DNA from: Algorimicrobium algoritergicola
GTDB lineage: Bacteria; Bacteroidota; Bacteroidia; Flavobacteriales; Flavobacteriaceae
DNA length: 64,000 nt
Reading direction: 5' to 3'
Assembly: GCF_008086165.1 (NCBI RefSeq)
Contig: NZ_VSKL01000005.1
Span: 62,001 to 126,000, forward strand
Each line of letters opens with the position of its first letter. The first letter of the stretch is position 1. The notes under the pieces are model-generated. The model worked only from the letters and a program-made list of their open reading frames with translations, had not been told where the DNA came from and did not search any database. Both the position numbers and the translations under genes were made by a program. This document shows, one piece after another, positions 1-64,000 of this stretch.

Positions 1-1
1 T

Positions 2-784
<783 letters not shown>

Positions 785-807
785 ATAGAACTTTAGATCA
801 TAAAAAA

Positions 808-845
808 TTAACGCGCTTATAAACCAATAAGCGCGTTTTTTCGTT
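808..845 (+). terminator. Intrinsic terminator after gyrB
   Basis: Perfect 10-bp stem (811-820 with 827-836, ACGCGCTTAT/ATAAGCGCGT), 6-base loop, flanked by A and T runs ending in TTTTTTT. It directly follows the gyrB stop. Confidence 0.9.
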
Positions 846-882
846 TATATTGTAAATAAGATCCCTAAAATTGAAAATAATT

Positions 883-1893
883 ATGAAACATATACCTATA
901 TTACTGTTGTTGCTTGCCTCGTCTGGAATATACGCCCAACAAAACATAGACGACTTATTAGCTGCTGGTGTAAATGACGCCAAGCAGTTTAGTAAGGATT
1001 ATTTAGCGCCAGCCACTGAAGGTTTGGTTTATGGTATAAATAATGGTTGGTTTAATCATGGAAAAGGCCAGAAGCAATTTGGTTTTGAAATCGGATTAGT
1101 AGCCAATACCTCTTTTATCGGTTCGGATAAAAAATCGTTTGAAATGCGGGTAAGCGATTATGATAATATACGGTTTCCTGACAATAGTCCATCTAAAATA
1201 GTGGCAACTGCTTTAGGGAATAACGATCCAGATATGGTTGTTATTTTAACCTATGATGATCCTATTTTTGGCAATCAAGAAACAGAAATCACCTTGCCAA
1301 CAGGTTTGGGGTCATCTGATATTAATATAATACCTACCGCTTTTCTTCAGGTTGGTTTTTCACCTTTTAAAGGAACACAATTAAAAGCGCGTTATTTTCC
1401 TAAAATAGAAGTAGACGATGTGAAGACGGGGTTATATGGCATTGGTTTGCAACAGGAATTTACAACTTGGTTGCCAAAAGCAGAATTGTTTCCCGTGGCT
1501 ATTTCAGGCTTAATAGCTTATACACATTTAGATGGTAGCTATGATTTTACAGATGAAGGTATCGTTGAAGGTCAAAATCAACAAATACAAACTCAAGTTA
1601 ATACCATGTTGTACGAACTTATTGCGTCTACTAAATTCAAAGTATTAAACGTTTATGGAGGTCTGGGCTATGTGAGTGGAAAATCTGAAACCGATTTATT
1701 GGGAACCTATGTCGTCTCGGATGGAATTTTGTTTTCAGAATCCATAACAGACCCGTTTTCAATAGAAGAAAAAGTAACAGGTATACGCACTACTTTAGGT
1801 GCTAATTTAAAGCTTGGTATTTTTGTTATAAATGCGGATTATACGTTTGCAGAATTTAATAGTGCAACATTAGGATTACAGCTGTCCTTTTAG
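883..1893 (+). CDS. DUF6588-like secreted/outer membrane protein
   Basis: Protein of unknown function with a clear Sec signal peptide (MKHIPILLLLLASSGIYAQ). The mature part begins with a segment about a gene-poor 'LLAAGVNDAKQFSKDYLAPATEG' type block that I associate with the Bacteroidota family DUF6588, then alternating hydrophobic/polar strands and a C-terminal end in LQLSF, typical of outer-membrane beta barrels. I chose the ATG at 883; the frame opens upstream at a TTG (871), but the ATG gives the better signal peptide start. It stands alone between the gyrB terminator and mdh. Function unknown; the barrel assignment is inferred from strand pattern and terminal aromatic residue. Confidence 0.7.
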   Translation: MKHIPILLLLLASSGIYAQQNIDDLLAAGVNDAKQFSKDYLAPATEGLVYGINNGWFNHGKGQKQFGFEIGLVANTSFIGSDKKSFEMRVSDYDNIRFPDNSPSKIVATALGNNDPDMVVILTYDDPIFGNQETEITLPTGLGSSDINIIPTAFLQVGFSPFKGTQLKARYFPKIEVDDVKTGLYGIGLQQEFTTWLPKAELFPVAISGLIAYTHLDGSYDFTDEGIVEGQNQQIQTQVNTMLYELIASTKFKVLNVYGGLGYVSGKSETDLLGTYVVSDGILFSESITDPFSIEEKVTGIRTTLGANLKLGIFVINADYTFAEFNSATLGLQLSF

Positions 1894-1978
1894 ATTTTAT
1901 TAAATCTTCAAACATATATGGTATAAAAATATTAAATTTGTAAAAATTAATGTTTCACAAATAAAAAATCATATATAC

Positions 1979-2905
1979 ATGAAAGTAACAGTAGTAGGAG
2001 CTGGAGCAGTAGGAGCCAGTTGTGCAGAATACATTGCTATTAAAAATTTCGCATCAGAAGTTGTTCTGTTGGATATTAAAGAAGGTTTTGCTGAAGGTAA
2101 AGCTATGGATTTAATGCAAACAGCATCATTAAACGGATTCGATACAAAAATAACTGGTATTACTAATGATTATTCGGCAACTGCCAATAGTGATATTTGT
2201 GTAATTACCTCTGGTATTCCTAGAAAACCAGGTATGACACGTGAGGAGTTAATCGGAATTAATGCAGGTATTGTAAAGTCGGTTTCTGCTAGTTTAATAG
2301 AGCATTCGCCAGAAACGATAATCATTGTGGTAAGTAACCCAATGGATACGATGGCATATTTAGTTCATAAAACAACCGGTTTACCAAAACACCGTATTAT
2401 TGGAATGGGTGGCGCATTAGATTCGGCACGTTTTAAATACCGTTTAGCAGAAGCTTTAGGAGCACCTATTAGCGATGTGGACGGAATGGTAATTGGAGGT
2501 CATAGTGACACAGGAATGGTGCCATTAACCCGTTTAGCGACACGTAACTCTGTGTTGGTTTCTGAATTTTTATCAGAAGACCGTTTAAACCAAGTATTGG
2601 AAGATACGAAAGTAGGAGGCGCAACCTTAACCAAATTATTAGGAACATCTGCTTGGTATGCACCAGGAGCTGCCGTAAGTGGATTAGTTCAAGCTATTGC
2701 TTGCGATCAGAAAAAAATGTTCCCATGTTCTGTATTACTAGAAGGTGAATATGGTTTAAATGATATTTGTATTGGAGCACCAGTAATTTTAGGTCGCAAC
2801 GGTATTGAAAAAATTGTTGAAATCGAATTGTCAGAGGCTGAAAAAGCGCACATGCAAGAAAGCGCAGAAGGTGTAAGAAAAACAAATGGCCTTTTGGCAT
2901 TATAA
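1979..2905 (+). CDS. mdh: Malate dehydrogenase
   Basis: NAD-dependent oxidation of malate to oxaloacetate in the TCA cycle (cytoplasm). The 308-residue protein has an N-terminal Rossmann motif (VVGAGAVGASCAEYIA), the substrate-binding loop with arginines (GIPRKPGMTREELIGINAGI), VVSNPMDTM, and the catalytic histidine segment GGHSDTGMVPLT. Arg-rather-than-Gln at the substrate specificity loop position supports malate rather than lactate. Length is normal for the LDH-like MDH family (type 3). A TAAATTTG element at 1933-1940 upstream looks like a Bacteroidota -7 box, although I see no matching -33 TTG. Monocistronic or loosely followed by the next gene. Confidence 0.95.
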   Translation: MKVTVVGAGAVGASCAEYIAIKNFASEVVLLDIKEGFAEGKAMDLMQTASLNGFDTKITGITNDYSATANSDICVITSGIPRKPGMTREELIGINAGIVKSVSASLIEHSPETIIIVVSNPMDTMAYLVHKTTGLPKHRIIGMGGALDSARFKYRLAEALGAPISDVDGMVIGGHSDTGMVPLTRLATRNSVLVSEFLSEDRLNQVLEDTKVGGATLTKLLGTSAWYAPGAAVSGLVQAIACDQKKMFPCSVLLEGEYGLNDICIGAPVILGRNGIEKIVEIELSEAEKAHMQESAEGVRKTNGLLAL

Positions 2906-2981
2906 TTGTATAAAATGAAATCCGTTGTTCTAGATTACTAAAACAACTATTAATCAATAAATAATTTAAAAAATAATTCAA

Positions 2982-3644
2982 ATGAAAAAACTAATTTTTG
3001 TTTTAGTATTCGCCATGAGCCTGACAGGTTTTGCACAAGAAGCGATGACTGAAGGTGTAGTTAAATCTAAACAAACCATGTCTAGTGATAACGAGCAAAT
3101 GCAAGCGCAATTGGCTATGGTAGGAGATATTCTTACAACTACGTATTTTAAGTCAGATAAAACACGTTCTGAAACGTTTAACTTAATGTCTGGAAACACC
3201 ACAACTGTTATGAATGGTGAAACCAAAGAAATGTTAACGTTTATGGACAACCAAATGACTGGAAAAAGTTATACGATTTCAGATATGACACCAAGTGAAG
3301 AGGATACAGCAGGTATGAAAGTAGTAAAAGGTGATGAAACCAAAACTATTTTAGGTTATGTGTGCCAAGAATACAATGTGACACTTGAAAAAGAAGGTGC
3401 AACTGTAGCAATGGATATCTATGTAACAGATAAAATTCAAGCTATGAATCCGCAAGTGATCCAAATGGGTGCTCAAATTGATGGATTTCCATTATATATG
3501 AAAATGGATGTAAGTCAAATGGGAATGGCATTAACTATTACAAGTGAAGTTACAGAGATTAATAAAGAAACTGTTTCTGCTGATAAATTTGATATGACAC
3601 CTCCTGAAGGGTACAAAAAAACAGATAAATTAATGGGAATGTAA
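2982..3644 (+). CDS. DUF4412-like secreted protein
   Basis: Exported protein of unknown function, 220 residues. The N-terminus (MKKLIFVLVFAMSLTGFAQ) is a standard signal peptide with AxA-type cleavage. The body matches the pattern of Bacteroidota DUF4412 proteins: an early methionine-rich stretch, the segment ILGYVCQEYNV, and a late EGYKK-type end. Unusually many methionines, several of them in MxxM spacing, may reflect metal or oxidant exposure, but that is speculation. It is probably periplasmic because no retention anchor is visible. Ends at a hairpin terminator. Confidence 0.7.
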   Translation: MKKLIFVLVFAMSLTGFAQEAMTEGVVKSKQTMSSDNEQMQAQLAMVGDILTTTYFKSDKTRSETFNLMSGNTTTVMNGETKEMLTFMDNQMTGKSYTISDMTPSEEDTAGMKVVKGDETKTILGYVCQEYNVTLEKEGATVAMDIYVTDKIQAMNPQVIQMGAQIDGFPLYMKMDVSQMGMALTITSEVTEINKETVSADKFDMTPPEGYKKTDKLMGM

Positions 3645-3665
3645 TTTTCTTAAATTTATAATATT

Positions 3666-3697
3666 GAAAAAACAGCTGAATAAGCTGTTTTTTTTTG
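3666..3697 (+). terminator. Intrinsic terminator after the DUF4412 gene
   Basis: AAAAAACAGCT / AGCTGTTTTTT stem with a short GAATA loop and a long T run (3667-3695). Confidence 0.85.
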
Positions 3698-3728
3698 TTT
3701 AAAAACGAACAGAAACTATGCAAACCTT

Positions 3729-3759
3729 TTGTTAAATCATTATAGAAGATATATATTTG
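3729..3759 (+). promoter_or_regulatory. Bacteroidota-type promoter for secDF
   Basis: A -33 TTG at 3729-3731 and a -7 TATATTTG at 3752-3759 are 20 bp apart, which matches the known Bacteroidetes housekeeping sigma consensus (TTG, 19-20 bp, TAnnTTTG). The start codon of secDF follows 44 bp downstream. Confidence 0.65.
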
Positions 3760-3803
3760 CTCGTTTTTAAAAATATCAACAATAAATTATAATTTGACAC
3801 ATA

Positions 3804-6767
3804 ATGCAAAATAAAGGATTAGTAAAACTGTTTGCAATTTTGTTTGGACTGGTAAGTATTTACCAGTTGTCTTTCACTTTTAAGGCAAATAGTATTGACA
3901 ACCAAGCTACGGCGTATGCAAATGGCGATGAGGTAAAAGAGCGCAAATATTTGGATTCTCTTGATAATGAGGAGGTTTATAACTTGGGTGTAGCTAGCTA
4001 TAACTATTCAGAGGTTAAAGAAAATGCCATGAACCTTGGTTTGGATTTAAAAGGTGGTGTTAGTGTTATTCTTCAGATATCTGTAAAAGATATTTTAAAA
4101 GGATTGGCTAATTACAGTAAAAATCCAGTTTTCAATCAAGCATTAGAAAATGCAGATGAAGCACAAAAGAATAGTCAAAATACATTTGTTGAAGACTTTT
4201 TCCTAGAATTTGATAAAATTAAAGGCGATACTAAATTAGCGTCCCCAGATATTTTCTATACACGCGCACTTGATGGCGAAATAGAAGGTAACATGACAGA
4301 TTCTGATGTAAAACCTATTATAGAACGTAAAATTGACGAATCTATCATTTCTGCTTTCGAAGTACTGCGTAAACGTATTGATGAGTTTGGTGTAACATCA
4401 CCAAGTATTCAACGTTTAGGTAATACAGGTCGTATTTTAGTAGAACTTCCAGGTGTTAAAGACAAGGAACGTGCTCTTAAATTATTACAAAGTACAGCGC
4501 AATTAGAATTTTGGGAAGTATCGAAACGTGATTTATTTGGACAATTCTTATTTGATGCTAATAACCTTCTTAAAGAATTAGAAGCACCAAAAACAGAAGA
4601 TGTTGCTGAAACAGAGCCTCAAGATTCTGAAGATACGGCTATTGAAGATTTATTAGGAGCAGATCCAGATTCTACAGCTACAGAAATTAATCCATTACGT
4701 GATTTATTATTCCAATCTCAAAACCCAGCTACCATTGCTATGGTAAACCTTAGGGATAGAGATAAAGTATTGGGGTATTTAAACATGCCTCAAGTAAGAT
4801 CATTATTACCTGGCGAACAACGTTTTGTTAAGTTCGCGTTTGGAAAGCCTGCAAAGGATAGTGAAGTTGTTGAATTATATGCTTTAGAAGGCAACAGAGA
4901 TAACGTACCACAATTAAGTGGAGCTGTTGTTACTGATGCACGTCAAGAGTACGATCCAATGGGTAAACCAACGGTTTCAATGGTCATGAACTCTAAAGGT
5001 GCTAAAATCTGGGAAGAAATGACCGGTAAAGCATTTACGCAAGGTTCTAATATTGCTATTGTTTTAGATAATGTTGTGTACTCGGCTCCTGGTGTATCTA
5101 CAGGTCCAATTTCTGGTGGTAACTCATCGATCTCTGGTAACTTTACATTAAATGAAGCAACGGATTTAGCAAACGTTTTACGTGCTGGTAAATTACCAGC
5201 TTCAGCCGATATTATTCAAGGTGAAGTTGTTGGGCCATCATTAGGTCAAGAAGCTATTGAAAGTGGTCAAAATTCATTCCTTATTGCATTAGCTTTAGTA
5301 TTGGTTTGGATGTTCCTTTACTACGGTAAGGCAGGTCTATTTGCTGATATTGCCATGATGTTTAATATTCTATTAATCTTTGGTGTATTATCAGGATTAG
5401 GTGCTGTATTAACATTACCTGGTATTGCTGGTATTGTTTTAACGATTGGTATGTCTGTGGATGCAAACGTACTTATCTTTGAGCGTATTCGAGAAGAAAT
5501 TGCTAAAGGTAAAGGCCTGAAAGAATCTATTAATGATGGTTTTAGTAATGCATTGTCTTCTATTTTAGATGCCAACATTACAACAGGTTTAACGGCTTTA
5601 ATTTTATTCATATTCGGAACAGGTCCTATTAAAGGATTTGCTACAACCTTATTAATTGGTATTGCAACCTCTTTATTCACGGCAATCTTTATTACAAGAT
5701 TATTAGTGGATTGGTATGCTAACAAAAACGGAAATTTAGATTTCTCTACAGCAATTACTAAAAATCTTTTCAGAAATATCAATATCAATTTCTTAAAGAA
5801 ACGTAAAGTTGCTTATATCATTTCAACGGTTGCTATTCTTGTTAGTTTAGGATCTTTATTTACAAATGGTCTAGATCAAGGTGTAGATTTTGTTGGAGGT
5901 AGAACCTATCAAGTGCGTTTTGCAGAACCTGTTAGCGCTAACGAAATTTCAGAAACTTTAGCAGATGCCTTTGGTAGTGCCGAAGCGAAAACGTTTGGTA
6001 ATTCAAATCAATTGAAAATAACGACTAAGTATAAAGTAAACGAAACAGATAATGCTATTGATGAGGAAATCAGAAATACATTATTCACAGAGTTACAACC
6101 TTATATGCCAGGTCTTACTTACGATGAGTTTATTAGTGATGACCAAGGTAAAACAGTTGGTTTAATGAAATACTATAAAGTGAGTCCTACCATTGCTGAT
6201 GATATTAAAAAATCATCTATATGGGCAATTTTTGGATCATTAGTAGTTGTATTCTTATATATCTTAATCCGATTTAAAAGATGGCAATTCTCATTGGGTG
6301 CGGTTGCGGCTGTATTCCATGATGTATTAATTTTATTAGGTGTTTTCTCTTTAACGTATAAGTACATGCCATTTAGTATGGAAATAGATCAAGCATTTAT
6401 TGCGGCTATCCTTACGGTTATTGGTTACTCGTTAAATGATACGGTAGTTGTATTTGATAGAATTCGTGAATTCTTTAATGAACATACAAGCTGGCCATTT
6501 AATAAAGTAATTAATGTGTCATTAAGTAGTACATTAAGTAGAACATTAAATACCTCTTTAACAACATTAGTGGTATTATTATCCATCTTCATTTTTGGTG
6601 GTGATTCTATTAGAGGCTTTATGTTTGCATTAATTGTTGGTGTTATAGTAGGTACCTACTCATCATTATTTATAGCAACACCTTTAATGTATGATGCTGT
6701 TAAAAAAGGCGATGCTGCCAATGCATTAAAAGAAAAAGAGAAAGTAGAAGAAGCGGAAATTGCTTAA
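3804..6767 (+). CDS. secDF: Protein translocase SecDF fusion
   Basis: Inner-membrane RND-type subunit that uses the proton motive force to help complete Sec-dependent export. At 987 residues it joins SecD and SecF in one chain, the normal form in Bacteroidota. The N-terminal half carries the LGLDLKGGVSVIL motif, a large periplasmic P1 region with an acidic low-complexity stretch near residues 265-290, and the membrane block GIVLTIGMSVDANVLIFERIREE. The second half starts near residue 650 with the SecF motif GVDFVGGRTYQVRF and has AAILTVIGYSLNDTVVVFDRIRE. An acidic/lysine-rich cytoplasmic tail closes it. It has its own promoter and a terminator. Confidence 0.97.
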   Translation: MQNKGLVKLFAILFGLVSIYQLSFTFKANSIDNQATAYANGDEVKERKYLDSLDNEEVYNLGVASYNYSEVKENAMNLGLDLKGGVSVILQISVKDILKGLANYSKNPVFNQALENADEAQKNSQNTFVEDFFLEFDKIKGDTKLASPDIFYTRALDGEIEGNMTDSDVKPIIERKIDESIISAFEVLRKRIDEFGVTSPSIQRLGNTGRILVELPGVKDKERALKLLQSTAQLEFWEVSKRDLFGQFLFDANNLLKELEAPKTEDVAETEPQDSEDTAIEDLLGADPDSTATEINPLRDLLFQSQNPATIAMVNLRDRDKVLGYLNMPQVRSLLPGEQRFVKFAFGKPAKDSEVVELYALEGNRDNVPQLSGAVVTDARQEYDPMGKPTVSMVMNSKGAKIWEEMTGKAFTQGSNIAIVLDNVVYSAPGVSTGPISGGNSSISGNFTLNEATDLANVLRAGKLPASADIIQGEVVGPSLGQEAIESGQNSFLIALALVLVWMFLYYGKAGLFADIAMMFNILLIFGVLSGLGAVLTLPGIAGIVLTIGMSVDANVLIFERIREEIAKGKGLKESINDGFSNALSSILDANITTGLTALILFIFGTGPIKGFATTLLIGIATSLFTAIFITRLLVDWYANKNGNLDFSTAITKNLFRNININFLKKRKVAYIISTVAILVSLGSLFTNGLDQGVDFVGGRTYQVRFAEPVSANEISETLADAFGSAEAKTFGNSNQLKITTKYKVNETDNAIDEEIRNTLFTELQPYMPGLTYDEFISDDQGKTVGLMKYYKVSPTIADDIKKSSIWAIFGSLVVVFLYILIRFKRWQFSLGAVAAVFHDVLILLGVFSLTYKYMPFSMEIDQAFIAAILTVIGYSLNDTVVVFDRIREFFNEHTSWPFNKVINVSLSSTLSRTLNTSLTTLVVLLSIFIFGGDSIRGFMFALIVGVIVGTYSSLFIATPLMYDAVKKGDAANALKEKEKVEEAEIA

Positions 6768-6787
6768 TCTATAAATTTAAATATATT

Positions 6788-6826
6788 AAAAAGCCTTTTT
6801 GATTCACTTCAAAAAGGCTTTTTTTA
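6788..6826 (+). terminator. Intrinsic terminator after secDF
   Basis: Stem AAGCCTTTTT (6791-6800) with AAAAAGGCTT (6811-6820), loop GATTCACTTC, followed by a T run. Confidence 0.88.
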
Positions 6827-7149
6827 TGGGTTCATATTTCTATTTTAATATACTATCTGAATTACCAATTATTATGTTAATAATCTCTCTTTCATATAAC
6901 ATACCAATTTATTAATTCATGGTCACACGGATAAGTAGCTTGGAGAGCACCCAAAGATTTTATATATATAAAAAGACCTAACAGGTTTTTAAAACCTGTT
7001 AGGTCTAATAGAAGTCATTAAATAGTAACCCTCAAAACAGAATAAAAATATAGCTGTTTTTAATTTACAATATGGTTAGGTCTATATAAAGAGCGCTAAA
7101 ATAGTGTCTCAAAAAAAGATGTAATTTGAACTTATATTAAAGATTAATA
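6827..7149. other. Intergenic region with one perfect hairpin, no gene seen
   Basis: AT-rich spacer between the convergent secDF and DUF192 genes. I see no credible open reading frame. It contains the perfect inverted repeat listed separately (6974-7006). A short stretch around 6933-6956 weakly resembles a tRNA D-arm, but nothing else of a tRNA is present. Confidence 0.6.
6974..7006. repeat. Perfect 16-bp inverted repeat (REP-like hairpin)
   Basis: AGACCTAACAGGTTTT (6974-6989) is followed by one T and its exact reverse complement (6991-7006). The near-zero loop in DNA and the GC-rich outer stem, without a following T run, make it look more like a dispersed palindromic repeat than a terminator. 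From memory, similar ACCTGTTAGGTCT palindromes occur in other flavobacteria; this was not checked. Confidence 0.75.
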
Positions 7150-7647
7150 TTAGTTAGTTTTGGAAAACGTCATCTTATCTCCAACCTCTAAATTCCATTT
7201 TTTAACCAATCCAGCATTAACCTCTAAAACATATTTGGCTGCGGCATTGGATGGCAAAGAGCCTTCATTAAATGGTTGTGCATTTTCCTGAAAACTAACC
7301 ACATTTTTATTGGTGTCTAAATAAATAAGATCTAAAGCAAAACGGGTGTTTTTCATGTAGAATGAACGTGGTTGTTCGTTAGGGAAAATAAATAACATAC
7401 CACGATTCGCCTTCATGGATTCCCGATACATTAATCCGGTTTGGGTTTCAAATTCGTTATCAGCAATTTCAATATCTAATGTAGAAACAACCGAATCGTT
7501 GGTTGTTTTTATAAGCTGTAGCGTGCCTTCTTTCTTAAAAGTGACTTTAGCTTGTTTGGGTTTTTTGGGTTCTTCTTTACAAGAGGTTAAAGCCAAAATA
7601 AATAATGTTGCAGATAAACAAACAATTTTAAAATAAGAACGTATCAT
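7150..7647 (-). CDS. DUF192 family lipoprotein
   Basis: Small exported protein of the DUF192 family, whose members are widespread in bacteria and archaea and have no firm function. The signal peptide ends in LALTSC, a lipobox, so it is probably a lipoprotein. The family core is visible: an early METGLMYRESM-like segment (here TQTGLMYRESM), RGMLFIFPNEQPRSFYMKNT, LDLIYLDTNKNVV and the C-terminal VLEVNAGLVKKWNLEVGD block. It lies 5 bp after lgt on the same strand, so the enzyme that lipidates lipoproteins and this lipoprotein are probably cotranscribed. Confidence 0.85.
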   Translation of the reverse strand: MIRSYFKIVCLSATLFILALTSCKEEPKKPKQAKVTFKKEGTLQLIKTTNDSVVSTLDIEIADNEFETQTGLMYRESMKANRGMLFIFPNEQPRSFYMKNTRFALDLIYLDTNKNVVSFQENAQPFNEGSLPSNAAAKYVLEVNAGLVKKWNLEVGDKMTFSKTN

Positions 7648-7652
7648 AGAAA

Positions 7653-8579
7653 CTAGCTACTGGTTTTCGGTTTATACATAAACATAAAATAGAGTCCAAT
7701 TAATATAAATGGAACACTTAACATTTGCCCTGTATTTAATCCCAGGAACGTAATATACTCATCGCCTTGTGGTTCTTTTACAAACTCTACAAAGAAGCGA
7801 ATGGTCCATAATAACACTAAAAACAGTCCAAATAAGTAGCCACTTTGTTGTCCTTTATTGGTTTTCTGATAAATAAACCAAAGGATCAGAAAAACGAATA
7901 TATAACAAAACGATTCATATAATTGTGCTGGATGACGAACAGGAACCGCATCTAATAGATGTTGAAACTGCGGATTGTTAGTCACGGCCGCATATGCTTC
8001 TTTATAGTTTTCAATACCAGTTTCAGCTACAATCTGTCGCTTGCTATAATAATCTTGAACAAAACGAACACCTAAAGGTGAATCGGTTATTTTTCCTATA
8101 ATTTCAGAATTAATAAAGTTACCAATTCTGATAAAAACAGCACCAGAAGCAACGGATATCACCACGCGATCTAAAATCCACATCAGTGATTTGTATTTGT
8201 ATTTTCTTCGATATAAATACATACCTATTATAATTCCAATAGCGGCACCATGACTAGCTAATCCTTGAAAACCGGTAAATTGAAAACCACCTTTAAAACT
8301 AAATGGCAAAAAGATGCTAAAGAAATCTTCTGAAATCAATTCCGATTGGTAAAAAAGCACATGACCTAATCTGGCACCAAGCATGGTGGCCAAAACGGTA
8401 TATATAAAAAGAGGGTCTAAATAATCTAGATTAACGTTCTCTTTAAGAAAAATACGCTTCATGATTTGAAAACCTAATAGGAAGGCAACAATCCACATGA
8501 CACTATAAAAGTGTAATTCGAAAATTCCGAAAAGATCTAATCCCGTTATTGGGTTCCAATCAAATTGTAGTAAAAACAT
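7653..8579 (-). CDS. lgt: Prolipoprotein diacylglyceryl transferase
   Basis: Inner-membrane enzyme that transfers diacylglycerol from phosphatidylglycerol to the lipobox cysteine of prolipoproteins, the first step of lipoprotein maturation. The 308-residue sequence has multiple membrane segments and the family signature RIGNFINSEIIG with its essential arginine, the ASHGAAIG histidine block and HPAQLYES near the C-terminus. Length is normal for Bacteroidota, slightly long in the loop after the signature. Followed closely by the DUF192 lipoprotein gene. Confidence 0.96.
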   Translation of the reverse strand: MFLLQFDWNPITGLDLFGIFELHFYSVMWIVAFLLGFQIMKRIFLKENVNLDYLDPLFIYTVLATMLGARLGHVLFYQSELISEDFFSIFLPFSFKGGFQFTGFQGLASHGAAIGIIIGMYLYRRKYKYKSLMWILDRVVISVASGAVFIRIGNFINSEIIGKITDSPLGVRFVQDYYSKRQIVAETGIENYKEAYAAVTNNPQFQHLLDAVPVRHPAQLYESFCYIFVFLILWFIYQKTNKGQQSGYLFGLFLVLLWTIRFFVEFVKEPQGDEYITFLGLNTGQMLSVPFILIGLYFMFMYKPKTSS

Positions 8580-8809
8580 ATGTCATCGTTTGTGTGCGTA
8601 AATATATGCAATTGGAAATGGATACGAAAGCAACAACTTATAATGAAATGTTATTTTTTAATTGATTTTGTCATATAGCAGGACGTATGATTGTGGCAAC
8701 TTTCTTACTAATTTTGGAACATGAGGAGAGATTCATCATGGCGTTCTGAATGACATTTTGCTTTTCAATTTCTCCCAATTGCTATCGGGATTCAACTTCA
8801 ACTTCAATT

Positions 8810-9049
8810 TCAAACGTCCTCCTTTCCCGGAACTGGATCAAATCCAGAACGTCCCCATGGATGACAACTAAAAATCCTAATAACCGCCAATTTCCCACCT
8901 TTAAAAAAACCATGTTTCTCCAATGCCTCTTTTGCATAATGTGAACAGGTAGGTTGAAACCGACACGTAGAAGGTGTCAATGGCGAAATTAAGATTTGAT
9001 AAATCTTAATTATTAAAAGAAATGGATATGTGAGTATTTTTTTTAGCAA
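8810..9049 (-). CDS. yidD: Membrane protein insertion efficiency factor YidD
   Basis: Small membrane-associated protein (79 residues) thought to assist YidC/Sec-dependent membrane protein insertion. It shows the complete family pattern: an N-terminal amphipathic hydrophobic stretch ([13 protein letters not shown]), then [27 protein letters not shown] with conserved cysteines, and [13 protein letters not shown]. It lies apart from rnpA/rpmH, as is common in Bacteroidota. The 200 bases upstream (to 9248) contain no gene. Confidence 0.93.
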
Positions 9050-9248
9050 AATTTGCTGATAGTTTGTTTGTTGTTAAGTTGTTTGTTGTGTAAAACTGAC
9101 AAAAGTTATTTCATGTAAAGCAATGGCTGGATAATTCTGTCAACGAGTTAAATCTATTTAGAAGATTATCAAATCTAAATTAAATAGCTCCAAAACAAAA
9201 AAACGCATAACAGTGAGCTACAACTGAACAATAAACGCATCACGGTCT

Positions 9249-10727
9249 CTAATATGAAAAGGTCGTTCCTTCACGACTATCATTTAATTGAATTCCAGCT
9301 TCAGCTAATTCATCACGAATTTGGTCTGATAATGCAAAATCCTTATTCGCACGTGCTTCTTGGCGTAATTTAATGAGTAATTCCACAGCACCTGATAATT
9401 TATCAGACGAGTTATCAGCTTTCTTCGAGTTTTTTAAACCTAAAACATCAAAAATAAAAGCGTGTATAGTTGTTTTAAGCATCTCTAAATCCGTAGCAGT
9501 AATCGTTGCTGAACCATCATGAATTTGATTAATAAACTTGACCGATTCAAATAAATGAGCAATAAGAATTGGCGTATTAAAATCGTCATTCATAGCATCA
9601 TAACAAAATTGTTTCCATTTGGAAATGTCCTGTGTAGATGTGGTAGATTCTTTTAATAGTTCCAATAAATTAACAGCATCCATGAGTCGCTTAAACCCTT
9701 TTTCACTAGAGTCAAGGCCTGCATCGGTTAAATCTAAAACACTTCTATAAGACGCTTGCATCATAAAAAACCGAATAACACTTGGGCTGTAGGCTTTGGA
9801 CATGATATCATTATCGCCAGAAAGTAATTCAGCCGGATTGATATAGTTACCCGTTGATTTGCTCATTCTTGCACCATTCAATTCTAGCATATTAGCATGC
9901 ATCCAATATTTTACGGGCGTTTGACCTTTAGCAGCTTGATTTTGTGCAATTTCACATTCGTGATGTGGGAACTTTAAGTCCATTCCGCCACCATGAATAT
10001 CAAAATAATCACCAAGATATTTGGTGCTCATGGCAGTACATTCTAAATGCCACCCTGGGAAACCATCGCTCCAAGGAGATGGCCAACGCATAATATGAGC
10101 TGGTTCTGCTTTTTTCCAAAGTGCAAAATCTTGAGGATTCTTTTTGTCACTTTGTCCATCAAGCGCACGTGTATTATGAATTAAATCTTCTAATTTTCGT
10201 TTGCTTAAAATACCGTATTCATTAGACTCATTATATTTATGAACATCAAAATAAACCGAACCGTTTACCACATAAGCAAAACCGTTATCTATAATAGATT
10301 GAATGAGTTCTATCTGCTCAATAATATGACCCGTTGCGGTTGGCTCTATACTAGGCGGTAAAAAGTTAAACGTATTCAATACATTATGAAAATCAACCGT
10401 ATACCGTTGAACAATTTCCATGGGTTCAATAGCTTCTAAACGTGCTTTTTTAGTGATTTTATCTTCACCAACATCGGCATCATTTTCTAAATGACCAGCA
10501 TCTGTAATATTACGGACATAGCGCACTTTAAAGCCCAAATGTTGGAGGTATCGAAAAATCATATCGAAAGACATAAACGTTCGTACATTTCCTAAATGGA
10601 CATTACTATAAACCGTTGGGCCACAAACGTACATGCCAACATAACCATCGGTGATGGATTTAAACGTTTCTTTTTCACCACTTAATGTGTTGTAAATTTT
10701 TATGTTTTGTTGGTTGTATAATTGCAT
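9249..10727 (-). CDS. cysS: Cysteinyl-tRNA synthetase
   Basis: Class I aminoacyl-tRNA synthetase that charges tRNA-Cys. The HIGH-type motif is in [17 protein letters not shown], the zinc-binding residues include the early CGPT cysteine and the HHECEIAQ block, and the KMSKS equivalent is RMSKSTGNY. 492 residues is the usual length, including the C-terminal DALR helical domain. The next upstream gene on the same strand is a four-helix-bundle protein 66 bp away. Confidence 0.97.
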
Positions 10728-10793
10728 GTTTTGTTGTTTGGTGTTTGTCGTAGAGTTGTTAAGTTGACTTGTCTTCGGCTAGAAAAGTTTATT

Positions 10794-11156
10794 TTAAGAA
10801 TTCAGAAAATGATTTCTTAATGCATTAATTTTATTGGTAATTGATTCTAGGTCTAATCTAATATTTTTATAATTATCTTCTGATATGAAATCTAATTCTT
10901 TTGAAATTATAGTTTGGTTCAATAATTCAAGCGAAGAACTATAAGCAATCGTCATAAAATGCGCTTTATCTTTATTAGTTAATCTGGCTGTACCTTCGGC
11001 AATATTCGATGACACAGAAACAGAACAGCGTCTCATTTGAGAGATAAGTCCAAATTTTTCTTTGGAAGGATATAAATCTGTTATTTTATAAGTTTTAACC
11101 GCTAATTGGATCGCTTCTTTCCAAACATCTAATTTTTCAAAAGAATATATATGCAT
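10794..11156 (-). CDS. Four helix bundle protein (S23-like, TIGR02436 type)
   Basis: 120-residue protein with the characteristic pattern of the 23S rRNA intervening-sequence/four-helix-bundle family: FEKLDVWKEAIQLA near the start, LYPSKEKFGLISQMRRCSVSVSSNIAEGTAR in the middle, and a C-terminal LRNHFLNS helix. Members form oligomeric helical bundles with a positively charged face and are sometimes found inside rRNA intervening sequences, but in Bacteroidota they are often free-standing with unknown function. No rRNA is nearby here. It sits between cysS and folE. Confidence 0.85.
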   Translation of the reverse strand: MHIYSFEKLDVWKEAIQLAVKTYKITDLYPSKEKFGLISQMRRCSVSVSSNIAEGTARLTNKDKAHFMTIAYSSSLELLNQTIISKELDFISEDNYKNIRLDLESITNKINALRNHFLNS

Positions 11157-11295
11157 GTTTTTTATGTATTTTGTTGTTTAGCGCTTAGTGATTAAAAAAA
11201 AATATTGATGTTGATAAATAATAATTAGAGGCTTTTTAACTAACTTTTTTATCATTGGACAGGCAACTCCACAACAAACAACTCTACAACTAACA

Positions 11296-11973
11296 TTAAA
11301 AGGCAGTATCCAATTTAATATAATCTAAAAACTCACGTCGTGTTCCTGCTTCTTTAAATTTTCCGCCAAATTCCGCAGTAACAGTACTACTTTCCGTATC
11401 GCGAATCCCTCTGGAATTTACACATAAATGCTTCGCATCTATAACGCAAGCAACATCATCCGTATTTAATACGTTTTGAAGTTCCTTAACAACTTGAATG
11501 GTTAAACGTTCTTGAACTTGTGGACGTTTCGCAAAATAATCAACAATCCGGTTCATTTTAGACAACCCAACAACGGTTCCGTTAGAAATATATGCTACAT
11601 GGGCTTTACCCACTATTGGTAACAAATGATGTTCGCACGTTGAATACACCGTAATGTTTTTTTCAACAAGCATTTCACCATACTTATATTTATTATCAAA
11701 GGTTGACGCGCTTGGTTTTTTATCCGGATTTAAACCGCCAAAAATTTCATTCACAAACATTTTAGCTACACGGTTTGGAGTTCCTTGTAGGCTGTCGTCT
11801 GTTAAATCAAGACCGAGTGTTTCCAAAATATGGCGCACATCTTCTTTAATTATTTTTATTTTTTCTTCTGAATTTAAAACAAAAGCATCGCTTCGTAATG
11901 GTGTGTCAGCCGATGTTCCTACATGGTCATCTCCAATGGCATCAAAATCAGCTGTATTATCATTAATTTTCAT
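11296..11973 (-). CDS. folE: GTP cyclohydrolase I
   Basis: Converts GTP to dihydroneopterin triphosphate, the first step of tetrahydrofolate synthesis. The zinc-site motif STCEHHLLPIVGKAHVAYI, GLSKMNRIVDYFAKRPQVQERLT and the late HLCVNSRGIRD block (third zinc ligand cysteine) are all present. 225 residues is normal for the type I enzyme, with a somewhat long and acidic N-terminal lead. folP, a later folate gene, is found separately at 32.3 kb. Confidence 0.97.
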   Translation of the reverse strand: MKINDNTADFDAIGDDHVGTSADTPLRSDAFVLNSEEKIKIIKEDVRHILETLGLDLTDDSLQGTPNRVAKMFVNEIFGGLNPDKKPSASTFDNKYKYGEMLVEKNITVYSTCEHHLLPIVGKAHVAYISNGTVVGLSKMNRIVDYFAKRPQVQERLTIQVVKELQNVLNTDDVACVIDAKHLCVNSRGIRDTESSTVTAEFGGKFKEAGTRREFLDYIKLDTAF

Positions 11974-12175
11974 TATTTCGAAATAAATAGGTTTTTAATC
12001 TGCAAAGATAAGGAATTCCATTTTTTTGATAACTGAATTAACAAACAATTAATTTCATGTAAAAATTGGGAAGGTTTCCTTAAATTTTTCTTAATTTACA
12101 CCTCAAAATTTATATGTATAATAATCCTAATATTATAGATCTCCCCTCTATGATCAAGGATTTAGTTAAAATCTC

Positions 12176-15100
12176 ATGAAAAAGATAATTACTTTAGTTT
12201 GTTTTCTGTTTATTGGTACAGCTTATGCGCAACTTATTGCTATTGATGATGTCGTAACGGGCCGTTCTGATAATCCAACTCTAGCTACTGCTACAGGTGA
12301 TCGTATGTTTTTAAACGATTACTTTAATGGTGTAGCCCTGAATTTTGGAACTCGTAATAACTTTACTTTTACGGAAATCACACCAGATCCTTCGGGTTTC
12401 ACGACGTTTGATGGGGCTCAACAATTCGTTCAAATTGCACCAAACACGCCACAAGGAATTTATTATATTACCTACCAGATTTGTGAAAATGCGAATCCAA
12501 CAAATTGTGATACCGCTGAAATTGAAATTCGGGTTTTTCCAGCTAGTTTAAGTTCTGGGTCCGGATCTTCTGAAATTGATATTTCTGTAAGTAGCGGAAC
12601 CATTAACTGTGCAGCGAATGTTTGTATTACAGATGCGTTTTGTATCGATTTAAATACAGGAACTATTCCTGAAATTATTTTATCTGCAGATTATAACGAG
12701 GTAGGTGAGACATCTTCCTACGTTGTAAACCCTATAGATCCAAACCCACCATTTTCTTATGCAGAAGCCAGTGCTGGTATACCATTAACATCAGATGATA
12801 ATTGGAGTGGTGTTTTAGATTTTGTATTCGATTTTGAGTTTTATGGTCAAAATTATACGCAATGTGTACTGTCTACAAATGGCGCGGTTAGTTTTAATTT
12901 AGGGAAGGCTGGAACTCCGCATCCATGGAATATGACAGGTTCACCAGTTAATATTCCAAATACTTCCGCTCCTTATAATGGCGCGAATATTTTTGGAGCC
13001 ATGCACGATACAAACCCAGGTACATCTGGTACGCAGGGCACAGATTATGATATTAATTATCAAGTAAAAGGAGAAGCACCGTTTCGAGTATTTGTATTTA
13101 GTTCTCGTAATGTTGCCCATTTTAGCTGCTCTAGCTCAAAGACATATCAAATGATATTGTTTTATGAATCCACTAATATTATAGAAACCTATATTTCTCA
13201 AAAGGATATATGTCCATGGAATAACGGTCTGGCAGCAATAGGAATACAAAACCCAGCTATGACACAGGGTATTTTTCCTCCAAACAGGGCTAATAATGTT
13301 TTTACGGTTAGTTTTTTAAACCCAGAAGCCTATCAGTTTGTTCCTAGTGGTGGATCTACAATAACAACTTTTGAATGGTTAGATGAAGCAGGTACTGTTA
13401 TTGGTACAGATCCAACAAATTTAGCAGTATCGCCAAGTCAAACTACCACCTATATAGCACAAGTAACCTATACAGATGCTATTTCTGGTACAGAATATGT
13501 TGCTTTTCGTCCAATTACCGTAGTGGTAGCGCCTACACCAGCCGTTACGGTTACCGCAAGTGCAGATGTATGTGATGCCGGTGATGCCGTATTTACTATT
13601 ACTGGGTCAGAAAATGATGTGGTAGAATACAATATTAATGGAGGCGCAACACAATCCGTTATGCTAGACGCAACGGGAATTGAAGTTATTACGCTTACGG
13701 GAATTACAACCACTCAAACTATAAACTTGTTATCGGCAAATAACTTGAATTCTGTTTGTGGTGGTGCAGTGGCTTTATCAGCAACCGTTACCGTAAATAC
13801 AACACCAACTGTAGATACCCCAGCAGATGTAACAGCATGTAACGATTATACCTTACCAGCATTAACAGTTGGTACTTATTATACTGCTACAGGAGGTCCA
13901 GCAGGAACAGGAACAGTATTAAATGCAACGGATGTTATTACAACCACGCAAGATATTTATGTCTATGCCGAAACAGGAACAACACCAAATTGTTTTGATG
14001 AACATGTGTTTACGGTCACTATAGATAGTTGTACGCTATCTGTAACGGCAACGGCTGATATGCCATCCATTTGTAATGATGCCGGAGTAGATGTGACGTT
14101 AACAGCAACACCTTCGCCTGCAGTAGCCATAGGAACATATAGTTACAGTTGGAATGTTCAAGGAAACGCAACGGTTTTAGGAACGAATCCAACGTTGGTT
14201 TTATCGCCACCACCTGCTGCTACAACAACTTATGAAATCACTCTAATCGATGATGGATTAGCGCCACCCAATGACACAGTAACCAATACGGTAACCGTAA
14301 CGGTAAATACAACACCAACGGTTAATGCTCCAGTTGACGTCGTAGCATGCGATTCCTATATTTTACCTGCTTTAACAAGTGGTAATTATTTCACGGCAAC
14401 AAACGGAGGAGGAACTGCGTATAATGCAGGAGACACAGTATCATCGACACAAACAATATATGTATATGGAGAAACAGGCACCACGCCTAATTGTTCTGAT
14501 GAAAATAGTTTTATAGTAACCATAAATGATACACCAGTGGTTGATGATCCTGCCGATGTGACTGTTTGCGATACCTATGTGTTGCCAGCTTTAACTGGTG
14601 GGCAATATTACAACGGAACAGCTGGTTCGGGCGGTTTAATTGCGGCTGGAACAGCTATTAATGCATCGCAAACTATTTATGTATATGCGGAAACAGGAAC
14701 AACACCTAATTGTTTTGCAGAAAATAACTTTCTTGTAACGATTAATAATACACCACCTGCAGATGCACCAGCAGATGTAACCGTTTGTAATGAATATGCA
14801 TTACCAGCTTTAGGGAATGGAACGTATTATACAGGAGCAGGCGGAACTGGAACGGTTTTAAATGCTGGACAAATTCTTACCACCACACAAACCGTTTATG
14901 TGTATGCCGAAACAGGAACAACACCAAATTGTTTTACCGATAACAGTTTTATTGTAACTATTGATATTTGTACACTTTCAGTAACAGCAACTGCTGATTT
15001 ACCTGTAATTTGTAATGATGCAGGAGCAGATGTGACGCTAACAGCAGCACCTACTCCAGCAGTAGCCATAGGAACCTATAGCTATAGTTGGAATGTGCAA

Positions 15101-18100
15101 GGTGATCCAACAGTTTTGGGAACGAATCCTACACTGCTGTTATCACCACCTCCAACAGCAACGACAATTTATGAGGTGACTTTAACCGATGATGGATTAA
15201 CACCACCAAATGATACCGCAACCAATACCGTAACTGTCGTTGTAAATATAACGCCAACGGTTGACAATCCAGCCGATGTAACGGCATGTGACACCTATGT
15301 TTTACCAGCTTTAACGAGCGGAAATTATTTCACAGGATCAAATGGAACAGGAACAACTTATAATGCAGGCGATACTATTTCAACCACACAAACGATTTTT
15401 GTATATGGTGAAACGGCTACAACACCAAATTGTACTGATGAAAATAGTTTTATTGTTACTATTAATGATACTCCAATAGTTGATGATCCAGCTGATGTTA
15501 CTGCTTGTGATACGTATGTATTACCAGCTTTAACAGGTGGACAATATTATAATGGTACTGGAGGAACTGGTGGAATTATTGCAGCAGGAACTGCCATCAA
15601 TGCTTCGCAAACTGTTTATGTATATGCAGAAACAGGAACAACACCAAATTGTTTTGCGGAAAATAGTTTTGATGTCACTATTAATGCAACACCTATAGTT
15701 GATGATCCATTAGATGTCATTGCTTGTGATAGTTATACACTTCCAGCTCTAACGAATGGTTCGTATTTTACAGGAACAGGAGGAACAGGAACAGCTTATA
15801 CTGCTGGAGAAGTAATTACAAGTACACAAACAATTTATGTGTATGCTGAAACAGGTACAACACCAAATTGTTTTGCTGAAAATGATTTTGAAGTGACTAT
15901 TAATAATACACCAAACGTTGATAATCCAGCTGATGTTACCATTTGTGATTCTTATACGTTACCAGCTCTAACAATAGGAAGCTATTATTCAGGTCCTTTA
16001 GGAACTGGAACGGTATTAACCGCTGGTCAATCCGTTACTACCAGTCAAACCATTTATGTATATGCAGAAACAGGAACAACACCAAATTGTTTTGCAGAAA
16101 ATAATTTTGATGTAACCATTAATCCAACGCCTTTAGTTGATGATCCTGCCGATGTTGCGGAATGTGTTACCTATACCTTACCAGCATTAACCAATGGAGC
16201 CTATTATACCGGAGCAGGTGGAACTGGAACTGTTTTATTGGCAGGACAAAATATTACAACCACACAAACGATTTATGTCTATGCTGAAACAGGAACCACA
16301 CCAAATTGTTCTGCTGAAAATGATTTTGTTGTGACAATCAATCCACTGCCAACTATTATTGCACCAGCGCCACTTTTTGCTTGTGATGATAATGTGCCAG
16401 ATGGTATGACCGAAATTGATTTAACCGTTACGAATAACGAAATTACTGGGAATAACCCGAATTATATTGTAACGTATTATAATTCCGCTGCAGATGCTAT
16501 TGCAGGAACACCTCAAGTTACACCATCGGCAACAGCCTATATTGGAACGGATGGTGAAATTGTACATGTTCGTGTCCAAGATGCTACAACAGGTTGTTTT
16601 GATGTAACAACATTAACACTTAATGTAGTAAGTGCACCAGCAGCTAATACACCAGCAGACTTGCATTACTGTGATCCAGATAATGATGGTTTAGGAACAT
16701 TCGATTTGTCAGGTATTGCAGCACAAGTAACAACAGATCCTGCTTTAGAAGTAACTTTTCACTTAACGCAACAAAATGCGATTGATGATGTATTACCATT
16801 AGGGAATACTTTATCTAATTTATTAGGTCAAATTATTTATATCCGTGTGGATTATGCGGGAGCAACAACGGATTGTCCAACTATTGTACAATTGTTGTTA
16901 ATTGTGGATGAAACGCCAGTAATTGAAGAAAATCCAGATCCAATCGAGCTTTGTGATGACGCCGTTGCTGATGGTTTAACAGAATTTGATTTAACAGTAA
17001 GGAATACAGAAATTCTATTTACATTAAATCCAGCTAATTATACAGTTACGTATTATGCGGATCCTGCTGATGCCGATTTAGGGATAACAGCTCCTAGTTA
17101 TATTGGGACACCAGCAGCTTACACTAATACAATTCCTGACCTACATACGGTTGGTGTTCGTGTAGAAAATAATTTGACAGGATGTTATACAGCAACAACT
17201 TTGGATTTAATTGTAAATCCACTTCCTGTTCCTGAAACAACAGTAGCAGCGCTATTTTTAACAATCTGTGATGATACCGTTGATAATGATGGCTATGCTG
17301 AATTTGATTTAACCGTTCAAGATGCTTTAATTACAGGTGGAAATACAAATTGGTCTGTAAGCTATTATGAAACAGCCGCTGATATTCCAGCGAATCCTAT
17401 TCCTGATTTTACAGCATATACAAATACAATTGTTAACGGCTTACCACATAATCCACAAACATTATTTGTTTTAGTAACAAATGGAACAACAGGATGTACA
17501 AATACGTCAACATTAACACTTGAGGTTTCTAATGTGCCAACACCAACACCTACAGCAAGCATAACACCTCTAGAGGAATGCGATGCTGATAATAATGGCT
17601 ATGCTGTTTTCGATTTACAATCGGCAACGATGCAGATAGATAATGGTGAAGGAAATAACATTACATATCATGGAACGTATGAGAATGCATTTGATGGTGT
17701 GAATGAATTACCTGATTTCTATGAAAATAACGATGAAGATATCGATCTTGTTTATGTAAGAGCAGAAAATCCAACAACAGGTTGTTTTACAATTGTTGAA
17801 TTAACATTAATCGTTCAGCCAACACCAGTTGTTCCGTTAACTATTGATGATTATTCAGAATGTGACGATGATTATAATGGTATCACCGCTTTCGATTTAA
17901 CAACCATGGATGCCATAATCTACGGAGCGCAAAATCCAGTTGATTATGTATTAACGTATCATGAATCTTTGGTAAATGCCCAAGCTACTCCTGGAATTAA
18001 TCCAATAGTTCAACCGCAGTTATCAAATTATGTTACTGCTAATAGAACAATATATGTGAGATTAGAAGGCGCAAATGGTTGTATAACGACGGGTCAATTT

Positions 18101-20149
18101 AATTTAGTGGTTAATTTACCACCAACAATTGCTTCAGAAGATGGATTATTTGAAATCTGTGATGATGATATAAGTAATGATGGTTTTGCAAGTTTCGATT
18201 TAACAAGTCAAAATGATGTCATTACAGGTAGCGATGCTACATTAACTGTGGATTACTACGAAACCATGGCTGATATTACGGCAGGTACACCAATTCCTGA
18301 TTATACGGATTATACCAATACATCAGTAAATGGTTTACCACATAACCCGCAAACGATTTTTGTAACGGTTACGGAAACCGCTAGTGGTGATAGCTGTTAT
18401 GCAGTTACAACATTAACGTTGGTTGTAAATACATTACCAACACCAAATGATGTGTTGCCAGATTTAGAATTATGTGATGACAATAATCCAGGTGATTTAG
18501 AAGAGATGTTTGATCTTACTCTGAATCAAGCAGCTATGATGAATGCTTTTAATGAAACAGTAACGTATCATACAACAATTGCAGATGCAGAATCTGGTAA
18601 CAATCCAATTCCAGATCCAACCATGTACCCTAATGAAAGTCCTACACAAACTATTTATGTGCGTGTTACAAAAACAGGTGATCCAGCAGATCCTGCTGAT
18701 TTGGGAACAGGTTGTTATACCATTGTAACCTTCGATATTATTGTAAACCCACTACCTGATACACCAGCTTCAGTTGAAGATATTATAGCTTGTGATGATC
18801 CGTTTGATGATATATTTATATTCGATTTAACACAAAGAGAATTAGAAATTTTAGATGGTCAAAGCGCTACGGGTTTCAACGTAACGTATTATACAACGTT
18901 AGTAGCTGCGCAAGCAGGAACAGGAGGAATAGCCAATCCATCAGCATTTCCAAACACGATTAATCCGCAAGAGATATTTGTTAATATAGCCAATACAACA
19001 ACAGGTTGTGATATTGCGACTGTAAGCTTCTTTATTATTGTTCAAGAAGCAGCTGTGGCAAATCCAGATAATAATCCAATAGACTTTGCGCTATGTGATG
19101 ATAATATGGAGTTTGATAACGATCCAACAAACGATTATGTTGGTTTTGATTTAGTATCGCAAAATCCATTTGTGTTAGATGGTCAAAACCCAGCGAACTT
19201 TACGGTTTCTTATTATACATCTCAAACAGATGCAGATTTAGCAACAAACGCAATTGATACAAATGCGTCTTTTGAAAATACCGTGAATCCACAAGTTATT
19301 TATGTACGTGTGGATAATGACACAACGGTTGATGATATCTGTTATGATACCACGACCATGACGTTAACGGTAGATCCTATTCCAGCCTTCACGCTAGAAG
19401 ATTCTTATACTTTATGTATTAATACAAATGGAAGCGAAGTTGTAAATAGTCCAAGTTTAGATACAAATCTAGATGCTAGTCAGTACACATTTGAGTGGAC
19501 AGAAGCTGGTGATCCAACCACTATTATAGGAACAGGTTCTAGTTATGTGCCAACCATGGGAGGAACTTATACGGTATTAGTTACAGATGTAAATAACCTG
19601 TGTCCAAGTATGCTAACAACAGAAGTTATTGTTAGTTCTCCTCCAATTTTAGTGGCGGACGTAACAACACAAGCTTTTGCTGACAACCATGTTATTGTTG
19701 CTACGGCTTCAGGTGATGGTTCTGCATTATTTGAATTTAGTATTGATAATGGTCCTTGGGTTAGTAATGAGCCAAATAACAATACATATACCTTTACAAA
19801 TGTATCAATAGGCGAACATACTATTAGAGCCAGAGATATTAATGGTTGTGGAGAAGCAAGTGATACCGTATTGGTATTAGATTACCCGCTTTTCTTTACA
19901 CCTAATAATGATGGTGATAATGATACTTGGCAAATTTCAGGTATAACGTCATTAGAGAATGTAAAAATTTATATTTTTGATAGATACGGTAAATTAGTAA
20001 AACAATTAAGTCCAAATGGACCAGGTTGGGATGGAAATTATAATGGGCAACCATTACCATCAAGTGACTATTGGTTTAGCATAGATTATAAAGAACCGTC
20101 TGATGAAGCTATGAAGCAGTTTAAAGCTCACTTTACCTTAAAGCGTTAA
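12176..20149 (+). CDS. Giant T9SS type B (CHU_C) repeat-containing surface protein
   Basis: A 2657-residue secreted protein. Signal peptide MKKIITLVCFLFIGTAYAQ; residues about 130-400 form a cysteine-containing beta-rich head domain; about 540-1390 hold nine copies of a module ending in a YVYAETGTTPNC-like motif; about 1390-2410 hold roughly ten modules starting with a CDD..(N/D)G..FDLT motif whose acidic loops could bind calcium; and about 2567-2657 is the gliding-motility-associated CHU_C domain (FFTPNNDGDNDTW, IYIFDRYGKLV, GWDGNYNGQPLPSSDYWF, ending in FTLKR). This last domain is a type 9 secretion sorting signal, so the protein should be exported across the outer membrane and attached to or released from the surface, probably as an adhesin. 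It is transcribed alone and ends at a hairpin terminator. Confidence 0.92.
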   Translation: MKKIITLVCFLFIGTAYAQLIAIDDVVTGRSDNPTLATATGDRMFLNDYFNGVALNFGTRNNFTFTEITPDPSGFTTFDGAQQFVQIAPNTPQGIYYITYQICENANPTNCDTAEIEIRVFPASLSSGSGSSEIDISVSSGTINCAANVCITDAFCIDLNTGTIPEIILSADYNEVGETSSYVVNPIDPNPPFSYAEASAGIPLTSDDNWSGVLDFVFDFEFYGQNYTQCVLSTNGAVSFNLGKAGTPHPWNMTGSPVNIPNTSAPYNGANIFGAMHDTNPGTSGTQGTDYDINYQVKGEAPFRVFVFSSRNVAHFSCSSSKTYQMILFYESTNIIETYISQKDICPWNNGLAAIGIQNPAMTQGIFPPNRANNVFTVSFLNPEAYQFVPSGGSTITTFEWLDEAGTVIGTDPTNLAVSPSQTTTYIAQVTYTDAISGTEYVAFRPITVVVAPTPAVTVTASADVCDAGDAVFTITGSENDVVEYNINGGATQSVMLDATGIEVITLTGITTTQTINLLSANNLNSVCGGAVALSATVTVNTTPTVDTPADVTACNDYTLPALTVGTYYTATGGPAGTGTVLNATDVITTTQDIYVYAETGTTPNCFDEHVFTVTIDSCTLSVTATADMPSICNDAGVDVTLTATPSPAVAIGTYSYSWNVQGNATVLGTNPTLVLSPPPAATTTYEITLIDDGLAPPNDTVTNTVTVTVNTTPTVNAPVDVVACDSYILPALTSGNYFTATNGGGTAYNAGDTVSSTQTIYVYGETGTTPNCSDENSFIVTINDTPVVDDPADVTVCDTYVLPALTGGQYYNGTAGSGGLIAAGTAINASQTIYVYAETGTTPNCFAENNFLVTINNTPPADAPADVTVCNEYALPALGNGTYYTGAGGTGTVLNAGQILTTTQTVYVYAETGTTPNCFTDNSFIVTIDICTLSVTATADLPVICNDAGADVTLTAAPTPAVAIGTYSYSWNVQGDPTVLGTNPTLLLSPPPTATTIYEVTLTDDGLTPPNDTATNTVTVVVNITPTVDNPADVTACDTYVLPALTSGNYFTGSNGTGTTYNAGDTISTTQTIFVYGETATTPNCTDENSFIVTINDTPIVDDPADVTACDTYVLPALTGGQYYNGTGGTGGIIAAGTAINASQTVYVYAETGTTPNCFAENSFDVTINATPIVDDPLDVIACDSYTLPALTNGSYFTGTGGTGTAYTAGEVITSTQTIYVYAETGTTPNCFAENDFEVTINNTPNVDNPADVTICDSYTLPALTIGSYYSGPLGTGTVLTAGQSVTTSQTIYVYAETGTTPNCFAENNFDVTINPTPLVDDPADVAECVTYTLPALTNGAYYTGAGGTGTVLLAGQNITTTQTIYVYAETGTTPNCSAENDFVVTINPLPTIIAPAPLFACDDNVPDGMTEIDLTVTNNEITGNNPNYIVTYYNSAADAIAGTPQVTPSATAYIGTDGEIVHVRVQDATTGCFDVTTLTLNVVSAPAANTPADLHYCDPDNDGLGTFDLSGIAAQVTTDPALEVTFHLTQQNAIDDVLPLGNTLSNLLGQIIYIRVDYAGATTDCPTIVQLLLIVDETPVIEENPDPIELCDDAVADGLTEFDLTVRNTEILFTLNPANYTVTYYADPADADLGITAPSYIGTPAAYTNTIPDLHTVGVRVENNLTGCYTATTLDLIVNPLPVPETTVAALFLTICDDTVDNDGYAEFDLTVQDALITGGNTNWSVSYYETAADIPANPIPDFTAYTNTIVNGLPHNPQTLFVLVTNGTTGCTNTSTLTLEVSNVPTPTPTASITPLEECDADNNGYAVFDLQSATMQIDNGEGNNITYHGTYENAFDGVNELPDFYENNDEDIDLVYVRAENPTTGCFTIVELTLIVQPTPVVPLTIDDYSECDDDYNGITAFDLTTMDAIIYGAQNPVDYVLTYHESLVNAQATPGINPIVQPQLSNYVTANRTIYVRLEGANGCITTGQFNLVVNLPPTIASEDGLFEICDDDISNDGFASFDLTSQNDVITGSDATLTVDYYETMADITAGTPIPDYTDYTNTSVNGLPHNPQTIFVTVTETASGDSCYAVTTLTLVVNTLPTPNDVLPDLELCDDNNPGDLEEMFDLTLNQAAMMNAFNETVTYHTTIADAESGNNPIPDPTMYPNESPTQTIYVRVTKTGDPADPADLGTGCYTIVTFDIIVNPLPDTPASVEDIIACDDPFDDIFIFDLTQRELEILDGQSATGFNVTYYTTLVAAQAGTGGIANPSAFPNTINPQEIFVNIANTTTGCDIATVSFFIIVQEAAVANPDNNPIDFALCDDNMEFDNDPTNDYVGFDLVSQNPFVLDGQNPANFTVSYYTSQTDADLATNAIDTNASFENTVNPQVIYVRVDNDTTVDDICYDTTTMTLTVDPIPAFTLEDSYTLCINTNGSEVVNSPSLDTNLDASQYTFEWTEAGDPTTIIGTGSSYVPTMGGTYTVLVTDVNNLCPSMLTTEVIVSSPPILVADVTTQAFADNHVIVATASGDGSALFEFSIDNGPWVSNEPNNNTYTFTNVSIGEHTIRARDINGCGEASDTVLVLDYPLFFTPNNDGDNDTWQISGITSLENVKIYIFDRYGKLVKQLSPNGPGWDGNYNGQPLPSSDYWFSIDYKEPSDEAMKQFKAHFTLKR
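13800..16340 (+). repeat. Tandem repeat series I inside the giant surface protein
   Basis: Nine roughly 75-100-codon modules, each with an early (N/D)xPADVxxCxxYxLPAL segment and a late (Y/F)VY(A/G)ET(G/A)TTPNC motif. Copies are also close at DNA level, for example GAAACAGGAACAACACCAAA appears in several. Two larger units, each opening with CTLSVTATAD and NDAG segments (from about 14029 and 14971), are duplicated about 940 bp apart, so whole blocks have been copied. Confidence 0.88.
16360..19400 (+). repeat. Tandem repeat series II inside the giant surface protein
   Basis: About ten modules of roughly 95-110 codons, each beginning with CDD or CDxD followed by a glycine/aspartate loop and FDLT, then a VTYY or TYH strand, and closing with TGC..(V/T)TTLTL. 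They are more diverged in DNA than series I, suggesting older duplication. Confidence 0.85.
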
Positions 20150-20171
20150 AACAACTAATTAACCAACCATT

Positions 20172-20217
20172 AAAAAGGCTAAACTTTTATAGAAATATAA
20201 TTGTTTAGCTTTTTTTC
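20172..20217 (+). terminator. Intrinsic terminator after the giant surface protein
   Basis: Stem AGGCTAAAC with GTTTAGCTTTTTTT, AT-rich loop. Confidence 0.75.
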
Positions 20218-20525
20218 GTTATATATCATTGATAGGTAATGACGAATGTTTTATATATATTATCATTTATGTTGAGGTGAATTCTCTTAACTAAAAACCT
20301 TCTAGTCTATAGGTATTTTATTTCATCTGTCATAATAGGGTAGTAGCTTTGCGAAGAAGGAGTGATGTTAGATTGAAAAGATATAGCTTTAGTAATTGCG
20401 CTAGCTTTTGTTTTGCGAAGAATTGACATTCTGTTTACGGTGCATAACAAGCATTCAATAAATGGTTTCCTTATATTATTTTAAAAGGAATTGTGTCCGC
20501 ATTCGTAATGAAAATATACGCCAAA
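20218..20525. other. Intergenic region, nothing recognised
   Basis: About 300 AT-rich bases between two convergent genes and their terminators. No convincing open frame or RNA structure is visible. Confidence 0.6.
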
Positions 20526-20566
20526 TAAAAAGCCCAAGAATCAATTTGATTCTTGGGCTTTTATAT
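20526..20566 (-). terminator. Intrinsic terminator after the OmpP1-like gene
   Basis: AAAAGCCCAAGAATCAA and its reverse complement form an almost loop-free stem, with T runs on both sides, so it could act in both directions. Confidence 0.85.
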
Positions 20567-20599
20567 AAACTTTGAGCTTATTTCTAGCTCTTATTTGTT

Positions 20600-22123
20600 T
20601 TATAAATTAAAACTCAATGTCAATGTTACATTCGAGTTACGTGAGTCAATATTTGCTCTGTCAGTTAATCCTACGCTATATAATTGCGTTTCATTGGTTT
20701 GTTTCGCTTGGTCATAGGTTAAATCTAATTTGGTAGAATTTCCAAAGTTATAACCTAAACCAAGGGAGTATCCTGATAAATCACCTTCAAACGAGCCGTT
20801 TTTATAAGGACTTTCTTCAAAACGATAACCAGCCCTTAAACTTAAACGGTTTAATTTATATTCTCCTCCAACTTTATACGTGGATGCTGTAGTTAATAAA
20901 TTACTCATTTTATTATTTTCCGATCTAAAATAAGGATCAGATGTTGGCTTAAATTGAGTGTTACCGTAATCACGTAGTGAGTAATCAAAACTTATTAAAC
21001 CAAAGTTTCCAAAAACATAGGCTAAACTACCTGTGAATTTCCCAGGGCTATGCAGCCTATAACTTGGATAGATATTAGTAATATACGGATTAACTAACTG
21101 TGAAACATTTCCACCGCCTTCTTGTCTTACCGTAGAAACATATTGAGATGATTCCTCATTAATAGTAAACCATGTTGGCGAGTTGTAGCTTAAACCAGCT
21201 CGTAAACTTTCCGTTATTTTATAAATAGTACCTACTTGAAATGAAAACCCAGAACCCGTTGTGTAAATATTATTTTCAAAACGAACTCTATTTACCGTCG
21301 ATCCTACATTGTCATTGCTTTCATATAAGTAAGTTGATCGCTCGTAGTTTATAAAATGAGAATTTAAATTAAGACCTAAATATAGTTTCTCACCCAATTG
21401 TGCACCAGCATTAAATGTGAATTTTCCATTATATCCGCGAGATGCGTAACTGTATTCTTGGTAATAGTCTCCAGGAGCAATATTGGAAGAATAAGTCGTA
21501 TTATCATCATCTCCAGTTAAAGGTTCTAAAATATAAGATTCATATCCTAGAAAAGCTTGTTGATTCCCGTAACCATAAATACTACCAATTTCTCTGTATG
21601 CTTGAGAATAGGTTTCACCTGGGAAACCAGAAATTTCGTCAAGTCTTAAGCCATTGGCATAGCCTTCAAAATAAGAGCCAATAGAGCGATTTTGGTTATT
21701 TCCATAAGCAAACCAATTATCATCGTAGTCACTTATCTTATCATAAGCAGCAGCAATTGTGAATTTTTTCAAAATTGAATTTGGATTGCTAATATTGAAA
21801 ACAAAAGCGGCTCCTGTCTGATTTAAATCAAAACTTGAACCTGTTGATTCGCTGTAACCATCATAAAAACCTGTTTTGTTTTTGGTGTATATATTGGATA
21901 GAGACATAGAGATGTGTCCTGAAGTAAAAACAGCAGAACCTGCGGGATTAATACTTACCGCACTCATGTCGCCTCCCAAAGCACCAAAGGCACCACTTAA
22001 AGCTCTATATCTTGCTGTTCCTTGAACATTATCTTGTGAGTATCGTAAGGCGTCCGAAATATCTTGAGCGTGGATTAAGGACATGCTCAAAAGTGCCATA
22101 GATAGTAGGATTATCTTTTTCAT
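20600..22123 (-). CDS. OmpP1/FadL-type outer membrane protein
   Basis: 507-residue outer-membrane beta barrel. It has a signal peptide ending in LIHAQ, then the region DALRYSQDNVQGTARYRALSGAFGALGGDMSAVSINPAGSAVF, which is the plug/hatch segment typical of OmpP1/FadL transporters in Bacteroidota (the NPAG motif is diagnostic). Many alternating strands follow and the chain ends in LTLSFNL, a barrel insertion signal. FadL proteins carry hydrophobic substrates; the substrate here is not known. Such proteins are often annotated as hemin receptors, without evidence for it. The lipoprotein gene upstream starts 30 bp away on the same strand and may be in the same operon. Confidence 0.85.
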   Translation of the reverse strand: MKKIILLSMALLSMSLIHAQDISDALRYSQDNVQGTARYRALSGAFGALGGDMSAVSINPAGSAVFTSGHISMSLSNIYTKNKTGFYDGYSESTGSSFDLNQTGAAFVFNISNPNSILKKFTIAAAYDKISDYDDNWFAYGNNQNRSIGSYFEGYANGLRLDEISGFPGETYSQAYREIGSIYGYGNQQAFLGYESYILEPLTGDDDNTTYSSNIAPGDYYQEYSYASRGYNGKFTFNAGAQLGEKLYLGLNLNSHFINYERSTYLYESNDNVGSTVNRVRFENNIYTTGSGFSFQVGTIYKITESLRAGLSYNSPTWFTINEESSQYVSTVRQEGGGNVSQLVNPYITNIYPSYRLHSPGKFTGSLAYVFGNFGLISFDYSLRDYGNTQFKPTSDPYFRSENNKMSNLLTTASTYKVGGEYKLNRLSLRAGYRFEESPYKNGSFEGDLSGYSLGLGYNFGNSTKLDLTYDQAKQTNETQLYSVGLTDRANIDSRNSNVTLTLSFNL

Positions 22124-22152
22124 ATAACAATATTTTTCTTTTCAATTATTAA

Positions 22153-23136
22153 TTATAGACCACCGCCACGTCTACTGCCCGAACTTCTTACACCACCACC
22201 TGAACTACCGCGACTTCCGCCAGTACTCATAGAGGGAGATGAGGTTCTTCTAGGCGTACTAATAGTATTATTACTTTTTGGCCTTGTATTGGTTGTATTT
22301 GTGCGTGTTCTCGTGTTATTATTTGTTCTAACTTGAGGCGTACTTGTGTTGGTTCGTGTGCGTGTACGTGTACGAACATCATTATTGGAGCGTGTAGTTC
22401 TAGGCGTTGAATAAGTTGATTGAGATCTACTGCGTCTAGTGACATCACTTTTCGAAGCATTTCTTCTTGTTTGCGTGTTATAAATACGATCTGAATCATA
22501 GTATCTAGAACTAGCATAACGTCCTGATTGGTTATATGCACTACCGCGTCTACCATTTACATAGGCAACATTGTTTCGGTAATAATAACCATTCCATTGA
22601 TGGTTGTAATATCCACCACCATACCAAGGACTGTAATATCCGCCATAGCCCCAACCAGCATAATAAGGAGGGTAATATCCGTAGCCATATCCGTAACCGT
22701 AACCAGACCAAAATGGAGAGTAGCCATAGTTAAAAGGTGAATAGAAAGAATCATAAAAACCGACACCTCCATAAACATTAATAGATACATTAGAGTTTTC
22801 TTGCCCCCAACCAGCATAAGAATCACGTTCAACTTGTAAAGAATCATTTTCTACATAATCACCTTCGTAGTCATCAACATCAGTAAAAACTTCATCTTCC
22901 GTATACAATTCTAATTCAGAAGATTTTTCTTTAAAGTAATTTTCATAATACGTGCTGCTATTGGCATTGTTAGCTTCTGCGTAGGTTTCTTGTTCAACTG
23001 AAGTTGAAGTGGAACTATAAATTCCATCATTATCAGTATCTACTTGTTGGTAGGTACCACAAGCCGTCACTAAAAGCAAGCTGCTTAAAATAGCTATTGT
23101 GGGTATTTTTTCTGTAAAGTAGTTTTTATAGGACAT
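22153..23136 (-). CDS. Lipoprotein with Tyr/Gly-rich and Arg/Thr/Ser-rich low-complexity regions
   Basis: Function unknown. A TTG at 23166 would also open the frame, but the ATG at 23136 gives a proper signal peptide ending in the lipobox LLVTAC. The mature protein has an acidic N-terminal third, a tyrosine/glycine-rich middle (about residues 120-190, repeated GYGYGYY and YYSPWYGGGYY), and a basic C-terminal third rich in RTRTRT and SNNT, ending SSGSRRGGGL. This composition is found in flavobacterial surface lipoproteins of unknown role; the basic tail might bind nucleic acid or polysaccharide, which is only a guess. DNA is repetitive where it encodes RTRTRTRTN. Confidence 0.75.
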   Translation of the reverse strand: MSYKNYFTEKIPTIAILSSLLLVTACGTYQQVDTDNDGIYSSTSTSVEQETYAEANNANSSTYYENYFKEKSSELELYTEDEVFTDVDDYEGDYVENDSLQVERDSYAGWGQENSNVSINVYGGVGFYDSFYSPFNYGYSPFWSGYGYGYGYGYYPPYYAGWGYGGYYSPWYGGGYYNHQWNGYYYRNNVAYVNGRRGSAYNQSGRYASSRYYDSDRIYNTQTRRNASKSDVTRRSRSQSTYSTPRTTRSNNDVRTRTRTRTNTSTPQVRTNNNTRTRTNTTNTRPKSNNTISTPRRTSSPSMSTGGSRGSSGGGVRSSGSRRGGGL

Positions 23137-23235
23137 ATCTCTTAATTTTATTGTTGAACATAACAAAAATAGTTAGTTTTGCGAAACTATTCTTATATTT
23201 AACATAGTCGCAATATTTGTGCCAAAATCCTGTAT

Positions 23236-24714
23236 ATGAGCAAAAAACTTACAAGTAGAGAAGAAGACTACTCCAAATGGTACAACGAATTAGTTGTTAA
23301 GGCGGACTTAGCAGAGAATTCAGCCGTTCGTGGTTGTATGGTTATTAAGCCTTATGGGTATGCTATCTGGGAGAAGATTCAAGCGGAATTAGATCGAATG
23401 TTTAAAGAAACTGGACATCAGAATGCCTATTTCCCTCTATTTATTCCTAAAAGTTTATTTGAAGCCGAAGAAAAAAATGCCGAAGGGTTTGCTAAAGAAT
23501 GTGCTATTGTTACACATTATAGATTGCAAAACGATCCTGATAGACCAGGGAAACTCCGTGTTGATCCAGAAGCAAAATTGGAGGAGGAGCTTATTGTAAG
23601 ACCTACCAGTGAAGCTATTATTTGGAATACCTATAAAGGTTGGATTCAATCCTATAGAGATTTGCCAATTCTTGTAAATCAATGGGCAAATGTAGTACGT
23701 TGGGAAATGCGTACACGCCTCTTTTTAAGAACAGCCGAGTTTTTATGGCAAGAAGGCCACACAGCTCACGCAACAGAAGCGGAAGCTATCAAGGAAGCAG
23801 AATTAATGAATAATGTCTATGCAACCTTTGTTGAGAATTTTATGGCTATACCAGTTATAAAAGGAATAAAAACCGATAGCGAACGTTTTGCAGGTGCAGT
23901 AGAAACCTATTGTATTGAAGCACTGATGCAAGATGGTAAAGCTTTACAAGCCGGAACATCTCACTTTCTAGGACAGAATTTTGCCAAAGCTTTTGATGTT
24001 AAATTTGCAACTAAAGAAGGAAAGCAAGAATATGTTTGGGCAACGTCTTGGGGTGTTTCAACCCGATTAATGGGCGCTCTAATTATGACACATAGTGATG
24101 ATCATGGTTTGGTTTTACCACCAAATTTAGCACCAAATCAAGTCGTTATTGTGCCAATTTATAAAACAGATGAGCAATTAGAAGAAATAACAACACTCGT
24201 TAATGTTATTATGGGTGAATTACGGTCAAAAGGCATTACCGTTAAGTTTGACGATAGAACAACATTTAGACCAGGCGCTAAGTTTGCGCAGCACGAATTA
24301 CAAGGTGTGCCATTACGTATAGCTATTGGACCAAAAGATCTTGAAAATGGAACTGTGGAGCTTGCTAGACGTGATACCTTAACTAAAGAAGTAATTGCTA
24401 TAGATAATCTAACGGCTACTGTAGAAGGTTTAATGGAGGAAATCCAGACTTCCTTATATAAAAAAGCACTTGATTATAGAGATTCGCATATCACAGAAGT
24501 AGAAGATTTTGAAACTTTCAAAACTGTTTTAGAAACAAAAGGAGGATTTATTTCGGCTCATTGGGATGGAACAGAAGAAACGGAGTCAAAAATTAAAGAA
24601 ATAACAAAAGCCACAATTCGCTGTATTCCTATGGAAGCTGACACGCAAAGTGGTGATTGTGTGTACTCTGGTAAGCCATCCAAACGACGTGTGCTGTTTG
24701 CAAAAGCGTACTAA
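23236..24714 (+). CDS. proS: Prolyl-tRNA synthetase (type 3, archaeal/eukaryote-like)
   Basis: Class II synthetase that charges tRNA-Pro. The 492-residue length, absence of the editing insertion found in the E. coli type, and the C-terminal extension ending in RVLFAKAY with a terminal tyrosine place it in the eukaryote/archaea-like class, normal for Bacteroidota. Motif 2 is in [21 protein letters not shown] and motif 3 in [26 protein letters not shown]. It lies just upstream of a tRNA-Glu gene and rpsT. Confidence 0.96.
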
Positions 24715-24747
24715 TTGAAAATATTTTTAAAAAAGTTCAAATAGTTG

Positions 24748-24777
24748 TTGCAACATTTAAAAATAGTTGTATTTTTG
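24748..24777 (+). promoter_or_regulatory. Promoter P1 upstream of tRNA-Glu
   Basis: TTG at 24748-24750, 19-bp spacer, TATTTTTG at 24770-24777: a full match to the Bacteroidetes -33/-7 consensus. Expected start near 24784. Confidence 0.6.
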
Positions 24778-24822
24778 CATCCGCAATGGAAACATTGTGA
24801 GTTATTTTGTCAAACAAAAGGC

Positions 24823-24853
24823 TTGCAAATTTAAATATAAAAATTTATATTTG
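24823..24853 (+). promoter_or_regulatory. Promoter P2 upstream of tRNA-Glu
   Basis: TTG at 24823-24825, 20-bp spacer, TATATTTG at 24846-24853. Transcription would begin about 10 bases before the tRNA 5' end at 24872. Confidence 0.7.
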
Positions 24854-24871
24854 CACACTCAAAAACAAAAT

Positions 24872-24943
24872 GGCCCGTTCGTCTATCGGCTAGGACGCAT
24901 GGTTTTCATCCATGTAAGAGGGGTTCGATTCCCCTACGGGCTA
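24872..24943 (+). tRNA. tRNA-Glu (anticodon TTC)
   Basis: Complete cloverleaf of 72 bases. Acceptor GGCCCGT pairs with ACGGGCT (one G-U), with discriminator A; the anticodon stem CATGG/CCATG encloses loop TTTTCAT with anticodon TTC at 24905-24907; the T arm is GGGGTTCGATTCCCC. CCA is not encoded. Two promoters precede it and rpsT follows 25 bp downstream, so the tRNA may be processed from a tRNA-rpsT transcript. Confidence 0.97.
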
Positions 24944-24968
24944 CAATTTTTAATAAGAAAAGAAACAA

Positions 24969-25220
24969 ATGGCAAATCACAAGTCAGCGTTAAAGAGAAT
25001 TAGAAGTAACGAATCTAAACGTTTAGTTAATAAATATAAGCATAAGACAACGCGTAATGCAATTAAAAAATTGCGTGACACTAGCGACAAGAAGCAAGCA
25101 CAAGAATTGTTTGTTGACGTATCGTCTATGATTGATAAATTAGCGAAGAAAAATATTATACATGCTAATAAGGCTGCTAACTTGAAGTCAGGTTTAGCCT
25201 TGCATATAGCTTCTTTATAA
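24969..25220 (+). CDS. rpsT: 30S ribosomal protein S20
   Basis: Small basic ribosomal protein of 83 residues, binding 16S rRNA. The start MANHKSALKRIRSNESKRLVNK and the later VSSMIDKLAKKNIIHANKAANLKSGL are typical S20. It is 25 bp after the tRNA-Glu gene with no terminator between, so it is probably cotranscribed from the tandem promoters. A hairpin terminator follows. Confidence 0.97.
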   Translation: MANHKSALKRIRSNESKRLVNKYKHKTTRNAIKKLRDTSDKKQAQELFVDVSSMIDKLAKKNIIHANKAANLKSGLALHIASL

Positions 25221-25245
25221 TTAAAGAGGAAAAGTTCATATTTTA

Positions 25246-25277
25246 AAAGCTTCTCTTCGTGAGAGGCTTTTTTTATT
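25246..25277 (+). terminator. Intrinsic terminator after rpsT
   Basis: AAGCTTCTC / GAGAGGCTT stem around a TTCGT loop with a seven-T tail. Confidence 0.8.
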
Positions 25278-25322
25278 GTGAAAAATCTAAAGTTGAAAGT
25301 TTAATCCAGTTTTGTTTATAAA

Positions 25323-25358
25323 TAAAAATGCCTTGAGAAATTCTCAAGGCATTTTTTA
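25323..25358 (-). terminator. Intrinsic terminator after rho
   Basis: Stem AAAAATGCCTTGAGAA with TTCTCAAGGCATTTTTT, almost no loop; symmetric, with T runs for both directions. Confidence 0.85.
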
Positions 25359-25380
25359 GTTCTATTAAGTAAGGCAGATT

Positions 25381-27045
25381 TTAACCATTCATAGAGATTA
25401 AAAACTCCTCATTATTTTTAGTTTGCTTGAAACGCTCGTTGATAAACTCCATAGCTTCCACAGGGTTCATATCAGCTAGATATTTACGCATTACCCACAT
25501 TCTTTGTATGGTGGTTGCGTCTAATAAAATATCATCACGACGCGTGCTTGAAGACGTTAAATCAATGGCAGGGAAAATACGACGATTCGATATTTTACGA
25601 TCCAATTGTAATTCCATATTACCAGTACCTTTAAATTCTTCAAAGATAACTTCGTCCATTTTAGATCCTGTTTCTGTTAATGCCGTAGCGATTATCGTTA
25701 ACGATCCGCCGTTTTCAATATTACGAGCAGCACCAAAGAAACGCTTTGGTTTATGTAGCGCATTCGCATCCACACCACCACTTAATATTTTACCAGATGC
25801 GGGTTGCACCGAGTTGTATGCTCTTGCCAAACGTGTAATGGAATCTAATAAAATAACTACATCATGTCCACATTCTACCAATCGTTTTGCTTTTTCTAAA
25901 ACAATGTTAGCAATTTTTACGTGTTCATGCGCTTCTTTGTCAAATGTAGAAGCAATAACTTCTCCACGAACATTACGTTGCATGTCTGTTACTTCTTCTG
26001 GACGTTCATCAATTAAAAGGATCATTTGATAAACTTCTGGATGATTGGCTGCAATAGCATTTGCCACATCCTTTAATAACATGGTTTTACCAGTTTTAGG
26101 TTGTGATACAATCATACCACGTTGTCCTTTTCCAATAGGCGAAAACAAATCCATGATTCGTGTTGAAATCGTGCTTTGTTTTTCTGCTAGATTAAATTTT
26201 TCTTGAGGAAATAACGGTGTTAAATGCTCAAAAGAAACGCGATCTCTTACCACATCTGGACTTTGTCCATTAATGCGGATGACTTTTATAAGTGGAAAGT
26301 ATTTTTCACCCTCTTTTGGAGGTCTCACATTTCCTAAAACGGTATCTCCAACTTTCAAGCCGAATAAACGAATTTGCGATTGTGATACATAAATATCATC
26401 AGGGGATGATAAATAGTTATAATCAGATGAACGTAAAAAACCGTAACCATCTTGCATGATGTCTAAAACACCTTCACTTTCTATAATAGCATCAAACTCA
26501 AAGTCTGGTTCTCTATAACGATTCCGTGTATCTTTATTGCCGTTATTCTTTTTGTCGTGTTTCTGACTTTGAGTACGGTTATCCTTTTGCTTATCATCTC
26601 GAGTATTACCATTTTTATCATCACGTTTCTGTGGTGGATTTGGCTTTGGTCTCGGATTTGGTTTGTTTTGTTTTTGAGGAGCTTTAGGCTTTTCTGCAAC
26701 AGGTTGTGGCGTATTGCTCTCTTTTGCGCTGTCCTGATTAGTATCTGTTGTACTATTTTGAGCCGTAGGTTCTGGTGAACGTTCCACACTAGGTTTATTT
26801 TCGCGAGCAGGTTTCTGTACACGTTTTCTAGGTGCTTTTTCAACGGGTTTTTCTGCCGTGCTTTCAGATTTTGTTTCCGTAGTTACAACTTCTTTTACTG
26901 CTTTAGGGTTTGCGGCTTGTTGATCTAGAATTTGATAAACTAAATCTAATTTTTTTAATGAACGATATTTTGAAACGTTCAGTTTTTGAGCTATTTCCTG
27001 TAATTCAGGTAGCTTCATTGCTTTTAATTGAGATATTTCAAACAT
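25381..27045 (-). CDS. rho: Transcription termination factor Rho (with Bacteroidota N-terminal insertion)
   Basis: Hexameric RNA-dependent ATPase that ends transcription. Residues 1-45 form the Rho_N helix-extension-helix ([19 protein letters not shown]). Residues about 50-178 are a disordered insertion rich in Lys, Pro, Asn and Gln, not found in E. coli Rho but usual in Bacteroidota. A cold-shock RNA-binding domain spans about 185-260 ([20 protein letters not shown]), and the ATPase follows with Walker A QPKTGKT at 315-321, [13 protein letters not shown] and [13 protein letters not shown]. The gene has its own terminator and diverges from the DUF4293 gene. Confidence 0.96.
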
Positions 27046-27248
27046 TGATGTTGAATTGAATGTTTTATTTTAATGTTGTTAAGTTGAATGATTCCGAAGA
27101 AAAATTGATCTTATTTTTTTTGAAGAATTAATGTCTTACAACTCTGATAGTTGCAAATCATTACTGCAATTATACAACTTTATTTTCTTTTTTTTAGTTT
27201 AATTTTAAAAGAAACTGCTATTTTTGCTCTGGATAAATTAGAAAATTA

Positions 27249-27659
27249 ATGCTTCAACGAATTCAAACTTTATTTTTATTATTAGCCGCTATTGTTTCTG
27301 GTGGTTTAATTTATGTGTTTGAATTATGGACCACTCCTGAAGATGTAAAAGTGTTTGCAGATGATATTAATTATGTGTTTGCTTTATTTTTGGTGTCTGC
27401 TTTTTTTTCCATATTTTCCATATCAAGATACAAAAGTAGGAAGTCGCAATTTATGTTGGGACGACTGAACATCATATTAAACTTTATTTTACTAGGATTA
27501 TTTGTGTATCTATCTCTAAACTTATCTGGAGAAACGATTGTTTCTGAGAAGGGTATTGGGATTTTTCTTCCAATTGTTTCTATCGTGTTATTGGCATTAG
27601 CTAATAAGGCCATCAAAAAGGATGAAGATCTCGTAAAATCTGTAGATCGATTACGATAA
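27249..27659 (+). CDS. DUF4293 family membrane protein
   Basis: 136-residue inner-membrane protein with four predicted hydrophobic segments (about residues 5-25, 40-62, 70-93, 100-118). It begins MLQRIQTLFLLLAA, a near-invariant start in this Bacteroidota family. Function unknown. It is divergent from rho, which is its usual neighbour in flavobacteria as far as I recall. A hairpin terminator follows, shared with the convergent phosphoesterase gene. Confidence 0.85.
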   Translation: MLQRIQTLFLLLAAIVSGGLIYVFELWTTPEDVKVFADDINYVFALFLVSAFFSIFSISRYKSRKSQFMLGRLNIILNFILLGLFVYLSLNLSGETIVSEKGIGIFLPIVSIVLLALANKAIKKDEDLVKSVDRLR

Positions 27660-27688
27660 ACCTTTCATCTTAGTAGTATGAGTGCGTG

Positions 27689-27718
27689 AGCCCAAGGTGA
27701 AGATCTTGGGCTTTTTTA
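27689..27718. terminator. Intrinsic terminator between convergent genes
   Basis: AGCCCAAG / CTTGGGCT stem with GTGAAGAT loop and TTTTTT tail on the plus strand. Confidence 0.8.
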
Positions 27719-28207
27719 TTTCTTAAACTCAATCACTTCCAAATTATCAATTTTTTTTCCATCAATTGTAAAGCGTAACATGGTTCGTACTTGATGAAAA
27801 CCGTGTTTCCCTATTGCACCAGGATTCATGTGTATTAAATTGAGTTTTTTGTCTGGCATGACTTTTAAAATATGCGAGTGTCCTGAAATAAAAATACGCG
27901 GCGGATTTTCCTTTATCATGTCTCGAATTCTCACATTATATCTATTTGGATAACCACCAATATGCGTTATCCAAACATCAACATCTTCGCACATAAAGCG
28001 GTTGTCTAATGGGAATTCCAACCGTGCCTTTTCATCATCAATATTACCATACACGGCTTTTAAAGGTTTCAATGCTTTAATAGCATCGGTGACTTTTAAA
28101 TCGCCAATATCACCAGCATGCCAAACTTCATCAGCTTGTTTTATGTATTTTAAAACGTCATCATCAATATAACTGTGGGTATCGGAAAGTAGGAGTATTT
28201 TTTTCAT
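27716..28207 (-). CDS. YfcE/MJ0936-type metallophosphoesterase
   Basis: Calcineurin-like phosphoesterase of 163 residues, a dinuclear-metal enzyme acting on phosphodiesters. Metal-binding motifs are visible in order: LLSDTHSY (D, H), HAGDIGD (D), VYGNIDD (N), THIGGYP (H) and SGHSHI (H, H). The start at ATG 28207 is preferred over a GTG two codons earlier. The physiological substrate is unknown. The neighbouring truA gene is divergent. Confidence 0.9.
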   Translation of the reverse strand: MKKILLLSDTHSYIDDDVLKYIKQADEVWHAGDIGDLKVTDAIKALKPLKAVYGNIDDEKARLEFPLDNRFMCEDVDVWITHIGGYPNRYNVRIRDMIKENPPRIFISGHSHILKVMPDKKLNLIHMNPGAIGKHGFHQVRTMLRFTIDGKKIDNLEVIEFKK

Positions 28208-28313
28208 GCTCACTTCCCACGAATGTAGGAATCTCTTTTTATTTAACTTTTATTTGAAATTTCAAGAACGATTAAAATTCTATCTTTGCGTTTTACAAAA
28301 ATAGCACAAACCA

Positions 28314-29063
28314 TTGAGATATTTTATAGCGCTTTCATATTACGGAAAAGATTACCATGGCTGGCAAAATCAGCCTAATGCTATTTCGGTGCAGGAGGTT
28401 ATTGAAAAAGCCTTGTCTACATTATTAGGCCAAGAAACACCTATTATGGGAGCAGGCAGAACAGATGCAGGTGTACATGCCAAAAACATGTTTGCGCATT
28501 TTGATTCGGATGTTGTTTTTGAAAATGAGAATCTGTGTTATAGACTCAATGCGTTATTGCCAAAAGATGTCGCGATACAGAATATATTTGCTGTAGTACC
28601 AGAAGCACATGCGCGTTTTCATGCTACAAGTCGCACGTATTTATATAGAATAGCTTTAGAGAAAAACGCTTTTAATTTTGAAAGCGCATATTTTATAAAG
28701 CAAAAACTTGATATTCCAAAGATGCAAGCAGCAGCTGAAAGTTTATTAAACTATAAAGATTTTCAATGCTTTTCCAAAACAAATACCGATGTAAAGACGT
28801 ATAATTGTAATATTATGAATGTGCATTTTGAACTGGTAGATGATGAATTACACTTTACCATTCAAGCCGATCGATTTTTGCGTAATATGGTTCGGGCAAT
28901 TGTTGGCACTTTAATAAATATTGGGTTAGGAAAAATTAATGTATCCGACTTACACACTATTATTCAATCTAAAAACAGACAAGAAGCAGGCTATTCCGTT
29001 CCAGCTCACGGTTTGTATTTAATTCATATTTCGTATCCAGAGACGATAAAAAATGGCAACTAA
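28314..29063 (+). CDS. truA: tRNA pseudouridine(38-40) synthase
   Basis: Makes pseudouridine at positions 38-40 of tRNA anticodon arms. The catalytic aspartate is in GAGRTDAGVHAKNMFAHF; RFLRNMVRAIVGTLINIGLGK and the closing AHGLYLIHISYP are also typical. 249 residues is normal. The last 11 bases overlap the start of the next gene, an ABC exporter, so the two are translationally coupled. A TATCTTTG -7-like element sits at 28281-28288. Confidence 0.95.
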   Translation: MRYFIALSYYGKDYHGWQNQPNAISVQEVIEKALSTLLGQETPIMGAGRTDAGVHAKNMFAHFDSDVVFENENLCYRLNALLPKDVAIQNIFAVVPEAHARFHATSRTYLYRIALEKNAFNFESAYFIKQKLDIPKMQAAAESLLNYKDFQCFSKTNTDVKTYNCNIMNVHFELVDDELHFTIQADRFLRNMVRAIVGTLINIGLGKINVSDLHTIIQSKNRQEAGYSVPAHGLYLIHISYPETIKNGN

Positions 29064-30825
29064 AACAGATAATAAATTATTAGATACCAATCTCCTTAAA
29101 AAGCTTGTAAAGTTCATGAAACCTTACAATAATGTATTTGTAGGTGTCCTTTTCGTGGTGGTTTTATTGGCGCTTTTAAGTGCTGCAAGACCGTATATTT
29201 TACAACAAGCTATTGATAATAATATTGCCACGAAAACCTTGGAAGGATTTCTGCCTTATGTTTTATTAATGGCAGCCTTATTGTTGTTTGAAGTTATTAG
29301 TCAGTTGCTATTTATCTTTTATGCCAGCTGGTTAGGGCAAACCGTTGTTAAGGATATTCGGGTAACATTATTTAACCACATGCTTCGTTTTAAAATGAAG
29401 TATTATGATAACTCTTCAGTAGGTGTTTTGATTACAAGAGCCGTAACGGATATGGAGCGAATTGCTGCTATTTTCGGTGAAGGTTTATTTATGATTTTTC
29501 GTGATTTGTTAACCATGATAGTCGTTTCAGCTGTTATGGTATATATGAATTGGCAGTTGAGTATTATTGTGTTTTTAATGCTGCCTTTGGTTTTATACGC
29601 AACACGAATTTTTCAGAAGTATATGAAAAAGGCCTTTGAGGAAGTGCGCACGGAAGTTTCCAACCTAAACTCCTTTGTTCAAGAGCGTGTTACAGGCATG
29701 AAAATTTTACAACTATTTACACGTGAAGACACCGAATATAAAAACTTCAAAATAATTAATGAGCGTCATAAACAAGGTTGGCTAAAAACCGTTTGGTATA
29801 ACTCTATATTTTTTCCAATTGCCGAATTATCATCATCTATTACCATTGGTTTAATAGCTTGGTATGGTGGTTTAAATGCGGTTGTTGATGATACAGCAAC
29901 ATTAGGAGATTTAACAGCATTTATCATGATGATTCCTATGTTATTTAGACCGTTGCGTCAAATAGCTGATAAATTTAATACACTACAAATGGGTATGGTT
30001 GCGGCTAATCGTGTGTTTAAAGTTTTGGAAACCACGTCACAAATTGATGATACAGGAATGCTAGTTGCCGCACATTTTAAAGGAGATATTCAATTTGAAA
30101 AGGTGCATTTTAGTTATGTCACGGATGAAGAAGTACTTAAGGGGATTTCTTTAAACGTAAAAGCTGGAGATACCATTGCTATTGTTGGAGCAACAGGAGC
30201 AGGGAAGTCAACCATTATCAATTTATTAAATCGTTTTTATGAAATAAACAAAGGCGTTATAAAAGTTGATGGTACAGATATTAAAGAATTCACATTGGCT
30301 TCTTTAAGGCAACAAATTGCAGTGGTTTTACAGGATGTATTTTTATTTGCGGATACTATTTTAAGTAACATTACTTTGAATAATCCAAGTATTACAGAAG
30401 ATGATGTTATTGAAGCCGCTAAAGCAATCGGGATTCATGACTTTATTATGACTTTACCAAATGGATATCATTATAATGTAAAGGAACGTGGTGCTATGTT
30501 GTCATCTGGGCAACGCCAACTCATTTCGTTTTTACGTGCTTATGTTACCAATCCGAGTATTTTGGTCTTGGATGAAGCCACATCGTCTGTTGATTCTTAC
30601 TCTGAACAATTGATTCAAAATGCTACTGATAAAATAACTAAGAATAGAACATCCATTGTAATTGCTCATCGTTTGGCAACGATTAAAAAAGCAGATCAAA
30701 TTATTGTTATGGATGCTGGAAAAATTGTGGAGCAAGGATCGCATTCTGAACTTCTTGGAAAGGTGAATGGTTATTATAAAAACTTACACGACGTCCAATT
30801 TGCTAAAGAGGAAGAAGTGGCTTAA
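29053..30825 (+). CDS. ABC transporter, exporter type with fused ATPase (MsbA/MdlB-like)
   Basis: Half-transporter of 590 residues that would dimerise in the inner membrane. Residues 1-330 are a six-helix transmembrane domain, with conserved TRAVTDMERI and ILQLFTRED blocks. The ATPase domain has Walker A GATGAGKST, Q-loop AVVLQDVFLF, signature LSSGQRQ (Ser in place of the first Gly), and Walker B SILVLDEATSSVD, then IAHRLATI. Members export lipids, peptides or drugs; the substrate cannot be read from sequence. It overlaps truA by 11 bp. Confidence 0.92.
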   Translation: MATKTDNKLLDTNLLKKLVKFMKPYNNVFVGVLFVVVLLALLSAARPYILQQAIDNNIATKTLEGFLPYVLLMAALLLFEVISQLLFIFYASWLGQTVVKDIRVTLFNHMLRFKMKYYDNSSVGVLITRAVTDMERIAAIFGEGLFMIFRDLLTMIVVSAVMVYMNWQLSIIVFLMLPLVLYATRIFQKYMKKAFEEVRTEVSNLNSFVQERVTGMKILQLFTREDTEYKNFKIINERHKQGWLKTVWYNSIFFPIAELSSSITIGLIAWYGGLNAVVDDTATLGDLTAFIMMIPMLFRPLRQIADKFNTLQMGMVAANRVFKVLETTSQIDDTGMLVAAHFKGDIQFEKVHFSYVTDEEVLKGISLNVKAGDTIAIVGATGAGKSTIINLLNRFYEINKGVIKVDGTDIKEFTLASLRQQIAVVLQDVFLFADTILSNITLNNPSITEDDVIEAAKAIGIHDFIMTLPNGYHYNVKERGAMLSSGQRQLISFLRAYVTNPSILVLDEATSSVDSYSEQLIQNATDKITKNRTSIVIAHRLATIKKADQIIVMDAGKIVEQGSHSELLGKVNGYYKNLHDVQFAKEEEVA

Positions 30826-30832
30826 TTCGCAA

Positions 30833-31618
30833 TTATGTCAAGTCTTTTCTAATCAATTCAATTAATTCATCAGTGTCTTCATACCTAATAAATTCACCAT
30901 CCTTAAAATAGGCAATTTGACCAGTTTCTTCACTTACAGCTAATGCCAAAGCATCTGTTTTTTCAGTAATTCCTACAGCAGCTCTGTGACGTAAACCAAA
31001 ACGACTTGGTAAAATTTTATCATTATTAACCGGTAAAATAACACGTGTGGCTTTTACAATATTATTAGAAATAATAATAGCACCATCATGAAGCGGACTA
31101 TTCTTAAAAAAAATGCTTTCTATAATAGGTTGCGTCACCGTAATATTCATGGCATCACCTGTGGTCGTTAGGAAATCTAAATTATTATTGTGTTCTAAAA
31201 CAATTAAAGCGCCCGTTTTGGAAGAACTCATTTTGATACAAGCAGATATAATAATTTGGACATCCGTTTCATTCTCTGTTTCGGTTTTCAAAAACTTAAA
31301 CTGCTTGAAAAATTTTCCGCGTTTGCTGAAATTGGTAGAACCTACCATAAGTAGAAACTTTCTTATTTCCTGCTGAAAAACGACTATCAAAGCAATTAGT
31401 CCAACACTCATGAAACCGCCTAAAATCTTACTTAACATTTTCATTTGTAAAGCTTCGGTAACCAAAAAAATGAGGTAGATAATAACAATACCAATAAAAA
31501 TGTTGATAGCTACGGTTCCTTTTACCAGTTTATAAACATAGTAGAGTAGTGCTGCTACAAGAACAACATCTATAATGTCTATGACTGTAAATTTTAATAG
31601 GTCGTCAAAAATTTCCAA
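30833..31618 (-). CDS. cdaA: Diadenylate cyclase CdaA
   Basis: Membrane-bound enzyme that makes cyclic di-AMP from two ATP, a messenger controlling osmotic and cell-wall homeostasis. The N-terminus has three hydrophobic segments (about residues 10-80). The DAC domain carries the two key motifs: DGA in SPLHDGAIII and RHR in GLRHRAAVGI. 261 residues is normal for TIGR00159 proteins. The gene order folP, lipoprotein, cdaA on one strand, with short gaps (6 and 34 bp), suggests an operon. Confidence 0.94.
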   Translation of the reverse strand: MEIFDDLLKFTVIDIIDVVLVAALLYYVYKLVKGTVAINIFIGIVIIYLIFLVTEALQMKMLSKILGGFMSVGLIALIVVFQQEIRKFLLMVGSTNFSKRGKFFKQFKFLKTETENETDVQIIISACIKMSSSKTGALIVLEHNNNLDFLTTTGDAMNITVTQPIIESIFFKNSPLHDGAIIISNNIVKATRVILPVNNDKILPSRFGLRHRAAVGITEKTDALALAVSEETGQIAYFKDGEFIRYEDTDELIELIRKDLT

Positions 31619-31652
31619 AGGCTAGTGTTTTTGTAAATGTAAGAATTTCAGA

Positions 31653-32318
31653 TTAATAAATAAATTCGTTGTTATCAACTATCAAATCTTCAGAAGTCAC
31701 TGAAATCAAAGCTGATTTCAAACTAATATAATCTTGAAATGTTAAAGATTCAGATAGGTGAAGAACTACTGGTTTTGAATTGAAAAGTGAATCCGTTTGC
31801 AAATCAGAAACCAATTCCTGTAAATTTCGTGTTTGTTCAGAATCTGTAAGTTTGATAAGTTTTAAAGATTCTATTTGAATGTTTATACTATTCGCTTTCA
31901 AATTATCGATAGCTTTTTTTGAGGAAGCTACTGAATCTTTCGTATGATAATAAACATCTGTAAATTCTATAAAACCGAGATTTTTAATACTCGTATCATT
32001 ACACGAATAATAATTTTTGGCATCTTCATTTTTATGTAATTCAGAACTTCGTTTTTTGTTTTGAATAAATTGAATTTCGGGAATCAGTTGTTTTAAAGTC
32101 AGTCGCTTATCCACATTTACCAGCCAATTCGTGGAGATGATTAAGTTTTTTCTGTTTAGTTCCACACCATTTACAGCCGTAGAATCGTAAAATAAATATG
32201 CTGGTGATACATCCAAAACCTCATGAACATTGGCTTGTTGTACTTCAGGAAGTAAAATAACCTTGTCAGAACTGCAAGCAACGAAAAGTAAAGGGATTAA
32301 AAATTTAAAATATTTCAT
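31653..32318 (-). CDS. Lipoprotein between folP and cdaA
   Basis: 221-residue protein of unknown function with a lipoprotein signal peptide (FLIPLLFVAC-SSD). No domain recognised; the mature part is rich in Ser, Asn and Lys and contains several short predicted strands. It starts 6 bp after the folP stop and ends 34 bp before cdaA, so it is almost surely cotranscribed and may modulate or report to the CdaA membrane enzyme, which is inference from position alone. Confidence 0.7.
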   Translation of the reverse strand: MKYFKFLIPLLFVACSSDKVILLPEVQQANVHEVLDVSPAYLFYDSTAVNGVELNRKNLIISTNWLVNVDKRLTLKQLIPEIQFIQNKKRSSELHKNEDAKNYYSCNDTSIKNLGFIEFTDVYYHTKDSVASSKKAIDNLKANSINIQIESLKLIKLTDSEQTRNLQELVSDLQTDSLFNSKPVVLHLSESLTFQDYISLKSALISVTSEDLIVDNNEFIY

Positions 32319-32324
32319 AAGTCA

Positions 32325-33146
32325 TTAATTCATTTCGTTAGTTAATTTGATGCATTCCATGGCTTCCTGAACATCATGAACCCGAAGCATGTTAGCACCT
32401 TTTTGTAAGGCAATTGTATTTAAAACAGTTGTACCATTCAAGGCGTTGTTGGCTGTGTTTTCTAATGTTTTGTAAATCATTGATTTTCTTGAAACACCTA
32501 CTAATAGAAGTTTCTCAAGTATTTTAAATTGTTCTAAATGATTTAAAAGCTCAAAATTTTGTTCCCGTGTTTTAGCGAAACCAAAACCAGGATCGATTAT
32601 AATATCTGTAATATGATGTTTTTTTGCTTCGAATACACGTTCCGAAAAATAAAATAATATGTCTTTTACAAGCGACTCGTATTCCGTTAAGTTTTGCATA
32701 GTTTGTGGTGTGCCACGCATGTGCATCATAATGTAAGGAACTTGCAGTTTACCAACAACTTCTAGCATATTATCATCCAATTTTCCAGCCGAAATATCAT
32801 TTATCACAGCAGCTCCAGCTAAAATACTTTCTTTTGCAACTTCACTGCGAAACGTATCAACGGAAAGTAGAATATTTGGAAATTCAGAAACAAGGGCTTG
32901 AATTACTGGAATTATCCTATTTAACTCTTCCGTTTCACTTACAAAATTAGCATTTGGTTTAGAGCTATACGCACCAACATCAATAAAGGTTGCACCTTGG
33001 TGGAGCATTGTTTCCACTTGAAAAAACACCTCGCTTTTGTTTTTGTATTTACCGCCATCATAGAAGGAGTCTGGTGTTAGATTCAGAATTCCCATAACTT
33101 TTGGTGTTGATAAATCAATCAGGTTTCCTTTACAGTTAATGGTCAT
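32325..33146 (-). CDS. folP: Dihydropteroate synthase
   Basis: Condenses 6-hydroxymethyl-dihydropterin diphosphate with p-aminobenzoate in folate synthesis; target of sulfonamides. Visible are MGILNLTPDSFYDGGKY, DVGAYSSKPNA, SVDTFRSEVA, INDISAG, MHMRGTPQTMQN, IIDPGFGFAKT and the late VSRKSMIY. 273 residues is standard. It is first in the probable folP-lipoprotein-cdaA operon and divergent from a DUF1599 gene. Confidence 0.96.
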   Translation of the reverse strand: MTINCKGNLIDLSTPKVMGILNLTPDSFYDGGKYKNKSEVFFQVETMLHQGATFIDVGAYSSKPNANFVSETEELNRIIPVIQALVSEFPNILLSVDTFRSEVAKESILAGAAVINDISAGKLDDNMLEVVGKLQVPYIMMHMRGTPQTMQNLTEYESLVKDILFYFSERVFEAKKHHITDIIIDPGFGFAKTREQNFELLNHLEQFKILEKLLLVGVSRKSMIYKTLENTANNALNGTTVLNTIALQKGANMLRVHDVQEAMECIKLTNEMN

Positions 33147-33328
33147 ATCAGGTTATCTAGTTTATAATTTGAAAGTGTTATCTTCCCACAATCAATCAAA
33201 AATCAAGCACAAAATTAAGATATTCAGACTAAAATAGTTGGGTATTTATATCAAAATAAAAACAATCATCATTCAACTTTGAACTTTAAACAATTTAAGC
33301 GAAATTTACACAAAATTCAATAGTACAC

Positions 33329-33874
33329 ATGCCAAATACATCACAAGAATATGATGCTGTAATTTCTATTTGCAGAAACCTTTTCGAGAATAAAATGTCA
33401 GATTATGGTAGCGCATGGCGTATTTTACGTTTGCCGTCTTTAACAGATCAGATTTTTATAAAAGCGCAACGCATTCGCGGTTTACAGCAAAATGCGGTTC
33501 AGAAAGTGGATGAAGGCGAAGTGAGTGAATTTATAGGAATTGTAAATTACTGTGTTATGGCATTGATTCAGATTGAAAAAGGTGTGGTAGAACAACCTGA
33601 TTTGGATACAGAAGAAGCCGTAAAATTATACACAGAAAAAGTGGCTGTTACCAAGCAACTTATGATGGATAAAAATCATGATTATGGTGAAGCTTGGCGT
33701 GACATGCGGGTGAGTAGTTTAACAGATTTAATTCTTCAAAAACTATTACGCGTTAAACAAATTGAAAATAACCAAGGAAAAACATTAGTAAGTGAAGGCA
33801 TTGACGCTAATTATCAAGATATGATTAATTATGCGGTTTTTGCAATGATTCATTTGGGCGTAGCAAAAAATTAA
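33329..33874 (+). CDS. DUF1599 (nucleotide modification associated domain 1) protein
   Basis: 181-residue cytoplasmic protein made of two copies of one domain: the pattern (D/K)YG.AWR..R..SLTD.I..K..R occurs near residues 24-55 and 118-150. The family was named for its association with nucleotide-modification gene clusters in phages, but in Bacteroidota it is a stable single gene of unknown role, usually beside folP. No catalytic residues can be claimed. Confidence 0.85.
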   Translation: MPNTSQEYDAVISICRNLFENKMSDYGSAWRILRLPSLTDQIFIKAQRIRGLQQNAVQKVDEGEVSEFIGIVNYCVMALIQIEKGVVEQPDLDTEEAVKLYTEKVAVTKQLMMDKNHDYGEAWRDMRVSSLTDLILQKLLRVKQIENNQGKTLVSEGIDANYQDMINYAVFAMIHLGVAKN

Positions 33875-33954
33875 TTATAATACCTAATTAGGTTTAAAAT
33901 AGCATCAATTTTACCATCCTGTTGATAGACAGGGAATTTAAATTTTAAAGTATC

Positions 33955-35052
33955 ATGAAATACATTGTAGCATTTAGTCGGATATTTGTAGGAGTTCTTT
34001 TTATCATTTCAGGTTTCATTAAACTGAATGATCCACTTGGGTTTTCATATAAATTGCAAGAATATTTTGGCGAAGGGGTTTTAAATCTCCCTTTTTTAGC
34101 ACCTTACGCATTAATTATTTCAATTCTTGTGGTTGTTTTTGAAGTCGTATTAGGTGTTTTCTTACTCATTGGTTACAAACCTAAATTTACAGTTTATAGT
34201 TTATTAGCTATGATTGTGTTCTTTACATTTCTAACATTTTATTCAGCATATTTTGATAAAGTTAAAGACTGTGGTTGTTTTGGCGATGCCTTAAAATTAA
34301 CACCATGGGAAAGTTTCACGAAAGATATTGTGTTGCTATTCTTTATTTTAATTCTATTAGTTGGAATCAAACACATTAAGCCGCTATTTGGAAGACCAGT
34401 TATAACAACTGCCATTGCTTTATTGAGCTTTTTGGTGTCATTATCATTTGCCTATTATGTATTAATGCATTTGCCAGCAATAGATTTCAGAGCTTATAAA
34501 GTTGGTGCTAATATTCAAGAAGGCATGACTATTCCTGATAATGCGCCAAAACCCATTCAAGAATTTACATGGACATTTAACGTAAATGGAGCCGAAGAAA
34601 TATTTGTAACCGATGGAAGTTACCCAACTGTTGATGGTGAGTATGTTGGAGTAGAATCGAAAGTAATTGATCCAGGTTATGAACCATCTGTTGTCGATTT
34701 TTCAATAGAAACAGAAGATGAAGATCTTACAGAATATTATTTGCAAGAAGATAAACTCATCATGATTGTCATGTATAATTTAGCAACTGCCGAACCAGAT
34801 GGTGTAGCTAAATTGAAAGCTTTTTCAGATGAAGCCCTTAAAAATGGCTATACGGTAATTGGTTTGTCGGCCTCTGGAGGACAAGAAAAAGAACAATTTA
34901 AAGCGACACATAAACTAAATTTCGATTTTTACTTATGTGATGAAAAAGCATTAAAAACAGTTGTTAGAGCAAGTCCTGGTGTTGTAAAATTAGAGAAAGG
35001 AACCATTGTTCAAAAAGCACATTGGAATGATATTGAGAATATAAAACTGTAA
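33955..35052 (+). CDS. BT_3928-type DoxX/thioredoxin-like membrane protein
   Basis: 365-residue protein with an N-terminal four-helix DoxX/MauE-like membrane domain (about 1-170; FVGVLFIISGFIKLNDPLGF, and the CGCFGD motif after helix 3) followed by a soluble domain of thioredoxin-like pattern (about 225-365; LQEDKLIMIVMYNL and YTVIGLSASG), without a CxxC active site. Members are common in Bacteroidota and of unknown function; quinone- or sulfur-linked redox roles have been suggested for DoxX relatives. Same strand as the permease gene that follows 60 bp later. Confidence 0.8.
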   Translation: MKYIVAFSRIFVGVLFIISGFIKLNDPLGFSYKLQEYFGEGVLNLPFLAPYALIISILVVVFEVVLGVFLLIGYKPKFTVYSLLAMIVFFTFLTFYSAYFDKVKDCGCFGDALKLTPWESFTKDIVLLFFILILLVGIKHIKPLFGRPVITTAIALLSFLVSLSFAYYVLMHLPAIDFRAYKVGANIQEGMTIPDNAPKPIQEFTWTFNVNGAEEIFVTDGSYPTVDGEYVGVESKVIDPGYEPSVVDFSIETEDEDLTEYYLQEDKLIMIVMYNLATAEPDGVAKLKAFSDEALKNGYTVIGLSASGGQEKEQFKATHKLNFDFYLCDEKALKTVVRASPGVVKLEKGTIVQKAHWNDIENIKL

Positions 35053-35114
35053 GTTTATATACCATAATAAAATAAAGAACTTTAATTCTGATAAGCTACT
35101 TATTACATAAAATC

Positions 35115-36164
35115 ATGTATGCATTACTGACGCTTTTTGGCGTGGTAACGGTTATATTTTTATTATTTAATGTATTGCCTGGCGATCCAGCTAAAATGAT
35201 GCTTGGACAAAATCAATCAGCTGAACAAGTAGATGCCGTCCGTCAGAAATACGGTTTTGATAAACCCAAAACAACCCAATATTTTTATTATCTAAACGAT
35301 TTGTTACCCATATCATTTCATTCTAAAAATGAAACTGATTACACCTTTTTAAGAACCGGAAAATATGCAGCAACCGCCTTATTTTCTGTTGGGAATACAA
35401 CAACTGTTTTAAAGCTTCCCTATTTACGTGAATCCTTTACAAAACAGGGTAAACGTGTTTCTGAAGTTATAGGAGAAACCTTACCGAATACAGCTATATT
35501 GGCCGTGTCAGCAATAACTATCGCTTTGTTTTTAGGACTTATTCTTGGTGTTATTTCGGCCATTTATAAGGATACATGGTTGGATAAAGGCATTCAAATT
35601 GTGAGTACCGTTGGAATGAGTGTGCCTTCATTTTTTAGTGCTATTCTATTCGCTTGGTTTTTCGGATTTGTATTACATAAATACACCAATTTGGAAATGA
35701 CAGGGAGTCTGTATGAACTGGATGATTATGGCCAAGCCATGCATATTCAATGGAAAAATTTAATACTTCCGGCTATAGTTTTAGGAATTCGGCCGTTAGC
35801 AGTGGTTATTCAGCTCATGCGAAACTCATTGTTGGAAGTGTATAATCAGGATTTTATTCGCACAGCAAGAGCAAAAGGCTTAAGCGAATATCAAATTATT
35901 AGAAAACATGCTGTTAAAAATGCGTTGAATCCCGTAGTAACTGCCATTTCTGGATGGTTCGCATCTATGTTGGCAGGAGCTGTTTTTGTAGAATATATTT
36001 TTGGTTGGAATGGTCTTGGTAAAGAAATTGTAAATGCTTTAAACACACTAGACTTACCTGTTATAATGGGTTCTGTATTGATAATTGCGGTAATCTTCAT
36101 AATTATCAATATTTTTGTCGATATTATTTATACGTGGTTGGATCCAAAAGTAGAGTTGGAATAG
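35115..36164 (+). CDS. Oligopeptide/dipeptide-type ABC transporter permease (DppB-like)
   Basis: Inner-membrane permease with the start FGVVTVIFLLFNVLPGDPAK, the family signature of DppB/OppB, and the C-terminal EAA-type loop (RTARAKGLSEYQIIRKHAVKNAL). There are about six membrane helices and an extra periplasmic stretch of about 60 residues between helices 1 and 2 (about residues 45-115). The first ATG gives an unusually short N-terminus: in frame upstream, codons from 35085-35088 (ATT, CTG) encode a natural lead (LISYLLHKI) before this methionine, so translation may begin at a non-ATG codon. The partner permease and ATPase are not nearby; Bacteroidota often have such lone permeases. Confidence 0.85.
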   Translation: MYALLTLFGVVTVIFLLFNVLPGDPAKMMLGQNQSAEQVDAVRQKYGFDKPKTTQYFYYLNDLLPISFHSKNETDYTFLRTGKYAATALFSVGNTTTVLKLPYLRESFTKQGKRVSEVIGETLPNTAILAVSAITIALFLGLILGVISAIYKDTWLDKGIQIVSTVGMSVPSFFSAILFAWFFGFVLHKYTNLEMTGSLYELDDYGQAMHIQWKNLILPAIVLGIRPLAVVIQLMRNSLLEVYNQDFIRTARAKGLSEYQIIRKHAVKNALNPVVTAISGWFASMLAGAVFVEYIFGWNGLGKEIVNALNTLDLPVIMGSVLIIAVIFIIINIFVDIIYTWLDPKVELE

Positions 36165-36275
36165 AGTTCTTGTGAAAGTAAGAACTTCTTGAAGTCATCC
36201 TTAAACCAAAATCAAGTAGCGCCCAAGTCAAATATATTTTTTAAAATAAGCATAAAGTATTATAAAAATAGGATT

Positions 36276-37025
36276 ATGAGAAAACAAATAGTTGCCGGAA
36301 ACTGGAAAATGAATAATGATTTGTCTCAAACCGAATTATTAATCACGAATTTAAAAAAACAAGTAAAAACGTCTGAAGCAGAAATGATGATTGCGCCAAC
36401 TTTCACTAATCTTTGGCATGCATTTGAAGCTTTAAGACAATCGGATATTGAGGTTGTAGCACAGAATATGCACTTTGCAGAAAGTGGTGCGTATACTGGA
36501 GAAGTGAGTGCGGGTATGTTGAAAAGCGTTGGTATACAAACGGTAATTTTAGGTCACAGCGAACGTCGTGCGTATTTTAATGAAACGGATGATTTATTGG
36601 CGAAAAAAGTAGATGCAGCTTTAAAAAATGACATGCGTGTAATTTTTTGTTTCGGTGAAGAATTAGCGGATAGAAAGTCCAATAATCATGAAACGGTTGT
36701 AGAAAATCAAATTAAAAATGGGCTGTTTCATTTGGATGCAGATGCTTTTAAAACTATTGTTTTAGCTTATGAACCTGTTTGGGCTATTGGAACTGGCGAA
36801 ACTGCTAGTCCAGATCAAGCACAAGATATGCATGCGTTTATCAGAAAAACATTAGCTAATAAATACGGTCAAAAAGTGGCGAATTCGGTTTCCATATTAT
36901 ATGGTGGAAGCGTGAAACCTAATAATGCGCAGGAAATATTTTCCAAACCAGATGTAGATGGTGGATTAATTGGAGGTGCAGCATTGAATGCGGATGATTT
37001 CATGGCTATTGTTAATGCGTTTTAA
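36276..37025 (+). CDS. tpiA: Triosephosphate isomerase
   Basis: Interconverts dihydroxyacetone phosphate and glyceraldehyde 3-phosphate in glycolysis. I start it at ATG 36276, giving MRKQIVAGNWKMNND; an upstream in-frame start at 36189 would add 29 non-conserved residues. Active site: Lys in NWKMN, His in ILGHSERR, Glu in LAYEPVWAIGTG, and the phosphate loop LYGGSVKPNN. Length 249 is normal. prmA follows 12 bp later. Confidence 0.97.
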   Translation: MRKQIVAGNWKMNNDLSQTELLITNLKKQVKTSEAEMMIAPTFTNLWHAFEALRQSDIEVVAQNMHFAESGAYTGEVSAGMLKSVGIQTVILGHSERRAYFNETDDLLAKKVDAALKNDMRVIFCFGEELADRKSNNHETVVENQIKNGLFHLDADAFKTIVLAYEPVWAIGTGETASPDQAQDMHAFIRKTLANKYGQKVANSVSILYGGSVKPNNAQEIFSKPDVDGGLIGGAALNADDFMAIVNAF

Positions 37026-37037
37026 GTAAAAAAATAT

Positions 37038-37877
37038 ATGTCAAATACAATTTATATAGGTTACGATTTTACAGTAACACCATTACAACCAGCTGTTGAA
37101 ATTTTAATTGCTGAACTGGGTTATGCAGGTTTTGAGAGTTTTGTAGAAACTGAAACAGGCGTCACAGCCTACATTCAGAAAGACGAATGGCGAAGCGATA
37201 TTTTAGAAGATATTCAGATTTTGGATTCCGATGAATTTGAAATTACATTCGAATTCAACGAAATAGAACAAGTTAATTGGAATGCCGAATGGGAGCGAAA
37301 TTTCAACCCAATTATTGTGGACGATATTTGCGCTGTTCGTGCACCTTTCCATGAGAAATTCGATACACAATACGATATTATTATCGAACCCAAAATGAGC
37401 TTTGGAACTGGACATCATGAAACCACACATATGATGATTCAGCATATTCTTAAAAATGATTTTACGGATAAAACCGTTTTAGATATGGGTTGTGGAACTG
37501 GTGTTTTAGCTATTTTGGCCGAAATGAAAGGCGCCAAAAAACTAGAAGCTATAGATATTGACAACTGGTGTTATTTAAATAGTGTGGAAAATGTAGAGCG
37601 TAATAACTGCCATCAAATTACAGTATATGAAGGTGATGTTGCATTGCTGAAAGATAAAACCTACGATATAATCATTGCGAATATTAATAGAAACATATTA
37701 TTGCAGGACATTCCTGAGTATGCTACTTGCTTAAATGCGAAAGGTTTATTATTTTTAAGTGGATTTTATTTTGATGATATTCCAGCAATTGAAGAACTTT
37801 GTAATAAAATGAACCTCAAGCGCGTTGATACATTACAACGTAACGATTGGGTTGCTTTAAAATTCCAAAAAGAATAA
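37038..37877 (+). CDS. prmA: Ribosomal protein L11 methyltransferase
   Basis: SAM-dependent trimethylation of ribosomal protein L11. The C-terminal Rossmann-like domain has motif I VLDMGCGTGVLAILAEMKGA, FGTGHHETTHMM just before it, and the substrate-site motif IIANINRNILL. 279 residues is usual. It follows tpiA at 12 bp and precedes clpS, so these may share a transcript. Confidence 0.94.
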   Translation: MSNTIYIGYDFTVTPLQPAVEILIAELGYAGFESFVETETGVTAYIQKDEWRSDILEDIQILDSDEFEITFEFNEIEQVNWNAEWERNFNPIIVDDICAVRAPFHEKFDTQYDIIIEPKMSFGTGHHETTHMMIQHILKNDFTDKTVLDMGCGTGVLAILAEMKGAKKLEAIDIDNWCYLNSVENVERNNCHQITVYEGDVALLKDKTYDIIIANINRNILLQDIPEYATCLNAKGLLFLSGFYFDDIPAIEELCNKMNLKRVDTLQRNDWVALKFQKE

Positions 37878-37921
37878 CCGTTAGTTGAAGTTGGCTTCAG
37901 GTAACGATAAATTTAAAAATT

Positions 37922-38197
37922 ATGAGTACCAAAGAACAAACATTAGAAGACGTTCTCCTTAAAGAAGAGGTTTTAAAGGAAAACGAAATTATTCTTTATA
38001 ATGATGATGTTAATACTTTTGATCACGTTATAAATACTTTAATTTACGCTTGTGATCATACAGCTGAACAAGCCGAACAATGTTCCATTTTAGTTCATTA
38101 TAAAGGGCAGTGTACGGTGAAAACAGGTTCTTATAAAGAATTAGAGCCACAATGCTCGATGCTTTTAGAAGCCGGTTTAAGTGCGGAAATTAGTTAA
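37922..38197 (+). CDS. clpS: ATP-dependent Clp protease adaptor ClpS
   Basis: N-end-rule adaptor that delivers substrates to ClpA-type unfoldases. In 91 residues it shows IILYNDDVNTFDHVINTLIYACDHTAEQAEQCSILVHYKGQCTVKTG: the NDD(V) contact and hydrophobic pocket residues are conserved. 45 bp after prmA; a strong terminator follows. Confidence 0.95.
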   Translation: MSTKEQTLEDVLLKEEVLKENEIILYNDDVNTFDHVINTLIYACDHTAEQAEQCSILVHYKGQCTVKTGSYKELEPQCSMLLEAGLSAEIS

Positions 38198-38218
38198 ATG
38201 TATGGATGTTAATCGATT

Positions 38219-38258
38219 AAAAAAAAGCAAACTTTAACAATAAGTTTGCTTTTTTTAT
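38219..38258 (+). terminator. Intrinsic terminator after clpS
   Basis: AAAAAGCAAACTT / AAGTTTGCTTTTTTT stem with TAACAAT loop. Confidence 0.88.
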
Positions 38259-38388
38259 TTACAGGAATTATAAAAATCGTTTTTAAGTTTTCGCATCTTT
38301 CTTGACACTTTATGAGAATTTTATGAATTTTCATTTTTCAAAGTATGATTATCGTGGTATATTTAATACGAACCATAAAAAAGTAAAA

Positions 38389-38817
38389 ATGAAAACATTA
38401 TATGAGGCAACCACGCAAGCAATAGGTGGAAGAAATGGACATGTAAAATCTGATAATAGTCCAGTAGATTTCAATTTATCAGTACCAAAATCCATGGGAG
38501 GCGCTGGTGGAAATGGTGCTAATCCAGAACAGTTATTTGGAGCAGCATATGCCGCATGCTTTGGTGGAGCCATACAAGCTGTTGCTAAAAATGAGGGAAT
38601 TGAAATAGATGAAGATGAACTAAGTGTCACAGCTATTATAGGGTTCTGTAAAGATGATGACGGGTTTTTTCTTGAAGCTACGTTGGATTGTTATATTCCC
38701 GGAGTAGACCTTGAAACAGGCGAAGACTTGGTAGAAAAGGCACATGAAGCATGTCCTTTTAGTAAAGCAACTCGCGATAATATTACGGTAAATTTGAATT
38801 TATTGATAGATGAGTAG
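38389..38817 (+). CDS. ohr: Organic hydroperoxide resistance protein (Ohr/OsmC family)
   Basis: Thiol peroxidase that reduces organic hydroperoxides. Both redox cysteines are in their family contexts: AAYAACFGGA and HEACPFSKATRDNI. The start at ATG 38389 gives MKTLYEATTQAIGGRNGHVKS, exactly the family N-terminus and 142 residues; the frame extends upstream to a TTG at 38302 without conservation. No OhrR regulator is seen beside it. Single gene with a terminator. Confidence 0.95.
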   Translation: MKTLYEATTQAIGGRNGHVKSDNSPVDFNLSVPKSMGGAGGNGANPEQLFGAAYAACFGGAIQAVAKNEGIEIDEDELSVTAIIGFCKDDDGFFLEATLDCYIPGVDLETGEDLVEKAHEACPFSKATRDNITVNLNLLIDE

Positions 38818-38846
38818 ATTTTAATTGCTCATTAATTATTATAAAG

Positions 38847-38880
38847 AAAGCTCACCATTTGGTGAGCTTTTTTTTGAACT
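38847..38880 (+). terminator. Intrinsic terminator after ohr
   Basis: AAAGCTCACC / GGTGAGCTTT stem around ATTT, T8 tail. Confidence 0.9.
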
Positions 38881-38983
38881 ATACGCAAAGCTTTTGGCTG
38901 ATTACTGCGTATTTATAAGGCTTCTTTTTTAAAGGTACTCCATCAAAAGATGCTCAAGTAAAGGTGGCATTTATTCTTATGGT

Positions 38984-39088
38984 TTGCTTCGCATCCATAA
39001 ATTTCTATTGAGAAACGATTTAAACATTATAAGTTTGGAGGTATATTATTAGGAATCGAGCCTTTCTGGATTGCTTCGCATCCATAAA
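38984..39088. repeat. Pair of 18-bp direct repeats in the junction region
   Basis: TTGCTTCGCATCCATAAA occurs at 38984-39001 and again at 39071-39088, 87 bp apart. They lie in the 550-bp gene-free stretch (38818-39369) between the core genome and the accessory region; no coding sequence is seen there. Confidence 0.75.
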
Positions 39089-39113
39089 ACTCCGCTTTGA
39101 AAACACTTAAAAC

Positions 39114-39148
39114 GAAAAAAAACGCTCAAGCTAGCTTGGCGTTTTTTT
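39114..39148. terminator. Terminator-like hairpin
   Basis: AAAAAACGC / GCGTTTTTTT arms with an inner CAAGCTAGCTTG palindrome. It follows no visible gene, so it may be left from a deleted one. Confidence 0.6.
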
Positions 39149-39167
39149 CTTATTTAAGTATTTATTC

Positions 39168-39190
39168 GTGACCTCGACTGGATTCAAACC
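39168..39190 (-). other. tRNA 3'-end-like fragment, possible attachment site
   Basis: Read on the minus strand this is a T-loop and acceptor-like end (TTTGAATCCAGTCGAGGTCAC), without the rest of a tRNA. The 11-bp core GGATTCAAACC recurs at 39326-39336, just before the hip operon. Such tRNA-end duplications often mark tyrosine-recombinase attachment sites. No integrase gene is in the window, so this remains an inference. Confidence 0.4.
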
Positions 39191-39369
39191 CAATCGGCAA
39201 ACGCTTGATATTGTTGAGGTTTACAGATTTGCTTTTACAAATGGTAACCGAATAGCAGACACTTTGAATGAACGTGTTTGGTTTTAAATGACTTTCAAAC
39301 CTTTCTACTAAAATACAAAAAACAAGGATTCAAACCTATATAAATTAGATGAAATACTATTAAAAGTCT

Positions 39370-40317
39370 CTAAAATTTTAGATTAATCTGTTTTGCTTTT
39401 TTAGCTATTAATTCTTTGAATTCTTCTTTTTTATCATTGCTTAAGAAACTGTTGTTAATTAGTTGCTCCCATTCTGTCATTCCAGTTTCTATACGTTTCC
39501 AGATATTTTGGATGGCCTTTTTAGGAATGCCACTTCCCTCTATGGCACCATCAAAATCTGAACGACCTATACGATTCTTTTTTCCATTGATATTAAGTGC
39601 TAATTCTTCGGGATCGTCAACAAGTAGTTGTGCCGCTATCATATCATACACAGGTGTTAAACTATAGTTTCCTGGTGCTTCGGCTATCAGTGAGAAGTTT
39701 TTTAAATGCATATCATTGTTCCCTATAAGAAATGAAACTATGACCTGTTCATAAAAGCGTATAATATCAATTAAGGGATTATAACCGTAGGTTTTTATGC
39801 TTTTGGCAATTTGCTCATAAGATCCTCTGTACTTGTGCTCGGTTAATCGTTGTGTAAACTGACAGGCATCTTCCATAGCCAACTTGCTGCCATCTGCTTT
39901 GCGATCTATTCGTCGCGTTAGGTAAGCGAGCTCGCCATCTTTTAGTGGGATTAATAAAAAAGGTACGGTGTCTACACCGCAAGCTTTGGCAAGATGCATG
40001 GATAAAGCTTCTATTTGTGGCATTTCGGGATGTAGCGCAAAAGGCGGTTTTAATATAAACCGTCCATTTAAAGCCCCAACAATGGTTAGGCGCTTATCAT
40101 TAGCCGCTTCATTGTTATAGCCTAAAGAGAGCTTTGGCTGTACACCTGTAACAATTAAACGTTGTGCTACGTTTTCTTTGGCCAGCTTGTCTATTTCCGA
40201 CGTGCCGTATTCCAATTGCAAAACCGACTCGTTGTCTTGCCAAAATTCTTTAAGGCAAGCTTCATGATACATAGTAGTACCATTGTCAATGGCTTTATGG
40301 CATGCTAAACAAATCAT
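39370..40317 (-). CDS. hipT: HipT-like Ser/Thr kinase toxin (HipA C-terminal domain)
   Basis: Kinase toxin of the HipA/HipT class; known members phosphorylate aminoacyl-tRNA synthetases and stop growth. Starting at ATG 40317 (ATGA overlap with the hipS stop) gives 315 residues, close to E. coli HipT. An N-terminal zinc-ribbon-like C3-C6-H18-C21 set precedes the kinase. The Gly-rich loop region is VTGVQPKLSL at 56-65, with Thr57 where HipT has its autophosphorylated serine pair. Catalytic Asp202 is in GNNDMHLKNFSL and the metal-binding Asp225 in TPVYDM. The separate N-terminal HipA subdomain is encoded upstream as hipS. A longer frame to 40356 is possible but less likely. Confidence 0.85.
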   Translation of the reverse strand: MICLACHKAIDNGTTMYHEACLKEFWQDNESVLQLEYGTSEIDKLAKENVAQRLIVTGVQPKLSLGYNNEAANDKRLTIVGALNGRFILKPPFALHPEMPQIEALSMHLAKACGVDTVPFLLIPLKDGELAYLTRRIDRKADGSKLAMEDACQFTQRLTEHKYRGSYEQIAKSIKTYGYNPLIDIIRFYEQVIVSFLIGNNDMHLKNFSLIAEAPGNYSLTPVYDMIAAQLLVDDPEELALNINGKKNRIGRSDFDGAIEGSGIPKKAIQNIWKRIETGMTEWEQLINNSFLSNDKKEEFKELIAKKAKQINLKF

Positions 40318-40628
40318 ATCTCGCGTATGCTTATGTTGCCGATACAGTCGCGGCAAGTGGTTAATAATAGCCCCATACGATCTCTAGGATTGAGCTTCCA
40401 GTTTTTATGTGCAATTTCAAGCAACCAGCCTTCAGGAATTAATCCATCAAAAAAGGGGAATAGGTATTCCGACTGATACACGTCTTCCTGGAGCGGTAAT
40501 GATAGCGCTACGGGCATTGGGTTGTCGGTATTCAAATAGTCAGTGTCATAAGAAAAGAAGTAACCATCATCGGTTTCTTTTAGAATGCCTGCTTGTTGGT
40601 TATTTATCCAGATTGCTCCTTGTCTCAT
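40314..40628 (-). CDS. hipS: HipS-like protein (detached HipA N-terminal subdomain)
   Basis: 104-residue protein matching the first subdomain of HipA (Couple_hipA): FPFFDGLIPEGWLLEIAHKNWKL and the DRMGLLLTTCRDCIGNISI end are typical. In the known tripartite HipBST system this small protein, not HipB, is the antitoxin that neutralises the kinase. The order hipB-hipS-hipT and both overlaps (29 bp with hipB, 4 bp with hipT) fit that arrangement. Alternatively it may simply be a split HipA subunit needed for activity. Confidence 0.82.
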   Translation of the reverse strand: MRQGAIWINNQQAGILKETDDGYFFSYDTDYLNTDNPMPVALSLPLQEDVYQSEYLFPFFDGLIPEGWLLEIAHKNWKLNPRDRMGLLLTTCRDCIGNISIREI

Positions 40629-40842
40629 TGTTTATAGGTGTCGGGGTTAATGTATGACGAAAGAATTGTAATAACTGATTAACTTTATCTGTCATCACAT
40701 TTGGTTTGCCTTGTTCGAGTTCGCGTAGGAAGCGTAAACCTATTCCTGTCAAATCTGCTAGTTCTATTTGTGTATAGTTTGCCTCCTTTCGTCTGTTACG
40801 AACGAAAGTCGCTATGACATTATTGCGGTCCCATGATTTCAT
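40600..40842 (-). CDS. hipB: HipB-like HTH (XRE) DNA-binding protein
   Basis: 80-residue helix-turn-helix regulator, with the HTH at about residues 10-60 (IATFVRNRRKEANYTQIELADLTGIGLRFLRELEQGK). First gene of the hip operon; expected to repress the operon through the three palindromic sites just upstream (40844-40946) and to bridge HipS-HipT. The start codon is 2 bp from the nearest operator. Confidence 0.87.
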   Translation of the reverse strand: MKSWDRNNVIATFVRNRRKEANYTQIELADLTGIGLRFLRELEQGKPNVMTDKVNQLLQFFRHTLTPTPINNETRSNLDK

Positions 40843-40843
40843 A

Positions 40844-40865
40844 ATTATACCTTTATGGGTGCAAT
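40844..40865. promoter_or_regulatory. Operator O1 of the hip operon
   Basis: ATTATACC, 6 bases, GGTGCAAT: imperfect palindrome (two mismatches in the right arm) directly in front of the hipB start codon. Same pattern as O2 and O3. Confidence 0.65.
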
Positions 40866-40883
40866 TTACTAATTTTTATTGAT

Positions 40884-40905
40884 ATTATACCTTAAAGGGT
40901 ATAAT
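40884..40905. promoter_or_regulatory. Operator O2 of the hip operon
   Basis: ATTATACC, N6, GGTATAAT: perfect 8-bp arms. 40 bp from O1, i.e. about four helical turns. Confidence 0.75.
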
Positions 40906-40924
40906 TATTATATGATTGATGTAG

Positions 40925-40946
40925 AATATACCCGACAGGGTATATT
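40925..40946. promoter_or_regulatory. Operator O3 of the hip operon
   Basis: AATATACC, N6, GGTATATT: perfect 8-bp arms. 41 bp from O2. It lies only 6 bp beyond the stop of the upstream small gene. Confidence 0.75.
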
Positions 40947-40952
40947 TAAGAA

Positions 40953-41150
40953 TTACTCTAGATAGCGCATAACGGTCTCTTGTTTAATACCACTGTATTC
41001 AGAGAATTCTTCTGCAGTGATAAACTGGTAGGACTTTTTACCAAAGTGCCTTTTTATGTCGTTTAAGAGCTTACGACCATAGCGCTCACTTCTGCCCGTG
41101 ATGCGCATAATATCTTTTGGGTAGATACATAGTCTTTTGATGTTGCTCAT
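40953..41150 (-). CDS. Small HTH-like DNA-binding protein
   Basis: 65 residues, basic, with an excisionase/MerR-like helix pattern (LCIYPKDIMRITGRSERYGRKLLNDIKRHFGKK then FITAEEFSEYSGIKQETVMRYL). This little family occurs in Bacteroidota accessory regions; the two half motifs suggest one winged helix domain. Function unknown. It precedes the hip operon on the same strand but the three operators between them imply separate control. Confidence 0.7.
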   Translation of the reverse strand: MSNIKRLCIYPKDIMRITGRSERYGRKLLNDIKRHFGKKSYQFITAEEFSEYSGIKQETVMRYLE

Positions 41151-41299
41151 ACTTTATCCATGCTTTATCCATACATGATCTTGCCATCATCCATAGGTTT
41201 AAACTGGCAAAAAAGGCACTTTTCGGCATAGGAGTGAAGTGCTTTTGGGATTGCTTATTAAAGATACGGAGTTTTGATTAAAATAAAAAACTTTGAACC

Positions 41300-42055
41300 A
41301 TGGCAAGACAAACTGGTATTATAAAATTAAAGGGAACTCTGGATGATATTTCCTTTTACAAGACAAGCGACGGGCATTTGGCCCGTACTAAAGGCGGTAT
41401 TGATGGTAATCGTATTGCGAATGACCCTGCGTTTCAACGTACGCGCGAAAATGGCTCTGAATTTGGGCGTGCGGGCAAAGCCGGCAAGCTGATTCGGAAT
41501 GCGATTCGGGTGTTGCTGCAAAACGCCAAAGACAAACGTGTGGTTAGTAGATTGACTAAAGATTTGGTGGCCATTATTAAAACAGACCTCGTGAATTTAA
41601 GAGGAGAGCGTACCGTTCAAGATGGGGATTTGAGTCGTTTTTTAGGCTTCGAATTTAACCTCAACGGTAAACTGGGCTCCACTTTATTCGCTCCTTTCGT
41701 AGTGGCTTTTGATCGGGTGACAGGAAGTGCTGATGTTACATTGGCAGCTTTTAGTCCGACGGTACGAATAGCAGCTCCTTCAGGAACGACTCATTTTAAC
41801 GTTGTTATGGGTGCTGCAGAAGTAGACTTCACTACAGAAACTTTCGTCTTTGAAATGGCAAGTTCTGGAATTTTGCCTTACACAGCACCAGATACGGTAC
41901 CAATTGCATTAAACGCGGCACTTACGGCTAACTCGGTATTACCGGTTATTGAAGTGGTTGGTATTGAGTTTTACCAGGAAGTGAATGGTGACATGTACCC
42001 ATTGAAAAATGGTGCTTTCAACGCGCTTTCTGCAGCTCTTGTTGACACACTTTAA
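41300..42055 (+). CDS. Conserved Bacteroidota protein, 251 residues, unknown function
   Basis: Starts with MARQTGIIKLKGTLDDISFYKTSDGHLARTKGG, a start that I recognise from a Bacteroidota family without known function, and continues with a helical/basic part (about 45-110) and a beta-rich C-terminal domain (about 115-251). No signal peptide or membrane segment. First of four same-strand genes with near-zero spacing (41300-42862), so these very likely act together. The G+C content is higher than in flanking core genes, suggesting transfer. A capsid- or tail-like structural protein is one guess, not supported beyond composition and neighbours. Confidence 0.7.
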   Translation: MARQTGIIKLKGTLDDISFYKTSDGHLARTKGGIDGNRIANDPAFQRTRENGSEFGRAGKAGKLIRNAIRVLLQNAKDKRVVSRLTKDLVAIIKTDLVNLRGERTVQDGDLSRFLGFEFNLNGKLGSTLFAPFVVAFDRVTGSADVTLAAFSPTVRIAAPSGTTHFNVVMGAAEVDFTTETFVFEMASSGILPYTAPDTVPIALNAALTANSVLPVIEVVGIEFYQEVNGDMYPLKNGAFNALSAALVDTL

Positions 42056-42056
42056 A

Positions 42057-42452
42057 ATGGATTTAATACTCCAAAGACATTATTTTGAAGAGGGTACCAA
42101 TGGTACCCTCTTTATTAATGGTCGGTTTATCTGTTTTATGATTGAATTGCCTTGGCTTCATAATAAGCGCCAAGTTTCCTGTATTCCGGAAGGGATTTAT
42201 GAATTAGGATCACGATATTCTAGTCGTTTAGGGAATCATATTCATGTTATGGGTGTGGATGGTCGGCAATTGATATTGATTCATAAGGCAAATGATGCGG
42301 CTAAAGAGTTGGAGGGCTGTTTGGCACCGGTGAGTCAACTTTCGGGCATAGGAACTGGTTGGTCTTCCCAACTAGCAATGCAGAAAATCCTTTCACTTTG
42401 TCATCAAGCTTTTGAGCGCAAAGGACAAATCTCATTAACCATAAAATCTTAA
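42057..42452 (+). CDS. DUF5675 family protein
   Basis: 131-residue protein of the DUF5675 family. The pattern CIPEGIYELGSRYSSRLGNHIHV, then ILIHKAND, 76-His, and EGCLAP with Cys88, resembles the His...Gly-Cys active site of YkuD L,D-transpeptidases (H then GC about a dozen residues later), so it may act on peptidoglycan; this is inference by motif likeness. ATG at 42057 overlaps nothing but follows the previous stop by one base. Second gene in the four-gene cluster. Confidence 0.75.
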   Translation: MDLILQRHYFEEGTNGTLFINGRFICFMIELPWLHNKRQVSCIPEGIYELGSRYSSRLGNHIHVMGVDGRQLILIHKANDAAKELEGCLAPVSQLSGIGTGWSSQLAMQKILSLCHQAFERKGQISLTIKS

Positions 42453-42456
42453 AATT

Positions 42457-42681
42457 ATGAATCTAGTTGAACGTTATAAAGAACCTACTCCAAGGTTTTT
42501 CAAAATTTTGAGAAATATTGGAATCGCATTGGCTGCTGCTGGTGGCGCCATTATTGCAGCTCCCATTAGTTTGCCTACAATTGTAATTACCATTGCGACT
42601 TATATGGCCGTTGCAGGAACTGTAGCTACAGCCGTAAGTCAGGCGGCCGTTATTGATGATACATCGGATAAAAAAGATTAG
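42457..42681 (+). CDS. Small membrane protein (holin-like)
   Basis: 74 residues; an amphipathic basic N-terminus, two adjacent hydrophobic Ala/Gly/Ile-rich segments (about 20-40 and 43-64) and an acidic/lysine tail (DDTSDKKD). Size and topology recall holins but there is no family match I can name. 4 bp after the DUF5675 gene. Confidence 0.65.
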   Translation: MNLVERYKEPTPRFFKILRNIGIALAAAGGAIIAAPISLPTIVITIATYMAVAGTVATAVSQAAVIDDTSDKKD

Positions 42682-42682
42682 A

Positions 42683-42862
42683 ATGGATTTTACTGATATA
42701 AATACCAAAATCGGGTTTTTGGGTGGTACGTTTTTTTCTATCGCCTTAAATATTAGTTTGGATGCTATTCTATTCACAGTTGTAATGGCTAGTATAGGCG
42801 CTTCTGTTAGTTATGTGGTGGCCAAACTCCTTAATTATCTTTTCAGTTTCTTCAAAAAATAG
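42683..42862 (+). CDS. Small membrane protein (59 residues)
   Basis: Start MDFTDINTKIGFLGGTFFS, with two hydrophobic segments (about 11-28 and 30-53) and a basic C-terminal end (FSFFKK). The ATG at 42683 begins one base after the stop of the previous gene; an in-frame ATG at 42653 is less likely. Function unknown, holin- or pinholin-like in size. A terminator hairpin follows at 42864. Confidence 0.65.
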   Translation: MDFTDINTKIGFLGGTFFSIALNISLDAILFTVVMASIGASVSYVVAKLLNYLFSFFKK

Positions 42863-42863
42863 T

Positions 42864-42893
42864 CAAAGGCTCTTCTTCAAGGGCCTTTTTTTA
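42864..42893 (+). terminator. Intrinsic terminator after the four-gene cluster
   Basis: AAAGGCTC...GGGCCTTTTTTT stem with a TTCTTCAA loop; it confirms the four genes as one transcription unit. Confidence 0.8.
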
Positions 42894-43270
42894 TGGTTCT
42901 TTTTCAAAAATAACGAGGCTTATACTTTCATAATGCTTGCAGTTAGTGTTCTTTCGCTATCACGGTTGTTTTAAAAACGATCTATTCCCTTCATTATTTT
43001 TTCAAAAGAAAAGAAAAAAAGAAAGCCATTAACCTGTAGCCGTGGCGATACTGTCAAGTTTTTTGGATAAAATTTTTTTTCTAAATTTTGTTCAAAACCC
43101 GGAGGGCTTGAACTTTATAGTATTATGGCGTGGGCTGAAGGGAGGCTACTATATTTGTTCTCTTTTTTTATTTTATTCTTCTTGTTTCTTTGCTTTGTAT
43201 GTTATTGAATGTTTTTATTCGGCAGGTAATCTTTAAGGCGCGAGCCGACTGCGAGTTTAGCAAGGCTGGT

Positions 43271-43312
43271 GTGGTAATAGCACGTTGCCTTTTCGGCAAA
43301 AGTGCGTACCAC
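43271..43312. repeat. Three-tier stem-loop
   Basis: Nested arms: GTGGTA (43271-43276) with TACCAC (43307-43312); GCAC (43280-43283) with GTGC (43302-43305); TTGCC (43285-43289) with GGCAA (43295-43299). A strong branched hairpin of 42 bases. Confidence 0.75.
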
Positions 43313-43465
43313 AGCAACGGTTTACCGCAAGGGTGGCGGATTTTTTGATTTTATAGTGTAGTCGGATGTAGTTTTGTGGACGGTAGGAGGATAGTCAAAT
43401 TTTGGAAGTGCAAGGCTTGGTATTGAGAGGTGTTATTTACGTTAAGTTTTAGATTGGTTTTTGAT

Positions 43466-43493
43466 GAGGTTCCTGATTTCGCAGGAATTTGGG
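43466..43493. repeat. Hairpin repeat copy 1
   Basis: GAGGTTCCTGATTTCGCAGG...: TTCCTG and CAGGAA arms; homologous to the copy at 43579. Confidence 0.65.
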
Positions 43494-43578
43494 CCTTGCT
43501 CTTGTGATTTTTGCGAAATGGGATAACCCTTGGGGTTGCTGGTTGGTCTAATACGAAAAAAATTGATTGTACTTAAAA

Positions 43579-43607
43579 GAGGTCCCTGCTTTCGCAGGGA
43601 TTCAGGG
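43579..43607. repeat. Hairpin repeat copy 2
   Basis: GAGGTCCCTGCTTTCGCAGG...: TCCCTGC and GCAGGGA arms. Compared with copy 1 the changes are mostly compensated on both arms, so the stem seems maintained. Confidence 0.65.
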
Positions 43608-43655
43608 GTTATCTTATTTGCAAACTGGACAGGTCAAAAAATATGCCACCCGCAG

Positions 43656-43748
43656 CCCCACATATTTGAATCGGCAGTAATAGTCATATGTTAGCTAATT
43701 TTTTCTTAATAGACGCTATTGATTTATGTCGCTATTATATATGTGGGG
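43656..43748. repeat. Inverted repeat, 10-bp arms
   Basis: CCCCACATAT at 43656-43665 and ATATGTGGGG at 43739-43748. The direct repeat ACCCGCAG lies in the surroundings on both sides (about 43648 and 43762). Confidence 0.65.
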
Positions 43749-43792
43749 TTTGGCCGCAGCGACCCGCAGGCTCGCATCATATGAAGTAGCGG

Positions 43793-43852
43793 TTTTACCC
43801 CAAATACTTTACATGCGCTTGCGCGCATACCTAAATGGGGTTTGGGGTAAAA
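43793..43852. repeat. Inverted repeat, 12-bp perfect arms
   Basis: TTTTACCCCAAA (43793-43804) and TTTGGGGTAAAA (43841-43852), with a GCGCTTGCGCGC palindrome-like core between. GTAGC before and GCTAC after extend the symmetry. Confidence 0.7.
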
Positions 43853-44372
43853 GAGTAGCTACGGGTGAGGAGGGAGTGAATGTGTGAAATAAAACAAATA
43901 AATGGAGCCAACGAGGACGTCTCGCCGCAGTGGTTTCATTTATGGTATATGCAAGCCTTGTAATAGCTTGATTTTATAGGTGCTATGAGCTTTTTTTTAA
44001 AAAACGGTATACCGAACGCATACCGAATTGGCTTGCAGATATGTTTTATGGAACGAAATGGAGCGACCAACGAACACCTTATTACCTGCCTTCCTGTTTT
44101 TTATAGTCAGACGAGTTTTTAAACAGATGATTAGTTTTCGTGTTTAGATTGACTAAACTATAATGAATTTCCGGTATGTAATTAATACGACGTTATTAGC
44201 GGTGGCTTTAAATACTTGTTATAGGAATGTAGCATCTATCCGCAGGTAGGTGCGAAATGGAGATAACTAGTATTGCGCGGAACTGGAAGCTTTTGCGCGT
44301 GAGGGCGTGCAGCCATTTTGCGGAACGACGGAATGCGTAAATGCTGGAGGTGGGGATTTTTGAAAAGGTATT

Positions 44373-45104
44373 TTATATGACTAGGCCTTCATATTTTACT
44401 TCGTCGATAATTGATGGGATATTACTATTTACTTTTGGGCTAAATAATTCTTTACTAATTGTATAAGTGCTTAATTTACTCTCTGGGTATGGGCTGTTTA
44501 TTAATTCCATGATGTCTTTTTCGGAAATATTATCTTTTAACCATTCTTGTTCGATATCCTGGTTTAATAGAACTGGTTGTCTGTTTTTTTTGTTGTGAAT
44601 TTTAGCTAATAGGGGTGAAGCTGATTTGGTTAGAATTGTAAAGGTAAAAACATTATCAATTATAGTGTAAATGCCAGCTAGTGATAAAACCTCATCATCT
44701 TTTCTTTTAATATGGAATGGGTACTTTTTACCTTTATATTCGTGTGGTTCGAAAAAGCCGGTAACAGGAACAATACATCTTTTTGATACTACGGAATGTT
44801 TATATATGAAATGATCGAATAGCTTTTCGGAGCGTGCATTTAAACCACCACCATAACGAACGGCTTCTTTGTAATAGTCTGTTATTTGCGATGCTGTTTT
44901 ATTGTTTGGAACAATTCCCCAAAGACCCGGTGTAATAACTGAAGGTTCTTCTTGTGGAATGATAAGCATATCGGGATGTGAGAAACCGTTTAAGTGATAC
45001 CTTGGTTTGTCGTATTTTTCTCTTGAGCCTTCATCTGTAAGTGACACTTTATAGTGCTTTTCAAGTTTTATTACTTTTTGGGTTTGAGAGGTGTGGAAGC
45101 ACAT
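44373..45104 (-). CDS. SOS response-associated peptidase (SRAP, YedK/HMCES)
   Basis: Protein that forms a protective crosslink with abasic sites in single-stranded DNA. The start at ATG 45104 is required because the catalytic cysteine must be residue 2 (MCFHTSQTQ); a longer frame to 45176 exists but would bury it. Other family features: NARSEKLFD, RCIVPVTGFFEPHEYKGKKYPFHI and the His in IHNKKNRQPVLL. 243 residues is normal. SRAP genes are frequent at the edges of mobile elements in Bacteroidota; here it borders the non-coding region and the defence island. Confidence 0.92.
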   Translation of the reverse strand: MCFHTSQTQKVIKLEKHYKVSLTDEGSREKYDKPRYHLNGFSHPDMLIIPQEEPSVITPGLWGIVPNNKTASQITDYYKEAVRYGGGLNARSEKLFDHFIYKHSVVSKRCIVPVTGFFEPHEYKGKKYPFHIKRKDDEVLSLAGIYTIIDNVFTFTILTKSASPLLAKIHNKKNRQPVLLNQDIEQEWLKDNISEKDIMELINSPYPESKLSTYTISKELFSPKVNSNIPSIIDEVKYEGLVI

Positions 45105-45236
45105 TATTTTTTGAGTTAGAGTTTTAAAGGTATGATTATGGTTTTTTTTTAACACTAACAGTGAATTAAATACCAATAAATGAGTATAGTTACTAAATAT
45201 TGAGGTTTTGGGATTAAAATTAAGAAGTGCAGTCGA

Positions 45237-45284
45237 TAACCAAGTAATTAATTATACACGGCTTAAGTTGTTTCTTTCTACTGT
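45237..45284 (-). repeat. attC-like element D (partial)
   Basis: Only one arm remains. On the plus strand ACCAAGTAATTAATTATACACGG is closely similar to the inner arm of element C (ACCAAGCAATTAATAATACA). It directly follows the DnaJ-TPR stop. The rest of the element was not found, so the array appears truncated here. Confidence 0.5.
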
Positions 45285-47090
45285 TCAATTTTGCGCTATT
45301 CTTTTCATAATTTCAATTGCTTCAGGTTTTCCTAATTCGGCAGCTTTCTTAATTAAAGGTATTGCTTTCTCAAATTCATTAGCATTGTAATAAGTAACAC
45401 CTGCGTTCCAATAGGAATCTGTATGTTCTGGATTTAGGTTTATTGAATTTTGAAAACTTTGAATAGCTTCATTTACTTTTCCTTGTTTAAGATATACTAT
45501 TCCCATATAATAGTGTGGCACATTATCTTGTGAATTTAACTGATTAGCTTTTTTGAAAAGCGGCATTGACTTATTATATGCCTTTATATAATGATATTCT
45601 TTTGCTAACCCCAAAACAATTACGTAATTGTTAGGCTCAATTTTATATAATGTTTCATATTCTGAAAGTAGATTTTTATAATCTTTCATATCGTCTAAAA
45701 CTCTAATTTTTTCAAGACGGTAATCTAAATCTCTTGGTTCAAGTTCAATAACTTTATTTATATAGAATAATGCTTTATCATATTTCTTTTGATGTCGGTA
45801 AACTATAGAAAGACTGTGCTGTGTGGGTAAATCACTAATGTTTAATTCGAGAGATTTTAATAAAAACTTTTCAGCTTTTTTATAGTATCCGTTATCATCG
45901 TTTATAACTCCAAGTCTCCAAAAGGCTTTTTGATTAATAGTATCATATTTTATTGCTTTTTCTAAATATTCAGAGCTTTTATCAAAACCCCCAAGATGTC
46001 CATATGATTTACCAATATTATAATAAGCTATTCCTAAATATACTGTATCCAAATTTAGGATAGCTTTTTTGTAGTTTGAAATCGCTAAATCATATTGACC
46101 TAAATCACTATAAACATTAGCTAAACTGTTTTGATAAAACGGCTCATTTGGACTTAACTCTAAACTTTTTTCAAAGTCTTTTTGAGCTAAATCTAATTTA
46201 TTCATTGAGCGATATGATATTCCTCTATCAAAATAATGTACTGAATTGAAAGCGTCATATTCAATTGCTTTGGTCAAATCTGCAATAGAACCATCGGGAT
46301 TGCCAAGTTCGTCTTTAATAGCACCACGGTTATGATAGGCATCTGCATAATCTGACTTTAATTCGATTACCTTTGAATATGAAAGGATTGCTTTATCTTT
46401 TTGACCAATTTTATTTAGAATAGTTCCTTTTACAAAATGGGCATCTGCATTATCTGGATTTAGTTCTATGGATTTGTTGATATTTTGGAATGCTTGAGAT
46501 AAACTGTCGGTTTTAATATTTTTAATAGTTTTTTTTAAAAACTCTTTAGATTGAGATATTTTACTTTCTTTATTATAATGGTTGAAAAAAAATATTCCAC
46601 CACCAATTATGAGTATAACTACTAAAAAGGCTATTATTTTTTTTAGGGATTTTTGGTTCTCGTTTTTCTGTAAAGATTTTGCTTTCTCTTTATATTTTGT
46701 TGATTTTTCTTTTTCTTTGTTAACCTTGACTTGTAAGTCTTTTTCTATTTGTTTTTGATTTTTTATTTCTTCCTCGTATCGTTTTTGCTTTTCATCAAAT
46801 CCTTTCTGTTGTCTTTTTAATTCTTGTTCGTATTTGTATTTAAAGCTTCTTTCAAAGTCTTGATTGTTGCCTTTTTTTTGAGTGTTAAATTTAAAGTCAT
46901 AATTTACCCTTTTAGTATCATCGGATAATATTTCGAAAGCTTCGAGTATTTCTTTAAAACGCTCTTCAAAAAATTTATCGCCATCGTTTTTATCAGGATG
47001 AAATTTTACGGATAATTTTCGGTAGGCTTTTTTTATTTCTTGTGAAGATGAATTTTTCTCTATACCAAGAATGTAATAATAGTCTTTCAT
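45285..47090 (-). CDS. DnaJ-domain protein with membrane segment and TPR repeats
   Basis: 601-residue protein: J domain at about 1-70 with the HPD motif ([11 protein letters not shown]), a charged coiled coil (about 80-145), one transmembrane helix (about 152-172), and TPR repeats (about 195-595; many have the pattern [22 protein letters not shown]). It probably recruits Hsp70 (DnaK) at the membrane, with TPRs binding clients; the target is unknown. It is bounded by attC-like elements on both sides (45237 and 47109), so it may be a mobile cassette gene. Function in defence is only suggested by its neighbours. Confidence 0.82.
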
Positions 47091-47108
47091 CTATGAATTT
47101 TGTTTTTA

Positions 47109-47314
47109 GCAATAAAAGTTAACGGTTTTGTATATGGCTCGTAGCGTGCAAATTAGCGATAACTTTTCGATTAAGCACGAGCAGATTTTTTTAATTTTCT
47201 TATTATCTTTTCTTTTCAATAAGCCAAATTAAAAAATTTGGCGGACTAGCAAATATGCCTTAACTTCGATTAATCAACTGATTAGCTATGAATTATATGC
47301 GGTGTTAGTGACAG
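47109..47314 (-). repeat. attC-like element B
   Basis: About 206 bp filling the gap between the hamB stop (47315) and the DnaJ gene start. Outer arms: GTTAACGGTTTTGTATATGG (from 47118) pairs imperfectly with the right arm (47282-47314) containing ATTATATGCGGTGTTAGTG. A perfect central hairpin GCCAAATT-AAAA-AATTTGGC lies at 47223-47242. Confidence 0.6.
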
Positions 47315-49627
47315 TTATTTATTCACAATAAATCGTTCAATTGAAATTCTTTGTTCTTTCGGTACGTTCAATATTGATTCTTCAAAAACTATTTCTTCTG
47401 CATTTATTGATTTAATGTGTTTAGCTAATAATTCGATGTCCTCGAAAGACATACCATATCTTAACATCCATATAGAACTTTCATCATCAGTACCAAATCG
47501 TATGTATTTTGCTAATTTTTGAGTACGCTTATCTTTTGTTTTTTCATAATACTTGATAAAAGTGGCATAGAATATATCACTCAATTTAAATCCTATTAAT
47601 TTATCAATAAAATCGTAAGTATCATACATTACAAGATCATAATCTACATCAGAAGCTTTTGTACCTAATGGGAACAAACTATATACTCTATGGTTTTTGT
47701 CCGGAATATCGTGAAAGCCTGTAATAAATTCTGCGCTTAATAAATTTGTCTTGCGTCCTAATCTCTCTAAATCTTTTCTCTCTTTAGTTTTACTAACATA
47801 AGAATAGCGATACCAACATATATTTTTAAAAGTCTTACCGTGGACTTTCCATAGCATAATTTTAATGGCGGTATCTAAAACATTACTTTCTCCATCTTCA
47901 AGTTTTCTTCCTAAATAAATAGAATATAAATCACGAAAATTTTTGTAAAAATGAAGCCTATTTCTATGGTCAGAACTAATATTGCTTAATGACACTATTT
48001 CATTATTTTTAAAAAGCGTATTTAAAATATTGATGATAATTTTTTCTACGCTTGTTGCGGTAAGTTTGTTTAAATCCTTTTCAGTAAGATTATATTCGTC
48101 AGAATAGGTGTCATTTAATATGGCCTCCTTAAAATCATTATAATCGTCATCTTTTTGTTCTTTTTTCTCTAATGATGAAACAGTATCTAATTCTTCATCT
48201 TGAGTCATAATTTTCCTAAAATTTGACATCTTATTGGGTGAACTTATAATAACATAGCCGAAATCAAATTTGGTTTCTAATGTTGACCTTCCCGCTCTAC
48301 CAATTAAATTTTTTACAGACAAAGGTTTACTGCTCTCCAGTCTATCTAAAAAAACGACATCAAAAGGCATATTGATCCCTTGTTCTAACGTAGAAGTAGC
48401 AAAACAGATACGACAGAAGCCAGCCTGAGTGAATTCCTCAACAATTATTCGTGTTTGTAACGGAAGAGATCCGTGATGAATTACTATCCCTCGCTTTAAT
48501 AATGAAATCATTTGAGAATAATAATTCTTATTTGCAATCGTATCGCCTCCAGTATACTGTTTTAATTGAGAAATATACTTATCAATTTTGCTACTCTCTA
48601 TTTCCTCGCATAAGTTTATATATTTTTCAAATTGATTTAAGAATGTGCGATTGAAAATTTTAGATTTAGATATATAGAATAATACCGAGCCACCATTTTG
48701 GATAGTTTTCTCAATTGGATCAAATCTACACTGTTTTTTTTGTGTGCCTAAAATAGCTTTATCAATTCCAAAATGATGGAAGTTCCAGTTATCGTCAGAA
48801 CATAAAAAAAGCTGTCCGACATTTTTCTGAATATATTGGATTGAACTAGATGTGTTTTTTGGAAAATGATTTTTAATAATTTGTGATTCTGGATTTTTTA
48901 CAAATGGGTGCGCAAAAACAAATGTGGCATTAGGAAAAGCCTTTTGAGATCTTCTCACGATACTGTCAAAATACAATCCTCGTTTTGAGCTTTCATTACT
49001 CAATTGTGCTTCGTCAAACAAGAATATGCCTACATCATATAATTCTTTTTGCTTGAATAATTCTCGGCACCTTTCAGGTGTAACAATAAACACATTTCTA
49101 GTTGCATTTTTCGTGTTTATTTTGTCAATGAAGGTTAGTATATTAACTTTTTTGTCTTGGATTAAAGTATTTAGATTTAAAAAATATTCATTGATCAATG
49201 CCCTTGATGGAACTACTACAACCACATCCTTGTCAGTTTGTAGGATTAAATTGAGAAATACATATGATTTTCCAGTGCTTGTTGGTGCTGAAAAACTAAA
49301 ACAATTGTTTGATTCGATTCCTTTTATTATACTAGCTTGTACTGGTGTGTAAGTATTTTGAAATGTATCTAATATATATTTTCGATATTGTCTGAATACA
49401 ACCTCTTTGAGTGTTTTTGGGGTGGCATCTTTGTAGAAGACACCCATATAATTTAGAATAGTAGATTCAAATTCTGTGAATACATCTGGGTGATACAACT
49501 TTAAAAGAGATAATATCTCCATATCAGTTGTGGAAATTGGACCTTTCTTAAAAAGGTTATCCAGTACAAAGTGAAAAGCTTTCCTAACCTCTATATCTTC
49601 CATGATATTGGATATTAAGTTTTTCAT
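47315..49627 (-). CDS. hamB: HamB-like SF2 helicase (Hachiman-type defence)
   Basis: 770-residue superfamily 2 helicase: Walker A APTSTGKS (114-121, Lys120), motif Ia VVVPSRALINEY, DEAQ Walker B (205-208), TLEQGINMPFDVVFLDR and motif VI NLIGRAGRST. The overall layout (Ski2-like, long C-terminal helical part about 490-770) fits the HamB helicase of the two-gene Hachiman system. The gene overlaps the upstream nuclease gene by 4 bp (ATGA type), the same order as hamA-hamB. Another DEAD-box defence helicase cannot be excluded. Confidence 0.72.
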   Translation of the reverse strand: MKNLISNIMEDIEVRKAFHFVLDNLFKKGPISTTDMEILSLLKLYHPDVFTEFESTILNYMGVFYKDATPKTLKEVVFRQYRKYILDTFQNTYTPVQASIIKGIESNNCFSFSAPTSTGKSYVFLNLILQTDKDVVVVVPSRALINEYFLNLNTLIQDKKVNILTFIDKINTKNATRNVFIVTPERCRELFKQKELYDVGIFLFDEAQLSNESSKRGLYFDSIVRRSQKAFPNATFVFAHPFVKNPESQIIKNHFPKNTSSSIQYIQKNVGQLFLCSDDNWNFHHFGIDKAILGTQKKQCRFDPIEKTIQNGGSVLFYISKSKIFNRTFLNQFEKYINLCEEIESSKIDKYISQLKQYTGGDTIANKNYYSQMISLLKRGIVIHHGSLPLQTRIIVEEFTQAGFCRICFATSTLEQGINMPFDVVFLDRLESSKPLSVKNLIGRAGRSTLETKFDFGYVIISSPNKMSNFRKIMTQDEELDTVSSLEKKEQKDDDYNDFKEAILNDTYSDEYNLTEKDLNKLTATSVEKIIINILNTLFKNNEIVSLSNISSDHRNRLHFYKNFRDLYSIYLGRKLEDGESNVLDTAIKIMLWKVHGKTFKNICWYRYSYVSKTKERKDLERLGRKTNLLSAEFITGFHDIPDKNHRVYSLFPLGTKASDVDYDLVMYDTYDFIDKLIGFKLSDIFYATFIKYYEKTKDKRTQKLAKYIRFGTDDESSIWMLRYGMSFEDIELLAKHIKSINAEEIVFEESILNVPKEQRISIERFIVNK

Positions 49628-50307
49628 AGATTAACTGCTACTAAAACTAATTCTTCGAATCTATCAAGTGTAATAAAATCAGTATTTTTTTTAATACTAT
49701 TTATTATTTTTTCAGTAGTAGTTGATTTACAAGAAAAAGAAGCTACAAAACCCTTTAAACCTTTTGCGTGATTCTCTTTAGAAGGTTCACAACAGAACCT
49801 ATCAATATCGATTATATCTGACGCATCTCGTTTTTCTCTTTCAAATCGAGCAATTTGTTCAAATGATCGTCCGTAAGCATTTTGACTAGAATTATATTTT
49901 GCCTCTCCAAATAAAAGAACATTCTCTTTGTTTTTGGTATAAAAATCGAATCCGTGATTCCCGATATCTTTAATTTTTATTAATTCAGCCAGTGGTATAT
50001 CTAAATATTTTAGTTCATTTACGATGGTCAATCTTGATAATTCGGAAACGACAAGTTCTCCTGTGTCTTTAGTTATTTCATCATCATTTTTTGATATAAT
50101 GTTTTCCGAAATATATTTAACTGTATCTTCAGCACGAGTTTGAAAACCTGCTTTTACATAATCTTGATCAAATTGACTAATCCAAGCCAAATTAGATAAG
50201 CTTTTAAATATTTCCGAAAGTGTTAGTTTAATATCGGTAGGCTCGATTCTAATAAACGAAATATGTTTTTTTATTTTAATTTGATCAAGGATTTTATATC
50301 CAATCAT
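49624..50307 (-). CDS. hamA: HamA-like DUF1837 nuclease (Hachiman-type defence)
   Basis: 227-residue protein with the PD-(D/E)xK nuclease pattern: HGFDF (Asp121) and GEAKYNSS with Glu135 and Lys137 (E-A-K), preceded by an acidic helix GELVVSELSR (Glu85, Glu89). This is how the DUF1837 HamA effector looks in Hachiman systems, where the helicase HamB guards DNA and releases the nuclease. Translationally coupled to hamB. Length is on the short side for HamA (often about 250-300). Confidence 0.68.
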   Translation of the reverse strand: MIGYKILDQIKIKKHISFIRIEPTDIKLTLSEIFKSLSNLAWISQFDQDYVKAGFQTRAEDTVKYISENIISKNDDEITKDTGELVVSELSRLTIVNELKYLDIPLAELIKIKDIGNHGFDFYTKNKENVLLFGEAKYNSSQNAYGRSFEQIARFEREKRDASDIIDIDRFCCEPSKENHAKGLKGFVASFSCKSTTTEKIINSIKKNTDFITLDRFEELVLVAVNL

Positions 50308-50325
50308 TTTTATTTAATTTTTTGT

Positions 50326-50468
50326 TAATTGCACATAAAGTGTTTGTGTATGATTAGTTGCGTGTTTTAAGCACTAAAATTAGCAAATAAAATAAAGATA
50401 GAAAGTCTGCAAGGACTTTCGTAAATTGATTAAAACCAAGCAATTAATAATACAAAGTGTTGCCCACA
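50326..50468 (-). repeat. attC-like element C
   Basis: Between the HEPN gene stop (50473) and hamA. Arms GTGTTTGTGTATGATTAGTT (50340-50361) and GCAATTAATAATACAAAGTG (50440-50465) pair imperfectly; a perfect central hairpin GAAAGTC-TGCAAG-GACTTTC is at 50401-50420. The outer end GTTGCCCACA (50459-50468) is the reverse complement of TGTGGGCAAC at 52789-52798. Confidence 0.65.
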
Positions 50469-50472
50469 GTTT

Positions 50473-51111
50473 TTATTTATAATGTTCTTTATATGCTTTT
50501 CTAAATGATAATAAAGCCTTTGGGAAATCATTTTGAATTTTTTTTCTCGCTTTTCCAAAATCAGGATTTACAAGAATTTTCTTTCGCTCGTCATTTGGGT
50601 CTTTTATATATCTATGTTCTAATGTATTTCTTTGTTCATATAGGTTATTCATAACTCTACCAGCTACTTTAGCGGAATATTCTCCTGCATTTATTTGGAC
50701 ATACATTGAACGTTCAATTCCGTGGTCTGGATGTTTAACAGGGTTTATCTTTAGAACATTTTGGATGTAATGTAAAACAAGTTGGTCAGTATACTTTAAA
50801 GCAGTAATAATCCAAGAAAGTACTGAACGATTATCTTTCATTTCTGAAAGTCTTGGAAATATATTTATACAAGCTTCTGCATCTTCTCTTGCTGAATTAT
50901 AAGCATCTTCGGATAGTGCGGTTTTAAAGTCAAATTCTATTTCCTTTTTAATGACGTCTTCAAAAAAGCGAATAAAATAATCATCTGAAGATTTCTCTTC
51001 AATAATTTTTTCTTCAATCATTCCTAACATAATCATACGTTGGGCATAATTGTAGTCTTCATTAGACATATTCATTCGAGCTAATTCCTCAAGTTCTTCA
51101 AGATAACTCAT
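50473..51111 (-). CDS. HEPN-like partner of the reverse transcriptase
   Basis: 212-residue, mostly helical protein with a late RNTLEH motif (Arg165, His170 in the longer numbering; R-x4-H), the catalytic signature of HEPN ribonucleases. ATG at 51111 overlaps the reverse transcriptase stop (TAATG), so the two are translationally coupled; a TTG four codons upstream (51123) is a weaker alternative. The R-x4-H is followed by a charged C-terminal helix. Without a structural search I cannot exclude a chance motif, but coupling and context fit an RNase effector. Fused RT-HEPN exists in AbiA. Confidence 0.6.
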   Translation of the reverse strand: MSYLEELEELARMNMSNEDYNYAQRMIMLGMIEEKIIEEKSSDDYFIRFFEDVIKKEIEFDFKTALSEDAYNSAREDAEACINIFPRLSEMKDNRSVLSWIITALKYTDQLVLHYIQNVLKINPVKHPDHGIERSMYVQINAGEYSAKVAGRVMNNLYEQRNTLEHRYIKDPNDERKKILVNPDFGKARKKIQNDFPKALLSFRKAYKEHYK

Positions 51112-52763
51112 TATAGAAACCAATTTTTTAAAGTAGCAATTGGTATTTTCAATTGACTTTTGTTTATTGAATTGAGAATTGAGTTTTTTACATAAACATT
51201 TTTTTCCTCTTTTATTAATTCTGCTACTGATTGGAAAAACTTTGTATCAGTTTTAATTGTTTCCAATAGAATCTTAAAATAACCTAATCGAACGAGAGGA
51301 CTTTCTGTTTTTGGTATAGATTGTAATAATCGTTGTTGTTCATCTATGTTTAAATACGATGCATTTTTAAAAATCGATAAAATTTGATATTGAATCCATT
51401 CGTAGGTATCAAATTCGTCAAAAACAGTAAAAATATCGTTATATACATTTGATAGGTTTTCGTACAGCTGTAAATTCCAGACAAAATTATTTGTTTTCCA
51501 ATTGAATGCCCTAATGCCAAAAAGCCAAACGTTAATCATTGATTCTTTAGGCTTATAGTCAGTTTCATCTATGAGTATTTTAACAATAGTTCTCCATTTT
51601 TGAGAAAAAGTCAAAAATTCTCGCATTTCAGATGTTTCAATTAACCAAAAATCCTTTTTTTTATTTTTTCTATGGAATTGATTAAGCTTTTGCTCATAAT
51701 CTTTTAAAGCCATTTTATATAATGAGATATATTGTTTTGGGTTCAAACCTCCGAAATCATCTTTTTTTTCTCCAAATTGAGTAATGTTTTGTTCTAAAAC
51801 CTCTCGATTAATTTCCTCTATACTTTCGTCTTTTATGCTTATTCCATAATCATCTAAAAATTTTTCTTTGCCTGAATTGTGTTCGTCAATTAATTCAATT
51901 AAGGTTTTTTCCGAATTTAAACACAATGATTTAGATTTTAGATGACGGTCAATTTCTACTAAACATTGCACTAATTCTTTACGTGATTTACCGTAAATAC
52001 GAATATCATCCATAAAGCGATAATAATGAAGACTTTTTTTAATTGCAAGTCTATCCAAACTATCCAGTATGATGTTGGCTATTAGAAAAGAGCCTGCCGG
52101 TCCTTGAGGAATTCCAACTCCGAAAGTAGCAGAATCTCTTGTCCCAGACCAGACATTCAAGCATTTAGACAAAACGTCTAAAATTTTTACATCAATATTT
52201 CTATTTCGTAATTCAAGTAAAATCGTTGAATGAGGTATTGTGTCAAAAAATCCCGTTATATCCGTTTCAAGAATATGAGTAACATTTCCTGTTTCTATGG
52301 TTTCATTTATGCTATTAATAAATCGATTATATGGCTCTACATAAAACTCGAAGAAATAAAAATCATCAGGTTCTTCATCTAAAAGTTCAACGCCTTTTGA
52401 TACATTTTTGTTCAGCACACTGCCAAATACACACTTATTTGTTTCTATTAAATTTGAATACTCTAATTCTGCAATGTGATTTGATATTGCTTGGAAAACT
52501 AAAGCATCTTCTATATCTAATACAGTTTTAGTTCTTTGAGTCCCATTTTTTTTCGGTTCGAAATATTTAAAAGGTCTTTTCGGTTGATATTTATCTGATA
52601 ATAGTAATTCACTCAATGAAGCTAACATTCTATCAGTATCATTATTAAACACACCAATTCCAAAGTAGTCTTTTGCATCAGCTCCTACACTTGAAATAAC
52701 TCTTTCCCAAGATAATTTTAATGAAGATTCACTAAAACAATATTCATATGTACTTTTTTTCAT
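51111..52763 (-). CDS. Defence-type (Abi/UG) reverse transcriptase
   Basis: 550-residue RNA-directed DNA polymerase. Motif A ETDITGFFDTIPHS (Asp168), motif B GIPQGPAGSFLIANI (217-231), motif C YRFMDD (Asp252, Asp253) and LNSEKT are present. It lacks the maturase and endonuclease domains of group II introns; instead the last ~220 residues are helical (HEAT-like), as in Abi and UG defence RTs. The N-terminus has the RT0-like lead. Upstream 230 bases (52764-52993) hold no gene and might encode a template RNA. The exact UG/DRT class is not assigned. Confidence 0.75.
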   Translation of the reverse strand: MKKSTYEYCFSESSLKLSWERVISSVGADAKDYFGIGVFNNDTDRMLASLSELLLSDKYQPKRPFKYFEPKKNGTQRTKTVLDIEDALVFQAISNHIAELEYSNLIETNKCVFGSVLNKNVSKGVELLDEEPDDFYFFEFYVEPYNRFINSINETIETGNVTHILETDITGFFDTIPHSTILLELRNRNIDVKILDVLSKCLNVWSGTRDSATFGVGIPQGPAGSFLIANIILDSLDRLAIKKSLHYYRFMDDIRIYGKSRKELVQCLVEIDRHLKSKSLCLNSEKTLIELIDEHNSGKEKFLDDYGISIKDESIEEINREVLEQNITQFGEKKDDFGGLNPKQYISLYKMALKDYEQKLNQFHRKNKKKDFWLIETSEMREFLTFSQKWRTIVKILIDETDYKPKESMINVWLFGIRAFNWKTNNFVWNLQLYENLSNVYNDIFTVFDEFDTYEWIQYQILSIFKNASYLNIDEQQRLLQSIPKTESPLVRLGYFKILLETIKTDTKFFQSVAELIKEEKNVYVKNSILNSINKSQLKIPIATLKNWFL

Positions 52764-52788
52764 TCTTTGTTCGATTGTTTCTTCAAAT

Positions 52789-52798
52789 TGTGGGCAAC
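52789..52798. other. Cassette boundary motif upstream of the RT gene
   Basis: TGTGGGCAAC on the plus strand, a perfect inverse match to GTTGCCCACA at the end of element C (50459-50468); with flanks 13 of 14 match. Together they bracket the RT-HEPN unit like R' and R'' of an integron cassette. Confidence 0.55.
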
Positions 52799-52993
52799 TT
52801 GATATATAGTAACTTTTGTTTTTCTTATCCCGTGAATAAATCAGGTTATGGCATCTTTTAAATTATTCATACTATATAGTTTAATATGTGGTATTTTGTT
52901 GTACTGATGCTAAAATAGAATATATGTTTGACTAAACATTGTGGTTAACCGTAAAGTGCTGATAAATCATGTTTTTTTGTGTGGATTTGTAAC

Positions 52994-54058
52994 TCAATTT
53001 GTGTTTGTTTTGATTATTTTTTTTACTTGGGCTGTGTTATTGGACATTAATTTGAGGAGGTATAAACCGTTTTCTAAAGTTGAAATATCTATTAGTTCTG
53101 TTGTGGTTGCTGTTTTTACTTGTTGGCCCATTGTATTGTAAATGGTATAATTATATTTCTTATTTGTATTGGCCTTTATGTATATGTAGTTGGATGTATA
53201 GGTTGGGTAAATTGTTAGTTGTTCTAATTGTTCAGCTGGAATTGATAAAGTGCCCCAGGTATCTTCTGCGTCTTGACCGTTCCAAATTAGAGTGGCTAGG
53301 TATGGATTATCAATGTAGGGGTTTCTGTTGCCTTGATTCTGGTATATGATTTCGTTTCTATCGATTTCGAATTGTGATACGGGGTCTTCGGCATTCCATT
53401 TTAAAAACACATCGGGCATATCGCTATAATACGAATGGTTAGCTGTTCCGTGGCCTATATTGACAGCTTCGCATTGATTTGGGTATCTTGTGTACATATA
53501 CATTATAATGCGCGCTACATCGCCTTTATGTTCGTCGCCGGGATAGAAGTTTCCTAATGATGTTATGTGCGCATTGCCAGTATCATCTTGAAATATGCGA
53601 TTGCTTCTGGAGGAATTCATTTGACTGTCGCAGCTGCGTAAATTGTGTACGTCTGTTCCGGGGCCTATATAGGATACGTCTAAATTTGGATTTGCTAGTG
53701 ATCTTGCAAATACGTGTTCGCGATTCCAGAGGCCAATGCAGGAAGAGGTGTGACAGGATAAATCTTTATTTCTTAATCTATCGTTATTGGTTGGGGTGTC
53801 ATTATCCTCATAGCCATAAATTAGAAGTACCTCATCGCTTGATTGGTTTACTAAATCTGATTGCTTTATGACATCCCATGTGTCTGTATTGTTAGAGGTG
53901 TAGGGGAGTGGATTGGTATGGGTGTTGGTAATTAATGTTGTTAGCTGTGATTTTATATTTTCTCCTGATTGTGAGAAATCAATATTGGCGTAATAGGCTG
54001 GCGTTTGTGCCAGGATTACAAACGGAAATAAAAAAGCTAAAAGTAGTTTTGCTTTCAT
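52994..54058 (-). CDS. Endonuclease I family protein with T9SS sorting domain
   Basis: 354-residue secreted nuclease: signal peptide MKAKLLLAFLFPFVILAQ; core motifs NREHVFARS, DVHNLRSCDSQMNSSRSN and GNFYPGDEHKGDVARI of the endonuclease I superfamily (His/Asn metal nuclease); C-terminal domain (about 285-354) with YPTYTSNYIYI, ELIDISTLENGLYLLKL and KKIIKTN, a T9SS type A sorting domain. It is expected to degrade extracellular DNA/RNA for nutrition. It is not flanked by attC-like sites and lies between the defence genes; perhaps an older core gene of the locus. Confidence 0.88.
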   Translation of the reverse strand: MKAKLLLAFLFPFVILAQTPAYYANIDFSQSGENIKSQLTTLITNTHTNPLPYTSNNTDTWDVIKQSDLVNQSSDEVLLIYGYEDNDTPTNNDRLRNKDLSCHTSSCIGLWNREHVFARSLANPNLDVSYIGPGTDVHNLRSCDSQMNSSRSNRIFQDDTGNAHITSLGNFYPGDEHKGDVARIIMYMYTRYPNQCEAVNIGHGTANHSYYSDMPDVFLKWNAEDPVSQFEIDRNEIIYQNQGNRNPYIDNPYLATLIWNGQDAEDTWGTLSIPAEQLEQLTIYPTYTSNYIYIKANTNKKYNYTIYNTMGQQVKTATTTELIDISTLENGLYLLKLMSNNTAQVKKIIKTNTN

Positions 54059-54136
54059 AATTGCATACCTTAAGTATTAAAGGTATGCAATTTTATTTAT
54101 ATGGGTTTGGGTTGGTTTGTTAGATGCGTTTAGATT

Positions 54137-55789
54137 TTAGATTGTATCTAAACCTAATTCTTTTAAAAATGCATTATGCTCTTTTAAGGCTTTAGAAGCT
54201 TCCTTTTCTATATCAACTAATTTCTCATTTACTTCTTTTAAATTAATTATAGCTTCAGGTTTTGCAGTGCTTACATACCTTGATATATTTAGGTTAAAAT
54301 CGTTTTTCTCAATTTCAGCCATTGAAACTCTACGTGCATATCTTTCTATTTTTTCTGGACGCTCGATATAGGTATCTATAATTTTCTTAATATCATTAGG
54401 TTCTTTGTCATTCGGCTCGCCATCTATTGTGCCATCACGTAAAACATTTTGACGTTTTTCTTTTTTATAATGCTCACTTGCATTAATAAATAGCACATCA
54501 TCATCCTTTTTGCATTTCTTTAATACCAATATGCAAACAGGAATTCCGGTAGAAAAGAATAAGTTTGAAGGTAAACCTATAACCGTATCGATGTTACCAT
54601 CTTTTAGTAATTTTTCTCTAATACGTTGCTCTGCGCCGCCTCTAAACAATACGCCATGTGGTAGAATAATAGCCATTGTGCCTTCATCACTTAAAAAGTG
54701 AAAGCCGTGTAGAAGAAACGCAAAATCTGCTGCTGATTTAGGTGCTAAACCATAATTTTTAAAGCGGAAACTTTCGCCCATGGCTTCTGATGCATCCCAA
54801 CGTAAACTAAATGGTGGGTTTGCGACTATAGCATCAAACACTACTTTTTTAGCTGGGTTCATTTCATTTAAAATATCCCAGTCATTTTTTAGTGTGTCTC
54901 CATGAAATATTTCGAATTCTGAACTTTTAACACCATGTAAAAGCATGTTCATTCGCGCCAAGTTGTACGTTGTTACATTTAATTCTTGGCCATATATTCT
55001 ACTGATTGTACCACCTCCTTTTTCAATTTTATTTTTTACGTTTAACAGTAAGGAACCAGAACCACAAGCGAAATCGAGGACTTTATTAATTTTATTCTTT
55101 TTACCTGCTTTTGGGTTTTGACTATCTAAAGTTACTATTTCGGATAGAATGGTAGATAATTGTTGTGGGGTATAAAACTCACCTGCTTTTTTACCTGAAC
55201 CCGCTGCGAACTGCCCAATTAAATACTCATAAGCATCACCTAACGTATCACTATCAGTAGAAAAGCCAGCAATACCTTCTGCAATTTTTTGAATTATGGT
55301 ACACAGTTTCTTGTTTCTATCGTCATAGTTTTTGCCTAGCTTTTCAGAGTCTAGATTGATTTCGGAGAATAGGCCTTTAAAAGAACTCTCAAATGATTCA
55401 TTTTCTATGTACTTAAACCCTTTTTGAAGAGTCAGTAATAAATCGTTATTCTGTGTGCGTGCTAATTCTGAAATACTTCCCCATAAGTAATTTGGTTTTA
55501 TAACATAATGCACTTTTCTGCGCATTTGTTTTTCAAAAGGTTCAATATCATCTGGATTATCTTCATACCATACAGAAAGTGGTGTGCGTTTGTCTGTTTC
55601 CTTTAGTTTTGGATAGTCTGAACCTAATTCTTTTTTTACAGACGTTTCGTAATTGTCTGATAGGTAGCGTAAAAAAAGGAATGAAAGCATATAATCGCGA
55701 AAGTCATCCGCATTCATTGCACCTCTTAAATCGTTTGCTATATCCCAAAGGGTTTTACCTAATTCTTCTTGTTTTTGTTTTGCTGTCAT
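54137..55789 (-). CDS. hsdM: Type I restriction-modification methyltransferase subunit
   Basis: 550-residue N6-adenine methyltransferase subunit that modifies target DNA. N-terminal HsdM domain about 1-150; SAM-binding motif DFACGSGS (239-246), catalytic NPPF (324-327) and GEFYTP (203-208). It is the last gene of the operon hsdR-hsdS-prrC-hsdM, 2 bp after the PrrC-like gene. Length is usual. Confidence 0.95.
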   Translation of the reverse strand: MTAKQKQEELGKTLWDIANDLRGAMNADDFRDYMLSFLFLRYLSDNYETSVKKELGSDYPKLKETDKRTPLSVWYEDNPDDIEPFEKQMRRKVHYVIKPNYLWGSISELARTQNNDLLLTLQKGFKYIENESFESSFKGLFSEINLDSEKLGKNYDDRNKKLCTIIQKIAEGIAGFSTDSDTLGDAYEYLIGQFAAGSGKKAGEFYTPQQLSTILSEIVTLDSQNPKAGKKNKINKVLDFACGSGSLLLNVKNKIEKGGGTISRIYGQELNVTTYNLARMNMLLHGVKSSEFEIFHGDTLKNDWDILNEMNPAKKVVFDAIVANPPFSLRWDASEAMGESFRFKNYGLAPKSAADFAFLLHGFHFLSDEGTMAIILPHGVLFRGGAEQRIREKLLKDGNIDTVIGLPSNLFFSTGIPVCILVLKKCKKDDDVLFINASEHYKKEKRQNVLRDGTIDGEPNDKEPNDIKKIIDTYIERPEKIERYARRVSMAEIEKNDFNLNISRYVSTAKPEAIINLKEVNEKLVDIEKEASKALKEHNAFLKELGLDTI

Positions 55790-55791
55790 TT

Positions 55792-56958
55792 CTATGCGTG
55801 TAAAACGAATTTATACTTATTTTGTATGGCGTCAAATATTTCTAATATTAGTTTTTTGTTATCTGGAACAGGTTCTATAAGTTTATATCTGAATACAGAA
55901 TTGTGTGCCATAATATTCACTATTTGTGCTAGTTTTTCTGCATTTGAAAAGCCTATTTCTTTTAAAACGTGAGAAAAATTTCTAACGCCAAGAAAAGAGC
56001 TAATATTTTCTAATATTTGTCTTAATAAAGCAAAGTGATAAACATATATTTGGTCTTTATCTTTAGCTTCTTGTATGACCCTTAATAATTCTAAATGGTA
56101 TAAAAACACCTCTTTTCTTGGGCCAACTAATTCAATAGTGCCATTATTGTTTTTTAGTTTATAAATATCAACTTGTTGTTGATAACGTGATGCTTTTTCG
56201 CCCCTGGTTAACCAATCTGCTAAAACAGAAAAGAAACCAATATGGTGGGTCGTTATTATTATTTTTCTTTTTTTGAAATGTTTGTCTATTAAATCTATTA
56301 AAGATGAAACAGTAACAAATATATTATGGTCGTCAAGACTTGAAACAGGATCGTCTATAAAAAAATGTGTTGATTGCTTCTCGTCTCCAGTCCAACCTTC
56401 AACTTCAAATAAAGCTAGGAAGAAACTCCAAACAAATATTTGTTCTTCACCTCTTGAGATTTTTATAGGTATGTCTATTTCTTCATTTTTATTTTCTGTT
56501 TTTTGTTCTTCACTTTCTGGTTGCTCGACATCACCTTTATCATCATCTTCATCTTCTTTTTTATTATAAAACCTAATACACTTTATACCATCATTTAAAT
56601 CTTCAAAGTACTCGAACCGATAATCAAATTTAGGTTGGTAAGAAGCTAGTTTGTTTTGTAGGTTAATTTCATCTAACAAGGGATGGTACTGATTAAGATT
56701 ACTTTTTGTAAGTTTTAGATTTATATCTGAACCATTGTTTTCTTCATCGTTATCCCAATTGAATAAATCTTCACTATAGGCATTGTAATATACGCCTGAA
56801 TGACTACCTCCGTTATTGGTTTTAGTAGCATTCTTATACGCTACGGACAATCTTGTTTTACCAGTACCATTAAAAGCATATATAAGGTTTATGTTTTTTT
56901 CTAAACCAACTAACTTGTTGGCAATATCACTTATATTTTTATCAAATTTTTTACTCAT
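55792..56958 (-). CDS. prrC: PrrC-like anticodon nuclease (ABC-type ATPase)
   Basis: 388 residues, close to E. coli PrrC (396). ATPase half: Walker A FNGTGKT (29-35), SRGEEQ signature (168-173), Walker B FFIDDP (199-204) with SSLDD, and the H-loop TTHHIGFF. The C-terminal part carries Arg313-x3-Glu317 (LLRQILENI) and His352 (NIMAHNS), the same order and spacing as the anticodon nuclease triad of PrrC (R320, E324, H356). PrrC proteins reside with type I restriction enzymes and cleave tRNA-Lys when a phage disables them. Located between hsdS and hsdM, with ATGA overlap with hsdS. An extended acidic insert (about 130-162) is unusual. Confidence 0.8.
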   Translation of the reverse strand: MSKKFDKNISDIANKLVGLEKNINLIYAFNGTGKTRLSVAYKNATKTNNGGSHSGVYYNAYSEDLFNWDNDEENNGSDINLKLTKSNLNQYHPLLDEINLQNKLASYQPKFDYRFEYFEDLNDGIKCIRFYNKKEDEDDDKGDVEQPESEEQKTENKNEEIDIPIKISRGEEQIFVWSFFLALFEVEGWTGDEKQSTHFFIDDPVSSLDDHNIFVTVSSLIDLIDKHFKKRKIIITTHHIGFFSVLADWLTRGEKASRYQQQVDIYKLKNNNGTIELVGPRKEVFLYHLELLRVIQEAKDKDQIYVYHFALLRQILENISSFLGVRNFSHVLKEIGFSNAEKLAQIVNIMAHNSVFRYKLIEPVPDNKKLILEIFDAIQNKYKFVLHA

Positions 56959-58151
56959 GCTTCAACATCATTTACATCTGGGAATAATTGCTGAAGTAAG
57001 CCTTTTTTGTGTTTTTTTAAAGCTTTTATGTTTTCAGCTTGTGCGGTAATTAATTCATCTAATGAAAATAGACATTGAGCAATCTTTAGCTGCTCTTCAA
57101 TTTCTGGAATATAAATATTAAAGCTTGTTAAAACTTCTTTTGTAATTGTCTTTATTATACCTCCTGGTGCTTTCTGTTTTTCTATTTCAAATAATATTTG
57201 AATAACATAAGCAAAAAACAATTTGTCAATTTGCGTATAGAACTCTTCAAATAAAAGTAAAGTTCTATCAATATAAGCATCATATTGTGTTATTGCAACT
57301 CTACCAATGGAACCTTGGATCGTTATTATTACAGTGCCTTTTTTTATATAAACACTTTGTTTAGCTGCTATATCACTAATTTTTCTTTTAGTTTTTGGCT
57401 TTAATTTAAGGTTCGTATCAACATCATAAACTTGAACAAAAGGTATTCCATTTTCATCATCATACCATTCAGACCTTCCATAAGGTTGAGGGAAGCTACC
57501 TCTTCTGAATTTAGCTACATTACCTAAAGTAGTTTCTTTCCAATCTCCATCATTTTTAAATTTAGGAAAACGATATTGTGGTGTGGTTTCTCCATTGATT
57601 GGAAATAGTTGTTGTAATAAGCCTTTTTTGTGGGCTTTTAAATGGGCTAGTTTTGCGGTTTCTGCAGTTATTAGATTATCTATAGATGATATGAAATTAA
57701 CAATTTTTTCTTGTTCCTCTAATTTAGGAATATATACTTCTATTTTGTCTATTATAATTCGCGACAAACTTGGTACGCCGCCAGCTTCATTGTAGGTAAG
57801 CCAATTAATATTTTGAAACAGTAGATAAACAAATTCCGGGGAACAATCTTTAAATGAATGAGTATAAAAAAGAGTGTCTACAGTCCAAAATTTTCCAGAA
57901 AGAAGCATAGGTTTATTTATTGTACCTTTTCTACCAATACAAGCACTTTTGCCATCATATAAAAAATCATTTACGGAAAGCATATAACCGCCAGTTCCAT
58001 ATACCGGGATATCACCATTACCTAAATGTTTGTAATCGCGCCCGCATCCAATTTTAAAAAGTTTTGCAAATTGTTTTTTTTTCCATTCTTCTAAATTTTT
58101 AAATTCATGAAAACGCAATTCAGGTACTGTCTTTGTTTTCTTGTTATTCAT
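56955..58151 (-). CDS. hsdS: Type I restriction-modification specificity subunit
   Basis: 398 residues with two target recognition domains: TRD1 about 10-140 and TRD2 about 205-330, each followed by a helical spacer (EEQEKIVNFISSIDNLITAETAKL and EEQLKIAQCLFSLDELITAQAENI), the internally repeated conserved regions. Both end in KKGLLQQLFP, a clear duplication. Determines the DNA sequence recognised; the sequence cannot be predicted by reading. Overlaps hsdR by 8 bp and prrC by 4 bp. Confidence 0.95.
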   Translation of the reverse strand: MNNKKTKTVPELRFHEFKNLEEWKKKQFAKLFKIGCGRDYKHLGNGDIPVYGTGGYMLSVNDFLYDGKSACIGRKGTINKPMLLSGKFWTVDTLFYTHSFKDCSPEFVYLLFQNINWLTYNEAGGVPSLSRIIIDKIEVYIPKLEEQEKIVNFISSIDNLITAETAKLAHLKAHKKGLLQQLFPINGETTPQYRFPKFKNDGDWKETTLGNVAKFRRGSFPQPYGRSEWYDDENGIPFVQVYDVDTNLKLKPKTKRKISDIAAKQSVYIKKGTVIITIQGSIGRVAITQYDAYIDRTLLLFEEFYTQIDKLFFAYVIQILFEIEKQKAPGGIIKTITKEVLTSFNIYIPEIEEQLKIAQCLFSLDELITAQAENIKALKKHKKGLLQQLFPDVNDVEA

Positions 58152-61104
58152 AAGCGTTTAATCCTGATATTTCCCGCCCTTGGGCTAGTTTATTTAATAA
58201 AGGCACTAGATCTTCCATTAAAGCCAATTCTTTTATTCTACGGTCTTTCCAGCCTAATTCTAGAGGTGCTAATAAATCTGTAAGCTTTTCGCCGTCAAAA
58301 ATCATACGGTTCATAATACTATCGATAAAAGCTTTTAAGTTATCTAATTCAATCGTGTGTTTTTGCGCTATTTCACGTAATTCATTTGCTGCTTTTTCTG
58401 CTTTAAATATTTCATAGCCTTCACGTATATCTTTTTCGTTTAAACCACTACCCATTTCTAACGTGTTTATATAGGCAATAATATCATCGCGTTCCTCTAA
58501 TAAATTGGCACTAGAGCTTAATAAGTTTATTAGCTCTTGACGTGTCATTTTATGTTTAGACGGTTTGTCTTGGGTGTATTTAGCAATTAAACCAATAATA
58601 TAGTCGTAATCTATTATTGCGGAAGAAAATAGTACAAACTCAAAGTCTAATTGCTGTACGTTTTCTGGGGCTTTATCTCCTTTTTTGTTTTGCTGTGCTT
58701 GTAAACGTTTTGCTGTATCTAAATAGACCGATTTGAATGAACGTAAATCATCATCGGGTAATAGCGCTTCAATAGTTTCGGTTTGCGTTTCTTGTAGGTC
58801 TGTATATTGATCTAGTTGGGTTTTATACCGTTGTACTTCTTTGAATGCATTGATAAAACCTGCGCGTGCCTCATCTCCTTTTAGGTTACTAACCTCGGAA
58901 GGCTTACAATTTAAACCTTTGGCCTCCATGAACTGATTTAAATTTGCTACTGCCTCTTTGTATTTTTCGATTACTTTAGGAGCTGCATCTACTAGCCAAA
59001 TTTCTTTTGCCTTTTCTATTTTAGCGCCAGAGAAGCGTATCATTGCTTTATCTACTTCCTCTTCCTGGTCTCTAAAAACTAAAATGTTTCCGTAAGGCTT
59101 GGTATCGTTTATTACACGATTAGTACGTGAATATGCTTGAATTAACCCATGGTATTTTAAATTTTTATCTACGTATAATGTGTTGAGGTATTTAGAGTCG
59201 AAGCCTGTTAAAAGCATATCTACTACTATTAAAACGTCTATTTTGTTTTTATGGGGATAATCTGCGTTTGTATATTTTTGGTCCTTTACGCGTTGTTGTA
59301 CGTCTTGATAGTATAAATCGAATTCGACAATACGGTGGTTTGTTTCGTATTGCTTATTGTAGTCTGAAATGATTGCTGTTAAGGCTTCTTTCTTTTTATT
59401 TGGCTCTACCTCATTGTCTGCTTTTTCTTGTGCTAAATCGTCTTGTAGTTGCTGGATGTCTTTATTTCCTTCTGCAGGAGGCGAAAACACGCATGCAATA
59501 TGTAAGGGTTGATAATCTTCATCTTCGTTTAATTTCTCTGCTTGTAACTTTTTAAACAATTCGTAATACTGAATTGCATCATTTATAGACGATGTTGCTA
59601 AAACACCATTGAAACGTTTAGAGTGTGTTGCTTTTAGGTGTTTGCTTAATATTGCGTTGGTAACAGCTAATTTATGTAAATCGTCTCCGACGGTTGCCTT
59701 TCCATCGGGCTTAAAATAGTCGATATGGAAACGCAATACATTTTTATCATCTATGGCATTGGTAATCGTGTATGCATGCAATTCTTTTTGAAAAACGTCC
59801 TCTGTGGTTTTGTAGGTTGCTTGTTTTCCTTCGATTGTTTTATAGGTTGCATTTTCTTCAAAAATTGGTGTTCCAGTAAAACCAAAGAGTTGTGCTTTAG
59901 GAAAAAACTCTACAATGGCCTTATGATTTTCACCAAATTGGGAACGGTGACATTCATCAAAAATAAAGACAACGCGTTTGTTACTTAATGGCTCCAATTG
60001 TTCTTTATAATTTCTGTCATTTTTAGAATCTAAAGCTAGTCCTAATTTTTGAATGGTTGTGACGATTACCTTATCGGCATAATCAGCAGATAACATGCGA
60101 TTAACCAATGTTTTCGTATTGGTGTTTTCCTCTACACTTCCTTCTTGAAATTTATTGAATTCCTCCCTTGTTTGTCTGTCTAAATCTTTTCTATCTACAA
60201 CGAATAGGCATTTTTCAATATCGTCATTATCTTTTAAAAGTGTTGAAGCTTTAAAAGAGGTTAGTGTTTTTCCACTTCCGGTTGTGTGCCATATATATCC
60301 ATTTCCGCGATCTTGCTCTATACAATCGACAATGGCTTTAACGGCATACACTTGATATGGCCGCATGACTAATATTTTTTGTTCGGTTTCTACTAAAACC
60401 ATATAGCGACTAATCATTTCACCTAGCGTGCATTTAGCTAAAAACTTATCGGTGAAATCGTCTAGGTGGTCTATTTTAGAGTTGTCCTCTTTGGCTAACG
60501 TGTAGACAGGTAAAAACTGCTCGTCTGCATTAAAAGCAAAGTGCTTATTGTTGTTATTAGAGAAGTAAAAAGTTCTTGTTTTATTACTGACTATAAATAA
60601 CTGCATAAAACACATTAACGAATTGGTATAGCCGTTACCTGGGTCTTTTTTATAGTCTACAATTTGTTGCATGGCACGATTAGGGCTAATCTGCAAGGTT
60701 TTTAATTCTATTTGTACTACGGGTACGCCGTTAATAAGCAAGATAACATCATATCGGTGGTTGCTACTTTCCGTATTCATCCGAAGTTGATTGATAACTT
60801 CAAAGTCATTTTTGCACCAATCTTTTATATTTACTAACGTATAGTGTAGGGGTGTGCCATCTTCTCTAGTAAAAGTATTTGTTTTTCTTAAATAATTAGA
60901 GGCTTTAAAAACATCTGGATTTATTATTTCCGTTAGTAGTTTTTCAAATTCGGCATCGGTTAATTTCACTCTATTGAGTGCTTCAAACTTTTGTCTGAAA
61001 TTTAATTCTAGCGCTTCTCTAGATCTTATATCTGTACGATAAGTATATTTTAGGTCTGATAATCTTTCGATTAATTCGTCTTCTATTTGTTGTTCTTTGG
61101 TCAT
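58144..61104 (-). CDS. hsdR: Type I restriction endonuclease subunit R
   Basis: 986-residue motor and nuclease subunit. N-terminal PD-(D/E)xK nuclease: Asp119 and QIELK with Glu133 and Lys135. SF2 motor: Walker A HTTGSGKT (273-280, Lys279), DECH (383-386), FTGTPI, QAYSRTNR motif VI; C-terminal helical domain binds HsdM/HsdS. First gene of the hsdR-hsdS-prrC-hsdM operon; the upstream 226 bases to the next gene hold no gene and should contain the promoter. Confidence 0.95.
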   Translation of the reverse strand: MTKEQQIEDELIERLSDLKYTYRTDIRSREALELNFRQKFEALNRVKLTDAEFEKLLTEIINPDVFKASNYLRKTNTFTREDGTPLHYTLVNIKDWCKNDFEVINQLRMNTESSNHRYDVILLINGVPVVQIELKTLQISPNRAMQQIVDYKKDPGNGYTNSLMCFMQLFIVSNKTRTFYFSNNNNKHFAFNADEQFLPVYTLAKEDNSKIDHLDDFTDKFLAKCTLGEMISRYMVLVETEQKILVMRPYQVYAVKAIVDCIEQDRGNGYIWHTTGSGKTLTSFKASTLLKDNDDIEKCLFVVDRKDLDRQTREEFNKFQEGSVEENTNTKTLVNRMLSADYADKVIVTTIQKLGLALDSKNDRNYKEQLEPLSNKRVVFIFDECHRSQFGENHKAIVEFFPKAQLFGFTGTPIFEENATYKTIEGKQATYKTTEDVFQKELHAYTITNAIDDKNVLRFHIDYFKPDGKATVGDDLHKLAVTNAILSKHLKATHSKRFNGVLATSSINDAIQYYELFKKLQAEKLNEDEDYQPLHIACVFSPPAEGNKDIQQLQDDLAQEKADNEVEPNKKKEALTAIISDYNKQYETNHRIVEFDLYYQDVQQRVKDQKYTNADYPHKNKIDVLIVVDMLLTGFDSKYLNTLYVDKNLKYHGLIQAYSRTNRVINDTKPYGNILVFRDQEEEVDKAMIRFSGAKIEKAKEIWLVDAAPKVIEKYKEAVANLNQFMEAKGLNCKPSEVSNLKGDEARAGFINAFKEVQRYKTQLDQYTDLQETQTETIEALLPDDDLRSFKSVYLDTAKRLQAQQNKKGDKAPENVQQLDFEFVLFSSAIIDYDYIIGLIAKYTQDKPSKHKMTRQELINLLSSSANLLEERDDIIAYINTLEMGSGLNEKDIREGYEIFKAEKAANELREIAQKHTIELDNLKAFIDSIMNRMIFDGEKLTDLLAPLELGWKDRRIKELALMEDLVPLLNKLAQGREISGLNAYE

Positions 61105-61330
61105 TAATTTTTCTTTATCAATGCTTATGCTTTGGTTGGTGTGAATTTAATAATTGACTTGTGGCTATGATATATTTACTAGTTAAGTTGAATTTTAATT
61201 CCAATTTACTAAAGTAAAGAACATTTTGGATATAGGGGGTGAAAATGGGTTAAAATGGGGGTAAATGTGAGTGCTTGGAGGGTAGATGCGTTATTTGTTG
61301 TGGTTTTTATGTTGGTAAAAAAGTGTTTGG

Positions 61331-61828
61331 TTAGGTTGGTATTAGTACTGACGTAACCCTTTTTAATAGTTCTAGGTATTCGTTGAAGTCACTTTCTTGA
61401 ATCAAAGATGGTCTATATTGTTCTGGAGGGAAATGAGAAAGCGCATTTCTTATCTTTCCCCATTCAAGCAATTCATTATAATCCTCTGGCTTTATTTTTC
61501 TCGAAACTTTCCTAGTGTAATCAAGTTTTGATTTTAATCCATGCATGTTTTTATTAGGAAAAAACTCCTGCTTTAGAATGCCCTCAAATATTCCTTGTAA
61601 ACGCCAAATTCCAAAATGCCAAATAAATAAATTGTCGACATAAGCATAGTAATTTAAGTCCGCAATTGCTTCAGAGTCAATTTTTTGAATTTCCAGTTCT
61701 TTAGCTTTAATTTCAATTTGTTTATTCCTGTCCTTAATTATTTCATTGATTAGCCTCTTTGTATAGTCATAGTCTGTAATAGATAAGCCGTATATATGCC
61801 AATTAGTGTTCTTCAGTTCTTCTCTCAC
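61331..61828 (-). CDS. HEPN-like small protein
   Basis: 165 residues, mostly helical, starting at GTG 61828 (no ATG upstream before a stop). The segment KIRNALSHFP contains R127-x4-H132, the HEPN RNase signature, preceded by a long helix (about 20-60) and an YAYVDNLFIWHFGIWRLQGIFEG helix. No family name is claimed. It lies next to the type I restriction operon and immediately before a group II intron remnant; the N-terminus might be shortened by that insertion. Toxin or abortive-infection role is inferred. Confidence 0.55.
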   Translation of the reverse strand: MREELKNTNWHIYGLSITDYDYTKRLINEIIKDRNKQIEIKAKELEIQKIDSEAIADLNYYAYVDNLFIWHFGIWRLQGIFEGILKQEFFPNKNMHGLKSKLDYTRKVSRKIKPEDYNELLEWGKIRNALSHFPPEQYRPSLIQESDFNEYLELLKRVTSVLIPT

Positions 61829-62039
61829 TACATGTCTTATTTTTTAAAAGTTGTGTTAAAATATTTTATATACATAGTTCGAAGCCATCGTTATCCTAGT
61901 TTTTTTACACTTTCGACATCAAAATCTTCTTCTGATAATTGGGGAAGGACTGAACGCAATCCTTTCGGAAATTAGATAAGGAACGGAAATATCTGTAGCC
62001 TTTTCTTAAAGTACGAAATAGTTCCAATTGTTGTAAAGA

Positions 62040-62141
62040 GCGATTGGAAAGATGGGTTGCGAACCGCCGTATACGAGACCCGTACGTACGGTGGTGTGAG
62101 AGGCGCACCGTGGGCTTATTACTCACGGCCGTCTACTCGAT
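62040..62141 (+). mobile_element. 3' end of a group II intron (remnant)
   Basis: Domain V is recognisable: ACCGCCGTA (from 62063) pairs with TACGGTGGT (to 62095) around ACGAGACCCGT, followed by domain VI-like CCGTG / CTCACGG stem (about 62107-62128) and the intron end CTACTCGAT at 62133-62141. No intron reverse transcriptase precedes it within the 330 bases after 61829, so only the tail remains. The bases from 61829 to 62040 are of uncertain origin. Confidence 0.75.
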
Positions 62142-62153
62142 TGTAAACAGTGC
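62142..62153. other. Cassette boundary motif next to the intron end
   Basis: TGTAAACAGTGC directly after the intron 3' end is the reverse complement (11 of 12) of GCATTGTTTACA at 63592-63603, the other end of the PIN-like gene unit. The intron therefore sits in or against the terminal motif of that cassette-like unit. Confidence 0.55.
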
Positions 62154-62159
62154 TTTCTT

Positions 62160-63575
62160 TCAGTTAATGGCAATCAATATACTCAATTTTCCAGAACCTT
62201 TATTGGTCTCTATTTTAAATGTATAACTCTTAAAATCCCATTCTCGTCCATTCCAATTATTGGATTGTATTAAATCTTTTTCTTTTTCCCATTCAAACTT
62301 TTCCTTGAAATATTTATCAGCTCCGAATATTTCTACAGCATTATTAGTTACTAACTCATATTCTCTTATAAAAGTGAAACTGGAATAGTTCTTCGTTTTT
62401 CTGTAAAAGTATAAATAGCTTTTACCATCTTCTTGAATGTTATCAATTCTATTGAAAAAGCCTAAATAATTATGAAAGGGTTTAATTGTATTGGTATTTC
62501 GATTTATATCGATTGATTTATAAGAATCCACAATAAGACCATTTTTTAAATCATTTAATAATAGTTCAGAAAAAGAATTTTGGTCTTTTTCAACTTTTTC
62601 CACAATGAAGTCAAATGAACTTATAAAATCATCAACGTGCATAACTTTTGTGTCAATTTCTAAAAGTTTGTAAAGTGCTCTTGTTTTTTTAAGAAAACCA
62701 GCATCATCAGATACTACACAATCGCAGTAAGCTCCATAATAACTATGAATTCCATCATTAAGCATATTATTAAATCTTACGCTTTTTGATGGTTCTTTGC
62801 TGATGCCCAATAAGTCAAGTGTAAAATATGCGTTAGTGAAAAAATCATATTTTGATATTTCCTTGTCGCCATTTGGATTAAGGTTACTATTCACATATTC
62901 AATAAATGTTTTTTGAAGATATGAATCTTTTAAGTCTTCGTTAAAATTGATTTCGTCATAATCGATTGTGAATTTTCCGTTGTTGAAATGCTTGTCCGTT
63001 ACGTTTCTTAAACCTTTATATACAGTTTTATCTTCCTGCATATTTTTAAGCATACCCATAAAATGTTCACTCCATTGCATTAAAGACATAGGTTCTTGTC
63101 CAAATGGTATTAATTTGGTTAAAGGGTCAGTGATTTCAGAATCAACATCTTTTAATTCGGGAAAATTGAAATCCAATTTAGTATCAGTAAATATTTTCTT
63201 TGCAGATTCAATTTTCTCTTTATCTTCAACACTTAAATCGCTTGTGTCGAAATTTAGAATGCTTGAAAAGTCAATTTCGTCAGAATCTTCTTCGACATCG
63301 GCAAATGCTTCAAGTGGTCTTGCTAAATAACAAGATGTCTTCTTCTCGATTGCGTGATATGATAAGTAGTTATCATTAACAATAGTATCAATAAATTCTA
63401 ATTCGGAATATTTAATATTTGTTTTGTCATTTTTTAAATCAAGAAGATGTGCGTGTGAATAACAAAACAAGCTGGCTTTTTGAGTTCTAATTTTATCTAA
63501 TAATTTGACATATTGACTCTTTTCTCTTTTAAAAAGATGACTGAAAATTTGTTTGTCAAAATATATTCTTACCAT
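62160..63575 (-). CDS. PIN-like domain protein, 471 residues
   Basis: Function unknown. The N-terminus VRIYFDKQIFSHL (Asp7), CYSHAHLLDLKND (His43, Asp46) and the C-terminal block DGIHSYYGAYCDCVVSDDAGFLKKT (Asp274, Asp285, Asp290, Asp291) follow the spacing of PIN-like ribonuclease families, with a long insertion (about 60-260). The last ~140 residues form another, possibly beta-rich domain. It is enclosed by element A at its start and a matching boundary motif plus group II intron at its end, as expected for a gene cassette. The PIN assignment is by motif pattern only. Confidence 0.55.
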   Translation of the reverse strand: MVRIYFDKQIFSHLFKREKSQYVKLLDKIRTQKASLFCYSHAHLLDLKNDKTNIKYSELEFIDTIVNDNYLSYHAIEKKTSCYLARPLEAFADVEEDSDEIDFSSILNFDTSDLSVEDKEKIESAKKIFTDTKLDFNFPELKDVDSEITDPLTKLIPFGQEPMSLMQWSEHFMGMLKNMQEDKTVYKGLRNVTDKHFNNGKFTIDYDEINFNEDLKDSYLQKTFIEYVNSNLNPNGDKEISKYDFFTNAYFTLDLLGISKEPSKSVRFNNMLNDGIHSYYGAYCDCVVSDDAGFLKKTRALYKLLEIDTKVMHVDDFISSFDFIVEKVEKDQNSFSELLLNDLKNGLIVDSYKSIDINRNTNTIKPFHNYLGFFNRIDNIQEDGKSYLYFYRKTKNYSSFTFIREYELVTNNAVEIFGADKYFKEKFEWEKEKDLIQSNNWNGREWDFKSYTFKIETNKGSGKLSILIAIN

Positions 63576-63591
63576 TCGGGCAGTTTTTTCA

Positions 63592-63731
63592 GCATTGTTT
63601 ACAACGGTTTCGTATAAGAATAGTTGCGGTTTTGTACGCGAGGATTTTCCGAAGGAAAATCAGACGTAACAAAATTGCAACGACCTTTGGTTAAGCACTA
63701 ATGTAGCAATTATTTTTATACGGTGTTGGGC
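63592..63731 (-). repeat. attC-like element A
   Basis: 140 bp between the stop of the 77-aa+ gene (63740) and the PIN-like gene start. Arms: GTTTACAACGGTTTCGTATA (63597-63627) and ATTTTTATACGGTGTTGGGC (63706-63731) pair imperfectly; central perfect hairpin GATTTTCC-GAA-GGAAAATC at 63643-63661. On the minus strand the outer end reads GCCCAAC, a fit to the attC R'' consensus RYYYAAC. A shared TTAAGCAC motif occurs in elements A, B and C. Confidence 0.65.
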
Positions 63732-63739
63732 GTAGTTTT

Positions 63740-64000
63740 TTAATTCATTATTCCCCAAACTATTCCGATTATTGTGGCAATTCCGACTATCAAAGTTATT
63801 ATTACGGTGGCTTTACTCCAACTCGATTCTTTAGTCTCTTTCTGATTTCCAATCGATTGATTCTTTATTTTACTCTTTTTATTTATAATTACGTTCTCCG
63901 CATTGAATATACTCTTTTTTTGTTCCTTAACTTTCATTTTTTCATTTATCCAATCGATTAATATTTGCTCCAAACTTTCATAGTCAAAGTTCTTCTTTTT
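63740..64000 (-). CDS. Small C-terminally membrane-anchored protein (5' truncated)
   Basis: The frame is open to the right edge of the window (codons for KKNFDYESLEQ before the first visible TTG at 63973), so the start lies outside. The visible part has a lysine-rich helical N-terminal section and one C-terminal transmembrane helix (VIITLIVGIATIIGIVWGI) ending shortly after it. Tail-anchored topology is typical of membrane effectors in phage defence, but no domain is recognised. Followed directly by element A. Confidence 0.6.
   Translation of the reverse strand, partial: KKKNFDYESLEQILIDWINEKMKVKEQKKSIFNAENVIINKKSKIKNQSIGNQKETKESSWSKATVIITLIVGIATIIGIVWGIMN

Follow-up and report, generated by a model that had tools for sequence, protein, structure and literature searches.

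The window, meaning the whole 64,000-nucleotide stretch of the Algorimicrobium algoritergicola genome analysed here (contig NZ_VSKL01000005.1, positions 62,001 to 126,000), contains towards its right-hand end the remnant of a group II intron, a cassette-borne open reading frame (ORF) on the opposite strand and an intact attC-like site, with further attC-like sites to the left. The features are as follows, in window coordinates; R2 is a site model described below.

47117-47311, + strand: further attC-like site (R2, 53.0 bits, E 9.5e-9)
50333-50466, + strand (G000:C25:112333-112466): possible weaker attC-like site (R2, 51.6 bits, E 4.0e-7, from the genome search)
61931-62141, + strand: 5'-truncated ORF-less group IIC intron copy, the 3' 211 nt, recognised by homology to ORF-less relatives
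62062-62141, + strand: intron domains V and VI (RF00029, 39.7 bits, E 5.3e-6)
62135, + strand: putative branch A, position inferred only, from a consensus quoted in PMC7923331
62142-62154, + strand: 3' exon, being the right (R'') box of the interrupted attC-like site, TGTAAACAGTGCT; complement at 63593-63603
62160-63575, - strand: cassette-borne ORF of 471 aa, opposite to the intron, from the open reading frame list
63593-63603, + strand: left box of the next site, complementary to the intron 3' exon (10/11) and followed by AACG
63599-63732, + strand: intact attC-like site with AAC/GTT boxes, spacer, 16-pair L stem and variable loop

The 471-aa ORF had no Pfam match at E 0.001, and neither had a second cassette-sized ORF on the minus strand at 61331-61828. 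The weaker site at 50333-50466 was absent from the R2 search of the window, and its AAC box reads AAA. The strand shown of the intact site corresponds to the attC bottom strand.

The RF00029 (Intron_gpII) model matched the plus strand over its full length (model positions 1-77 of 77) up to 62141, in agreement with the original prediction that domains V and VI of a group II intron end there. The match lies 0.3 bits below the gathering score of 40, so that a gathering-score Rfam scan of the whole window returned tRNA only. A CGC triad, the mark of class IIC (PMC7923331), could be read off the RF00029 alignment at 62065-62067 in domain V, and the classification of domains V/VI, proposed with the prediction as a check, thus comes out as IIC. 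The intron 3' end, ACTCGAT (62135-62141), agrees with the consensus AXX(X)XRAY given in the same source. TGTAAACAGTGC is joined directly to the intron end at 62141, and TGTAAACA occupies 62142-62149, immediately after it.

That only the tail of the intron remains was predicted correctly; its start, however, had been set at 62040, and homology begins at about 61931. The ORF-less intron at locus L139 shares 90% identity with 61931-62071 (141 nt), and other ORF-less relatives share 69-84% over most of the stretch. Upstream of about 61931 no match to any fetched intron was found, left flank included, and the copy therefore represents the last 211 nt of an intron. Full-length short relatives, which lack an ORF, measure 541-761 nt, and the window copy is of this short type because its homology spans the place where an ORF would sit. 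No attC-like hairpin was detected directly upstream of the tail by eye, by the custom scan or by the site models; the tail is a dead fossil, and the hairpin of its site is gone. A search for a second tail in this genome gave none, the only other match having E 0.39. Tail-related DNA occurs in 41 of 299 family genomes, this one among them, and 29 of the 68 other tail matches end at query bases 107-111, equivalent to window 62141-62145, the rest ending earlier or extending up to query base 126. Three further 5'-truncated copies (L052, L056 and L058) have a good 3' junction and, by eye, no attC hairpin at the break. Aborted reverse transcription is not favoured as the cause of truncation, because the window copy and these three all lack an attC hairpin beside the break; with four cases only, this is not decisive.

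The two end boxes of a cassette have to be complementary to each other. The window conforms to this rule: the intron 3' exon pairs with the downstream box over the 10/11 positions listed above (9/10 in a separate box test), which bears out the prediction that the tail is joined to a cassette-end site. The prediction had also taken TGTAAACA for a boundary motif. It does adjoin the intron, but as a word it shows no enrichment across the window (2 occurrences against 5.74 expected), and a shared or general boundary motif is ruled out. It is instead a private, cassette-specific box, inverted at 63593-63603, and it matters because the cassette carries its complement at the opposite end. Among the relatives, the intron 3' exon was complementary at 8/10 positions or more to the downstream box preceding AACG in 16/51 loci, the window among them, against 30/2550 mismatched pairs; the 51 are those of 54 loci with a readable 3' junction that remained after L098, L122 and L130 were dropped. 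It is very unlikely that the tail was brought to TGTAAACA by a later rearrangement and is uninformative on targeting. The truncation and the unmatched left flank would permit it, but truncation affected the 5' end, the GAT/TG form seen across the family is present at the 3' junction, and the box matches the next site of its own cassette.

The same complementarity can be read between neighbouring sites. The six bases beside GTT and those beside AAC were perfectly complementary in 35/56 adjacent pairs versus 44/4154 between-locus controls, and matched at 5/6 or better in 41/56 versus 231/4154, leaving 15 of the 56 below that level. This comparison used 72 of 73 site rows (one overlap was removed), less four more with no clear AAC or GTT. 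Each of the 13 loci in which sites matched at E <= 0.01 has all its sites on one strand.

Sites were sought with two models and a custom scan. Model R1, with collapsed stems, favours short sites and aligned to the window site in its right part alone, pairing it with a different left arm; R2, made from the 120-125-nt class, was used in its place, with a short calibration. R2 scored the intact window site at 97.9 bits (E 2.8e-18), this site being itself among the 23 sequences behind the model, and the custom scan scored it at 17.0, with no match in three shuffles of the window. Elsewhere, three shuffles per sequence also gave no custom-scan match, except for one in a single L149 shuffle. At E <= 0.01, R2 found sites in 20/20 other family genomes chosen by hand, 1 to 136 in each. 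The window's own genome (G000) has 62 R2 matches, 58 of them at E < 1e-3, many near contig ends, and on contigs C1, C2, C5, C6, C23 and C28 the clusters lie near the low-numbered ends. This suggests that the assembly breaks at arrays; within an assembly that seems broken in this way, neither a reverse transcriptase (RT) of the intron clade nor a recombinase closer than 32% to the array type was found.

For the site alignment, the window's site was combined with 22 sites targeted by introns. Only sequences with AACG and a paired arm were admitted, which makes AACG invariant by construction and tilts the share of paired cells towards the model. Covariation with its slide control is safer evidence than either: stem covariation reached 0.485, compared with a mean of 0.159 after shuffling and 0.09-0.14 in slid versions, and 0.571 against 0.124 shuffled in the long site class. 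According to PMC2727003, attC sites have a spacer, extrahelical bases and a variable end, with G after AAC in most. The sites described here fulfil the description in their AAC/GTT boxes, the G after AAC, the spacer, the L stem and the variable terminal structure. In place of extrahelical bases on the L'' arm, two conserved G.T oppositions were observed in the L stem (19/23 and 22/23 sequences), a difference from the attC of integron arrays and of CALIN; the custom scan ranked G.T below Watson-Crick pairs. The two oppositions stand five positions apart in alignment A3 and could be a counterpart of the extrahelical bases. R2 matched none of ten whole plasmid records (Proteobacteria and Bacillota, 2.26 Mb). 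These records include class 1 integrons, hence the site models are blind to canonical attC, and since class 1 attC go unmatched, the Bacteroidota sites are not canonical attC.

Full-length relatives, which the original prediction had called for, were then found in number. In a first set, 28 complete introns were delimited, 13 short (541-761 nt, with no room for an ORF) and 15 long (1842-1915 nt), the ORF being broken in some of the long ones; the 5' exon ended in GT in 27/28 and the 3' exon started with T in 28/28. Over distinct 3' junctions, T came first in 55/57. The larger set holds 88 distinct full-length introns at 84 loci; 59 of these introns come from 57 of 79 loci found with an RT profile; the other 22 of the 79 gave no complete intron by the profiles used. 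Copies were told apart by their flanks, so the Polaribacter filamentus genome is counted several times. The 5' exon ends in GT in 86/88 (exactly TTGT in 25/88), and the 3' exon starts with TG or TA in 83/88. The relatives insert at one exact point, GT^T.

In most cases the 5' exon is an attC-like hairpin. An AACG hairpin scoring at least 9 formed the 5' exon in 61/86 introns, the testable ones whose 5' flank exceeds 100 nt, compared with 37/2571 GTT[AG] positions drawn at random from those loci; at a stricter cut-off of 12.5 the counts were 48/86 and 22/2571. The GT^T position on attC-like hairpins lets the tail support the attC nature of the window's elements, as the original prediction had envisaged for one of its two outcomes. 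Since no 5' exon is left in the window copy, its own target is inferred from the 3' exon. At L237 (142-2011) an intron stands directly behind the 3' end of another intron copy.

The intron could also be of the ordinary IIC kind and insert behind any hairpin, the hairpins being mere terminators or intergenic repeats without a cassette system. Terminators are the main targets of IIC introns according to PMC4424553, and 25/86 introns fail the AACG-hairpin test, near misses among them; of these failures, L068 and L070 sit on other, non-attC hairpins and the flanks of L039 and L206 look terminator-like by eye. We nevertheless consider this quite unlikely, for the insertion junction falls within the AAC/GTT box, a length of 120-125 nt is shared by 45 of the 61 passing hairpins, a G stands next to AAC in 61/66 hairpins scoring at least 9 when the test demanded AAC only, the boxes are complementary across whole genes, and same-strand arrays adjoin a recombinase.

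The class of the intron was taken from the RTs of intact relatives. The RT of L060 reached 316 bits with GsI-IIC and 297 with 7uim, the Eubacterium rectale IIC RT, compared with 119 against LtrA (IIA) and 106 against 6me0 (a IIB maturase). Homology to the GsI-IIC and E. rectale proteins extends over about 410 residues, and the L060 RT exceeds the NCBIfam TIGR04416 cut-off. On this evidence we assign the intron to class IIC, an assignment that comes from relatives since the window copy has no RT. Group IIB introns beside attC are reported for Halorhodospira and Tanatar-5 lake in PMC7923331, which gives some precedent for a IIB intron in an attC array; such an identity is scarcely credible here, against the 316/297 bits to IIC proteins, the CGC triad, and introns of 1.8-1.9 kb with an RT of 423-454 aa in the seven relatives listed by ORF. 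Class IIB is ruled out by the RT scores.

A profile of nine such RTs was searched against genomes, and the best 80 of 427 relatives correspond to 79 loci, of which all but one carry names that we took as Bacteroidota. L232, a clade member, is labelled as a Bacillota metagenome-assembled genome, which could be a binning error or a transfer. In a tree of 69 proteins, 54 rows form one clade (100/100), which sits with the remaining IIC rows and away from five plasmid RTs whose class is unverified. GsI-IIC and the E. rectale IIC intron lie outside this clade, and L078 (Salmonella) and L079 (Klebsiella), the IIC-attC introns of class 1 integrons, fall with GsI-IIC and other IIC introns (98/95). A second tree, of 43 rows, places the Bacteroidota clade as sister to the remaining IIC rows taken together; constraining it to join L078/L079 worsens the fit by 19 log units (p-AU 0.014).

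Accordingly, membership of the known IIC-attC lineage of intron-encoded proteins was not met, only two class 1 reference rows being in the trees and long branches being present. The prediction had offered two outcomes. The intron is class IIC and its relatives do use attC-like GT^T targets, but it does not join the known IIC-attC lineage; the RT clade stands apart from the two sampled class 1 introns and thus represents a separate targeting lineage, which is the new targeting case foreseen as the other outcome. Horizontal transfer of a known IIC-attC member into Bacteroidota remains unlikely: class, insertion point and orientation are shared with those introns, but the 100/100 clade excludes L078/L079 and the joint clade is rejected, within the limits of two canonical rows and long branches.

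The insertion point is the same in both lineages. Known IIC-attC introns have the consensus TTGT/T, located within the R'' box on the bottom strand of attC (PMC7923331), and L078 and L079 show the junction of the Bacteroidota introns, AATTGT followed by GTACGCCC on the 5' side and CCCGAT/TA on the 3' side. The Bacteroidota relatives also insert at GT in the R'' box, and the window has a fitting 3' exon and an antisense ORF, so the insertion rule, including the orientation antisense to cassette genes, is met. Of the class IIC feature of short IBS1/IBS3 matches with an upstream hairpin replacing IBS2, the hairpin and NTGT/T were seen in relatives, and the EBS1/EBS3 partners were not located. The differences from the class 1 introns are the separate RT clade, the failure of the Bacteroidota site models on their attC sites, the ORF-less subfamily found in the Bacteroidota set, and the lack of a canonical IntI in the family searched.

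ORF-less copies make up 16/88 full-length introns. In Formosa sp. L2A11, long copies are present at L207 and L212, and L207 has an ORF-less one in addition. Such introns are rare in bacteria, and as a rule their genome holds a related RT, with one exception known (PMC4424553). They resemble the present copies in having no RT inside; here, a search with the L060 RT at 1e-10 over 15 genomes gave no match in six that hold short copies (G203, G212, G019, G236, G174 and G001). The G203 copy lacks its 3' end, G236 is a single contig, and several of the ORF-less copies are complete. ORF-less copies in genomes without a detected RT raise the question of how such copies spread.

The recombinase beside the arrays is not a canonical IntI. 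None of 299 family genomes passed the cut-off of TIGR02249, the IntI model; the search lacks a positive control, as 0/14 control genomes pass either. Seventeen regions were fetched, L147-L155 for known sites or for sites with a recombinase, and L156-L163 for a strong sub-threshold recombinase match, of which L157, L158 and L160-L162 come from genomes already known for introns and L162 contains one. Sites were present in 5/8 of the recombinase-picked regions (L157-L160 and L162) and absent from L156, L161 and L163. In 11/11 loci with both, the recombinase was observed past the 3' end of the site strand and on the opposite strand (the sites of L148 came from the custom scan alone, and the L149 recombinase frame has a stop), and the coordinates in G014, G113 and G068 give the same layout. 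L147-L159, G014, G113 and G068 include long same-strand attC-like arrays with a tyrosine recombinase at one fixed end.

The recombinase ORFs are mostly 354-392 aa (range 305-437, with one fragment of 218). Three of them scored 218-235 bits against NF040815, named 'site-specific tyrosine recombinase/integron integrase' (cut-off 220; 2/3 pass), and 203-212 bits against TIGR02249 (cut-off 265). Residues 197-227 and 238-248 of IntI1, which make up most of the 197-248 stretch where the IntI-specific domain lies, are missing in at least 90% of 13 aligned recombinases. The IntI-specific domain is described as necessary, and required by IntegronFinder, in PMC9668308, and the arrays do not fulfil this condition for an IntI-bearing integron. 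The array recombinase lacks the domain, judged from its sequence, and its activity on these sites is inferred. The arrays share with integron arrays and CALIN the AAC(G)/GTT boxes, spacer, L stem and variable end, the same-strand arrangement and the box complementarity within a cassette; they differ in the stem G.T oppositions, in the absence of genomes passing the IntI cut-off and in a recombinase without the IntI insertion.

We therefore read the tail, with high confidence, as the remnant of an ORF-less IIC intron from a second attC-targeting IIC lineage, lodged in a Bacteroidota integron-like system whose function is inferred. A broader statement is likely, on less firm ground: that Bacteroidota have their own integron system, with about 100 or more sites in some genomes and a recombinase without the IntI domain, alongside a separately evolved, partly ORF-less and Bacteroidota-wide IIC lineage that targets attC. 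If this targeting evolved separately, the introns would be an independent witness that the sites fold as attC, and introns at cassette-separating hairpins point to a little-recognised gene-capture system of this kind.

IIC introns in attC are already known. Integrons are listed for Bacteroidota (PMC8618304 and PMC9668308), intI is listed for the Bacteroidetes/Chlorobi group (PMC2426708), and in the survey PMC9024848 only one complete integron, that of Salinibacter ruber, is named for Bacteroidetes proper. In the open-access literature we found no account of a IIC lineage in Bacteroidota that targets attC-like sites, nor of integrons with an IntI-domain-less recombinase in Flavobacteriaceae, which is weak evidence of absence, subscription papers and preprints lying mostly outside it. 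Should the recombinase work on these sites, a large cassette system has been overlooked; and now that a second IIC lineage is seen to use that insertion point, the idea that IIC introns in general land on folded attC can be put to the test.

Sequence evidence covers the relatives' class, their exact junction, the hairpin targeted, the box complementarity by cassette, the arrays and the recombinase beside them; the route of mobility can only be inferred. A ribonucleoprotein of intron RNA and the IIC maturase/RT would read the folded, single-stranded attC bottom-strand hairpin, presumably an attC of the Bacteroidota integron-like system, together with a very short exon match, NTGT/T. Reverse splicing would take place at GT^T, and the RT, being En-minus, would copy the intron from a replication primer; ORF-less copies would depend on an RT supplied in trans, which is likewise an inference. 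Insertion separates the R'' box from its hairpin and should for that reason disable the site for recombination, an inactivation that is inferred as well. In the window, a later deletion, inferred as the cause of the truncation, may have removed some two thirds of the intron along with the hairpin, so that the fossil is all that is left. In L160 and L162, sites end in GTGTGTGTGCC, which is the start of the intron within the box and is consistent with intron insertion.
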